Source: a virus. Taken from it: a stretch of DNA of 37,567 bases. The notes under the pieces were generated by a model, which saw only the letters and a program-made list of their open reading frames with translations, was not told the DNA's origin and made no database searches. Positions 1-37,567 of this stretch are shown here, in pieces. The stretch lies in IMG/VR virus record IMGVR_UViG_3300009502_000114, positions 1 through 37,567 of that record; one strand, 5' to 3'. The position numbers and the translations under genes are program-made. Positions within the stretch are counted from its first letter, which is position 1. Each line of letters starts with the position of its first letter.

Positions 1-75
1 ATCCTTCACACCAATGTCATTCGTCTTCGCATATTTACTATCCTTCACATCTTTTAACATATCACGTAACAGCAT
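1..75 (-). CDS. Start of a structural gene downstream of terminase, truncated by the window edge
   Basis: Only the first 25 codons are present and the frame is still open at base 1. The product begins MLLRDMLKDVKDSKYAK. The ATG at 75 follows a strong GGGAGGA ribosome binding site. In most tailed phages the gene after the large terminase encodes the portal protein, so portal is the positional guess. The residues present are too few to confirm it. The 18-bp palindrome at 91-108 lies just upstream of the ribosome binding site. Confidence 0.6.
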   Translation of the reverse strand, partial: MLLRDMLKDVKDSKYAKTNDIGVKD

Positions 76-90
76 AAATTATTCCTCCCG

Positions 91-108
91 TGTCCAAACG
101 TTTGGACA
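91..108. repeat. 18-bp perfect palindrome, copy 1 of 3
   Basis: TGTCCAAACGTTTGGACA is a perfect palindrome. It sits in the short gap between the small membrane protein gene and the next structural gene, immediately upstream of that gene's ribosome binding site. The same 18 bases occur at 27309-27326 and 30324-30341. Copies 1 and 3 also share the following nine bases, ACTAATTAT preceded by A. It is a likely protein-binding site (operator, stoperator or parS-like centromere). Confidence 0.85.
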
Positions 109-109
109 A

Positions 110-232
110 CTAATTATCAAATTCTTTTTTTAATCTCTCCGCAGTCCATATAACCAGACTCATGACAAACGACAACACTGTTATAAAAATACACACCCCA
201 ATTATTTTCAATATAAGAAATAAAGTAGCCAT
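110..232 (-). CDS. Small single-pass membrane protein, 40 aa
   Basis: This short gene begins in a TAATG overlap with the large terminase stop codon, after the ribosome binding site GTGAGGA. It encodes MATLFLILKIIGVCIF, continuing as a hydrophobic helix to about residue 28 and ending in a charged tail, ERLKKEFDN. A single transmembrane segment with a basic C-terminus is all that can be read. Its stop codon overlaps the ATTAG flank of the palindrome. The function is unknown. Coupling to terminase argues that it is translated. Confidence 0.6.
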   Translation of the reverse strand: MATLFLILKIIGVCIFITVLSFVMSLVIWTAERLKKEFDN

Positions 233-2448
233 TAGTCCTCACCTATCACCGCTGCCCAATCATACCCACTCTTGATTTTATCGTCCCATGCATATCGTAA
301 ACTATCAATACAATTTGCAACCAACACGCCGTTAGCAAAATACTCATGTTGATCTTCAACCATTATATTATATACGTGCTGTGCATTTCCTTGAACATAC
401 TTTTTGTTTTTTATATTTGTTAATTGTAAATGGTTCACCACATGTAATACACTTTCTGATTTCATTATCAATTCCTGATGCTCTTCTAAAAGCTGATTTG
501 CATTTATTTGAACAGAACCTAACTGTGCCATAGGGTAATGTTGAAAAGGCACTATCACAGTGCTCGCAAATAAAATCTTTTGGTAACAGATTTGCAGCAA
601 CTGCTTTCCCGTGTTCTTTATGCCATTGTAAACCTGCTTCACTGCTATGCCACTCTGATGCAAGATGTCTGATGTTATCAAGGTTTGCTTTTGTTTCCTC
701 TTTATGTGAGGTGTGGTAATCTTTGGCATGATCTGACATATGTGCCGTACCAATTTTAAGTTCCAGATTATCCAATTCATTATTAAGTGGATTACCATCT
801 TTATGGTGTATGCACATGCCTTTTGGGACATCCCCATAATTGTCTTCCCAGAGTGCAACGTGTAATGCTTTTGTACTGTATTCTCCTTTTTCATAAATAG
901 AGCATTTGTAATAAACCCTGTCATTCCTTCTTTTGCTCTCTGGGTATCTGCGATAAGGCATCCCATTGTAAATGATCTTTTCATGTTTTGTGCTTGTAAG
1001 ATTTTCCATTTATTCTCTTCCCCTGTTAAAAAATAAAGTGTATCATGTTTACCAATATCGTCAATATGTTTTTTACCTGTTGCTGTTATTACATTATGAG
1101 ATGTTGTTGCTGTTACTGTTCTACCGTTTGCAAACCAATAATCTTTTACTTCTTGCACACCATTATCAAAAGTCTTAACCACTGGTTTGTATCCAGCACG
1201 TGTCAGAATCATATCGCCCACTTTAATATTCTGAATTGGTATTTCACCTTTATCAGTAGCAACCATTGTACCAGCAATAAAGCAATGATTCCATTTATCT
1301 AAGACTATCGGCAACACCTCATTAGTCTTCGGGTCTTTCTTATATGAGTAATGCTTAAACTCTTCCAGTGTGTGCTTGCATCTTGTATGAACATAAATCA
1401 TTTCAAACTTACGCAGGAACTCTATACCTTCCTTAACTGATCCCTTCGCTGGTTTAATGCTTGTGCCCACCACTTTCATTTTACCTGCTTTGTTAGCGGG
1501 GCGTAATGCGAACCCCTGCTTGCGTACATGGTTGATGGTATCTGGTCTTGCACAATCAGCCTTGATAATATAATTTCTGGAATCAGGCACTGTGTCAAAC
1601 AACTCACCAATATCATCCAGCTCAACTCCAACACCATATGCTTCATAATCAACATACAAATTATTATCAGCTATAAATGATCTTACCAGCGTTGTCGGGT
1701 CATTACTAAATCCCCAGTCAGCCCCATACATAAACTGCATCCCTGTTGGTGTTTCAAATTCACACTCTTCAAACTTGCCCCTGAATATACAAGCGTCACT
1801 AATGTGTAATGTGTTGCCTTCCCAAATATGTTCATATGCATCAGGATCAACTTGTTTACAATAGACACGTTCTTTCTCCAGTGTATTTGGAAAGCGGGGA
1901 TTATCCTGCCAGCCAACTTTTATACTTACACAATCAGGCGGGGGATTTAATACAAACCTTTTATAAGTAGGATCATCCGCTTCCCCTGTATTCCATGATA
2001 ACCATATTTCACTGTTCTCTTTACGTATCGTAGGTATTAATACTTGCCAGCTTTCTTCACTCGTACTCTGTGCTTCTTCTACCCAGCAGATATCAATATC
2101 TTCTAATGATTTTATTTCCTGTATGTTTCTATTAAGCCCCTTGAATATAAACTCACTGCCGATGGAGCTGGTAATAGATTGCTTCTTTACGTCAAATACT
2201 TTTGATAATCCTAATCGATCTATTTGTGTGCTCAATAGTTTATGCACTGATTCCGCAATCGATGCTTGAAATTCACGTGTGCATAATACACGCACTTTTC
2301 TTGTCGATGCAATTACTAACAGTGCCTGTGCAAATGCCCAACTCTTAGCCCCACCTCGTCCACCATAATAAGACTTGTAACGATGTGGTCTGAACAGCGG
2401 TTGAAACGCCTCAATAATATCTATGTTGGCTTCTAACTTCTCAGGCAT
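232..2448 (-). CDS. terL: Terminase large subunit interrupted by an intein
   Basis: This is the packaging motor ATPase and nuclease that translocates phage DNA into the prohead and cuts it. The N-terminal ATPase shows a Walker A-like GGRGGAKS at residues 29-36 and a Walker B WVEEAQ at 122-127. The RNase H-fold nuclease shows D244 (GADWGF) and D298 (KADCARPD). The final motif, DKWNH...CIDSLRYA, is split by a 324-residue intein (residues 389-712), so the third catalytic Asp (D715) lies three residues past the splice site. Removing the intein leaves a 414-aa protein, normal for the family. The gene abuts the small terminase. An HNH gene is nested in another frame inside the intein. Confidence 0.95.
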   Translation of the reverse strand: MPEKLEANIDIIEAFQPLFRPHRYKSYYGGRGGAKSWAFAQALLVIASTRKVRVLCTREFQASIAESVHKLLSTQIDRLGLSKVFDVKKQSITSSIGSEFIFKGLNRNIQEIKSLEDIDICWVEEAQSTSEESWQVLIPTIRKENSEIWLSWNTGEADDPTYKRFVLNPPPDCVSIKVGWQDNPRFPNTLEKERVYCKQVDPDAYEHIWEGNTLHISDACIFRGKFEECEFETPTGMQFMYGADWGFSNDPTTLVRSFIADNNLYVDYEAYGVGVELDDIGELFDTVPDSRNYIIKADCARPDTINHVRKQGFALRPANKAGKMKVVGTSIKPAKGSVKEGIEFLRKFEMIYVHTRCKHTLEEFKHYSYKKDPKTNEVLPIVLDKWNHCFIAGTMVATDKGEIPIQNIKVGDMILTRAGYKPVVKTFDNGVQEVKDYWFANGRTVTATTSHNVITATGKKHIDDIGKHDTLYFLTGEENKWKILQAQNMKRSFTMGCLIADTQRAKEGMTGFITNALFMKKENTVQKHYTLHSGKTIMGMSQKACAYTIKMVIHLIMNWIIWNLKLVRHICQIMPKITTPHIKRKQKQTLITSDILHQSGIAVKQVYNGIKNTGKQLLQICYQKILFASTVIVPFQHYPMAQLGSVQINANQLLEEHQELIMKSESVLHVVNHLQLTNIKNKKYVQGNAQHVYNIMVEDQHEYFANGVLVANCIDSLRYAWDDKIKSGYDWAAVIGED
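313..1284 (-). other. Intein in the terminase nuclease motif
   Basis: The 324-residue insert starts at C389 and ends at N712, with C713 as the +1 nucleophile. Block A reads CFIAGTMVATDKGEIP, block B contains TATTSH, block F reads VYNIMVEDQHEYF and block G reads NGVLVAN followed by C. The penultimate residue is Ala rather than the usual His, which can slow splicing but occurs in active inteins. The exteins rejoin as KWNH-CIDSLRYA, a classic terminase motif. Residues about 489-690 show no homing-endonuclease domain in this frame, because that DNA encodes an HNH protein in a different frame. Confidence 0.92.
368..1009 (-). CDS. HNH homing endonuclease nested out of frame within the intein
   Basis: This 213-aa protein has an HNH core, MCIHHKDGNPLNN...DNLEL (residues 65-84). 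It also has two C-terminal treble-clef-like zinc motifs: CEHC...CSNKC (148-170) and CITC...CSRKC (187-209). Phage and intron-associated HNH endonucleases often carry such zinc ribbons. It is read in a different frame from terL and has its own ATG at 1009, preceded by AGGGGAAGAGAATA as a ribosome binding site. Both frames stay open for the full 642 bases. It probably cleaves intein-less terL alleles to spread the intein. The fact that it is not fused to the intein is unusual. Confidence 0.9.
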   Translation of the reverse strand: MENLTSTKHEKIIYNGMPYRRYPESKRRNDRVYYKCSIYEKGEYSTKALHVALWEDNYGDVPKGMCIHHKDGNPLNNELDNLELKIGTAHMSDHAKDYHTSHKEETKANLDNIRHLASEWHSSEAGLQWHKEHGKAVAANLLPKDFICEHCDSAFSTLPYGTVRFCSNKCKSAFRRASGIDNEIRKCITCGEPFTINKYKKQKVCSRKCTARI

Positions 2449-3045
2449 TTATTCCTGTTCCTTTTTCTTACCAATAAAGTTTACAGTCAGCACTGGAACA
2501 ATAGGATTAAAGTCTTTACCATCTGCACCTGTGATCTCTGTTTTAACCTTATCACCAAATCTACTGGGAAATAAATATTTAGCATTCCATTGTTTTGTCT
2601 TTATCCGTAATGCACTTCTGCCCAGCACATCGTAATCAATCATTCGTGTTCGCTTACCCGTCTTCTCATCTATCTTTATGTATGTATCATTCCGTCCATC
2701 ATTTGCTATATCATCACACATGTCAGCGATCACTTCCGCTTGTGCTTCTCTGGCTAGTGTATAGAGTTCCAAAAACTCCTGATTGAATCTCACGTCCTTT
2801 GGTTGCTTCCACGCCATAACCGTTGATATGTGGGGCATTCCCTCATCATCACCACAAATGCGTGTTAATGTTCTGCCCTTAGTTAACTCCTTACATATGT
2901 GTCTGGCAACAGCATCATTATACTTATCTGGTCTACCTGTTTTATTCTTACCATTAGGCTTTTTTGCAAAGGTATGTGTTAATCCTTTTTGTATTGCACT
3001 TTGATTAACGCCTGTTTTTTTCTTTTCCCTTAACTTGATGCCCAT
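2449..3045 (-). CDS. terS: Terminase small subunit
   Basis: The 198-aa protein has the usual small-terminase layout. A basic N-terminus leads to GRPDKYNDAVARHICKEL (residues 38-55). A helix-turn-helix region follows around residues 56-80 (LTRICGDDEGMPHISTVMAW), then a helical segment rich in A and E (LYTLAREAQAEVIADMCDDIA). The family recognises the packaging site and oligomerises to deliver DNA to the large subunit. The stop codon is directly adjacent to the terL ATG, the standard gene order. Family membership is recognised from sequence pattern and position only. Confidence 0.9.
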   Translation of the reverse strand: MGIKLREKKKTGVNQSAIQKGLTHTFAKKPNGKNKTGRPDKYNDAVARHICKELTKGRTLTRICGDDEGMPHISTVMAWKQPKDVRFNQEFLELYTLAREAQAEVIADMCDDIANDGRNDTYIKIDEKTGKRTRMIDYDVLGRSALRIKTKQWNAKYLFPSRFGDKVKTEITGADGKDFNPIVPVLTVNFIGKKKEQE

Positions 3046-3046
3046 A

Positions 3047-3267
3047 CTAAAATCCCCGTTCTATACTCATCGGCATATTACCTTCCCATAAATACTTTAA
3101 TAACAAATTCAATTCATCTATTGTTTCCACATCTGTTTTTTTACAATCACATTTTAATGTCTGCTGCCCTGCATATGTTTCTGCACCATAGTAAATAATT
3201 CCAGCCCCGTTACATTTTTGGCACGATTTTTTATCAGCTATTTTTACATCCCCTTTTTGTGTTGCAT
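3047..3267 (-). pseudogene. Small zinc-ribbon protein gene with its start in the wrong frame (frameshifted or recoded)
   Basis: An open frame ending at 3047 encodes a CQKCNGAGII...LKCDCKK zinc ribbon followed by a helical tail ending in MSIERGF. It has no ATG, GTG or TTG start at its upstream end. A good start exists at 3267: an ATG in TAATG overlap with the preceding gene, with AGGA seven bases upstream. It reads MQHKKGM then stops. A -1 shift, or one extra base in the A5G4 run at 3251-3259, would join the two parts. This could be a sequencing indel, a real mutation or programmed -1 frameshifting. An ATA start at 3241 is a less likely alternative. Confidence 0.5.
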
Positions 3268-3587
3268 TATATCATCCTGCTACGAAGGTCGGCAATACGC
3301 TTTTTTGCATTACTGATCTTGATAATAGCAATAAAAACTATACCCACTCCGATGATTAAAATGGTGATCGGTAAGTAAGCCAGTAAGAATGCATACCCGT
3401 CTTTTGATTTCGCCACTGTGTCCCCCATTGCATTAAGTGCTGGTGCTTTATTCAACGTTGCTATTTTCATTTGTGGTGCTTTACTTGTTAAGTTAGTAAT
3501 GAATTGAAATATAGTTGAGATCATCCCAGCTACAGATGTTATCATTCCTGTTAACAAAATCACCTTATCACTTTTTCGTTTGTTCAT
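3267..3587 (-). CDS. Two-helix membrane protein, holin-like in shape
   Basis: The 106-aa product has a hydrophobic segment at about residues 9-30 (ILLTGMITSVAGMISTIFQF). A second, stronger one lies at about 67-90 (AFLLAYLPITILIIGVGIVF). A polar loop connects them and the C-terminus is basic (NAKKRIADLRSRMI). Two membrane spans with a basic tail fit a holin, but the gene lies in the terminase region rather than beside the hydrolase, so this is only a guess. The ribosome binding site is weak, and a 6-bp hairpin (3598-3614) sits just upstream of it. Confidence 0.75.
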   Translation of the reverse strand: MNKRKSDKVILLTGMITSVAGMISTIFQFITNLTSKAPQMKIATLNKAPALNAMGDTVAKSKDGYAFLLAYLPITILIIGVGIVFIAIIKISNAKKRIADLRSRMI

Positions 3588-3691
3588 ATTTTCTTGTGTT
3601 CATCTTTTATGAACATCCTAATAAATTGTACAAAAATGCCCATGCTCCCCGTAGACTTTGCGATAGGCTGTAAATTTGGGAACATAGGCAT
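3584..3691 (-). CDS. Possible 35-aa peptide
   Basis: This short frame starts with ATG eight bases after the stop of the basic 50-aa protein. It ends in an ATGA overlap with the two-helix membrane protein. It reads MPMFPNLQPIAKSTG and then a more hydrophobic middle. There is no clear ribosome binding site, so translation would depend on re-initiation. The overlap and spacing favour a real gene. The lack of a ribosome binding site and of recognisable features argues against it. Confidence 0.35.
   Translation of the reverse strand: MPMFPNLQPIAKSTGSMGIFVQFIRMFIKDEHKKI
3598..3614 (-). promoter_or_regulatory. Hairpin just upstream of the membrane protein start
   Basis: On the mRNA strand GTTCAT-AAAAG-ATGAAC forms a perfect 6-bp stem ending 11 bases before the ATG at 3587. 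It lies where it could affect ribosome access to the weak binding site. No poly-U tract follows, so it is not a terminator. Confidence 0.4.
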
Positions 3692-3699
3692 TGGGAAGG

Positions 3700-3852
3700 C
3701 TACTTATTTTTGCAACATTTCTTTTCATGCTTTTTCTGCTTTTTCAGTTTATTTTTTTCACGCCTTCCTTCAATTCTGTATCTCTGACAATGAGCTTTGT
3801 GTCGCCCGAACTTTCTGTTCTTCTTCGAACCCTTTGCTTTTTGCCCCGCCAT
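3700..3852 (-). CDS. Small, strongly basic phage protein, 50 aa
   Basis: The frame begins MAGQKAKGSKKNRKFGRHKA and continues with CQRYRIEGRREKNK, ending in a Lys-rich tail with CCKNK. Start codon ATG at 3852 follows a very strong GAGGAGGTGA ribosome binding site. Very small proteins of the pattern GKKxRKxGRxK...YRxxGRREKNKxxK are common in phage genomes. I recognise the pattern but know no function. The positive charge suggests nucleic-acid binding. Upstream lies an 11-codon leader ORF and a hairpin that may control it. Confidence 0.8.
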   Translation of the reverse strand: MAGQKAKGSKKNRKFGRHKAHCQRYRIEGRREKNKLKKQKKHEKKCCKNK

Positions 3853-3867
3853 CCTGCATCACCTCCT

Positions 3868-3913
3868 CACTATGTAGTTACTTCATAGTGGGGACTTCAG
3901 AATGTTTTTTCAT
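3868..3913 (-). promoter_or_regulatory. Leader peptide MKKHSEVPTMK ending inside a hairpin
   Basis: An 11-codon ORF (ATG at 3913, TAA at 3878-3880) has a near-perfect ribosome binding site, AGGAGG, five bases upstream. Its last codons and stop lie in a perfect 7-bp inverted repeat, CACTATG...CATAGTG (3868-3890). The repeat ends next to the binding site of the 50-aa basic protein. Ribosomes translating the leader would open the hairpin, so this looks like translational coupling or attenuation. Confidence 0.55.
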
Positions 3914-4047
3914 ACTGCCTCCTGTAAGATATCAAATGTTATAAGAAGTGGTTTAACCGTCATTAAATTATTTAAAATTTAACCGCTTACCTACCACCGA
4001 AGGTCAACGGCTTCCAGTTATTAGAGTCTGGCAACTGCTTCTATAAT
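3914..4047 (-). promoter_or_regulatory. Structured 5' leader of the late/packaging operon
   Basis: About 130 bases lie between the predicted start of transcription and the first leader ORF, and they hold no gene. Short complementary arms are visible on the RNA strand: CAGTT...AACTG (within 4015-4036), GAAG...CTTC (about 3997-4012), and GTGGT...ACCAC enclosing an AT-rich loop (about 3951-3998). The segment TTTAACCG occurs twice on the plus strand. No known riboswitch is recognised. Confidence 0.4.
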
Positions 4048-4076
4048 AAGCGAATTATACTATGTTTTGAAATAAT
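4040..4076 (-). promoter_or_regulatory. Promoter of the packaging operon
   Basis: On the minus strand TATAAT lies at 4059-4054 within GTATAATTCGCTTATTATAG. The same 21-base block, with one mismatch, recurs at 33731-33751. No sigma-70 -35 box is found 16-18 bases upstream, which suggests an activator or a phage-specific factor. It faces the terminase genes and is the only promoter-like sequence ahead of them. Confidence 0.55.
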
Positions 4077-4140
4077 AGAGAGATAACTAATTGAAAATAT
4101 TAGAGTGTTGCTTGATCGGCTATCGCATCACGTATAATTT

Positions 4141-4482
4141 CTATTGTGCGAACTGCTTTTTAACTCGCTGAATGAATTTGTATACTGTAATCTCTGCTAC
4201 TTCCGCATGAATTGCCACGTCTTTTACTTTTTTATGATCAATGAAATACAACTGAAACATTAATGCTTTTTTACTTTGTGTTGACTTTTTAAATACAAGT
4301 CTGTCGTTAGGAATGTTATACACTGATGCCCCCAAATAAATGAATGGCTCTTCTCTTTGCCGAACATGATCCTGCTGAATATATCTCTGGTACACCTCAC
4401 AGCATTTATTGTCTTTCCACGGATCATCCCTTCGCCCGCACGTTTTAAACAGATCACAATCACCAAACTTACATGTCCCCAT
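4141..4482 (-). CDS. Cys-rich N-terminus plus helix-turn-helix-like protein, 113 aa
   Basis: The start is placed at the ATG at 4482, which has TGGAG eight bases upstream. A longer reading of the same frame only runs through the tRNA gene. The product begins MGTCKFGDCDLFKTCGRRDD and has a fourth and fifth Cys in NKCCEVY, giving a possible zinc site. The C-terminal part (KKVKDVAIHAEVAEITVYKF) reads like a helix-turn-helix. This suggests a small phage regulator just upstream of the late promoter. The role is not established. Confidence 0.75.
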   Translation of the reverse strand: MGTCKFGDCDLFKTCGRRDDPWKDNKCCEVYQRYIQQDHVRQREEPFIYLGASVYNIPNDRLVFKKSTQSKKALMFQLYFIDHKKVKDVAIHAEVAEITVYKFIQRVKKQFAQ

Positions 4483-4511
4483 TCCAGTTAAACTCCAATC
4501 CAGATTTATTT

Positions 4512-4587
4512 TGGAGCTGGTGATGGGACTTGAACCCGCAACCTGCTGATTACAAATCAGCTGCTCTGCCAATTGAGCTACACCAGC
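4512..4587 (-). tRNA. tRNA-Thr (anticodon TGT)
   Basis: The 73-base cloverleaf starts GCTGGTG (pairing with CACCAGC) and has a D arm AGCTCAATTGGCAGAGC. The anticodon stem is CTGAT/ATCAG with loop TTTGTAA, hence anticodon TGT, and the T arm is GCGGGTTCAAGTCCC. The 3' CCA is encoded after a T discriminator base (4512-4514). It would read ACA codons, which are frequent in this AT-rich genome. It sits between two small genes, as phage tRNAs often do. It may also compensate for cleavage of the host tRNA. Confidence 0.96.
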
Positions 4588-4596
4588 GTACAATAC

Positions 4597-5019
4597 CTAC
4601 GAATGCAACAACGCACCAGAAGGATGAAGTATCACGTGATCATCAACAATCATAAAATCCAGAAGCTCCAATTCCTGTACTGATAATTGTGCGTTCGATA
4701 ATTGTGATACTTCTATTTCTCTTATTACAACATCTGTTGCCTTTGTCAATATAGTTTCATTGTATTCTTTCATAAAATTCTGCTTTGATTCATCATCCAT
4801 TATGAATTCTTTTTTCTCTTTATCAAAAGAACCATACTTCTTTAACACAGCATCACCATCAGCTTGTATCTGTGCAACACATGAATACAATGAATCAGCA
4901 TTTCTTTTTAAAGTGTATGCTGCTTTCGCTGGCAATGGCACTACGGATACCTTACGAATGATATCCAGTGCAATAAGAACTACATTATAAGTCAGTGTGA
5001 CTCGTCTACCATTTTCCAA
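4597..5019 (-). CDS. DUF1617-like conserved phage protein
   Basis: The 140-aa product has the pattern I associate with DUF1617. An N-terminal segment LPAKAAYTLKRNADSLYS is followed by a helix, then LKKYGSFDKEKKEF, then a C-terminal SVQELELLDFMIVDD. The family is found in phage genomes with no established function. The N-terminus MENGRRVTLTYNVV is preceded by GGGGGTAACAC. It lies between the tRNA and the lysis genes. Assignment is by pattern only. Confidence 0.7.
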   Translation of the reverse strand: MENGRRVTLTYNVVLIALDIIRKVSVVPLPAKAAYTLKRNADSLYSCVAQIQADGDAVLKKYGSFDKEKKEFIMDDESKQNFMKEYNETILTKATDVVIREIEVSQLSNAQLSVQELELLDFMIVDDHVILHPSGALLHS

Positions 5020-5030
5020 TGTGTTACCCC

Positions 5031-5282
5031 CTATGCTATTTCATCAAAGTTATTATCAACGATAGATATCTTTAAATTGTACGCATTGTGCTTGGAAAAT
5101 ATAACACCCAACTCTTCAGCCACTCTGTAAAGCAAAGTACGCATTGCTTCCAATTCACCTTTACTATTCTCGGACTCATCATCATAACCAAATACTTCTG
5201 GCATGGGTGGTAAATCCTCATCACACTCGTCCATGTCCAGATACAAAATCCATCCACCAATCGCTGTTTGAATACTTAACAT
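5031..5282 (-). CDS. Acidic hypothetical protein, 83 aa
   Basis: The product is acidic with no membrane segment (MDECDEDLPPMPEVFGYDDE). A helical part EAMRTLLYRVAEELGVIF follows, then a beta-like end NLKISIVDNNF. The ATG at 5282 follows AAGGGGGTTTAAA. It is unrecognised and sits between the lysis membrane protein and the DUF1617-like gene. Confidence 0.65.
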   Translation of the reverse strand: MLSIQTAIGGWILYLDMDECDEDLPPMPEVFGYDDESENSKGELEAMRTLLYRVAEELGVIFSKHNAYNLKISIVDNNFDEIA

Positions 5283-5293
5283 TTTAAACCCCC

Positions 5294-5536
5294 TTATCTT
5301 AAATATATTCGGTTTACTATATTACCGTCATAATAAAATGTAACACCCCGCTCATCTGTCCCAGCACAATATGTTTTTGGTAACTTCAAAATCACATCAC
5401 ACTCAGCGGGCTTCAGTGTCCCATCACAATTTGCTTTTCTAGTGATCTGGTATTGGGATGCAGTAAACCCGATCCAGAAAAAACTACAGGCTACTATTAA
5501 AAATAATCCTGTGAACCCAATTATATTTAATCTCAT
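5294..5536 (-). CDS. Small membrane-anchored protein of the lysis cassette
   Basis: The 80-aa product has one N-terminal hydrophobic segment (about residues 4-25, IIGFTGLFLIVACSFFWIGF). A short exported-looking domain with three Cys follows (CDGTLKPAECD, TYCAGT). The gene begins in an ATGA overlap with the hydrolase gene, so the two are co-translated. By position it could be a spanin component or a lysis inhibitor. The sequence alone does not decide. Confidence 0.7.
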   Translation of the reverse strand: MRLNIIGFTGLFLIVACSFFWIGFTASQYQITRKANCDGTLKPAECDVILKLPKTYCAGTDERGVTFYYDGNIVNRIYLR

Positions 5537-6210
5537 AACAACACTCCTCTCCCCTTGTTAACAAAAAAGGGATTGAATGAAGCAAGCACTGTACGCACTG
5601 GAGCTTCAGTATAAAATTGATGATTCCCGATCTGACAAACAAGCCGATATACTTTTGCCCACGCTGGTTTTGCATCAGGTGTTTTAAAGTAAGTGACACA
5701 ATTCTCTATTAGCAATCGGTGACCAACAATCGTCCCTGCTATCAGCCCACGTGCCAATGCATAGCATTCACGCAATGGTACTAATTTTTTATAGGACTGC
5801 TTCCAATTTAATGCTATTGTTTTTAATCGCTGGTATTGTTTGTCGTTCTGAGAAAAACAACTGAATTGTGCTGGCTTGAGTATAACGTTTTTAATACTTT
5901 GCTTGCCGTGATCACTGCGTTCTAAAATAGCAGTGCCGACAGCAAGCTTCCCCTCTGTGCTTTCACTGCGTGATTCACCATAGATTGCCAATGCCAGCAA
6001 CTGCGTTGGTGTCAACGCCTTGAACACAGCTTTACTATCATAAGTTTTTACTATTATCGGCTGGGCGATATAATAAGGTTTTTGTTCTGCACTTACCAAC
6101 ATCATACTATTTCCCGCCACTCCTTTTTCTACAATATTAATTTCGACTGCAACCGCCATGTTGCTCCAGCATATGAACATGATCATCATCATTGTAAATA
6201 ACTTTTTCAT
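5533..6210 (-). CDS. Exported SleB-like cell wall hydrolase (endolysin)
   Basis: The 225-aa product has an N-terminal signal or anchor (MKKLFTMMMIMFICWSNMAVA). A Hydrolase_2/SleB-type domain follows: LLALAIYGESRSESTEGKLAVGTAILER (about 72-100) carries the E predicted to be catalytic in GESRSE, and QFSCFSQND follows at about 115-123. This family cuts peptidoglycan glycan strands. An exported hydrolase can be held at the membrane until a holin depolarises it (SAR-endolysin style). It is first in the lysis operon, behind its own promoter (6276-6305), with ribosome binding site AGGAGGTAAC. Confidence 0.82.
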   Translation of the reverse strand: MKKLFTMMMIMFICWSNMAVAVEINIVEKGVAGNSMMLVSAEQKPYYIAQPIIVKTYDSKAVFKALTPTQLLALAIYGESRSESTEGKLAVGTAILERSDHGKQSIKNVILKPAQFSCFSQNDKQYQRLKTIALNWKQSYKKLVPLRECYALARGLIAGTIVGHRLLIENCVTYFKTPDAKPAWAKVYRLVCQIGNHQFYTEAPVRTVLASFNPFFVNKGRGVLL

Positions 6211-6254
6211 TGTTACCTCCTAAAATCATAGATAACCCTTTCCACAAAAAAAAT

Positions 6255-6287
6255 CCACTGCATTAATTTTGGGAAATTATACAGTGG
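6255..6287 (-). terminator. Hairpin with U-tract overlapping the lysis promoter
   Basis: CCACTG (6287-6282 on the minus strand) pairs with CAGTGG (6260-6255) across a 21-base loop and is followed by ATTTTTTTT. On the plus strand the arm is followed by GTTTTATT. It could end transcription of the upstream genes. Its loop contains the -10 box of the lysis promoter, so the two signals exclude or tune each other. The long loop makes terminator strength uncertain. Confidence 0.45.
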
Positions 6288-6305
6288 GTTTTATTGTTTC
6301 GTCAA
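6276..6305 (-). promoter_or_regulatory. Sigma-70-type promoter of the lysis genes
   Basis: TTGACG (6305-6300) and TATAAT (6281-6276) are separated by 18 bases on the minus strand. Transcription would start about 60 bases before the hydrolase ATG. This is the best consensus -35/-10 pair in the window. Confidence 0.7.
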
Positions 6306-6319
6306 TACTTTTTATTGCG

Positions 6320-6541
6320 TTATATTATAGACACAAAATCACGCTCATCTAAATAGTTTTCAAGTGTGTTTAGAAGCCCCACAACTCTATCATAATATAT
6401 ACAGTCCTGTTTTACTTTCACACAATCTCCAACCAAATGACGAAAGGTACGTGCCTCTTCCTCGGTATCAAAAGTAAGAGTGACTACCTTCGGTGTCCAT
6501 GCTGGTTTAGATAAAACTTTATCACTAACATCTATTCTCAT
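6320..6541 (-). CDS. Hypothetical protein, 73 aa
   Basis: The product reads as a small alpha/beta protein: VVTLTFDTEEEARTFRHLVG, then YYDRVVGLLNTLENYLDERDF. It starts in an ATGA overlap with the upstream gene and its stop lies just before the lysis promoter. No family is recognised. Confidence 0.7.
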   Translation of the reverse strand: MRIDVSDKVLSKPAWTPKVVTLTFDTEEEARTFRHLVGDCVKVKQDCIYYDRVVGLLNTLENYLDERDFVSII

Positions 6542-6768
6542 GCTGTCCCCCTGTTATGGTTAAAGTGTTTCCAGAGTTTATTCATTTCTCCGTGGTAAGC
6601 TAAATTCCATCCGTTCGCCCACCGCTCATTATCTACACCAGCAGGATGTTTCTTGCCAAATAGATTATTAGCAAACTTCACCGCTGTAGGAATTAATTTA
6701 TTACGTTCCTCAATGTAGATATCCTGCTTCGTCATTACCTGATTTGGATCACGCTTCTTTTTTGGCAT
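6538..6768 (-). CDS. Basic hypothetical protein, 76 aa
   Basis: The start is placed at the ATG at 6768 because GGAAGGAG lies five bases upstream. A further ATG 15 bases upstream overlaps that binding site. The product opens MPKKKRDPNQVMTKQDIY and ends with a Trp/His-rich stretch (RWANGWNLAYHGEMNKLWKH). It overlaps the next gene by ATGA. Unrecognised. Confidence 0.72.
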   Translation of the reverse strand: MPKKKRDPNQVMTKQDIYIEERNKLIPTAVKFANNLFGKKHPAGVDNERWANGWNLAYHGEMNKLWKHFNHNRGTA

Positions 6769-6770
6769 TT

Positions 6771-7034
6771 TTACTCCTTCCATATAATTGTGCAGAGTTT
6801 ATAATTATCGTAGAACTTCAACATTCCTTTTAATGTACCCTCACATTTTTTTATGGTTTTAAAGGTAGAAGAAAGCACACGTTCATCTTCAGTATTGATT
6901 ATCCCATACAATATTTTATTTGTATAAGACACCCCAAAACTTTTTTGCTTTTTTACTACTGGCTTCTTTGCCTTTACCACAGGTTTCTTTGTAGCCTTTT
7001 TATTCATCGCTTTGATTTCTTTCAAACCATGCAT
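6771..7034 (-). CDS. Lys-rich hypothetical protein, 87 aa
   Basis: The ATG at 7034 has AAGGAG eight bases upstream. The ATG at 7040 is too close to the site and the one at 7007 lacks one. The N-terminal third is a basic repeat (KKATKKPVVKAKKPVVKK), giving it a histone-like or nucleic-acid-binding look. It is followed by a compact domain (SYTNKILYGIINTEDERV). It overlaps the upstream gene by 35 bases. No family is recognised. Confidence 0.65.
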   Translation of the reverse strand: MHGLKEIKAMNKKATKKPVVKAKKPVVKKQKSFGVSYTNKILYGIINTEDERVLSSTFKTIKKCEGTLKGMLKFYDNYKLCTIIWKE

Positions 7035-7209
7035 TTTCATGACTCCTTATTTTCTCTACTGAAATTAGTAATCCTTTCGGATTCAACACGTCTTTATTTA
7101 AAATCTGAAAAGCATCCAGTGGATACTTTTTTATGATCTCTGCTAATAAAGACCTTTGAGTTTCATCAGCCATATCCACTGTACCAAAAATAGGACTTTG
7201 TATTCTCAT
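7000..7209 (-). CDS. Hypothetical protein, 69 aa
   Basis: The start is taken at the ATG at 7209, right after the stop of the upstream gene, with GGGAG about ten bases upstream. The frame also runs further upstream, but that part overlaps the neighbour. It reads MRIQSPIFGTVDMADETQRS, then LLAEIIKKYPLDAFQILNKD. Unrecognised. Confidence 0.55.
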   Translation of the reverse strand: MRIQSPIFGTVDMADETQRSLLAEIIKKYPLDAFQILNKDVLNPKGLLISVEKIRSHENAWFERNQSDE

Positions 7210-7210
7210 T

Positions 7211-7540
7211 TTAATCAAAGCTCCCAGAATCACTGCTCCCACAATCCGAACATGAATCAGAACTGGGGCTGGTATCAGGTTCAAAACTACCTTCAGCTCC
7301 ACCACCGCCTGATCCACCACCCTGAAATGCATCAGCGAAATCATCATGGGATTCAATTACATTATCATGCTTGAAATCACCATCAATGATAACTTCAAGG
7401 TGCTTGAAATCATCTGATTCGTAAGCACTATAACTGTCATGCTTCAGGATAGCAGTTAACAGCACCCACTTACTTAAAACACTATCCCATATGTAACTCT
7501 TACCATCAACCACCCTTCTCTTTGTAAATCGATCTAACAT
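7211..7540 (-). CDS. Protein with Gly/Ser/Asp-rich low-complexity C-terminus, 109 aa
   Basis: Residues 1-65 form a normal-looking domain (MLDRFTKRRVVDGKSYIWDS, then EVIIDGDFKHDNVIESHDD). The C-terminus is low complexity: FQGGGSGGGGAEGSF, then SPSSDSCSDCGSSDSGSFD with a CSDC pair. Such tails are usually disordered, and the paired Cys could bind metal. The ATG at 7540 follows GGGGAAAGACA. Function is unknown. Confidence 0.65.
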   Translation of the reverse strand: MLDRFTKRRVVDGKSYIWDSVLSKWVLLTAILKHDSYSAYESDDFKHLEVIIDGDFKHDNVIESHDDFADAFQGGGSGGGGAEGSFEPDTSPSSDSCSDCGSSDSGSFD

Positions 7541-7555
7541 TGTCTTTCCCCTTTC

Positions 7556-8077
7556 TTATTTAAAGTTATACTGCCTCACCGCTAATTTACTTTCCTTCAA
7601 TAAATATTCCGACATCGGATCGTACAGTTCCAATGATGCAACCACTATCTCAACTATACCCGCATTTATAATCTCGATCAAGCATGGTGAGCAGGGTACT
7701 GGACAACTCATGTACATGGTGCACCCCTCAACTTTTACACCACGTCTTGCTGCATCAACAATTGTATTCCTTTCAGCATGACTCGCTGTACACCACTCCA
7801 ATCCTTCACCTGATTTATAACCCAGCACTTGCCGTGGACACGTATTTGGAAACTTTGTATTTATGCCTAATCGCATTACTATGGCTTCCTTCAATCGCTC
7901 ATCATTATGATACCTATCACTACATGAAGACACCCCACGTGGAGCACCATTATAACCTGTACTGATAATACTTTTATCCCTTACTATGATTGCTCCGATC
8001 TTCCGTGACAAACATTTTGAATTGGAAGCTATCACATTCGTAACATCAAAAAAGTATTTATCCCATGATTGTGTCAT
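7556..8077 (-). CDS. dCMP deaminase
   Basis: The enzyme converts dCMP to dUMP, feeding thymidylate synthesis. The 173-aa product shows the zinc deaminase signatures HAERN (H in the HAE triad) and SCPVPCSPC (PCxxC). The N-terminal DKYFFDVTNVIASNSKC and SRKIGAIIVRD are typical of the phage/ComEB group. The insert NTCPRQVLGYKSGEGLEWCT carries extra Cys residues, as in the T4-type enzyme. The ATG at 8077 is chosen for its GGGAGG ribosome binding site; an upstream extension is hydrophobic and unlike the family. Confidence 0.93.
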   Translation of the reverse strand: MTQSWDKYFFDVTNVIASNSKCLSRKIGAIIVRDKSIISTGYNGAPRGVSSCSDRYHNDERLKEAIVMRLGINTKFPNTCPRQVLGYKSGEGLEWCTASHAERNTIVDAARRGVKVEGCTMYMSCPVPCSPCLIEIINAGIVEIVVASLELYDPMSEYLLKESKLAVRQYNFK

Positions 8078-8249
8078 TTTTTTCCTCCCAATTATATTCA
8101 AGTGAAATTTCAGTAAAATTATCAAAAACAGCAGGGTAAACATTATTGGGGATTCCTTTTAACCATCCCTTTCTTTTAAAAGCAGCATGCCGTATAGCTA
8201 ACACCTCTGCCTCAGAAACATCTACAAAAACACTGTGTGTTCTTTTCAT
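8058..8249 (-). CDS. Hypothetical protein, 63 aa
   Basis: The product is MKRTHSVFVDVSEAEVLAIR, then HAAFKRKGWLKGIPNN, ending EYNWEEKNDTIMG. The ATG at 8249 follows GGGGGACGATGA. Its last 20 bases overlap the start of dCMP deaminase, so translation may be coupled. Unrecognised. Confidence 0.65.
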   Translation of the reverse strand: MKRTHSVFVDVSEAEVLAIRHAAFKRKGWLKGIPNNVYPAVFDNFTEISLEYNWEEKNDTIMG

Positions 8250-8264
8250 TCATCGTCCCCCATT

Positions 8265-8462
8265 TCATAGTTTATCCATCCTTTCAAATTGCTGGACATA
8301 GTGGATATGTTCTTTTGTCCATTTAAGATTTAAATCTGTTGTCTTTAGTATCCAACTATCACCTGTATCTTGTGGAGTATGCAAAACCTCTGCATTAAAG
8401 ATAGCATTACTACATCCAAAGAAAACATTTACCTTATCACCGATCTCTATTGTGTTGGTCAT
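8265..8462 (-). CDS. Small beta-rich hypothetical protein, 65 aa
   Basis: The N-terminus IEIGDKVNVFFGCSNAIFNA and the middle DSWILKTTDLNLKW resemble a short SH3-like barrel. This is a resemblance only. It begins in an ATGA overlap with the upstream gene. Confidence 0.65.
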   Translation of the reverse strand: MTNTIEIGDKVNVFFGCSNAIFNAEVLHTPQDTGDSWILKTTDLNLKWTKEHIHYVQQFERMDKL

Positions 8463-8809
8463 GAGTTATCCCTCATTGCAAAATCTGTTAAACTTTCCTT
8501 CTTCGGGTTTTCTTTTGTAAAATCGTCGTAACAAACTTCAGGGGACTGTAACCATGTTGTTCTTAAAAAATAATCAAGCTCCATCCACATAAATGCCCTA
8601 TTCTTTTTAATATGAATAGGAATTGGTTTTGCACTACACTTTGGCAGTGCCAATCTTATCATCTTAACTGAAGGTGGAACATTTAATGTGATCTTAATTA
8701 TCCTTTTCTCCTGCACAATATTTTCAAGATTACTAGAAATTGAATCTGGTAATTTAAAAAGCACTTCAGCTTCCGATAACATCTTTTCATCAACAATGGC
8801 GTGCACCAT
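8459..8809 (-). CDS. Hypothetical protein, 116 aa, first gene of its operon
   Basis: The product includes MLSEAEVLFKLPDSISSNLE, then IKITLNVPPSVKMIRLALP, with a Trp-rich segment AFMWMELDYFLRTTWLQSP. No family is recognised. It is the first gene after the promoter at 9041 and its long structured leader, so that RNA structure is positioned to control it. The ATG at 8809 follows AGAGG. Confidence 0.65.
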   Translation of the reverse strand: MVHAIVDEKMLSEAEVLFKLPDSISSNLENIVQEKRIIKITLNVPPSVKMIRLALPKCSAKPIPIHIKKNRAFMWMELDYFLRTTWLQSPEVCYDDFTKENPKKESLTDFAMRDNS

Positions 8810-8887
8810 TACTTCAACCTCTTAATCGTCTGGGGTAAATCTGTGTAAAGTACCTATCCATATCTACCATCCTTTTAATTTAGGAGC

Positions 8888-9006
8888 GGGCGGGGAGTGA
8901 AACCACTCAAAGCCCCCCGCCCACTGTGCCGAAGGAGGTAACTGAAATCCCGCTTCAGCGACCTGCGATGGTCGAGCGGAAAACCATTAAACCGCTACCC
9001 GCAGGT
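8888..9006 (-). ncRNA. GC-rich structured 5' leader with a pseudoknot
   Basis: This gene-free segment is much richer in G+C than its surroundings. ACCTGCG (8961-8967) pairs perfectly with CGCAGGT (9000-9006). Inside, AGCGG (8975-8979) pairs with CCGCT (8992-8996), and ATGGT (8968-8972) can pair with ACCAT in that stem's loop (8983-8987), an H-type pseudoknot. A second stem, CTGAA/TTCAG, spans 8942-8958. A third, GGGCGGG/CCCGCCC with inner GAGTG/CACTC, spans 8888-8922. It lies between promoter 9041 and the 8459-8809 gene. It matches no riboswitch or ribozyme class I know. Confidence 0.6.
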
Positions 9007-9040
9007 ACAACAAAAAAACAACCTCTACCTATTCATAACC

Positions 9041-9066
9041 ATTATACCATAGTTTTTTAAAATTTT
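9041..9066 (-). promoter_or_regulatory. Repeated extended -10 promoter, copy at 9041
   Basis: The minus strand reads TTTTAAAAAACTATGGTATAAT, that is TATAAT preceded by TGG (extended -10) and a conserved A/T tract, with no -35 box. The same block recurs at 23620, 28027 and 31428, with a variant at 11810. It would drive the structured leader and the genes from 8809 leftward. Confidence 0.7.
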
Positions 9067-9316
9067 ACCATTTATTTTCAATCCCCTTAACACCAACGAT
9101 TGTTGAAAAATTATCCCTTAAAAAACTCTTTATATTCTTATCACAAATAATTCCTTTTGAATGAAGCATCTCAATTAATGCAGCCAATAGTAGTATTGCT
9201 TTTTTACCATCACTAAAATCACCATATGCAAACTGGGCAGTATTGTTTAAAAGAATGGTATCTAAATCTTCAGATACCTCACAGCCATAATTTGTACTTG
9301 TGTAAGATACTCTCAT
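9065..9316 (-). CDS. Hypothetical protein, 83 aa
   Basis: The ATG at 9316 has GGAGAGTGAA upstream; longer readings start inside the neighbour. The product is MRVSYTSTNYGCEVSEDLDT, then helical DGKKAILLLAALIEMLHSKG and IKSFLRDNFSTIVG. It ends immediately before the promoter at 9041. Unrecognised. Confidence 0.68.
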   Translation of the reverse strand: MRVSYTSTNYGCEVSEDLDTILLNNTAQFAYGDFSDGKKAILLLAALIEMLHSKGIICDKNIKSFLRDNFSTIVGVKGIENKW

Positions 9317-9317
9317 T

Positions 9318-9548
9318 TCACTCTCCTTTCCTTTCCTTTCTTTTGAGCCCATCTGATTGCCATTTGTCGCAGTAGTGACTCTCCTCACTGCCACTGGTCT
9401 TCCAATTACATTCTAGCGGGTTGCAATTCCCACAGCATTTAAGGTTCTCTATTTCTTCCTTTAAAGACTCAATATGTTTTTCAAGCAGTTCTGTTTGTTT
9501 AATAACTTCGGCAACCATCTTCCCACTTTCAAATCTTACCTTATTCAT
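9318..9548 (-). CDS. Coiled-coil plus Cys-cluster protein, 76 aa
   Basis: A short heptad-like helix (TELLEKHIESLKEEIENLK) is followed by a Cys cluster, CCGNCNPLEC, and two further Cys, ending DGLKRKERKGE. This resembles other small phage zinc-binding proteins. The ATG at 9548 follows AAGGGAAC and overlaps the stop of the upstream membrane protein. Confidence 0.7.
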   Translation of the reverse strand: MNKVRFESGKMVAEVIKQTELLEKHIESLKEEIENLKCCGNCNPLECNWKTSGSEESHYCDKWQSDGLKRKERKGE

Positions 9549-9687
9549 TAGTTCCCTTATAAAATAAAAATGCACTTGTAAGTGTTAATAATCCCTTGAT
9601 ATATGTAATATCATTATTGCCATTAAATACAGCCATCATCATCCAAGCCACACCACAACATGCCATCAAAAAATACATTAATTTCAT
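9541..9687 (-). CDS. Two-span small membrane protein, 48 aa
   Basis: The frame encodes MKLMYFLMACCGVAWMMMAV, a polar turn FNGNNDITYIKG, and a second hydrophobic stretch LLTLTSAFLFYKG. The ATG at 9687 is preceded by AGGTGA. The gene overlaps the start of the next one by eight bases, consistent with coupled translation. Function is unknown. Tiny membrane proteins of this kind are common in early phage operons. Confidence 0.62.
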   Translation of the reverse strand: MKLMYFLMACCGVAWMMMAVFNGNNDITYIKGLLTLTSAFLFYKGTNE

Positions 9688-9693
9688 TCTATT

Positions 9694-9969
9694 TCACCTA
9701 ATCCTTTCTTTACACGCACCAACATCACTAATTTCTTCCGCCTTTCTAATGTATCTCAAAGCAGTTTCGTGCCGAGTTTCATTCTGATATTTATTTCCTA
9801 CTGCATATATTAACTCTTGGTATTGTTGCCTCACCTTCTCGTAATCTGCTAGTCGGGATAGGAGTTCTTTGTAGTAATCATTAGGCATCCAACCACAAGG
9901 ACAAATATCATAAGATGTAATTGTTGCTTTTAGTACTTCCTCCTTACTCATCTTCGAAAGTTCTGTCAT
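9694..9969 (-). CDS. Hypothetical protein, 91 aa
   Basis: The start at 9969 is in an ATGA overlap with the upstream gene and beside GTGGGAG. The product is mostly helical: LSKMSKEEVLKATITSYDIC, a CPCGW motif, then NDYYKELLSRLADYEKVRQQ. Unrecognised. Confidence 0.65.
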   Translation of the reverse strand: MTELSKMSKEEVLKATITSYDICPCGWMPNDYYKELLSRLADYEKVRQQYQELIYAVGNKYQNETRHETALRYIRKAEEISDVGACKERIR

Positions 9970-10280
9970 TTCTCCCACTCCCTTTCTTCAAGGAATTTGG
10001 CAAAGCAGTTGAAAAAGTTGGTGGGGTTGTAGAGCCACTGGATAAAAAACCCACACCTCACTTCATCTCCCCAAGCAGCGAAAGTTTTATTTTCAAACTC
10101 TTTCCAATCCCCCTTCCTCTCCATTTCTTGCACTACTTCCCAAGCAGAGTTGGAGTCGAGTGGTATGGTTTGGGGTGTTGAAAAACTAATTTTGTCGCCA
10201 GTTAGTGTTGTAGTTTCTAACGTGAATTTATTAGACCACCCCATATACTCATAGATATTCTTTAAGTCTTTGTCGGTCAT
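9966..10280 (-). CDS. ABA-sandwich-like phage protein, 104 aa
   Basis: It begins MTDKDLKNIYEYMGW and ends with FFIQWLYNPTNFFNCFAKFLEEREWEK, split around residue 90 by WL-NP. This pattern (an early MGW and a WLxNPxxF near the end) is seen in the BC1872-type ABA-sandwich phage proteins, of unknown function. The gene at 11159-11554 shares the C-terminal pattern and is probably a paralogue. The last 21 bases match those of the gene ending at 19106. Confidence 0.68.
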   Translation of the reverse strand: MTDKDLKNIYEYMGWSNKFTLETTTLTGDKISFSTPQTIPLDSNSAWEVVQEMERKGDWKEFENKTFAAWGDEVRCGFFIQWLYNPTNFFNCFAKFLEEREWEK

Positions 10281-10291
10281 ACAGCTCCTCC

Positions 10292-10462
10292 CTAATGCTC
10301 CACTGCGTAGTTTCTTATCTCATCTGCGAGTATTGAAAAATCATCTTCCACATAAGCCATAGATTGCCCAAGAACTTCTCTTTGCATATTTTCCGCAATC
10401 ATACCCTCCCTACGAGTAATCAGTTCTTGCAATCTAAAAGCATTGTTCTGTTCGCTGTTCAT
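10292..10462 (-). CDS. Hypothetical protein, 56 aa
   Basis: The frame starts at an ATG with an excellent AAAGGAGAAC site and encodes MNSEQNNAFRLQELITRREG, then a helical, acidic remainder ending ADEIRNYAVEH. It is too short to assign. Clean spacing to both neighbours supports it. Confidence 0.68.
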   Translation of the reverse strand: MNSEQNNAFRLQELITRREGMIAENMQREVLGQSMAYVEDDFSILADEIRNYAVEH

Positions 10463-10472
10463 AAGTTCTCCT

Positions 10473-10760
10473 TTATCGGCTGTTTGGTTTCGCTACCATT
10501 ATACTTCCTGTGTAAAGAATCTCATTCATTGTTTGTCTTTTCACTATCTTTACATAAGGGAACATACCATCTAACAAACCTCGTTTTATTCCACTGTAAA
10601 TTATTTCCTTAGGTATGTGTTTTTCCTCAAAAACCGATACAGCATAAACAAACGCCAATTCTTCAACTTGTATATTAGTGTGGATAACTTCTACTCTAGG
10701 CATTAAAGCTGGGATACCCAATACTTTTCTTAAAGACCAATTTCTCAATTTATTTAACAT
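10473..10760 (-). CDS. Hypothetical protein, 95 aa
   Basis: The ATG at 10760 follows GGAGGAGAGTG. The product begins MLNKLRNWSLRKVLGIPALM and contains EVIHTNIQVEELAFVYAVSV and GIKRGLLDGMFPYVKIV. No family is recognised. Confidence 0.68.
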   Translation of the reverse strand: MLNKLRNWSLRKVLGIPALMPRVEVIHTNIQVEELAFVYAVSVFEEKHIPKEIIYSGIKRGLLDGMFPYVKIVKRQTMNEILYTGSIMVAKPNSR

Positions 10761-10814
10761 CACTCTCCTCCAAGTATAAAGATACAAGTTTATTAATAGG
10801 CAGGCAGTGCCTAG

Positions 10815-11111
10815 TTAAATTATTTCTACTGTCTTTCCGTTTTCATTCATCAAATAAATCGGTGAAAACGCTACCACTTGTGATTGTGCCAACTGCTTAC
10901 TGTTCATAAAAGTTAGCAATACCCTCCCTGAATAACCTTCATTTCCGCTACAAATACTGTGTAGTGACTCTGTGTAGTCTATTAATTCTTCTATTTCCTT
11001 TTTATCTAAACCTAAATCACCACCGTTAAATGCACCCAGTTTTCGATACATTAAAGAATCAACATCATCGAATAACTGCCACGCACCATTTACTTCAAAT
11101 TTAATAATCAT
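10815..11111 (-). CDS. Hypothetical protein, 98 aa
   Basis: The product begins MIIKFEVNGAWQLFDDVDSL and ends SPIYLMNENGKTVEII, a mixed alpha/beta look. The gene is flanked by an 11-bp inverted repeat, TAGGCAGGCAG at 10797-10807 and its complement at 11140-11150, which may mark an insertion or a pair of RNA arms. Unrecognised. Confidence 0.68.
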   Translation of the reverse strand: MIIKFEVNGAWQLFDDVDSLMYRKLGAFNGGDLGLDKKEIEELIDYTESLHSICSGNEGYSGRVLLTFMNSKQLAQSQVVAFSPIYLMNENGKTVEII

Positions 11112-11158
11112 CTTTCTGTCTCCTTTTCTGTCTGTAGGTCTGCCTGCCTAATTATCAT

Positions 11159-11554
11159 TTAACTTTTATTTTCATCCAAATAATCAGCAACCAACTTACA
11201 AAATCTGGCTGGATTGATGAAGAGCCATTTTACCTCCGCACTAACACAATCATATCCCACAATAGCAGGGATGATGAAATTAGCCTTTTTCAGAAAGAAT
11301 TTATAAAACCCATCCCACTTCCTCACTTCCACCAACTTAGTAAATACTGCGTGTTGGTCAGAGGGGGTGAGATAGGTGCGGTTTCTTCTATCCACATGGG
11401 AGTTCATAGCTTCATAGGATAATAACTCTTGACCACAAGCACACACCAAACGGACAAATATACCTTGTTTAGATTCGACTTGTTTGTGCCAACACTCACC
11501 TAAAAAGGGAGTCAGTCTTTTTTTATCCTCTTCTGTTAGTTTATAGTCGGTCAT
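11159..11554 (-). CDS. ABA-sandwich-like phage protein with CxC, 131 aa
   Basis: It begins MTDYKLTEEDKKRLTPFLGE and has LVCACGQELLSYEAMNSHVD in the middle. It ends EVKWLFINPARFCKLVADYL. The WLxxNPxxF ending links it to 9966-10280, and the two are probably diverged copies. The family has no known function. It overlaps the upstream membrane protein by ATGA. Confidence 0.68.
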   Translation of the reverse strand: MTDYKLTEEDKKRLTPFLGECWHKQVESKQGIFVRLVCACGQELLSYEAMNSHVDRRNRTYLTPSDQHAVFTKLVEVRKWDGFYKFFLKKANFIIPAIVGYDCVSAEVKWLFINPARFCKLVADYLDENKS

Positions 11555-11793
11555 ATATCACCTTTTTTAGACAACCCATGAATGACAAAACTAAGAAGTA
11601 AAATAAACCCCAGCACAACAATAAGTGTAATCAACAATTCTGGCAATGTAATCATTGTGCTCACCTTATCCATAAAGCCAACTATCAAAGGCTTTAACTT
11701 CCATAACAGCAGCACCCAGAATGCTAACCCCCCGATCAATACTCCCACCACAATAAACAAAGCCAAAGTAATTTGAGGACGTTCTTTTTTCAT
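11551..11793 (-). CDS. Two-span membrane protein, 80 aa
   Basis: Hydrophobic segments lie at about residues 8-31 (ITLALFIVVGVLIGGLAFWV) and 49-72 (LPELLITLIVVLGFILLLSF), with a Lys-containing end, HGLSKKGDI. The ATG at 11793 follows GGGAGAAGG. It is the first gene after the promoter variant at 11810. It could be a holin or superinfection-exclusion protein, but nothing in the sequence decides. Confidence 0.7.
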   Translation of the reverse strand: MKKERPQITLALFIVVGVLIGGLAFWVLLLWKLKPLIVGFMDKVSTMITLPELLITLIVVLGFILLLSFVIHGLSKKGDI

Positions 11794-11809
11794 ACCTTCT
11801 CCCACTATT

Positions 11810-11833
11810 AGTATACCAAATTTTTTTATTTTT
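11810..11833 (-). promoter_or_regulatory. Extended -10 promoter, variant copy
   Basis: The minus strand reads AAAAAAATTTGGTATACT: a TGG-extended -10 (TATACT) behind an A/T tract, a looser version of the repeated promoter at 9041. It lies inside the end of the upstream SbcC-like gene and points at the membrane protein gene. Confidence 0.5.
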
Positions 11834-12554
11834 TTGATAATTTCTTTCGCAATATTATACTAGCCGTGGGTACAGTATCCTGTATAGATGTTTTTATATC
11901 AAACACCTTTTCATATGGATCACCCGCTGGCAACACAACATCAGATTGCCGTACCACTGATCCACCATCCACACCACGGTAAACATCCCATGACCGATCC
12001 GCAATTGCCTTCAATCGCTCATCATGCGTCACCAGTATTATCTGTAACCCCAGCTCATGGCTGACCTCTTTCATCATCTGTGCTGCCAGTGTTGTAAGTG
12101 CACCACTCCAGCGGAAAGGTTCATCCATGATTAACGTGTTTCTACTACGTGGTAATTCCAATGACCACAGTACCACACGTAATGAGAATGAAATAATATC
12201 CAGCAGTGCTCCACCTTGCTCATCCTTTGGAATGTAGGGCTCTTTGTCCCCCTGCTGTACCAGTAAATAAATCTCTGAGCGATTACTCTTCACCACAGGA
12301 TCAACAATAAATCTATAGCCCTTTTCTGGAAACACAGAATTGATTGCAGTGGTCACCAGTGATTCCACATATTCTTTGAATTGCTCTAAGGTATCTTTTG
12401 ATACCTCAACAATAATCCTACGTGCCTCAGTCAGATCACTCATTCGTTTTTTTGCGTTGATTACTTCTGTTTGCTTCTCTTTTAACTGAATTGAGAATAC
12501 TTCTTTCTCAGTTGTTTTCCTAGAAACAAACCGCTCAATAACCTGTGCATTCAT
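11826..12554 (-). CDS. Rad50/SbcC-like ATPase, C-terminal lobe as a separate protein
   Basis: Residues 1-68 are coiled coil. A nucleotide-binding lobe follows, with a signature-like EQGGALLDIISFSLRVVLW (112-130), Walker B LIMDEPF (141-147) and an H-loop VTHDERL (175-181). There is no Walker A. These are the halves expected downstream of the coiled coil in Rad50/SbcC. The matching Walker A half is encoded at 17608-18600. The operon also holds an SbcD-like nuclease. The ATGA overlap with the coiled-coil gene suggests one assembled complex for DNA-end processing. Confidence 0.8.
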   Translation of the reverse strand: MNAQVIERFVSRKTTEKEVFSIQLKEKQTEVINAKKRMSDLTEARRIIVEVSKDTLEQFKEYVESLVTTAINSVFPEKGYRFIVDPVVKSNRSEIYLLVQQGDKEPYIPKDEQGGALLDIISFSLRVVLWSLELPRSRNTLIMDEPFRWSGALTTLAAQMMKEVSHELGLQIILVTHDERLKAIADRSWDVYRGVDGGSVVRQSDVVLPAGDPYEKVFDIKTSIQDTVPTASIILRKKLSKK

Positions 12555-12802
12555 TCTTCATCCCCCATATGATCCTTTTCAAATGCAGCAATTAATTTAT
12601 CCAACTCTTTATTTAACTTATCTTCGGATGCATGCAATGCTGTCAATTTCTTTTTTGCCTCTTCAATACTTGCCAGCTTATAATCATCCTTCAGCTCTTT
12701 CAGCCGACTATCCCTGATCCCCTTGTGCTGGTTGTAAGTATCAACCATTTTCTTTAATGACTTTTTAAACTCGTTTATTTTTTCTAAGATGGATTCCTTC
12801 AT
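12551..12802 (-). CDS. Coiled-coil protein, 83 aa
   Basis: The ATG at 12802 follows GGGGGAGT. Almost the whole product is charged coiled coil (ESILEKINEFKKSLKKMVDT, then EEAKKKLTALHASEDKLNKE). It lies between the SbcD-like gene and the C-lobe gene and overlaps both neighbours. It could supply the missing descending arm of the split Rad50-like coil. That role is an inference. Confidence 0.75.
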   Translation of the reverse strand: MKESILEKINEFKKSLKKMVDTYNQHKGIRDSRLKELKDDYKLASIEEAKKKLTALHASEDKLNKELDKLIAAFEKDHMGDEE

Positions 12803-13010
12803 ACTCCCCCTTTTCATGTTGTGCCAATGATAATTTTAATTTCTCCCTAATCATTATAGGATTAATGCTACAATGATCACACACCCACATAAACATTCCA
12901 TTCTCTTCCCTGAAAAACTTTAATCCCTTAGTACGTGTTCGCACACTTTTTTTAAAACAATCACTCCATGCTAATTCCACTACGGCTACCCAGAGATCGT
13001 GTTCGTTCAA
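12765..13010 (-). CDS. Hypothetical protein with a CxxC pair, TTG start, 81 aa
   Basis: The start is TTG at 13010, seven bases after GGAGGTG. No ATG fits. The product begins MNEHDLWVAVVELAWSDCFK, has WVCDHC in the middle, and ends HLRKNKRV. Its 3' end overlaps the coiled-coil gene by 38 bases. Unrecognised. Confidence 0.65.
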   Translation of the reverse strand: MNEHDLWVAVVELAWSDCFKKSVRTRTKGLKFFREENGMFMWVCDHCSINPIMIREKLKLSLAQHEKGEYEGIHLRKNKRV

Positions 13011-13012
13011 AG

Positions 13013-13939
13013 TTACACCTCCGCAATATATTCCGATATTATTTTTTTAACCCCAGCATCAACATTATTACGTTTTAAAAATAAAGTCATGTTCCTTGAA
13101 AATGACATACTCTTGTGCCCACTCGTTTCTTTTACCTTTGCCACAAATTCACTAAAGCTTTTTTCCTTCTCTTTTTTCGCCACCAGATGGGCATCACTAA
13201 TTACATCCAGAGCATCAGCATGTGGTATCTCTACCCATTCAACTTTTCTTGTAACAATGTCGTACACACAAAACTGTGGATGATGCACCATGCATGCTTC
13301 ACTTGCTTCCAACCGTAGCATACATCCAGTGTTTACTATCTGCCGTTTCCCCTCTTTGAAATAAAACTTCTGGTGTGCATCACCACATAAAATAAAATCA
13401 AACTCTGGGTGATCATGCAAAAAGTCTGGGGCGTAATCATACTCTTCTTGTTTATTAAAAACTTTGTGCATCAGAATCTGTTTGTGAATAACAAGGATGT
13501 TACTTTCCTTTGTGGTTACTTCTGGTACTGCCTCACCATAAGAAGCACCATATATATTTATTTCCCACCCATCTTCTCTTCTGGAATATGGTGCAGAATC
13601 CAAAAGGTGCACAAGCTCAACACCTGCTAATACGCCCACAATAGTTTTATCGTTTACCATATTATGATAGTAAGAATCATGTTGTCCTTTGACCATGTAT
13701 AACTCAACGCCTTTTCTATCCCGATAGAATTTTAAAAGACTGATTAGACGGGGAAGTAAATCCCATGAGCGTTTGGTGTCCACAAGGTCACCAGCTTGTA
13801 AAATAACTTTAATACCATTCATGACAGCGTAATCAAAAACAAAATGTAATTTATCAAACTGAATATCTATAATATTATCAGTCCGACATACGGGTGCTGT
13901 AGCAAGCAAATGACAATCACTAAGATTTATTATTTTCAT
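13013..13939 (-). CDS. SbcD/Mre11-like DNA exonuclease
   Basis: This 308-aa metallophosphoesterase has the Mre11/SbcD series: SDCH (D7/H9), QAGDLVD, VKGQHDSYY (GNH-type motif), and LCGDAHQK toward residue 200. The family pairs with Rad50/SbcC to process double-strand ends and hairpins, as phage gp47-type proteins do with gp46. The ATG at 13939 is chosen because AAAGGAAAAAGA precedes it. An upstream extension overlaps the previous gene. It is followed by the coiled-coil and C-lobe genes. Confidence 0.88.
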   Translation of the reverse strand: MKIINLSDCHLLATAPVCRTDNIIDIQFDKLHFVFDYAVMNGIKVILQAGDLVDTKRSWDLLPRLISLLKFYRDRKGVELYMVKGQHDSYYHNMVNDKTIVGVLAGVELVHLLDSAPYSRREDGWEINIYGASYGEAVPEVTTKESNILVIHKQILMHKVFNKQEEYDYAPDFLHDHPEFDFILCGDAHQKFYFKEGKRQIVNTGCMLRLEASEACMVHHPQFCVYDIVTRKVEWVEIPHADALDVISDAHLVAKKEKEKSFSEFVAKVKETSGHKSMSFSRNMTLFLKRNNVDAGVKKIISEYIAEV

Positions 13940-14111
13940 TCTTTTTCCTTTGTATTGCATCAGCAAGAGAGTTATATTCAAAAATCCACTCTAAAGGTAT
14001 TGGAAAGCTGGCGGTAATATACCTTATTACAGCTTCCTCGATTTCCTCTTTTCTATAAATATCAGCAATATCTTTTGGTCTTAAACCACGTGGTGGTTTT
14101 TCTGTAGCCAT
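13920..14111 (-). CDS. Hypothetical protein, 63 aa
   Basis: The product includes RGLRPKDIADIYRKEEIEEA and PIPLEWIFEYNSLADAIQRK. It starts in a TAATG overlap with the dNMP kinase stop and overlaps the SbcD-like start. Small and helical; unrecognised. Confidence 0.68.
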   Translation of the reverse strand: MATEKPPRGLRPKDIADIYRKEEIEEAVIRYITASFPIPLEWIFEYNSLADAIQRKKNENNKS

Positions 14112-14617
14112 TATTTCATCCCCTCAACAACCAGAGCCATGCTCTGTTTTAATTCATCAAGGTCACCATCGTTAGTAACAACCATATCAGGCACAATCAA
14201 ATCCTGTTCTCGTTCAGAAGCATGATCACTTACTACACCAGTATCCCTGACAATCTTTACCAGAACACCACCATTACCCCTGATATAATCTGCTTCGCTC
14301 ATGAATCGTACATCATCAACTACAATTAATCCATTAAGTGAAAGGTAGCGAAATATACTCTCGTCCAGTTTATCTATCCAATAACTTTTTGATACCTGAT
14401 TGCGGAATATTTCAGTGCCGACCTTTTGCATCAGCCAGCGACTGTTATCTGTCTTCTTCTCATATGCCTCTTCTTTTGTAATCATCCCCGCATTGATCAA
14501 CATCATCTTCAATGCATCACTAAATGATTTCTTGATGAAGCCGTACTGGGACACCAGCATATCCGCTGCCGTTGATTTCCCCACACCCATCTTTCCTACG
14601 ATCCCTATTAGTTTCAT
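14111..14617 (-). CDS. Deoxynucleoside monophosphate kinase
   Basis: The enzyme phosphorylates dNMPs to dNDPs for phage DNA synthesis. The 168-aa product has a P-loop GKMGVGKSTAADM (residues 8-20), the segment MQKVGTEIFRNQVSKSYW (63-80) typical of phage dNMP kinases, and a Walker-B-like IVVDDVRF (98-105). It ends with a helical tail. It follows a promoter at 14685-14713 and is coupled to the next gene. Together with dCMP deaminase it forms the nucleotide-metabolism set. Confidence 0.88.
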   Translation of the reverse strand: MKLIGIVGKMGVGKSTAADMLVSQYGFIKKSFSDALKMMLINAGMITKEEAYEKKTDNSRWLMQKVGTEIFRNQVSKSYWIDKLDESIFRYLSLNGLIVVDDVRFMSEADYIRGNGGVLVKIVRDTGVVSDHASEREQDLIVPDMVVTNDGDLDELKQSMALVVEGMK

Positions 14618-14684
14618 TTTAGTCCTTTCATGTTATATTTTGTAAGCCATTTATAGGCTACCCAGTGTATGTTAGGCTATCATA

Positions 14685-14713
14685 ATAATACACTTTCTGT
14701 TACTTTGTGCAAA
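14685..14713 (-). promoter_or_regulatory. Sigma-70-like promoter for dNMP kinase and sbcD-like genes
   Basis: On the minus strand TTTGCA (14713-14708) and TATTAT (14690-14685) are 17 bases apart. Transcription would start about 60 bases ahead of the dNMP kinase ATG. The 130-base gap holds no convincing gene. A short frame ending in KWLTKYNMKGLK lacks a normal start codon. Confidence 0.5.
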
Positions 14714-14726
14714 TGTTACATACAAA

Positions 14727-14743
14727 GTCGGCATTAATCCGAC
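14727..14743 (-). terminator. Weak terminator-like hairpin
   Basis: GTCGG-ATTAATG-CCGAC followed by TTTGT lies just after the stop of the 14751-15113 gene and just before the promoter at 14685. The stem is only 5 bp and the U-run is short, so termination would be partial. Confidence 0.35.
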
Positions 14744-14750
14744 ATACATG

Positions 14751-15113
14751 CTATCCCTCAATGTTAAATACACCTGCGGTTAATATTACATCATGCGGTG
14801 ACGCTGAAGCAAAAGAACTATCATTTACACCAGCACCAGTACCGCAACTGATATCCCCCGCACCACCATAAGTCACCCACGGATAAGTATATGGGTAAGG
14901 TTGATTAGGATACACTATCGGATATGGAGCAGGTATCCACCTATCAATAACCACTGGATTTGACCAGTTATTGATTGTAACATTTGTCTGAAGCGTAAAC
15001 TTCTTCCATTCTTCTTTTGGTAGAATTTTCTCCAGCATTTTTATCAACTCATCTAACTTCACATTCTCTTCTATCTTAATTGTCTTTGCTGTTGTGTCTA
15101 ATTGTAGTCGCAT
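14751..15113 (-). CDS. Conserved phage protein of unknown function, 120 aa
   Basis: The N-terminus MRLQLDTTAKTIKIEENVKL, the segment LEKILPKEEWKKFTLQTNVT and the following INNWSNPVVID form a pattern I recognise from many phage genomes. No function is assigned to it. The middle is Pro/Tyr-rich (PAPYPIVYPNQPYPYTYPW) and the C-terminus is Gly/Ser-rich, so both are probably disordered. Confidence 0.75.
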   Translation of the reverse strand: MRLQLDTTAKTIKIEENVKLDELIKMLEKILPKEEWKKFTLQTNVTINNWSNPVVIDRWIPAPYPIVYPNQPYPYTYPWVTYGGAGDISCGTGAGVNDSSFASASPHDVILTAGVFNIEG

Positions 15114-15273
15114 ATTTTTTTCTCCTCATCCCCAAATCTATTTCCACATTATACTGTGCCTGTAATGTTGTGATAAAATCCGCAGCGTCATACAAGCCTT
15201 CTCTGTTTGCTACTATTATCAGTTCCTTTAATTGATCATTAACCGATAACTGTGACTGCCTTTTCTTTGCCAT
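15076..15273 (-). CDS. Hypothetical protein, 65 aa
   Basis: The ATG at 15273 is used because GGGGA lies about seven bases upstream. It begins MAKKRQSQLSVNDQLKELII and continues helical to NVEIDLGMRRKKYATT. It overlaps the next gene by 38 bases. Unrecognised. Confidence 0.65.
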   Translation of the reverse strand: MAKKRQSQLSVNDQLKELIIVANREGLYDAADFITTLQAQYNVEIDLGMRRKKYATTIRHNSKDN

Positions 15274-15443
15274 CACCATTCCCCTTTCGTAATTTCCATC
15301 AGTTGATCAAATATTGTATACTGCTCCTGCTCTTCAATCCCTTTCCTAAATGGGCATACTTGGCATATCTTTGCGTTGTTCTTCCTTTGCCTTACACAAT
15401 TTTTATAGAACCAAGATTTTTTATCCACTATAGGAAATTCCAT
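15273..15443 (-). CDS. Small Cys-containing protein, 56 aa
   Basis: The product begins MEFPIVDKKSWFYKNC and has CQVCPFRKG, giving three or four potential zinc ligands, then an acidic helix. It overlaps the next gene by TGATG and begins just after the stop of the upstream gene. No family is recognised. Confidence 0.65.
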   Translation of the reverse strand: MEFPIVDKKSWFYKNCVRQRKNNAKICQVCPFRKGIEEQEQYTIFDQLMEITKGEW

Positions 15444-15629
15444 TTATATAAACTCCACTTCTAAATTGAGCTCACCACAAAACTGAATTACTTTGCGTTT
15501 CAACTGTCCTTTGCTTTTGTGGTCGACAGTTGCTATAGTACACCAATGCTCACTTATAAAATCATGCCGAATTTTTACATAAGCAAACCAACAGCCATCA
15601 GCACCCTCTATCCATACCTGTGCTTTCAT
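15444..15629 (-). CDS. Hypothetical protein, 61 aa
   Basis: It starts MKAQVWIEGADGCWFAYVKI, contains EHWCTIATVD, and ends LNLEVEFI, a beta-rich pattern. The ATG follows the ribosome binding site GGGAAGAGTGAT. It is part of a run of tiny genes with coupled starts. Unrecognised. Confidence 0.68.
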   Translation of the reverse strand: MKAQVWIEGADGCWFAYVKIRHDFISEHWCTIATVDHKSKGQLKRKVIQFCGELNLEVEFI

Positions 15630-15630
15630 A

Positions 15631-15810
15631 TCACTCTTCCCATGAAAATTTAATCAATGAATTGAGTGCCCTGCCCTTAACAGTATTGCCTTCTACATCC
15701 ATTATAGCATGCTCTGGTATTTTACTGATGTCAATCAATTCACCTATTTTACTTCTTAAAAACTTATCAAAATCTTTTCTTTCAACCCAGAATTTTGCTT
15801 GCATTTCCAT
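15631..15810 (-). CDS. Small protein, 59 aa
   Basis: The ATG lies in a TAATG overlap with the stop of the phosphoesterase gene. The product is MEMQAKFWVERKDFDKFLRS, then IPEHAIMDVEGNTVKGRALN, ending FSWEE. The stop is two bases from the next ATG. Function is unknown. Confidence 0.65.
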   Translation of the reverse strand: MEMQAKFWVERKDFDKFLRSKIGELIDISKIPEHAIMDVEGNTVKGRALNSLIKFSWEE

Positions 15811-16652
15811 TATGCCACCACCTTTTCCAGTGACGCAATCTTCCCGCTGGAAATAGTCAATTTCAAGTAACCCAGTTCCACGGGATTATAAATATCAGAG
15901 TAATCATCGATCCCATCTTTGAATTTCTTTCTGAAGCTTCCAGCACAACCATACCAACGTTGATCAGGATTAATGTAACCACCATCACCAAGATCACCTT
16001 TTAAGTAATGTTGCTTCACGCCATCTTCACCATCTGTAATATACAACATTGGTGCTGGGGGTATTGTTAGAAGCTGATGGGGATGCCCGCAAACCATCAA
16101 AGCACAATCACCCATCCGATATTGCATAGACACTTTCATAGCAGCCAAAACATTTGCTTCACGCTGAAGAAAATCTTTTGCGTTACTTCTAAAGATCGGA
16201 ACATCATGTGTAAAGAACCCACGGAACAAAGTGTTACCCCTGTTCTGAAAAATTACTCTGGCTGTCCGTGTACCGTAGGGCACATCGAGCCCAAACTCTT
16301 TATCACAAAAAACATCATTAACCAAATTACCAAACCGATGGAGCTTCAATTCATGGTTACCACCAAGTGCACCTATGACCTGTGTCTTAATAGATTTGAA
16401 AATCTTCACCGCTTCCTTCATCTGCTTTAATGGAATAGGCTCTTTTATACCATCACCATTATACCGCTTATCATCCGTTGTAATCGCTTCGATGATATCA
16501 CCAAACAAAAACAACTTCCTTGTCGGGTCTTTCTCCAACCATTCCACCATTTCATAAATCCCCTTGTAATGGCACAGCCAGCTCCCGATGTGTTGACACG
16601 AACTTAAAGCCACTTCACACTCCATTGGTATTTCTGTAACTATTCGTTGCAT
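15810..16652 (-). CDS. Calcineurin-like metallophosphoesterase, 280 aa
   Basis: The product shows metallophosphoesterase motifs in order: SSCQHIG near residue 20, LFGDIIEAI (49-57), LGGNHELKLH (GNHE motif), FFTHDVP and CGHPHQL (GHxH motif). Such enzymes cleave phosphodiesters or phosphomonoesters using two metals. Its place in the recombination/repair cluster suggests a nucleic-acid or nucleotide substrate, but that is inference. The ATG at 16652 follows GGGAG. Confidence 0.85.
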   Translation of the reverse strand: MQRIVTEIPMECEVALSSCQHIGSWLCHYKGIYEMVEWLEKDPTRKLFLFGDIIEAITTDDKRYNGDGIKEPIPLKQMKEAVKIFKSIKTQVIGALGGNHELKLHRFGNLVNDVFCDKEFGLDVPYGTRTARVIFQNRGNTLFRGFFTHDVPIFRSNAKDFLQREANVLAAMKVSMQYRMGDCALMVCGHPHQLLTIPPAPMLYITDGEDGVKQHYLKGDLGDGGYINPDQRWYGCAGSFRKKFKDGIDDYSDIYNPVELGYLKLTISSGKIASLEKVVA

Positions 16653-17154
16653 AATATTTTCTCCCTTTCATTGTCATGTTTTCTGCTGTCTGATGTCGGC
16701 AATTAAAACAAGTACGATACCCTTCACCTTCCTCTAACGGAGCACCACAAGCAGTACATCGGTTGGTTGCCCCCCGAAGTTTATACAAGTTCCTCATAGA
16801 AAGAAGTGACTTTTTTCTAACAGTTTCTGCACAACTACCACATCGTGCCCGTCCTGCAAGAGCTGTCTGAGAGCAACTACAACACAGCCCCAAACGCAAA
16901 TTATTCAGTCTAAAAGCAACATCCCTCTTTCTATGTTTTTCCGCACAGGGGACACATATCCTCATTCCTAGTATAGCTTCATTAGAGCAGTGTGCACAAA
17001 GCCCTAATTTTTTATGTTCTTCACGATAAAGAGTATCACGCTTCCTCTTTTTTTCTTCACATACAAAACATAAAGATTTCCCTAGTAATGCATCGTTGGG
17101 ACAATTGGCACACAAGCCCAGTGCCTTACGTTCTTTTTTATTTTTATACCCCAT
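16615..17154 (-). CDS. Cys-repeat (tandem zinc-ribbon) protein, 179 aa
   Basis: Three near-identical units of about 36 residues each carry two CxxC pairs: LGLCANCPNDALLGKSLCFV, LGLCAHCSNEAILGMRICVP and LGLCCSCSQTALAGRARCGS. A fourth unit, CTACGAPL...CFNC, ends the array. The linkers are strongly basic (EKKRKRD, EKHRKRD). Such units should each bind one zinc and together contact nucleic acid. The function is unknown. Similar Cys-repeat proteins occur in phage and are sometimes found with HNH genes, but no HNH domain is present here. Confidence 0.8.
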   Translation of the reverse strand: MGYKNKKERKALGLCANCPNDALLGKSLCFVCEEKKRKRDTLYREEHKKLGLCAHCSNEAILGMRICVPCAEKHRKRDVAFRLNNLRLGLCCSCSQTALAGRARCGSCAETVRKKSLLSMRNLYKLRGATNRCTACGAPLEEGEGYRTCFNCRHQTAENMTMKGRKYYATNSYRNTNGV

Positions 17155-17157
17155 CAG

Positions 17158-17367
17158 TTACTTCCCCCGCTTCGGTGCACTCAGGTTAATGTTATGTTCC
17201 AGCTTCCACACCTTACCATAGTGGTTAAGGTACTTGCTCGCCTGTCGCTTGGTTTCAAACTTCCCCGATACAACAGCACCCGTTGCCGTATCCTTATGAA
17301 TCTTATTCTCAGTAAAGAACTGTACCACTTTACCTTTTGGCTTATCTGCTTTTTTAATAATCTGCAT
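17158..17367 (-). CDS. Basic hypothetical protein, 69 aa
   Basis: The ATG at 17367 follows GGGGGAATAAA. The product is MQIIKKADKPKGKVVQFFTE, then KFETKRQASKYLNHYGKVWK, ending SAPKRGK. It is net positive. Unrecognised. Confidence 0.68.
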   Translation of the reverse strand: MQIIKKADKPKGKVVQFFTENKIHKDTATGAVVSGKFETKRQASKYLNHYGKVWKLEHNINLSAPKRGK

Positions 17368-17368
17368 T

Positions 17369-17608
17369 TTATTCCCCCACCTTCCGTAGTTTACTAACAG
17401 ATATTGTTGTCTGCTTACGATTAATAGCTGTCCAATATTCATGTGGGTCAGGAACTACAGAAGCAACCAACGTCATATGATTCGATTGCCCACCAACATG
17501 TGTCTGAAAAATGTCTATTACTGTTCCCATTGCATGAAAACTATAATCAACATAAGTTGATTTGTGTACCCACATTACCCGATCACCAATTTTTATTTCA
17601 TCAGCCAT
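17369..17608 (-). CDS. Small barrel-like hypothetical protein, 79 aa
   Basis: The start IKIGDRVMWVHKSTYVDYSF and MGTVIDIFQTHV look like an SH3-type barrel, similar in feel to 8265-8462. It begins in a TAATG overlap with the SbcC-like N-terminal half gene. Function is unknown. Confidence 0.68.
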   Translation of the reverse strand: MADEIKIGDRVMWVHKSTYVDYSFHAMGTVIDIFQTHVGGQSNHMTLVASVVPDPHEYWTAINRKQTTISVSKLRKVGE

Positions 17609-18600
17609 TATATTTTGTACTCCTTTAAGAATTTATCCAGATGATGCTCAGAGAACGGCACTGTGCAATTCTCACAAAACGGACAGCCAGCATCTTCATT
17701 AGATAGTAAATATTCCTTGAATTCTTTTGTCTTCACCAGAGATTGTTTTCGTTGACTCTCCATTCTCGTTTCCATATTCTCTACATCATTAATGAGTCCC
17801 TGAACATCATCATAGGTCTTTTCCGCTTGCTCTAATTCAAACACCAGTGATTCCATTTCTGTAATCTTTAATTCATCAGCATTCAAATCAGTGCCCTGTT
17901 GTTTTAAGATACCATCACTCTTCTCCACAGAATAAACAAGATCACTGATGCAATTAATTTTTAATTTTGTATCATCCAAATTTTCTGCCACCAACTTTAT
18001 TTTAGCCAGCTCATCAACCATTGAATCAACGTCACCAACACCATCAAGTTTCTTTTTCAACTCGACTTCCTGTAACTCTAATTGTTTTATTTTTTTATTT
18101 TCGGAATTAATATCAGTGGTGATTGCAGATATTGCACTATCAACTTTTTCAAGTTTGGTTATTCGATTAAAAGTCTTCGCCACTTCCCCAGCAGAATTGC
18201 AAATAAGAAATGGTTGATCGGTTTGTTCTTGTGAGTTGAGTTCCGTCATGTTTGCTATCTGGGAAATTACATCGGGAACATCAGAGCCAATCGCTTTAAA
18301 AACATCAGCATCACCAACTGTATCATTCCCTATATAATAAGTTGCTTCCTTCTTACTTTTATTTAATCCAAAGTAACTTCCATCTTCAAACCCTGCCTGT
18401 ACATTTGTAACACCATCGGAAGTCAGATCAGAATTAAACCGAAACCCCAGCGGGCGGTTTGTTAACAGCCAATGAATCGCCCGAATGATATTTGATTTAC
18501 CAGACTCAGGCATGCCCACTATACAATTAACACCACTGGAAAATTCCAATTCAGTGTTAATGTGTGTGCGAAAGTTTTTTATTCGTAGTGAATTAATCAT
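17608..18600 (-). CDS. Rad50/SbcC-like ATPase, N-terminal lobe ending at a zinc hook
   Basis: The 330-aa product starts MINSLRIKNFRTHINTELEF and has a Walker A GMPESGKSN (29-37). A Q-loop/ABC region follows, then a long charged coiled coil (about 135-300). It ends with CPFCENC (C306, C309), the CxxC of a Rad50 zinc hook, just 21 residues before the stop. A full Rad50 would continue with the returning coil and the Walker B lobe. Those parts are encoded separately at 11826-12554. The ATG at 18600 is in an ATGA overlap with the resolvase gene. Confidence 0.82.
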   Translation of the reverse strand: MINSLRIKNFRTHINTELEFSSGVNCIVGMPESGKSNIIRAIHWLLTNRPLGFRFNSDLTSDGVTNVQAGFEDGSYFGLNKSKKEATYYIGNDTVGDADVFKAIGSDVPDVISQIANMTELNSQEQTDQPFLICNSAGEVAKTFNRITKLEKVDSAISAITTDINSENKKIKQLELQEVELKKKLDGVGDVDSMVDELAKIKLVAENLDDTKLKINCISDLVYSVEKSDGILKQQGTDLNADELKITEMESLVFELEQAEKTYDDVQGLINDVENMETRMESQRKQSLVKTKEFKEYLLSNEDAGCPFCENCTVPFSEHHLDKFLKEYKI

Positions 18601-19106
18601 CCATACACCTTCACAAGAGTAGTTGATTGTAATGCTATCCAAACACCACAGGCATCTGCAATATGCTCAAATTGATTTTTCACTTTAGGAAAATAATTAA
18701 AATCTCTGAAAATGAATCTTATAGACTCCATCATTTCATCTTTTGTTGCAGTCATATTGCCATACACTGCTTTCTTCACTTGCTGTTGTGTTGCAAACTC
18801 AGTTGGTAAATCTAAAAATGTAGCCACTGCTACAACAATAGCCGAAGCAAAAGCCATACTCACTGCTGCACGATGTCCCTTTGCACCACTGGGCATTTCA
18901 CCAATGATTCCTTTTACACCCCACTGTTTACAAACATCTAATAGTTCCCCTGTAATGTATTTTATCCGTTCAGCATTATCAGCCGATACACGTACTTTTT
19001 TATCTGTTGTCTTTTCTGTTTTAATACAACCCACGGCAATTAATGTATGGTTATTAAAAACAGCCCACCCCATATTCTTATAAGCTATGTCCAATGATAG
19101 TAACAT
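18597..19106 (-). CDS. RuvC-like Holliday junction resolvase
   Basis: The 169-aa product has the RNase H-fold acidic series: LSLDIAYKNMGWAVF (D6), GIIGEMPSG (E in the second strand), and EHIADACGVWIA near the end with the final Asp. This is the pattern of RuvC-type resolvases encoded by phages. It would resolve recombination and replication intermediates before packaging. The ATG at 19106 follows GGGAG, and the gene sits between the recombination ATPase and RecA genes. Confidence 0.8.
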   Translation of the reverse strand: MLLSLDIAYKNMGWAVFNNHTLIAVGCIKTEKTTDKKVRVSADNAERIKYITGELLDVCKQWGVKGIIGEMPSGAKGHRAAVSMAFASAIVVAVATFLDLPTEFATQQQVKKAVYGNMTATKDEMMESIRFIFRDFNYFPKVKNQFEHIADACGVWIALQSTTLVKVYG

Positions 19107-19276
19107 TATTTCTCCCACTCCCTTTCTTTTGGTGGTTCTGACATAAATGGAAAAGGATTATTTACTTGTTGTTTAAGATATTTAATATCCTCTGCCATTT
19201 GGTCAAGGACTAATCCTATTATCCAATCTATGTTTTCCCGACCACTACACAGTTTTATAATTTCACTCGGTTTCAT
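19106..19276 (-). CDS. Small protein, 56 aa
   Basis: The frame starts and ends in TAATG overlaps with its neighbours. It encodes MKPSEIIKLCSGRENIDWII, then helical VLDQMAEDIKYLKQQV, ending EPPKEREWEK. The last 21 bases match those of the 9966-10280 gene and include the binding site of the next gene. Function is unknown. Confidence 0.65.
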   Translation of the reverse strand: MKPSEIIKLCSGRENIDWIIGLVLDQMAEDIKYLKQQVNNPFPFMSEPPKEREWEK

Positions 19277-19659
19277 TAATGCAATCCTTCCATTTTGTTT
19301 TTTTGCTTTAACCGCTGTGCAGTATCCTCATCTTGTTTTTCAAACGCCTCATCACCCCAGTAAAGTACACCATCACTGCAATGGTAACAATTTTCCATCA
19401 CCTGCACATTAATATTATTTCTCAATAAAGAATACATAACTTCTGCTACCACATCAGGCACTGCATCCAAATCAAAAGAAACCCCTAAATCATCCCCTTC
19501 AATTGAAAAAGAGCAGTGCCAATCCATAAATAGGACGCAACTACCATCCTCAAATTCCACAATTTCAAATTGATCATGATCCTCTTCTGGAAAATTAAAA
19601 TGCTTAATTAATTTATCTCGTACTAAACTTAATAACTCATGTTGCTTTTTTGTTTCCAT
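19276..19659 (-). CDS. Acidic hypothetical protein, 127 aa
   Basis: The product has a helical start, METKKQHELLSLVRDKLIKH, an acidic beta section FEDGSCVLFMDWHCSFSIEG, and helices around AVPDVVAEVMYSLLRNN. A polar tail with ENCYHCSD carries a CxxC. No family is recognised. It lies directly after the RecA-like gene. Confidence 0.7.
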   Translation of the reverse strand: METKKQHELLSLVRDKLIKHFNFPEEDHDQFEIVEFEDGSCVLFMDWHCSFSIEGDDLGVSFDLDAVPDVVAEVMYSLLRNNINVQVMENCYHCSDGVLYWGDEAFEKQDEDTAQRLKQKNKMEGLH

Positions 19660-19664
19660 AAAAT

Positions 19665-20696
19665 CTACCGTACCTTTGGTTGACGATTAGTTTTAAATTT
19701 ATTTTCTACCTCATGCCATAATTCAATCACACTCTCTTTTAATCTACCTTGTAATTCATTTTCTTCAATATACATTATTGCACGTTCCATTGATTGGTAT
19801 GTTTTACCATCGAAACAATCATACAATGTATTTCTTGTCATATCTTTCACATACTGTAAATTACCCATTACATCATCAATGCCATATCCAAAACGAATAT
19901 AAATTTTACAATCCCTATATGGGGCATCAACAGTTGATTTCTGAATATAACATGTACTTTCAATCCCAAGTGCCTTTTTTACCTTCTTGCCATTAATATC
20001 AATTTCACGTTCAATTTTACCTGCCTGATTAACACGAATACGAAGGGATGCATAAAAAGGAATGGCACGCCCCCCTGTTGTTGTTTCACCAAACTGCCCC
20101 TCTCGCACTTGATTAGAACATGCAATGATCCACCCATTATTTGCAATGATACGTGCTGTTTTACGCAACCCTTCAGAAAAAAGTTTTGCCCTACGCATTC
20201 CCATTTTGTCCGATGATTCCATTTCCAACGAAGAACTGAGTGCAGCTAAACTATCTGTAGCCACAACATTAATCATTTTAGGATTCTTTGGTTGCCACTG
20301 AGCAATAAGATCAAACATCTCATCCACCTGATCAGGACGATGGTAATCTTTTGCATCTAACTTGATCCCATATATTCTAGCATATTCCTGATCGAGCCTA
20401 GCTTCAGGATCGAGAAACATTACCTGCCCACCTTTTGATTGAGCATCAGCACCTATCTCTGAAAGGATAGCTGTCTTCCCTGAACCAGCAGCACCATAAA
20501 TTTCCATAATAATTCCTCTGGGGATTCCACCAATCCCTTTACTACCCGAAATAGTTAAGTCTAATAAAGTGCTACCCGTACTTACTAAATCAGTGTAATC
20601 TAATTTTTTAGATTTTACAATTTCTTTCTTAGCCTCAGCCACAATCTCATCGGCAACATCTGTAATTGCTTTTTTCTTGTCCCGTTTTTTGATCAT
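19665..20696 (-). CDS. RecA-like recombinase
   Basis: The 343-aa product has a RecA core. Walker A is GAAGSGKT (68-75), the catalytic-E-like region is GQVMFLDPEARLD, and Walker B lies in INVVATDSLAALS. DNA-binding loop L1 is near SSLEMESSDKMGMRR, and SNQVREGQFGETTTGGRAIP matches the L2 region. Phage RecA/UvsX proteins catalyse strand exchange for recombination-dependent replication and repair. The neighbours (SSB upstream; resolvase and Rad50-like genes downstream) fit. It overlaps the upstream gene by 50 bases. Confidence 0.92.
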   Translation of the reverse strand: MIKKRDKKKAITDVADEIVAEAKKEIVKSKKLDYTDLVSTGSTLLDLTISGSKGIGGIPRGIIMEIYGAAGSGKTAILSEIGADAQSKGGQVMFLDPEARLDQEYARIYGIKLDAKDYHRPDQVDEMFDLIAQWQPKNPKMINVVATDSLAALSSSLEMESSDKMGMRRAKLFSEGLRKTARIIANNGWIIACSNQVREGQFGETTTGGRAIPFYASLRIRVNQAGKIEREIDINGKKVKKALGIESTCYIQKSTVDAPYRDCKIYIRFGYGIDDVMGNLQYVKDMTRNTLYDCFDGKTYQSMERAIMYIEENELQGRLKESVIELWHEVENKFKTNRQPKVR

Positions 20697-20964
20697 TTGC
20701 TCTTATGCTCCCTAATGTAATTTTAAAAGAATCTATAGTTGCTCTAACGTCCCATGTGACAGTAATGGTATCACTTCCTTCATACCCACGCAAACTTAGT
20801 AGTTTATCAATACCTCTTTTTGCTTTATTATGGGCTTCCATATATATCTCACCACATAACACTTCTGCCATGTAGTCAACCAGTTTCTGTGTTTCCTCTG
20901 GGGACACATTATATTTTTCTCTAAAAGATGGGACTTCATTGTTTCTTTCTGTAAAAAAACCCAT
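20647..20964 (-). CDS. Hypothetical protein, 105 aa
   Basis: It begins MGFFTERNNEVPSFREKYNV and includes SPEETQKLVDYMAEVLCGEI, then beta-type TITVTWDVRATIDSFKITLG. The TAATG start is coupled to the gene before and its end overlaps recA-like by 50 bases. Unrecognised. Confidence 0.68.
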   Translation of the reverse strand: MGFFTERNNEVPSFREKYNVSPEETQKLVDYMAEVLCGEIYMEAHNKAKRGIDKLLSLRGYEGSDTITVTWDVRATIDSFKITLGSIRANDQKTGQEKSNYRCCR

Positions 20965-21302
20965 TATAGCATCCCCTTAGAATAAATTTTACTTTGCCAC
21001 AAAGCAGCATTTGCCATATGTGCTTTAGGATTTTCTACCTGAGTGTATCCTATTTTTTCTATTATTCCTTGCTTTGCTGCCGAAACCATTATTGCCCCCC
21101 ATGCACGTAAATGTGGAGGCACAGGTACTTCACCCCTTGATGCTACTCTTACTTGCTCACCACTAAAAACATCATGTGTTAAAGCATACCACTTGCAAAA
21201 AGTTAATGCTACATCACGCCAACCTATCCGAAAAGCGTCAGCATTACAAATTGCTTTTTCAATCCCACGATCACGTAACACAGCACCTGTATCATTCTTC
21301 AT
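20964..21302 (-). CDS. Conserved phage protein, 112 aa
   Basis: The pattern AFRIGWRDVALTFCKWYA, then HDVFSGEQVR, then PPHLRAWGAIMVSAAKQGII is one I recognise from several phage genomes, where it has no assigned role. Neighbouring recombination genes suggest a DNA-metabolism function, but this is context only. It starts in an ATGA overlap. Confidence 0.72.
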   Translation of the reverse strand: MKNDTGAVLRDRGIEKAICNADAFRIGWRDVALTFCKWYALTHDVFSGEQVRVASRGEVPVPPHLRAWGAIMVSAAKQGIIEKIGYTQVENPKAHMANAALWQSKIYSKGML

Positions 21303-21520
21303 AACGGTTTCCCCCTGTATTCCTTTTTTAACTGTTGATATATTTTTCTGTCACCAGTGCAATAAATTGTTTCCCTATTTACAGGGAGGAATGCTTTTTT
21401 CCCATCTTTATCTTTCTGCCCAGAGTCAACCATCTTCACCGTAATCTTTGCCCTGTATCCTATTTTACTCCCCTTTGATAAAGACCTCTTCCGTAACTGC
21501 TTTGCTTTTGTTCCTCTCAT
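21299..21520 (-). CDS. Basic phage protein, 73 aa
   Basis: The ATG at 21520 follows AAGGAGAAACC. The same frame continues upstream, but that part overlaps another possible ORF and lacks a binding site. The product is MRGTKAKQLRKRSLSKGSKI, then beta-like RAKITVKMVD, ending YQQLKKEYRGKPL. Strongly basic, perhaps DNA-binding. Confidence 0.7.
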   Translation of the reverse strand: MRGTKAKQLRKRSLSKGSKIGYRAKITVKMVDSGQKDKDGKKAFLPVNRETIYCTGDRKIYQQLKKEYRGKPL

Positions 21521-21533
21521 TGGTTTCTCCTTT

Positions 21534-21641
21534 TTAATTGGTGCGAGTACTGCAACAGTAATTCCAAACCCTCTCTGTATAACCGTCCACAGCACCCACA
21601 CCCCACACATTAGAAAACTTCTCATCACCACATGTAGTCAC
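21534..21641 (-). CDS. Possible 35-aa ORF following SSB
   Basis: A GTG-initiated frame begins MTTCGDEKFSNVWGVGAVDG and ends NYCCSTRTN. It lies in the same frame as the SSB gene just after its TAA, so the open stretch begins as TARWEV. The start codon has no good binding site. It may be a real small gene, a remnant, or an SSB extension reached by readthrough. The alternative is non-coding. Confidence 0.35.
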   Translation of the reverse strand: MTTCGDEKFSNVWGVGAVDGYTERVWNYCCSTRTN

Positions 21642-21656
21642 TTCCCAACGTGCAGT

Positions 21657-22760
21657 TTACTTTTTGTTCCTCAACTTTATTGCAGGAGCAGCTGCCTTCA
21701 GCTTATCATAAGCGTCAGAGCACTCATCCATGTAAGTGCAATTGGGGCATTCCTTATACTCATCAAATTTTACCCCAAACTCACCACCCTTGTGGGGGCA
21801 TGTAGGAGCTTCGTTCTTAGCATCACCACCATCGCCACCACCAATAAGAGCAATCACTGCGGAAGCCAATTCAGATTTCTCATCGTAATCATCGGGATCA
21901 ATCTTGATTGAGTTTACCTCAATAAAAGATATTAGCTCTTTGCGTGACATGGCTTTGATATCATCAAGGTCAAAACCTTTTGATTCAGGAACATCAGGTT
22001 CTTTTTCAGGTTGACGATTACGTGTCACTGCAACTTCCTCAGTTACTTTATGCTTACCATACAATGCATCATACACATCTTGGTAAGTGGGTTTGATGAT
22101 ACATTCATCCAGTGCAAATGTCCCATTGAGAAGTTTATCACTGATCGGGGCATCACGCTCTTCTAATCTATGCCCAACATAAGATGTATTACCAGCACCC
22201 GCACCTTTACGCTGGAAATAAATTGTGCGACCATCATCGGGATCAGCAAACGGAATTATCTCACCGCTCTTATCTTCAGCGATTGACAGCAACTTTGACT
22301 CCATGAAGAAATGGGAAACATTCCAAATCTGCACGCCCTTCTTTGTTTCCTCAGTGCTATCGTAGCACACAACATTATAAAGAGTGTACTGTTTCGGCTT
22401 CAACTCTTTCAGTGTATCTTTATCCGTTTCACCCTCATCGATTAATTGCTTACGATATTCACAGATCGGGCAATCCTCTTTATACATCTTATTTAAACAA
22501 AGATATGTATCTTCATTCTGCCCAACATGGTAATGTGTCCACAACTCCAGCATATAAGCAAAATCACCCTTTTTTAAAGTAGGATGCTTTGCACCTACAA
22601 CAAAAGGTAAAATATCTACCTTGTGTTTCGCATCATTGCATTTCCAAGTCGGTAAATCAGGCATAAGTATGGATGTAAATCCACCAGAATCTTTTTTCTG
22701 GTAATTACTTTCTGTCTGCTTCTTTAACTGCCCCTTCATTGCTTTCCTATCAAAACCCAT
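21657..22760 (-). CDS. Single-stranded DNA-binding protein (gp32-type)
   Basis: The 367-aa product begins MGFDRKAMKGQLKKQTESNY. It has an OB-fold region with a zinc site (CLNKMYKEDCPICEYRKQL; Cys at about 87-100) as in T4 gp32. The C-terminal region is acidic and Gly-rich, followed by a second Cys cluster (CPHKGG...CPNCTYMDEC). The family coats ssDNA and recruits replication and recombination proteins. It is next to the RecA-like block. The extra C-terminal Cys cluster is not usual for gp32. Confidence 0.8.
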   Translation of the reverse strand: MGFDRKAMKGQLKKQTESNYQKKDSGGFTSILMPDLPTWKCNDAKHKVDILPFVVGAKHPTLKKGDFAYMLELWTHYHVGQNEDTYLCLNKMYKEDCPICEYRKQLIDEGETDKDTLKELKPKQYTLYNVVCYDSTEETKKGVQIWNVSHFFMESKLLSIAEDKSGEIIPFADPDDGRTIYFQRKGAGAGNTSYVGHRLEERDAPISDKLLNGTFALDECIIKPTYQDVYDALYGKHKVTEEVAVTRNRQPEKEPDVPESKGFDLDDIKAMSRKELISFIEVNSIKIDPDDYDEKSELASAVIALIGGGDGGDAKNEAPTCPHKGGEFGVKFDEYKECPNCTYMDECSDAYDKLKAAAPAIKLRNKK

Positions 22761-22789
22761 AAAACACTCTCCTTTTTTAAATTGTTAAA

Positions 22790-23299
22790 TTATTTATTTG
22801 CTGTTCTTCTTCTTATTGTAGCACTCATGTGCTCATTCATTTCTGCACGCTTTTTATTTTCAAGCTCCCCTTTCATTTCTCTGGGAACACCACCAACTGA
22901 AAAGTAACCAGCCTTCCATAATTCTGTAAGATCATGCAGTGCTGATTTTCGTTGACCGCCAATCGCCTCAACAGCACCCTTCAATATTCCCCATGTGCTG
23001 TTTGTCCGTATCACTTCCTGCTCTGCCTCTTCAACTTCAGGTGATATCTCCACCGCAGAAGCAATTGCATCAACAGTAACTTTCATAATACCGTATGCTT
23101 CAGGATCAGTACGTATAGAAGCAGACATTTTAGCACGAATAACAGCCAGCCTTCGCACCGCTTTATCTCTTACCTCACGTGCCTCAACTTCCCGCAGTGA
23201 CCAGTACCTGTAAATTGCTGGGTGCTTTTCCCATTCAATATCCAACTGATCTTTATCGACAGTTACATCTGCATCGTAATTTCTTTGTATACCTTCCAT
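22790..23299 (-). CDS. Helical protein coupled to SSB, 169 aa
   Basis: The product is largely helical and charged (WSLREVEAREVRDKAVRRLA, then SAVEISPEVEEAEQEVIRTN). It ends with ELWKAGYFSVGGVPREMKGE and a basic tail. It sits immediately upstream of SSB in one operon. A recombination-mediator role would fit the position but no UvsY/RecO motif is visible. Start TAATG is coupled to the gene before. Confidence 0.7.
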   Translation of the reverse strand: MEGIQRNYDADVTVDKDQLDIEWEKHPAIYRYWSLREVEAREVRDKAVRRLAVIRAKMSASIRTDPEAYGIMKVTVDAIASAVEISPEVEEAEQEVIRTNSTWGILKGAVEAIGGQRKSALHDLTELWKAGYFSVGGVPREMKGELENKKRAEMNEHMSATIRRRTANK

Positions 23300-23595
23300 T
23301 ATTTTATCTCCCTAATTCCTTTGATTGGGTGCTGGTCTGAATAATTATTCGAGTGCCCAACTTCCCCTATTTTAGAAGTCCATTGCATGTGTTCATCATC
23401 CCCATCTGTAAGACGTATGTGTTCCCGTTCAGATAAAAATAAATAAATCGCCCTTGTGACAGCCCCTTGTGCGAAACACGGAAACTTTGTTGCAAATACG
23501 TCTGGAGCAAGAGTTTCCAATACCTTCTTCACATCGCCACACCCCTCAGCGTGTGCTTTCTTCATATTCTCAACTAATATATTTACTGTGTTCAT
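23299..23595 (-). CDS. First gene of the SSB operon, 98 aa
   Basis: The ATG at 23595 follows GAGGGAG and lies only about 20 bases from the predicted transcription start of the promoter at 23620. The product is MNTVNILVENMKKAHAEGCG, then TLAPDVFATKFPCFAQGAVT and AIYLFLSEREHIRLTDG. Unrecognised. It begins the operon that runs through SSB and RecA. Confidence 0.7.
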   Translation of the reverse strand: MNTVNILVENMKKAHAEGCGDVKKVLETLAPDVFATKFPCFAQGAVTRAIYLFLSEREHIRLTDGDDEHMQWTSKIGEVGHSNNYSDQHPIKGIREIK

Positions 23596-23619
23596 GTTCT
23601 CCCTCACTTTCTTAAAATC

Positions 23620-23646
23620 ATTATACCATAGTTTTTTAAAATTTTT
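23620..23646 (-). promoter_or_regulatory. Repeated extended -10 promoter, copy at 23620
   Basis: TTTTAAAAAACTATGGTATAAT on the minus strand is identical to the block at 9041 and 28027. It drives the SSB-RecA operon beginning at 23595 and lies just past the stop of the HNH gene. Confidence 0.72.
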
Positions 23647-23653
23647 AAAATTA

Positions 23654-24214
23654 TTATTGACTAGCAAATACAAATTGCCACCTTTCCCTATTTACAGTAG
23701 TCCGTGTATGACAAGAGCGACATAAAGCGATTAAATTTCCTGAAGCACAGTTTTTCTTATTATAATCTATATGATGCACATCTAATTTTCTTTTTAATTT
23801 GTACTCTGGTGTTAAACAAATAGAACATACATGACCATCTCGTTTTCTAATACTTTCTTTTAATAAAGAGGTAAAATATTGTGGGTAGTCTTCAAAAGAA
23901 ATACCACCTTGCCAACAAGGATGGTTTTCCCCTGAATGACTTGCTCGAAATGCAACCGTTTCCCATAACTGAAGTAATGCTTTGGAATTTTTTGCCTTAT
24001 GTTCAGTGGTCATGTGTAATGCTGTTTCTGACATTTTTTTTCTAACTTCTATTTTTGTGGCATGGTTATCACTACCTAAAAATTTATGGGAGCTAAAGTA
24101 ATTATCAACTCTGGCATAGTGCCCCCTTATATAATTAGGGAAGCCTCTCCATTTATAATGGGGCTTATATTCAATAATAGTATTACAACCACATTTACAA
24201 TAATGCTTATTCAT
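23654..24214 (-). CDS. HNH endonuclease next to the DNA polymerase gene
   Basis: The 186-aa product has a Cys-rich N-terminus (HYCKCGCNTIIEY) and a C-terminal HNH nuclease, RDGHVCSICL...LDVHHIDYNKK...LIALCRSCH. The paired CxxC motifs hold the zinc and HH is the catalytic centre. It starts in a TAATG overlap with the polymerase stop codon. Free-standing HNH genes next to DNA polymerase genes are typical homing endonucleases that cut the homologous site in rivals. Confidence 0.88.
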   Translation of the reverse strand: MNKHYCKCGCNTIIEYKPHYKWRGFPNYIRGHYARVDNYFSSHKFLGSDNHATKIEVRKKMSETALHMTTEHKAKNSKALLQLWETVAFRASHSGENHPCWQGGISFEDYPQYFTSLLKESIRKRDGHVCSICLTPEYKLKRKLDVHHIDYNKKNCASGNLIALCRSCHTRTTVNRERWQFVFASQ

Positions 24215-26763
24215 TAAAGTTCCTCTGAGCAAGACCACGCCCCATTAACCCCGCTGTATTCAAAATCAACTTTCAGTGGAGTTACAAGCCATTTAAAATG
24301 ATCCTTAATCTTAACTGTCATGTAATCTTCCACCACTTGTACAACATGCTTCTTTTCTGATGGATGCACCTGAAGAAGAATCTGATCGTGAATCTGTCCG
24401 ATGATAGAAGACTTCCACCCCTCTTCTTTTCTAATCCTATTGATCTGAATAATGCTCCAGAGCAAACAATGAAATGCCACCGACTGCACTGGTGTGTTGC
24501 ATATTTCATTACGTCTTAAAAAACCAGCCCTGCGGAATCCTGTTAAAGTTGTCACCACCAGCTTTGATTTATATTCCTCTACCTTCTTGTCACGCCATTC
24601 TTTTGTAGCATAAAACTTTGACCAGAAATTTAACTCAACAGTTTTTATGTGGCGTTCAAAATCCGTGTAACACTTTACCCCCTTACTCCGTAAATGAGCA
24701 GTTATCAGAGTACCATCTTTATCAGCCAACTTTGAATGTGGCTTTGCGATTTCTTTCCATAATGCTTTGGAAATCGCTTTTGCGTAATCACCATAAATCT
24801 CTGGGAAGTTAAAACCATTTTTAGCCAACTGTCGAAGCGGTTTGGAAACTAATTTTTCAGGCAACATAAATATGTCCATAGCCGTATCTAAATGCATATC
24901 CTGATCGACAACATACTGTGCCATCACATCATCACCACTAACACAAGCCTGACAAACAATCTCCATCTGCTTGTAATCAGCACCGATGATCTCAAACCCA
25001 CGCTTTGGAAAAATACCGCCACGCACCAACTCCATCGCTTCCTTATCACGCTTCGGCACATTTTGAAAATTAGGATCGGACGATGAACCACGGGAACTTC
25101 GTGCAAGGTGCAAATGGAAAAACGGATGGATCATCCCATCGTAAGCTTCCTGTTCAAAGTTCTTTAAAAAAGTCCCTTCCAACTTATCCAGCTTCCGCAT
25201 TGTCATAAGCTTCTGAGCAAATGGTGAAACAAAACTGCTCAGCGATTCTACATCCACCGATGGTTTTCCTTTAGTTGTTTTCTTAACAGCTTCCTCTTCC
25301 AAAATATCATAAAATAAAATAGGTAAATCTTTTGTTGAAGTGATGGACAAATCCCTTCCTGTTAATTCCTTAAAAGTAACCGCTTCGTCACTGCTTTCCA
25401 ATTGCTTCCGAATAGCAAGAGAATGTTTTTGAAGTAATACTCTGGCATCAGTGTAATATTCTTTATTCGCATGGACACCTTCTAACTCCATATCAGCCAG
25501 TGCCAATGAACCATCATGGTAAAGTTCCCGAATGTCTTTTACTGAATCCTTTTGCTTCAGTTGTTCTAAGTATAAAGCCTCTTCCAATATAGCGTCCATC
25601 CCGTTGTACAACAAAACATCTTCCAGTGGAACTTGCTCCAGTGTATTAAAATCATTTGCCAGATCAGCTTCCATAAACTTTCTGACTTTATCATCATACT
25701 CATCTACACCGAAACGTAAAAATGCTTGCGTCTTCAACCCCGTTAATTTTGCCCTTGCATCTAGTAAATGCTGGGTAACCATTGTATCCCAAAGCCAGCC
25801 TTTAGTTTCCACGCCCAATATTATCTTTGACCAGATATGCTCAAACTTCATATTGTGAGCAATCTTATGGATGGCTTCATTACCTAAAATATATTTCCAC
25901 ACATCCAGTAAACGTTGTTGTTGCTGGGGAGTCCAGTGCCCCTTCCATTGCAGTGGAAAAGAAAACGCTATTTTTGAAGAGAGTATTTTAATGGAGCATG
26001 TAAGAATCCGATGCCCCTTTCTATACGGCTTCAGCCCAGTTGTTTCATAATCAAATGTAATTGTGTCACCGTTCTTTATACTGCAAAGAACCGCCAACAA
26101 ATCCTCAAACTGATCATTCGTAAATAAGGTCACATCTTTTAAAAAATTACGAAATACAAATGCTGGCTGTTTACTATTCATCACCGCCCAGCGAACATCT
26201 TTTAAAAACACGGCTGCATTAATTCCATCATAATCATTCCCATTCAATGCAATATCAGGATGTAGCATAGGAAGAATCCATGCACCTGTTTTACGATCAG
26301 GAATACACCACCTACGCCAAGATAATAATGTGGCTGTTATGCGTGAATCGTTTTTATCATCACTGACCTTATCAATATAAAAACTGGAAAAGGGTGATTC
26401 CCCCATCAACCAAATGGCATGGGGATTTAATTCTTCAATCACCTTCTCCCAGTTATTTTTACAACACCGTAACTGTAAATTTGTATGCTTATCGGAAGTT
26501 GATGGGCACTGGATTGAAGGAAATGTCCAGCAATCTTCATAAATATCTACACCACACTGATCCAATGCCCGTCCCAAATATTCATACTGAAAATCGTTAA
26601 ACTCTCCTAGAATTAATATTTGTTTCGCCCCGTTTCCAATGACTGTGGCGATCTTATCAGATTTATTCTGACGAAGACCACAGCGGGTGCAATCATATTC
26701 TTTTTTCGGTTTTTTAGTTTCCTTCTTAGTGCTTTTAAAAAACCCCTCAACACGTTGCTGCAT
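24214..26763 (-). CDS. DNA polymerase: UDG-like domain fused to a PolA-type polymerase
   Basis: Residues about 22-200 resemble a family-4 uracil-DNA glycosylase: CTRC (25-28), then SIQCP (83-87), RCC (99-101) and MLHPDI (166-171). Its GEFND loop differs from the active GEAPG. The 3'-5' exonuclease has D238/E240, HNMKFE (303-308) and YNGMD (386-390). The polymerase has PNFQN (564-568), motif A DYKQMEI (596-602), motif B RQLAKNGFNFPEIYG (644-658) and motif C HDQ (792-794). Family A polymerases usually have HDE in motif C. Similar fusions occur in SPO1-type phages. The gene follows a structured gap. Confidence 0.93.
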   Translation of the reverse strand: MQQRVEGFFKSTKKETKKPKKEYDCTRCGLRQNKSDKIATVIGNGAKQILILGEFNDFQYEYLGRALDQCGVDIYEDCWTFPSIQCPSTSDKHTNLQLRCCKNNWEKVIEELNPHAIWLMGESPFSSFYIDKVSDDKNDSRITATLLSWRRWCIPDRKTGAWILPMLHPDIALNGNDYDGINAAVFLKDVRWAVMNSKQPAFVFRNFLKDVTLFTNDQFEDLLAVLCSIKNGDTITFDYETTGLKPYRKGHRILTCSIKILSSKIAFSFPLQWKGHWTPQQQQRLLDVWKYILGNEAIHKIAHNMKFEHIWSKIILGVETKGWLWDTMVTQHLLDARAKLTGLKTQAFLRFGVDEYDDKVRKFMEADLANDFNTLEQVPLEDVLLYNGMDAILEEALYLEQLKQKDSVKDIRELYHDGSLALADMELEGVHANKEYYTDARVLLQKHSLAIRKQLESSDEAVTFKELTGRDLSITSTKDLPILFYDILEEEAVKKTTKGKPSVDVESLSSFVSPFAQKLMTMRKLDKLEGTFLKNFEQEAYDGMIHPFFHLHLARSSRGSSSDPNFQNVPKRDKEAMELVRGGIFPKRGFEIIGADYKQMEIVCQACVSGDDVMAQYVVDQDMHLDTAMDIFMLPEKLVSKPLRQLAKNGFNFPEIYGDYAKAISKALWKEIAKPHSKLADKDGTLITAHLRSKGVKCYTDFERHIKTVELNFWSKFYATKEWRDKKVEEYKSKLVVTTLTGFRRAGFLRRNEICNTPVQSVAFHCLLWSIIQINRIRKEEGWKSSIIGQIHDQILLQVHPSEKKHVVQVVEDYMTVKIKDHFKWLVTPLKVDFEYSGVNGAWSCSEEL

Positions 26764-26788
26764 TGTTTCCCTTTCTTTTAAAAGTAAA

Positions 26789-26979
26789 TAGGGTAGTTCA
26801 GGTCGCTACAGTCGGCTATCCCGTGTACTTTGGTTCACCATTAGGTCGTCTTCAACTTGTAGAGGTTGTTCGTACCTTATCTGCCCCTCAATGCTACCCT
26901 AAACTGGTGGTGGTCGAATTGAAATTATTCGACTTTATTAACTCACACGTTCATCTTGGAAAGATGTCGGTGCACCACC
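26789..26979 (-). ncRNA. Structured non-coding segment ahead of the DNA polymerase gene
   Basis: The 226-base gap between the HTH protein and DNA polymerase genes has no ORF in the transcribed direction. It carries perfect helices: GGTGGTG (26906-26912) with CACCACC (26973-26979), enclosing stems GTCGAAT/ATTCGAC (26913-26933) and CATCTT/AAGATG (26952-26966). TAGGGTAG (26789-26796) pairs with CTACCCTA (26894-26901). It reads as two multi-helix domains. It matches no RNA family I know. It could be a leader controlling the polymerase, a stable RNA or a replication element. Confidence 0.55.
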
Positions 26980-26989
26980 ATTACAAAAT

Positions 26990-27970
26990 TTATTCTACAA
27001 ACCCCTGCAACTTTTTGATGTACCGTTTAAGCTTCGTCTTATCCACGGCATTTAATTTCTCAGGAAGTAAAGATATCAGGCGATCAAAGCAAGCATCCAG
27101 TTTATCCACTTCCACTTTTTCTGCCACCAGCCCGTGCTTCACTTTTAATTCCTTAATTTCAGCATCCAGTTCTCTTGCTGATTTTGTCTTCGCCTCTTTC
27201 ACCAATGTTGAACGTAAATCTTTTTTATCCGCTTTTGAAATCTGTTCATCGCTTGCTTTCAATAAAGGCAGTGCGGGAATTAGTTTAGAAGGATCAGGGG
27301 AATTATCGTGTCCAAACGTTTGGACACCGAAAGCACCCACTAGATCAATATAGTTGTATACAGTTGAACGGGATACTTTAATCTCTCCAGCAATAAAGTC
27401 GCTAAAAGATTTGTATCCATCTTCTTTATACAACTCACCATCACGAATTACTACCAGCCGTTGTGCAAGTAATAGAAATGATGTTCCTGAAGACACCGCC
27501 AGTTCCTTTGCCTCTGCTTTCAATGAAGCGTAATCGTCTGGACAATTATCAAACGTAAGTTCACTCGCTGTAAAAGGGGCAACAGATTTAGCAACTGGTT
27601 TCTTTGCTACTTCCTTTTTCTCCACCACTGGCTTAGTTGCTGGTTTACTTGCTTCCTCTTTTTTTACAGGTTTCTTTTTAGACACAGGTTCAGGTTTGGC
27701 TTTACTCTCTTCAGGCTGTGCAATTTCCCCAGCCGTACCAGCGTAAATATTGTAAAGGTCACCTAACTTCTTTGGCAGCTTCCCCCCGTCTTTTTCATTC
27801 TTTTCAAGCACCGCTTCTATAGCTTCCATATAAACCAATTGCAATCCCTTTTTATCAAGACCACCTAAAGAATCCGTATCAATCGGTTCTAAAAGCCACG
27901 CTTCCTCTTTCCCCGCCCTTTTTATTGTTACTGTATTTAACTCCTTAATTGCCTCTATTACACTTTCCAT
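26990..27970 (-). CDS. ParB-like/HTH DNA-binding protein, 326 aa
   Basis: An N-terminal domain (1-80) is joined by a Lys/Pro-rich linker (88-130) to a second domain. The linker has repeats such as KKPVKKEEASKPATKPVVEK. The segment YKSFSDFIAGEIKVSRSTVY (186-205) looks like a helix-turn-helix of the type found in ParB/KorB and plasmid replication proteins. The rest is charged coiled coil. The palindrome TGTCCAAACGTTTGGACA lies inside its own gene (codons 215-221), so it may be the protein that binds the three copies. Its gene is the first after the promoter at 28027. Confidence 0.65.
   Translation of the reverse strand: MESVIEAIKELNTVTIKRAGKEEAWLLEPIDTDSLGGLDKKGLQLVYMEAIEAVLEKNEKDGGKLPKKLGDLYNIYAGTAGEIAQPEESKAKPEPVSKKKPVKKEEASKPATKPVVEKKEVAKKPVAKSVAPFTASELTFDNCPDDYASLKAEAKELAVSSGTSFLLLAQRLVVIRDGELYKEDGYKSFSDFIAGEIKVSRSTVYNYIDLVGAFGVQTFGHDNSPDPSKLIPALPLLKASDEQISKADKKDLRSTLVKEAKTKSARELDAEIKELKVKHGLVAEKVEVDKLDACFDRLISLLPEKLNAVDKTKLKRYIKKLQGFVE
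27309..27326. repeat. 18-bp perfect palindrome, copy 2 of 3, within the HTH gene
   Basis: TGTCCAAACGTTTGGACA, extended by one pair to 20 bp (GTGT...ACAC). It lies within the coding region right after the HTH segment and encodes VQTFG. Perfect conservation here, despite being constrained by coding, argues that the site is selected as DNA. Confidence 0.85.
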
Positions 27971-28026
27971 AAAAACTCCTTTCCTTTATTTGACCATTAT
28001 TTGCTTATGCCTTACTTTCTAAATAC

Positions 28027-28053
28027 ATTATACCATAGTTTTTTAAAATTTTT
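28027..28053 (-). promoter_or_regulatory. Repeated extended -10 promoter, copy at 28027
   Basis: TTTTAAAAAACTATGGTATAAT on the minus strand is identical to the blocks at 9041 and 23620, with a longer A/T tract upstream. It starts the HTH protein and DNA polymerase operon. Confidence 0.72.
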
Positions 28054-28057
28054 AAAA

Positions 28058-28408
28058 TTATTTTTTGATATGAAGTTGTAGTGCTTTCCCTATAGCATCA
28101 GAACAAGAGAGAATCTTATTCTCAGGAATACCAGCGGGAGAGTGACATGAAATGCCGATTAATTGTTTTATAACATTCCTAACAGGAATCCCACTTCTTA
28201 ATCCCAGTGAAACCATCCTTCCTATTGCTTCACATTGAGAAGCAGCACAACCTCCGCATTTACCCATAGTAATAAATGTTTCAAATACTCCTTGCTCGTC
28301 TTCGTTAATCGTAACATGAAGATCACCGCACCCCGTAATCATTTCATATGTCTTCCCAGTGAGCATCTGCGGGCGGGGCTTCTTTACTAATTCTTTTCGT
28401 TCTGTCAT
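28058..28408 (-). CDS. Stand-alone TSCPD-domain protein (ribonucleotide reductase C-terminal type)
   Basis: The 116-aa product consists of GDLHVTINEDEQGVFETFIT, then KCGGCAASQCEAIGRMVSLG, then IKQLIGISCHSPAGIPENKI and SCSDAIGKALQ. This matches the TSCPD domain found at the C-terminus of adenosylcobalamin-dependent ribonucleotide reductase (NrdJ), here without the catalytic barrel. In phages such a domain may regulate a host reductase, but that is inference. The gene lies between the helicase gene and the promoter at 28027. Confidence 0.8.
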   Translation of the reverse strand: MTERKELVKKPRPQMLTGKTYEMITGCGDLHVTINEDEQGVFETFITMGKCGGCAASQCEAIGRMVSLGLRSGIPVRNVIKQLIGISCHSPAGIPENKILSCSDAIGKALQLHIKK

Positions 28409-28409
28409 T

Positions 28410-29978
28410 TTAATCCTCCAGTATACTTGTTAATATTTTATCACTATCAGATATTGCGTAGGTTTTCATAAGCTCACTATCCAGTATAACCTGCCCCATC
28501 GACAGTTGCTGTAAAACCATAACCTGATCACGCTCATTGAATTCATCTTCACGTTCCCCGATAACACTCACACGTATGAAGCCCTGTTTCTTTTCTTCCA
28601 TTGATTGTGACAGCCCATACATCCTATTAATGTGAGCGAGCTTACGTATATCTTCAGCCACATCAACTTGTCCGATATTCTTTTTCTCAATTGACTTCCG
28701 TGTTCCTTGACTTGCTGTGATCACCAAACAATGCCGACTATCTGATAACCCTTTTAATGTTACCCATGTTGTATTTGCTATTGCTCTGGGATCGGACACA
28801 CGTGAATCCTCTGGTTTTAAAATATCAGCGTAATCAATTATAATTACATCAGGAATAAATCCTTCTGTATACTCCAAAGAATTCAAATCATTTTTAATAT
28901 TTCCTATATTGGCTGAACCCGCTGGATAAGAAATCATTCTGAAGTTATCACCAAACATTTTTTGAATGCCACCCGCCTTCTTGACTAATGAAGCGGGCGT
29001 AGGGATATCCCTATGTATACGTGTGTACCACGTTGCTGCCTCATAGTCATTTTGATTGCCACGGCATTCAGTGCAGGGTCTATAAATATCATTATCATTA
29101 AATAAAGGTTTCTTATCATCCTTAGTAAACAATCGTTTCCGATTAACCCTTATACTTTTTGTGCAACTATTATTTTGATTTTTCACACAATCAAAACAGG
29201 GGTAAAGAACACCCCCACTTTTTTTGCCGTAAGCACCGATCCGTTTTAGAATTCTTTTCTCTACTTGCTTTGTTGACATTTCCAATGAAAAGAAAGCAAC
29301 CCGCTTTCTATTTAATACTGCTTGCACTGCACACTCCAAAAGAAAGAAACTTTTACCACGTTTCATTGGAGCAAGAAAAGCAACAAGCATGGAGCGATCA
29401 TGCCACCCACTCAAATCCCCCAGAGCCCCAGAGAATTTAAAAATATGATCACCACCATCTTCATCAGATTGTAAGGTATCTTTAATTATAGATGAAGCAA
29501 ATGGGTTGACCCACGTGGTAACCATCTTTGCTACTTTTTGATAATCTTGAAATTCCTGTTCTGCTTTGTCTACCCTGCCTGATTCTAAATAACGAATTGC
29601 CTTATCAGCTCTCCGTTTAATCTCCCGCTTCTTAATTGAGATCAATGCCTGATCAATAAAATACTCCACATTGAAATCAGGCTCTTGCTCGTATTTGTCG
29701 CTGATGGTTTGTAGAAAACTTTCTATCAATTCTTGTTTGGCTTCGTCAAGTGTATCACGATTGGTTGCGTAGATATCCTGAATAAGTTGTTGTGGTGCTT
29801 TATCGTAGACCATAAAATGATCTTTGCACCACGAAAATATTTTCTCCGCATAATCCGTTTCAAAGTAATTCGATTGGAGTATAGGGAGCATTCGCCTTGC
29901 AAACTGATCGGAAGTAATAAGACCCGTGATGATCTTATGCTCTATATCATTTACTATCTCACGTCTTTTTATTGTCAC
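28410..29978 (-). CDS. DnaB-like replicative helicase with a zinc-binding insertion
   Basis: The 522-aa product has an N-terminal helical domain and a RecA-like motor. Walker A is APMKRGKS (203-210), SLEMS (231-235) is the H1a motif, Walker B is VIIIDYAD (378-385), and TASQ (421-424) is motif H3. A segment of about 60 residues within the motor (about 255-310) contains CFDC, NNSC and CTEC, four or five Cys that should bind zinc. Such an insertion is known in T4 gp41-distant phage helicases but is not in DnaB. It is expected to unwind DNA with the primase of 36415-37320. Confidence 0.88.
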   Translation of the reverse strand: MTIKRREIVNDIEHKIITGLITSDQFARRMLPILQSNYFETDYAEKIFSWCKDHFMVYDKAPQQLIQDIYATNRDTLDEAKQELIESFLQTISDKYEQEPDFNVEYFIDQALISIKKREIKRRADKAIRYLESGRVDKAEQEFQDYQKVAKMVTTWVNPFASSIIKDTLQSDEDGGDHIFKFSGALGDLSGWHDRSMLVAFLAPMKRGKSFFLLECAVQAVLNRKRVAFFSLEMSTKQVEKRILKRIGAYGKKSGGVLYPCFDCVKNQNNSCTKSIRVNRKRLFTKDDKKPLFNDNDIYRPCTECRGNQNDYEAATWYTRIHRDIPTPASLVKKAGGIQKMFGDNFRMISYPAGSANIGNIKNDLNSLEYTEGFIPDVIIIDYADILKPEDSRVSDPRAIANTTWVTLKGLSDSRHCLVITASQGTRKSIEKKNIGQVDVAEDIRKLAHINRMYGLSQSMEEKKQGFIRVSVIGEREDEFNERDQVMVLQQLSMGQVILDSELMKTYAISDSDKILTSILED

Positions 29979-29990
29979 TCAACCCCCTTT

Positions 29991-30311
29991 TTATAAAGAC
30001 TCTGCCATCTGCTTTAACTTATCTATACAGGGTAAACAAATTTGTATTGTTGCACTTTCATAATCAGGTTCTTCTCCCACCTGTATAACTACAATACTGT
30101 CCTTTCCACACTCACTACATTTTAATGTAGTCCAACTATTGTTCCCAATAATATTATTTATAGTTACTGCACCAACAGTTTCAAGATCAAGAAGTTTCAA
30201 TCTTTCCAATATTTCTAATTTATCTTCACCGTAAGAATTGTTTCGGTAAGTCTGCCCCCACCTTTCAACAACACTCTTTATTATTTCTCTTTTAGTTATA
30301 ACATACATCAT
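29991..30311 (-). CDS. Zinc-ribbon hypothetical protein, 106 aa
   Basis: The ATG at 30311 has AAGG about nine bases upstream. The product begins MMYVITKREIIKSVVERWGQ and has a C-terminal zinc ribbon CSECGKDS...CLPC. The palindrome copy 3 lies 13 bases upstream, next to the binding site. Unrecognised. Confidence 0.68.
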   Translation of the reverse strand: MMYVITKREIIKSVVERWGQTYRNNSYGEDKLEILERLKLLDLETVGAVTINNIIGNNSWTTLKCSECGKDSIVVIQVGEEPDYESATIQICLPCIDKLKQMAESL

Positions 30312-30323
30312 ATGAAGCACCCT

Positions 30324-30341
30324 TGTCCAAACGTTTGGACA
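30324..30341. repeat. 18-bp perfect palindrome, copy 3 of 3
   Basis: TGTCCAAACGTTTGGACA, extended to 20 bp (TTGT...ACAA), in the 35-bp gap between two small genes, with the same flank as copy 1. It overlaps the region of the downstream gene's ribosome binding site, so a bound protein could block transcription passing through or translation starting there. Confidence 0.85.
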
Positions 30342-30346
30342 ACTAA

Positions 30347-30520
30347 TTATTTGTATATCTTTTGCATATTTTTAGAACAAGACACCATACCAATACCTGT
30401 AATTGCTTGCCAGTAATACTGCATATAAATACATTTCAGACAAACAATACTGCCAACTTGTATATGCATTCCTTTTTCATCTATCCTAAAAGGACAATTT
30501 TCAAAGAATTTAAGTTCCAT
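30347..30520 (-). CDS. Small Cys-rich protein, 57 aa
   Basis: The ATG at 30520 follows AAGGGAGAAAA. The product is MELKFFENCPFRIDEKGMHI, then VCLKCIYMQYYWQAITGIGM, then SCSKNMQK. It has four Cys that could form a zinc site. No family is recognised. Confidence 0.65.
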   Translation of the reverse strand: MELKFFENCPFRIDEKGMHIQVGSIVCLKCIYMQYYWQAITGIGMVSCSKNMQKIYK

Positions 30521-30752
30521 TTTTTCTCCCTTCAAATAATATCATTTCTACAATATTAGATCTGTGTAAAAACCTTCCCGACACTACGATTGTTTTCCCA
30601 AAAGCATCTTCAACTGTTCCAACTTTCGGAAAAAAATAACCACGTCCTGATTTATCAATATCCTCATTTTGTAAATATTCTACATCTTCACCAATAAGAT
30701 TCTTGGCTTCTTTTACTGTTCTTGGTTTTATGTTTTCCCCTTCTAAATACAT
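30510..30752 (-). CDS. Hypothetical protein, 80 aa
   Basis: The ATG at 30752 follows AAAGGAAGGG. The product is MYLEGENIKPRTVKEAKNLI, then RGYFFPKVGTVEDAFGKTIV, ending FEGRKNGT. It has an SH3-barrel-like beta pattern. It overlaps the next gene by 11 bases. Unrecognised. Confidence 0.65.
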   Translation of the reverse strand: MYLEGENIKPRTVKEAKNLIGEDVEYLQNEDIDKSGRGYFFPKVGTVEDAFGKTIVVSGRFLHRSNIVEMILFEGRKNGT

Positions 30753-30753
30753 T

Positions 30754-30993
30754 TTATCCCTTCCTTTGATTCCAATCTTCAGCAAGTCTATCAGGTCTTC
30801 CATACCACCCATAAGAATCCTGACCTATTATACACTCACAATCCCTATTATCCTGATGCTTCAAAGTAAAGCCAAATGCATCTAAGAAGATTCCCATCCG
30901 TGTACCACAAAAAGGACAAAGCTTTAAATTATCCTGCAACTCTTTTAGTTCATCAATTGTTTTGATATTTTTTTCAACTCTTTTCTTTTTCAT
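30754..30993 (-). CDS. Lar-like restriction alleviation protein
   Basis: The 79-aa product reads MKKKRVEKNIKTIDELKELQ, then LKLCPFCGTRMG, then DNRDCECIIG, and ends AEDWNQRKG. The order LxxCPFCG...C..C...W..R is that of the Lar family (type I restriction alleviation), here with a Cys-rich centre. Lar modulates host restriction-modification. The family assignment is by pattern and the activity is untested. The ATG at 30993 follows GGGGGAAAGC. Confidence 0.6.
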   Translation of the reverse strand: MKKKRVEKNIKTIDELKELQDNLKLCPFCGTRMGIFLDAFGFTLKHQDNRDCECIIGQDSYGWYGRPDRLAEDWNQRKG

Positions 30994-31402
30994 TGCTTTC
31001 CCCCTTCTTAGTCCACCGTCTGATGGTACAACGTGCACCCCTAACACCAAATTTATCGGTAAAAAAACTATCTTGTGAACTGAAATAATTATCTACTTCC
31101 CAACCTTCAGGACATTGTTGAAGAGCAATCTTATATGCTTCCTTTTTCCTATCACCATATGGAAGCTCTCGCTCATCAAAAGGAAAACTGAATGATTTAT
31201 TTTCATGTAACATGCCAATTTTTTCTAACTGGTAAACTTCACATTTTGTTACTGGTGTGTAGCTTAATCTTGAAAAAGCTGACATAACTTCTTGTTGTGA
31301 TAAATGAATATCCAAAAAAGTTAATGTTGAATCATCATCATGTAATTGAATATTCATCCCCTCTTCACTAAACAACATTGTTATTTTTGCATTTACTTTC
31401 AT
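30974..31402 (-). CDS. Hypothetical protein, 142 aa, first gene of the helicase operon
   Basis: The product begins MKVNAKITMLFSEEGMNIQL. It includes FLDIHLSQQEVMSAFSRLSY, and the C-terminus has FGVRGARCTIRRW, then KKGESNEKEKS. The ATG at 31402 follows AGGTGGGGGG, about 25 bases past the promoter at 31428. Unrecognised. Confidence 0.68.
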   Translation of the reverse strand: MKVNAKITMLFSEEGMNIQLHDDDSTLTFLDIHLSQQEVMSAFSRLSYTPVTKCEVYQLEKIGMLHENKSFSFPFDERELPYGDRKKEAYKIALQQCPEGWEVDNYFSSQDSFFTDKFGVRGARCTIRRWTKKGESNEKEKS

Positions 31403-31427
31403 AGCCACCCCCCACCTTTCTAAAAAC

Positions 31428-31453
31428 ATTATACCATAGTTTTTTTATTTTTT
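31428..31453 (-). promoter_or_regulatory. Repeated extended -10 promoter, copy at 31428
   Basis: The minus strand reads AATAAAAAAACTATGGTATAAT, the same TGG-TATAAT core as 9041, 23620 and 28027, with a slightly different A/T tract. It starts the operon that leads to the helicase. Confidence 0.7.
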
Positions 31454-31463
31454 TTATAATTTT

Positions 31464-32840
31464 TTAAATAATCATCTGCACACGCTCTTCTACCACACCA
31501 CCAGCTCCCCTGTCTTCTTCCTGCATTATCGCCATATCAAACAACCACGCTGGCACTTGATCCTTCATCGCTGGTGTCAAAAGCCAATGCGGTTTTATCC
31601 GCTTACCCTCTGCGTACCTCAACAGTACTTCGATTAATGTTTCAGCTAATTTATAAATAGGAATATTCCTGTATTCACCATACATCCGATCATTGTTTTG
31701 GTTAAAATATTCTTGCCAATATGCTGCTGCTTTTTTAAATGAATTTAGTTCTTCATTAGTAAAAGTTGCAGACATGTTTTCTAAAACCTGTTTTTTATAT
31801 TCATTTATAAGGCTCTCTGTCAAGATTGGATAGATGTCTTTGACTACATTGATACGCTTTGGTTCATTGTTTAGGCAGTAAATGAAGAATGACGAACCAT
31901 ACCCGTTCTTACTTGCCCCATATTTATTATAAACAAATTTAAAAAGTGAGAATTTCTGCAATGTTTCTTTGTAACCTTTACCAAAAGGCTCATGCTCAGG
32001 ACTAAAAGCCAGTAAAGCAAATCTGTTAATTGTAGTAACAATTTCTTTTGCTGAAAATTTACGACCAGCGTAATCTTTGTATTCTAAGACATTATTAAAA
32101 GCAGTGCCATTCAATAACTTTAAAATAATATCACAATCATTTTTGTATCCTTTAGGGGCACACTCTGGGGAATTGGTAAACAGATTTTTACTTGCCCAGT
32201 AATCCAGCTTATTAGTTACTGATGAACTATGTAAATCCGTTTTTATTGTTTTTGGTAAGAGGGATATTTTTGTATTATTTTTTCTTAGTAAGAAGGAATT
32301 TCTTGGGATTATATTTGAAAAAAGTTGATCAGGTGTATCGATAGATACGCCTTTAGGCTTTTGATTTTCTTCTTTAGTCTTATTATTAGTCTTATTAATA
32401 GTGGTCGATACGTGGGATGACTTGTCATCGATACGTGGGATGACTTGTCGTTCCATTTGGAACGATAGCCCCTTATCTTTTGTTAACTCTTCAAGTGGTT
32501 TTTGGATCATGTTTATTATAATATCATGGTTTATTTTAAAGTGATTTTTTGCGGGAGTTCCTCGTTTTACCACACTGATTAATTTTGCATCCTTTAATTT
32601 TTTCAAACAATCAGATTGAATATGGTGTGAAAAAAAAGTATCTTCAAACATATTCTCTTGTGTATTAAAAAACCATTCCCCATCTATTAGCATTCCATGT
32701 TTTTCAAAGTATATTTCCTTTGACATAAGTACAGCTAAGTATAATGCAGCATCACTGTTTTCCAAAACACACATTATTTTTTTATTTACCATAATAAAAT
32801 CTATCCCTAAAAGTCCTCTGGAGATTTCTTTATTACTCAT
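31464..32840 (-). CDS. Replication initiator-like protein (RepA/DnaD type)
   Basis: The N-terminal domain (about 25-115) looks like a winged helix: LENSDAALYLAVLMSKEIYF, then HHIQSDCLKKLKDAKLISVV and GTPAKNHFKINHD. A polar linker (120-200) follows, then a helical C-terminal domain ending with a flexible tail. This is the layout of phage initiators and helicase loaders such as lambda O and DnaD-like proteins. Its coding region carries repeats at 32335-32465 that look like an origin, as lambda ori lies within O. Helicase and primase genes are nearby. Confidence 0.65.
   Translation of the reverse strand: MSNKEISRGLLGIDFIMVNKKIMCVLENSDAALYLAVLMSKEIYFEKHGMLIDGEWFFNTQENMFEDTFFSHHIQSDCLKKLKDAKLISVVKRGTPAKNHFKINHDIIINMIQKPLEELTKDKGLSFQMERQVIPRIDDKSSHVSTTINKTNNKTKEENQKPKGVSIDTPDQLFSNIIPRNSFLLRKNNTKISLLPKTIKTDLHSSSVTNKLDYWASKNLFTNSPECAPKGYKNDCDIILKLLNGTAFNNVLEYKDYAGRKFSAKEIVTTINRFALLAFSPEHEPFGKGYKETLQKFSLFKFVYNKYGASKNGYGSSFFIYCLNNEPKRINVVKDIYPILTESLINEYKKQVLENMSATFTNEELNSFKKAAAYWQEYFNQNNDRMYGEYRNIPIYKLAETLIEVLLRYAEGKRIKPHWLLTPAMKDQVPAWLFDMAIMQEEDRGAGGVVEERVQMII
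32335..32465. other. Candidate replication origin inside the initiator gene
   Basis: The linker-coding DNA contains a tandem 22-base repeat at 32405-32426 and 32428-32449 (TCGATACGTGGGATGACTTG then TC). It is read in two different protein frames, so it is not a protein repeat. Flanking it are the palindromes GTATCGATAGATAC (32335-32348) and TCGTTCC-ATTT-GGAACGA (32448-32465), and two A/T-rich 12-mers (TAGTCTTATTAT/A) at 32375-32398 that could be the melting region. Confidence 0.5.
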
Positions 32841-32842
32841 AA

Positions 32843-33520
32843 TTATACCACCTCCTGATATTTACTGTTTTTAGTTAAATTATCATGTGCCCAAAGTGGC
32901 TGTAAGTTTGTGTAATGGCACGCTTGTAAAAATTGTTCACGGTCTGTTAAGTCAAATTTACATAAAGGTTTGATGTGGTCAATGTGTATTTCTTTTCCTA
33001 GCAAATCCCAAGTCATGCCTTCTTGGAATTGATTTCCCAAATGTATTTTTAATTCAGGAATAGTACATCCTAAATCACGTACTGCTGATCCTGTTTTATA
33101 ATTACCTTTTAAAGCTTTATATAATCGACTTCGTAATAGACTACTGATTTTGCCTTTATCAGTTTGTCGGTATTCTTTAGAAGATTGTTTGCATCTATCA
33201 GATTGCTTGTATTCTTTTCGGTAGTGTTTGTTTTTATCAGTTTGATAGTACTTTTTATACTTTTCAGATTGGTGATACTTTTTTTTATATTCTTTTTGAT
33301 ATTGCTTGCGGTTATCTGTTTGTTGGTAATCCCTATATTTTTCAGATTGTTGGTATTCTTTTTGATATTGCTTGCATCTATCAGATTGCTGATACGCTTT
33401 TCTGCAATTTTTACAATATATATCAAACCCATCTTTGCCACTTTTATTTTTATAAAAATACTCAGTAGTTCGTGGGAATTTCTTTTTGCAATGTGAACAT
33501 TCTTTTCTTGGGTTTACCAC
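32843..33520 (-). CDS. HNH endonuclease with a Gln/Lys/Tyr repeat linker
   Basis: The GTG at 33520 is the start because GGAG lies seven bases upstream; the further-upstream frame runs into the structured element. The product has an N-terminal zinc ribbon (CSHCKKKFPRTTEYFYKN, then CKNC). A long repetitive linker follows, built of units like YQQSDRCKQYQKEYQQSEKY and YKQSDRCKQSSKEYRQTDK. A C-terminal HNH-like nuclease ends it (IHIDHIKPLCKFDL...NLQPLWAHDNLTK). It is the third HNH gene in the window. It lies between the initiator and the structured 125-bp element. Confidence 0.82.
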   Translation of the reverse strand: MVNPRKECSHCKKKFPRTTEYFYKNKSGKDGFDIYCKNCRKAYQQSDRCKQYQKEYQQSEKYRDYQQTDNRKQYQKEYKKKYHQSEKYKKYYQTDKNKHYRKEYKQSDRCKQSSKEYRQTDKGKISSLLRSRLYKALKGNYKTGSAVRDLGCTIPELKIHLGNQFQEGMTWDLLGKEIHIDHIKPLCKFDLTDREQFLQACHYTNLQPLWAHDNLTKNSKYQEVV

Positions 33521-33542
33521 TTGTTTTCTCCATAAAATAAAA

Positions 33543-33667
33543 AAAGCTGTCTTATACAAAAAAGTGAGGCATGACAGAAAGAAGGTACACTTATGTCAAT
33601 GCCTAATCCTTCGGGGAGAGCATGACTGTGAAAAACATCACGCCTCACCTTTGTATAAGACAGCTTT
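33543..33667 (-). ncRNA. 125-bp inverted-repeat structured element (terminator-like RNA or MITE)
   Basis: The arms AAAGCTGTCTTATACAAA (33543-33560) and their complement (33650-33667) are a perfect 18-bp inverted repeat. An inner GTGAGGC/GCCTCAC pair (33564-33570, 33642-33648) extends it. The core can also form AGGCATGACA/TGTCAATGCCT, which competes with the inner stem. On the minus strand the right-hand arm is followed by CTTTTTTTATTTT, so the RNA would end there. The ends resemble the Tn5-type CTGTCT-TATACA, so a MITE is an alternative. No gene lies in it. Confidence 0.6.
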
Positions 33668-33668
33668 A

Positions 33669-33866
33669 AATTAATACTATATTTCAAAATTTCTACCTTC
33701 TTTCCAAGAGTGCCCGAATTCACTCTTCCCTCTATAATAAGCGGATTATACCCTTATATTTTGTTAACCACTTGAAATTACTGTGATATCATGATACAAC
33801 TCATATAATTTCTGCATTTGTTTATCAACTATTACATTATATCGCAAACTTTGTCAATAAGAAAAG
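33669..33866 (-). promoter_or_regulatory. Intergenic promoter region ahead of the structured element
   Basis: The minus-strand block at 33731-33751 (GTATAATCCGCTTATTATAG) is a 20-of-21 match to the packaging-operon promoter at 4040-4060, with TATAAT at 33750-33745 and no -35 box. Just after it, AGAGTGAATTCGGGCACTCT can form a 6-bp hairpin. A perfect TTGACA (33857-33852) lies further upstream but has only a weak -10 at the right distance. The region holds no convincing gene. It would transcribe the 125-bp element and the HNH gene. Confidence 0.5.
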
Positions 33867-34409
33867 TTACTCATTTTTATTCCTTTCACTTATAAAATTA
33901 AAATTGTTTGGTTTATACTTCATTATTTCATGTATCTCTTCAAATGAATATGGATAAAATCGTTCATGGTTACTACTCACTGTATCAACTCCAATATCCA
34001 TCTGCTTACCTACACCTGCTAATCCCCCGTGGGCATGCCCGTAAAGATTCCAGCTATTATAATGGCTACGACCCCATGTACGCATTGCATAATGACATAC
34101 CACAACATAAACCCCATTAATATTCTTTTCCCACATTTCATGAAATCCTTGACTCATCCAGTAATCATGTGATCCACGAATAAAATAATGAGTGCCATTT
34201 AAACACTTAATTATATTTTGAGTGTCTTGATAATTAGCAAACGAAAAATCACCAGCGTGAATTACCATGTCTTTTTTATTTTTCACCACCTCATTATGCC
34301 TATCTACCAATGTGGTAAACATGTCCTTTATTGTTGCAAATGGTCTGTTGGCATATTTAATTATGTTTGCGTGAAAGTAATGCTCATCTGCTGTAAAAAA
34401 ATAATTCAT
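33867..34409 (-). CDS. Calcineurin-like phosphoesterase, 180 aa
   Basis: It has metallophosphoesterase motifs in order: FTADEHYFHANII (D7, H9), VIHAGDFSFA (GD), FIRGSHDYW (GSHD), VCHYAMRTW and LYGHAHGG (GHxH). It is a short single-domain member. It lies near the RtcB gene, so a role in trimming RNA ends before ligation is conceivable but unproved. The ATG at 34409 overlaps the previous gene by 26 bases. Confidence 0.85.
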   Translation of the reverse strand: MNYFFTADEHYFHANIIKYANRPFATIKDMFTTLVDRHNEVVKNKKDMVIHAGDFSFANYQDTQNIIKCLNGTHYFIRGSHDYWMSQGFHEMWEKNINGVYVVVCHYAMRTWGRSHYNSWNLYGHAHGGLAGVGKQMDIGVDTVSSNHERFYPYSFEEIHEIMKYKPNNFNFISERNKNE

Positions 34410-34611
34410 TATACTCTCTCCCTTCTACATACGATTTTGCTTTTTGTTTTTTTCTCAGCCTCGTTATTTTTGCCAATGCTATTTTTGCTTCTCTTGGTGT
34501 TGCATATTTTTCAAAAAATATAACAGAACAGCTTCTCCCCCCTTCTGATGTTCCACAGAAATGCAACCCTTCAAATACTGGTGCTCCACACTCGTAACAA
34601 TAATTACTCAT
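34384..34611 (-). CDS. Small zinc-ribbon protein, 75 aa
   Basis: MSNYCYECGAPVFEGLHFCG has a CxxC and a further Cys, followed by helix-rich EAKIALAKITRLRKKQKA. It starts in an ATGA overlap with the preceding small gene. It resembles other phage zinc-ribbon proteins. Function is unknown. Confidence 0.68.
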   Translation of the reverse strand: MSNYCYECGAPVFEGLHFCGTSEGGRSCSVIFFEKYATPREAKIALAKITRLRKKQKAKSYVEGREYNELFFYSR

Positions 34612-34778
34612 GCTATTTTCCCCAAACTATATTTCTCCATCGCCTCACTTATCTTAATAGTACTTTCAAGTGTTAATTCTCCACCTTCTGGGAATGGTTC
34701 TGAATACAATATTTTACCCTGTAAATCTTTGACCATAATCATTTTTGCCACATTATCAATTACTAATTTTGCTTTCAT
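34608..34778 (-). CDS. Small protein, 56 aa
   Basis: The ATG follows GGATAGGGGGT. The product is MKAKLVIDNVAKMIMVKDLQ, then ILYSEPFPEGGELTLESTIK, ending EKYSLGKIA: a two-strand beta start and an acidic helix. It lies between the RtcB gene and the zinc-ribbon gene. Unrecognised. Confidence 0.65.
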   Translation of the reverse strand: MKAKLVIDNVAKMIMVKDLQGKILYSEPFPEGGELTLESTIKISEAMEKYSLGKIA

Positions 34779-34789
34779 TATTTTACCCC

Positions 34790-35983
34790 CTATCCTTTTA
34801 TTACACCAAGCGGTGTTAATTCTACAATTGGTTTTACTAAATCTTTTTGTTCTTCCATAACAATTGAAATATCCTTGTACGCTCCAGAGGCTTCATCCAA
34901 ATCCTGAGCTCCCCTGATCGCATGCAGAATTCCCTGATCATCTAATAATTTTTGTTCATCAGCAAGGATCAATCTTCGCTGTGCATCCTTCCTTCCCATT
35001 GCCCGACCAGCACCGTGTGAGCAGGTCATAAAGCTTTCAGGATTACCCAGACCTTCTACAATATAACTTTTTGTTCCCTGTGATCCAGCAATGATTCCCC
35101 GCTCTCCTGCCTTTGCTGACGTTGCACCTTTACGATGCACCATAACATTTTTACCAAAATGATTTTCCATTCGTGCGTAGTTATGGGCAATGTTAAGTAC
35201 TGTATTTCCATCAATCGATGTAAAAAGTACATCAGGAATAACATCTGTAAAACAGTTCATGATCTGATATATTATTAGATTCCGATTAGCAAATGCAAAT
35301 TCAACACAGAACTTCATTTCATCTAAATATTCTTGTGCTAAATCATCGTCCAAAGGCAAGAATGCTAGTTGCCATTCTTTCGGCACAGAGCTAAACCATT
35401 TTTCATTACATTCAACAGCGAGTCGATTATAATGATCAGCAACTTTTTTTCCAAGATTCCTGCTACCAGAATGCACCATTGCCCAGATATAACCATCACT
35501 CCCTTTTTGGATTTCAATAAAATGATTACCACCACCTAACGTACCAAGTTGCTTTCGGGCACTTAACCATTCTGATTCTACAATGTATAAGTCACGTGCT
35601 ACGTAAGGCATCAACTCTGGTGCTTGAATAACTTTTTGGTGACTAAATCCAACAGGAACAATTTCTCGAATGAGCCCCATTATTTTTTTAAGTTGCTCCA
35701 ATGATATTTCTGTCAGTGATGTTTTTACAGCACATATCCCGCAACCAATATCCAAACCTACAGCATTCGGGATTACAACACCCTGTGTACCCATAACACC
35801 ACCGATAGGCATCCCATAACCACAATGACAATCGGGCATTAACATAACCTGTTTGTAAATAAAAGGCAATTTTGATAAATTCAGAGCCTGTGCAACAGCC
35901 CCTTCTTCGGGGTGATCACACCAACTTTTTACAACTACTCCAACTTTATTCCCAATAACATTTGTAGATTGATAGTATTTCAT
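34790..35983 (-). CDS. rtcB: RtcB-type RNA ligase
   Basis: RtcB joins RNA 3'-phosphate or 2',3'-cyclic phosphate ends to 5'-OH ends using GTP and Mn2+. The 397-aa product has MLMPDCHCGYGMPIGG near the N-terminus and the metal site VGLDIGCG (D78, C81). It also has LGGGNHFIE (H154), HSGSR (H171), HNYAR (H267) and the guanylylated His in SHGAGRAMGR (H323). All are family hallmarks, so it should be active. A phage tRNA-Thr in the same genome suggests repair of tRNA cut by host anticodon nucleases. Confidence 0.95.
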   Translation of the reverse strand: MKYYQSTNVIGNKVGVVVKSWCDHPEEGAVAQALNLSKLPFIYKQVMLMPDCHCGYGMPIGGVMGTQGVVIPNAVGLDIGCGICAVKTSLTEISLEQLKKIMGLIREIVPVGFSHQKVIQAPELMPYVARDLYIVESEWLSARKQLGTLGGGNHFIEIQKGSDGYIWAMVHSGSRNLGKKVADHYNRLAVECNEKWFSSVPKEWQLAFLPLDDDLAQEYLDEMKFCVEFAFANRNLIIYQIMNCFTDVIPDVLFTSIDGNTVLNIAHNYARMENHFGKNVMVHRKGATSAKAGERGIIAGSQGTKSYIVEGLGNPESFMTCSHGAGRAMGRKDAQRRLILADEQKLLDDQGILHAIRGAQDLDEASGAYKDISIVMEEQKDLVKPIVELTPLGVIKG

Positions 35984-36004
35984 TTTATAATTTCCTTTCT
36001 TATT

Positions 36005-36418
36005 TTAATCCACCCAAACATATCCTTGTTCTGGTAATACACCAACTCTCTCTTTAGCCTTTATGTCTTTATCATAGATCACCAGAATATCTTTTTTCTT
36101 CAAGTATTCTTTAAGAGTAATATAATCTTTGTGGGCATATTTAGAAGTATCTTTCGCTTCTATATACTCGTCCTTTTTGTAATCACATCCTCTATTGTAT
36201 CCTGTGGCTTGTTTTAAATCTTTACTCTCACTAACAGAGTAATCATCCCCGCAACAAGTACAAGTAACTTTATGCGGATTCCTATCAAACCTGTTGTAAA
36301 AAATAATACAGGCTTCTTCCTCTGGGGCTTCGATGTAAATGTATTTCCAATCCAACTTCTGCCCACCACCAGAATGCATATCCATAAATTGTGTAAACGG
36401 TATTTGTTTCTTTTTCAT
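36005..36418 (-). CDS. Conserved phage protein with CxxC, 137 aa
   Basis: The N-terminal FTQFMDMHSGGGQKLDWKYI, then YIEAPEEEACIIFYNRF and VTCTCCGDDYSVSE form a pattern I recognise in many phage genomes as a protein of unknown function. The CTCC pair may bind metal. It starts in an ATGA overlap with the primase gene. Confidence 0.8.
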   Translation of the reverse strand: MKKKQIPFTQFMDMHSGGGQKLDWKYIYIEAPEEEACIIFYNRFDRNPHKVTCTCCGDDYSVSESKDLKQATGYNRGCDYKKDEYIEAKDTSKYAHKDYITLKEYLKKKDILVIYDKDIKAKERVGVLPEQGYVWVD

Positions 36419-37320
36419 ATTCCAATCTCCTTTCTCAATTGTTGAACTTCTTTTTCAGTCATATCATCTGGGTCACCATCATCAAGGTATATCACCTCTA
36501 CTTTTTTCACAAGACCATAAAGCCTATTGCCTAATTTCTCTGCCAGTGCTGGTGCATTAGGGTCTTTCTTTTTACTGTCAAACATGATGTAAACTTCATC
36601 GGCATATTCTCTTATTAAATTTATTTGTGTATCTATAACTTGCGTGCCCAGTGTAGCCACCGCTCCATCACCAATACGCATTGCATCAAAGATTCCCTCT
36701 ACCACAATCAATTTTCTATCACGCACATTATCTAAATTAAACAACATGTCTTTTGCTTCAATGATGCATTTATCATTCGGACAATTCTTTACTTTCTTTT
36801 TTGCATCGGGTAAAATACTTCTCGCAACAAAATTTACAATTTGTTTTTTATAAATTATTGGAATCAGTATTCGTGCTATGTACTCACCAACAAATAATTT
36901 TGAAGAATACATTTCATATTTTTCTGCCACCAGCTCCGCATCATATCTTCGTGATCGTAAATATTCTTTGCAATCTTCCGACAAATCTCTGGTCATGCCC
37001 GCTGGAATTATATTATGAAACTCCCTAACCACTTTTTCTTTTTTCTCTGCTGGAAGATCATCACCATCTTTATATTTTCTCACCAATCGTTTGGCATCTA
37101 GGAGATCGCAATGTTCAAGCTCCATAATTAGATCATAGATAGAACCTTTGGACGAGCAAGCCCAGCAGTTAAAGTTCCCTGATTTCTGGTTTATTCCACA
37201 ATGGTTGCTGTGATCATTACACATGGGGCAGGAAATATTACACCATCCATGAGTCACATTTTTTCCTGAAGTCCAATAAGGCACACTCAGCTCTTCAAAT
37301 AATTTCGGTAAATCAATCAT
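36415..37320 (-). CDS. DNA primase (CHC2-type zinc finger plus Toprim)
   Basis: The 301-aa product starts with a zinc domain: CPMC (31-34), H40, CWAC (52-55). A Toprim domain follows: KLIVVEGIFDAMRIG (203-217) with E208, and VYIMFDSKKKDP (243-254) with D248. The second Asp of the usual DxD is replaced by Lys (D-S-K), although DGDPDD lies further on. It would make RNA primers for the DnaB-like helicase. The ATG at 37320 follows a promoter at 37332. Confidence 0.88.
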   Translation of the reverse strand: MIDLPKLFEELSVPYWTSGKNVTHGWCNISCPMCNDHSNHCGINQKSGNFNCWACSSKGSIYDLIMELEHCDLLDAKRLVRKYKDGDDLPAEKKEKVVREFHNIIPAGMTRDLSEDCKEYLRSRRYDAELVAEKYEMYSSKLFVGEYIARILIPIIYKKQIVNFVARSILPDAKKKVKNCPNDKCIIEAKDMLFNLDNVRDRKLIVVEGIFDAMRIGDGAVATLGTQVIDTQINLIREYADEVYIMFDSKKKDPNAPALAEKLGNRLYGLVKKVEVIYLDDGDPDDMTEKEVQQLRKEIGI

Positions 37321-37517
37321 TATTTTATCCTATTATACTTCATTTTACCAAATTTTTTCAATGATTTTTTCAGTGCTCTTTTCTTTTTTAATTTACGCCC
37401 TGATAACCAAATTATCATTGTATTAGGTAAAACACTTTGATCAGACATCGCCCAGCATTCTGCGATTAGAGAATTTATCTCTGTTATAACTTCTTCGGGT
37501 GTTTTGTCTTCAAACAT
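37320..37517 (-). CDS. Small Lys-rich protein, 65 aa
   Basis: The ATG at 37517 is in a TAATG overlap with the upstream gene. The product is MFEDKTPEEVITEINSLIAE, then a Lys/Arg-rich end (RKLKKKRALKKSLKKFGKMK). It likely binds nucleic acid. The stop overlaps the primase ATG (TAATG). Confidence 0.68.
   Translation of the reverse strand: MFEDKTPEEVITEINSLIAECWAMSDQSVLPNTMIIWLSGRKLKKKRALKKSLKKFGKMKYNRIK
37332..37361 (-). promoter_or_regulatory. Promoter for primase
   Basis: TTGAAA (37361-37356) and TATAAT (37337-37332) are 18 bases apart on the minus strand, inside the end of the preceding Lys-rich gene. It would start transcription about 10 bases before the primase ATG. Confidence 0.5.
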
Positions 37518-37567
37518 TATACCCACCCCCAGTCACAATAATTAGAAAACCTCTGACCAAAGTGAGA
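37517..37567 (-). CDS. 3' end of a truncated phage gene
   Basis: The last 16 codons of a gene entering from the right edge read SHFGQRFSNYCDWGWV, followed by a TAA in TAATG overlap with the next ATG. The coupling and the Trp/Cys-rich ending suggest a real gene. Too little is present for a function. Confidence 0.5.
   Translation of the reverse strand, partial: SHFGQRFSNYCDWGWV

What the first reader, a model, noticed from the sequence alone, without database searches (positions are those of the whole stretch)
313..1284. HNH homing endonuclease nested in a different frame inside the terL intein
The terminase large subunit is interrupted by an intein (C389-N712) within DKWNH|CIDSLRYA. The intein has its splicing blocks, but the place of the endonuclease domain is filled by an unrelated reading frame. 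That same DNA (368-1009) encodes a complete HNH protein with zinc ribbons, its own ATG and an AGGGGAAGAG ribosome binding site. Both frames stay open for 642 bases, which is very unlikely by chance at this base composition. So the endonuclease is uncoupled from the intein protein, and the spliced-out intein contains a 'shadow' peptide. This is a distinctive arrangement: a free-standing endonuclease carried in, but not translated with, an intein.
Basis: partly seen in the sequence, partly recalled or inferred. Interest (0 to 1): 0.88.

Follow-up and report, generated by a model that had tools for sequence, protein, structure and literature searches.

The report
Endonuclease gene hidden inside terminase intein
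A phage DNA-packaging gene carries a self-splicing protein insert whose DNA also encodes, in a second reading frame, a complete DNA-cutting enzyme; the same two-in-one layout occurs in about 90 other virus and prophage loci, and in one isolated phage it was inserted recently, as a mobile element would be.

Summary
Confirmed and much extended. The window's TerL (232-2448, -) holds an intein (C389-N712; 313-1284). Its Hint domain is confined to the first ~92 and last ~24 residues. Between them a 213-aa HNH/zinc-ribbon protein (368-1009) is encoded one frame away, with its own ATG and an in-frame stop directly upstream. Synonymous shuffling gives 4.3 stops in the TerL frame of this stretch; there are none (P=0.002).

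The layout is not a one-off. In scans of IMG/VR, GTDB genomes, phage and plasmid collections about 90 TerL loci carry it (87 of 89 in one relative frame; one +2 clade), in phages of bacteria and on a Halobacterium plasmid. In-frame fusions: none. Relatives also occur as HNH between split-intein TerL halves, and free-standing beside terL. Only the HNH frame is conserved as protein.

Acinetobacter phage Highwayman shows recent, precise acquisition: versus Acba_21 it has the 981-bp insert plus clustered substitutions beside it, with zero other differences over >2.5 kb. That is a co-conversion tract, as homing predicts.

Reading: a mobile element whose splicing and endonuclease parts are separate, overlapping genes. 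Nearest precedent: the ShiLan out-of-frame HNH insertion (no splicing domain) and fractured genes. Splicing, HNH translation and cutting remain untested.

The parts
232..2448 (-). terL ORF read through: N-extein, intein, C-extein (738 aa; 414 aa after splicing)
   Evidence: Terminase_3 4e-35, Terminase_3C 9e-12
1285..2448 (-). N-extein (388 aa, ATPase and most of nuclease domain)
   Evidence: intein-free relative L097 52% identical
313..1284 (-). intein, 324 aa, Cys1 to Asn324, inserted at the third acidic motif of the TerL nuclease domain (DKWNH|CIDSLRYA)
   Evidence: Hint_2, Intein_splicing
1009..1284 (-). N-terminal Hint/splicing blocks (intein residues 1-92)
   Evidence: conservation; pLDDT about 95 over residues 1-90; one search matches gp41-1 intein 1e-6
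385..1008 (-). shadow segment of the intein in the TerL frame (residues 93-300), no fold of its own predicted
   Evidence: pLDDT about 50; lower conservation than the HNH frame
313..384 (-). C-terminal splicing block (VYNIMVEDQHEYFANGVLVAN|C)
   Evidence: (TIGR01443)
368..1009 (-). HNH endonuclease ORF, 213 aa, HNH_3 motif plus two treble-clef-like zinc ribbons, one frame away from TerL
1015..1024 (-). purine-rich AGGGGAAGAG, candidate ribosome-binding site, 5 nt before the ATG
   Evidence: sequence; family-wide enrichment
1010..1012 (-). TAA stop in the HNH frame directly before the HNH ATG (argues against entry by frameshift from upstream)
232..312 (-). C-extein (CIDSLRYAWDDK... to stop)
2449..3045 (-). 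terS, small terminase subunit, directly upstream of terL
   Evidence: Sf6_terminase 5e-25

Best explanation
The element at 313-1284 is a mobile intein with its two functions coded by separate, overlapping genes. Ribosomes reading terL through make a precursor in which the first ~92 and last ~24 intein residues fold into a Hint domain that excises the intein, including ~208 residues of shadow peptide, and joins a 414-aa TerL. Other ribosomes start at the internal ATG (1007-1009) on the same mRNA and make a free HNH/zinc-ribbon homing endonuclease. It cuts intein-free terL near the insertion site in a co-infecting phage or prophage, and repair from the intein-bearing copy spreads intein and endonuclease together with some flanking sequence. 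Shown from sequence: both frames, selection to keep the shadow frame open, HNH-frame protein conservation, conserved intein catalytic residues in the family, and a precise, recent acquisition with a co-conversion-like tract in one relative (Highwayman). Inferred: splicing of this intein, internal initiation, cutting.
For: (1) Window frames, domains and open shadow frame: (P=0.002). (2) Recurrence:: about 90 TerL loci with HNH wholly inside the TerL frame, 87 of 89 in the +1 relation; 0 in-frame fusions. (3) Natural control: 68 nested HNH genes have 0 stops in the +1 frame against 2.0 expected per gene from synonymous shuffling; 23 non-nested relatives have 7.0 against 6.7. (4) Which frame is the gene: HNH identity exceeds shadow identity in 3570/3570 pairs; third codon positions of the HNH frame are near-saturated even at 66% protein identity. 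(5) Initiation: start candidates in the nested set are ATG in 79 of 86; first in-frame ATG has a 4-base or longer SD match in 46/79 against 10/87 for ATGs of the other two frames in the same zone (P=1e-10); in-frame stop a median 4 codons upstream; slippery heptamers not clearly enriched (10 vs 6.9 expected). (6) Splicing residues: Cys1 in 78/79, terminal Asn, +1 Cys/Ser/Thr; Hint fold predicted. (7) Homing signature: Highwayman vs Acba_21: 981-bp insert, 8 substitutions in 163 nt left and 7 in 12 nt right, none in the rest of terL, 394 nt upstream and 1200 nt downstream; more than ten further close Acinetobacter phage records lack it. (8) The HNH matches I-HmuI by sequence (3e-4) and weakly by fold.
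Against: The window's penultimate intein residue is Ala, not the usual His (50 of 79 relatives have His, 22 Ser), so splicing here may be slow. The window's own SD has only 3 consecutive consensus bases. No close pair with and without the insert was found for the window itself; the homing signature comes from a relative at a site 3 residues away. No expression, splicing or cleavage data exist.
Confidence: 0.85

Rival explanations
1. Programmed -1 frameshifting: ribosomes slip from the TerL frame into the HNH frame and make an IntN-HNH fusion, so the endonuclease is still fused to the intein.
For: HNH lies in the -1 frame relative to TerL, the right direction for -1 slippage; the window has a T TTT TTA heptamer upstream.
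Against: In the window a TAA in the HNH frame lies between that heptamer and the ATG; in the family the in-frame stop is a median 4 codons before the start; slippery heptamers are not clearly enriched (10 of 86 vs 6.9 expected); ATG and SD are.
Confidence: 0.05
2. The HNH is a packaging partner of TerL (as reported for HK97 HNH) that settled in the gene, rather than a homing endonuclease.
For: Relatives stand beside terL or terS; HNH proteins are known to act with terminases (discussed in PMC10448857).
Against: Near-identical Acinetobacter phages lack it at this place, so it is not needed for packaging there; nearest structure is the homing enzyme I-HmuI; it moves with the intein.
Confidence: 0.05
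3. A relic: the HNH gene is dead or the overlap is a sequencing or assembly artefact (true in-frame fusion).
For: Single-base errors do occur in metagenomic contigs.
Against: About 90 records including isolates (Highwayman, TJE1, Rhizobium lusitanum P1-7, Halobacterium GSL-19, Streptomyces S1D4-14); catalytic H/N/H and zinc cysteines invariant or nearly so; window HNH intact and folds at pLDDT 94.9. Two compensating errors would be needed in each.
Confidence: 0.02
4. The insert is an RNA intron (group I) carrying an HNH ORF, with the TerL frame open by chance.
For: Out-of-frame endonuclease ORFs are usual in group I introns.
Against: No Rfam intron match in the window; Hint blocks with conserved catalytic residues flank the ORF in frame with TerL; shadow frame kept open.
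Confidence: 0.01

Closest known systems
[quoted passage not shown] PMC9957025)
   Same: HNH gene hidden in another frame of an open host ORF; same frame relation (host = HNH +1, recomputed); weakly related HNH (1e-12); mobile distribution
   Different: No splicing domain found by its authors and no family intein C-block found here; the methylase would keep the insert. In the window a Hint intein surrounds the HNH and can remove it
Fractured genes: split intein with free-standing endonuclease between the halves (Dassa et al. 2009, not held here, known from memory; AceL NrdHF in PMC7891396)
   Same: Splicing and endonuclease are separate genes at the same intein position; related TerL loci of this form found here (about 12, plus Brochothrix phage BL3)
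   Different: In the window the intein is one unbroken cis-splicing chain and the endonuclease overlaps it completely
Canonical mobile inteins with an in-frame endonuclease domain (e.g. mycobacteriophage TerL inteins, PMC5050341)
   Same: Hint splicing domain, endonuclease at the same position, insertion in a conserved TerL motif, homing
   Different: Endonuclease is not part of the intein polypeptide; insertion at the nuclease motif rather than the ATPase domain
I-HmuI, HNH homing endonuclease of a phage group I intron (PDB 1u3e)
   Same: HNH catalytic module; best sequence and fold match
   Different: Carried by an RNA intron; different DNA-binding parts

Membership tests
Class 1 intein | Nucleophilic Cys/Ser at position 1 | tested here: met
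   Cys389 = intein Cys1; Cys in 78 of 79 relatives
Class 1 intein | Block B T-x-x-H | tested here: met
   T60 and H63 invariant in 38 inteins
Class 1 intein | C-terminal His-Asn followed by Cys/Ser/Thr | tested here: inconclusive
   Asn and Cys+1 present; penultimate residue is Ala in the window (His in 50, Ser in 22 of 79)
Class 1 intein | Hint fold | tested here: met
   pLDDT about 95 at both ends; gp41-1 intein best match 1e-6
Class 1 intein | Intact host protein after removal; empty site exists | tested here: met
   L097 empty site DRHNHCIDAIRYA; precise empty site for Highwayman
Class 1 intein | Protein splicing | not testable with these tools
   needs expression
Canonical endonuclease-containing intein | Endonuclease translated in frame as part of the intein | tested here: not met
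   HNH is in another frame in the window and in all nested relatives; 0 in-frame fusions
Fractured gene / split intein | Host gene broken into two ORFs | tested here: not met
   TerL ORF unbroken in the window; related loci do show it
ShiLan-type hidden HNH insertion | Out-of-frame HNH without splicing domain | tested here: not met
   Hint blocks flank the HNH
HNH homing endonuclease | HNH catalytic motif with Zn-binding parts | tested here: met
   HNH_3 8e-13; invariant H68 H69 N77 N81 H90, C148 C151 C166 C170
HNH homing endonuclease | Drives gene conversion into empty sites | tested here: inconclusive
   co-conversion-like tract in Highwayman vs Acba_21; cutting not tested
Group I intron | Conserved ribozyme core | tested here: not met
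   no Rfam intron match

The most novel reading that the evidence does not exclude
Out-of-frame nesting is a third, stable architecture of mobile inteins beside in-frame fusion and fractured genes, and a step on the way to split inteins: a stop arising in the selectively weak shadow frame would cut the host gene into two trans-splicing halves around an endonuclease gene that already has its own start, as seen in the related TerL genes of Brochothrix phage BL3 and about 12 other loci.
Probability: 0.4. Interest if true: 0.85.

Novelty: new variant of a known kind. Interest (0 to 1): 0.74.

Why it matters
Inteins are described as in-frame elements whose endonuclease, if present, is a domain of the same chain. 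Here a widespread family in TerL genes of phages, prophages and an archaeal plasmid separates the two functions into overlapping genes, so the endonuclease is free of the splicing protein and of the essential TerL level. It gives a natural double-coding system with a built-in control (nested, fractured and free-standing relatives of one HNH), offers a concrete route to split inteins, and explains TerL and 'unknown' protein families that are partly shadow peptide in current databases.

Tried and rejected
Single-protein scan for the HNH found one relative; an 11-sequence alignment was needed. The 41-sequence alignment A3 was too diverse to search with. Frameshift entry was tested and not supported. 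Group I intron: no Rfam match. A search for a presence/absence pair in genomes of the family of the Rhizobium lusitanum genome gave only TerLs of intein-free length at 41-55% identity, too far for a tract analysis. The HNH tree could not polarise nested versus fractured: deep branches are open, and the fractured inteins use a different C-block (HNFAVNGG) from the nested ones (HEYFANG), so direct descent of the fractured from the nested form is not shown. The Dassa 2009 paper is not held.

Full report
What is in the window. The terL ORF on the minus strand (232-2448) reads through 738 codons. Pfam finds Terminase_3 and Terminase_3C in the exteins and Hint_2 and Intein_splicing between residues 389 and 712. 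The intein is 324 aa (1284-313) and removal leaves a 414-aa TerL. An intein-free relative, L097, 52% identical, reads DRHNH-CIDAIRYA across the site, matching the predicted junction DKWNH|CIDSLRYA. One frame away, 368-1009 encodes a 213-aa protein with HNH_3 (8e-13), PHROG HNH families (4e-37) and zinc-ribbon cysteines. Its ATG (1007-1009) follows directly on a stop in its own frame (TAA 1010-1012) and a purine-rich stretch (1015-1024). It begins where the N-terminal splicing blocks end and its last codons overlap the C-terminal splicing block.

More than chance. Keeping the HNH protein and its codon usage and shuffling synonymous codons, 4.3 stops are expected in the TerL frame; there are none (P=0.002). 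In 68 nested relatives 0 stops stand against 2.0 expected each, whereas 23 non-nested relatives of the same HNH family have 7.0 observed against 6.7 expected. The per-gene probabilities are not independent because the genes are related, but the contrast with the non-nested control is plain. The other frame (+2) would carry about 18-20 stops in this HNH family, which may be why nearly all nested cases use +1; the two +2 cases (L067, L084; 0 stops against 11-13 expected) form one clade.

How widespread. Tblastn in phage records with the window's intein in the TerL frame found full-length matches in Tetrasphaera phage TJE1, Acinetobacter phage Highwayman and a fecal phage contig. An alignment scan of IMG/VR and of GTDB genomes, read by a script that asks whether a long ORF of another frame contains the HNH, gave 89 nested loci (two of them apparently the same stretch), 87 in the +1 and 2 in the +2 relation, and none in frame. 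The scan was made with the HNH family and returned only its 80 best viral hits, so these are counts for this family and lower bounds; a few loci lack a detected N or C block, some because the contig is cut. Hosts are TerL of the Terminase_3 and Terminase_6 groups. Isolates include Rhizobium lusitanum P1-7 (L130), a Halobacterium plasmid (L173) and a Streptomyces plasmid where the insert sits in the ATPase half of TerL (L174). Most inserts lie within a few residues of the third acidic motif of the TerL nuclease domain (motif assignment from general knowledge of TerL).

Which frame is the gene. Across 3570 pairs, identity in the HNH frame (mean 36%) always exceeds that in the shadow frame (mean 19%); in the closest pair 66% HNH identity goes with 44% identity at third codon positions. 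AlphaFold2 gives the HNH frame pLDDT 94.9. For the intein in the TerL frame it gives about 95 over residues 1-90 and 301-324 and about 50 between; the confident part matches intein structures, gp41-1 first. So the shadow looks like filler kept free of stops, and the splicing domain is complete without it.

How the HNH may be translated. In the nested set the start candidate is ATG in 79 of 86. The first in-frame ATG has a Shine-Dalgarno match of 4 or more bases in 46 of 79 loci, against 10 of 87 ATGs of the other two frames in the same zone (P=1e-10). An in-frame stop lies a median 4 codons upstream. Slippery heptamers are not clearly enriched (10 of 86 against 6.9 expected). Internal initiation is therefore preferred over frameshifting. 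In the window itself the ribosome site is weak by exact match.

Mobility. Highwayman (L003) and Acinetobacter phage Acba_21 (L157) are identical in the 394 nt upstream of terL, in the first 1052 nt of the extein and in 1200 nt downstream of terL. They differ by the 981-bp intein-plus-HNH insert and by 8 substitutions within 163 nt to its left and 7 within 12 nt to its right. More than ten other records at about 98% identity lack the insert. A patch of substitutions centred on an insert in an otherwise identical background is what co-conversion during double-strand-break repair predicts; local recombination with another phage without the endonuclease is not excluded.

Related architectures. About 12 relatives of the HNH lie between a TerL-IntN ORF and an IntC-TerL ORF (fractured form; e.g. 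Lactobacillus phage CL2, L010), and Brochothrix phage BL3 has split TerL halves with an HNH remnant in another frame. Others stand free beside terL or terS. Nested, fractured and free forms are mixed on the HNH tree, so changes between forms have occurred, but the direction is not resolved; fractured inteins differ in their C-block from nested ones.

Comparison with the literature. In the held library only three papers mention an out-of-frame or hidden HNH of this sort. The ShiLan paper (PMC11855218) describes HNH genes hidden out of frame in phage methylases, with no splicing domain found. Recomputing it here gives the same frame relation and a weak HNH relationship. Fractured genes with split inteins and intervening endonucleases are known (PMC7891396; Dassa et al. 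2009 from memory). TerL inteins with endonuclease activity are known in mycobacteriophages (PMC5050341). I found no report of an unbroken cis-intein with the endonuclease out of frame; subscription papers were not searchable.

Verdict. Real, conserved and widespread; a new variant of a known kind (mobile intein plus homing endonuclease). Splicing, internal initiation and DNA cutting are inferred.

Noticed in passing
L067:3956-4432 and L084:3599-4063: Two related TerL inteins carry the HNH in the other relative frame (+2), where 11-13 stops would be expected and none occur; a probably separate origin of the nesting.
   Followed up: partly
L006:709-2607 (Brochothrix phage BL3): TerL is annotated as two genes (gp2, gp3) that look like split-intein halves, with a truncated HNH remnant in another frame between them.
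   Followed up: partly
L043, L042, L053 host ORFs: TerL proteins of 1100-1240 aa that appear to hold two inteins, one with a nested HNH; two of the scanned hosts also match LAGLIDADG.
   Followed up: no
L174:1897-4264 (Streptomyces plasmid pS1D4-14.2): Nested-HNH intein at a different TerL site (ATPase half); public annotation shows only the HNH and a truncated terminase.
   Followed up: partly
window 232-2448; PHROG families phrog_35162 and phrog_30251: A family of 'unknown function' and a TerL family align to the shadow plus C-splicing part of these inteins, so they appear to be built partly on shadow-frame sequence.
   Followed up: no
window 4512-4587 (-): A tRNA-Thr (TGT) gene upstream of the terminase genes in the phage contig.
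   Followed up: no
L159:4746-7665 (Mycobacterium phage ShiLan gp65): The methylase also has an intein-like N-block (CLTADTEVLTDSGWK...) upstream of its hidden HNH insertion.
   Followed up: no
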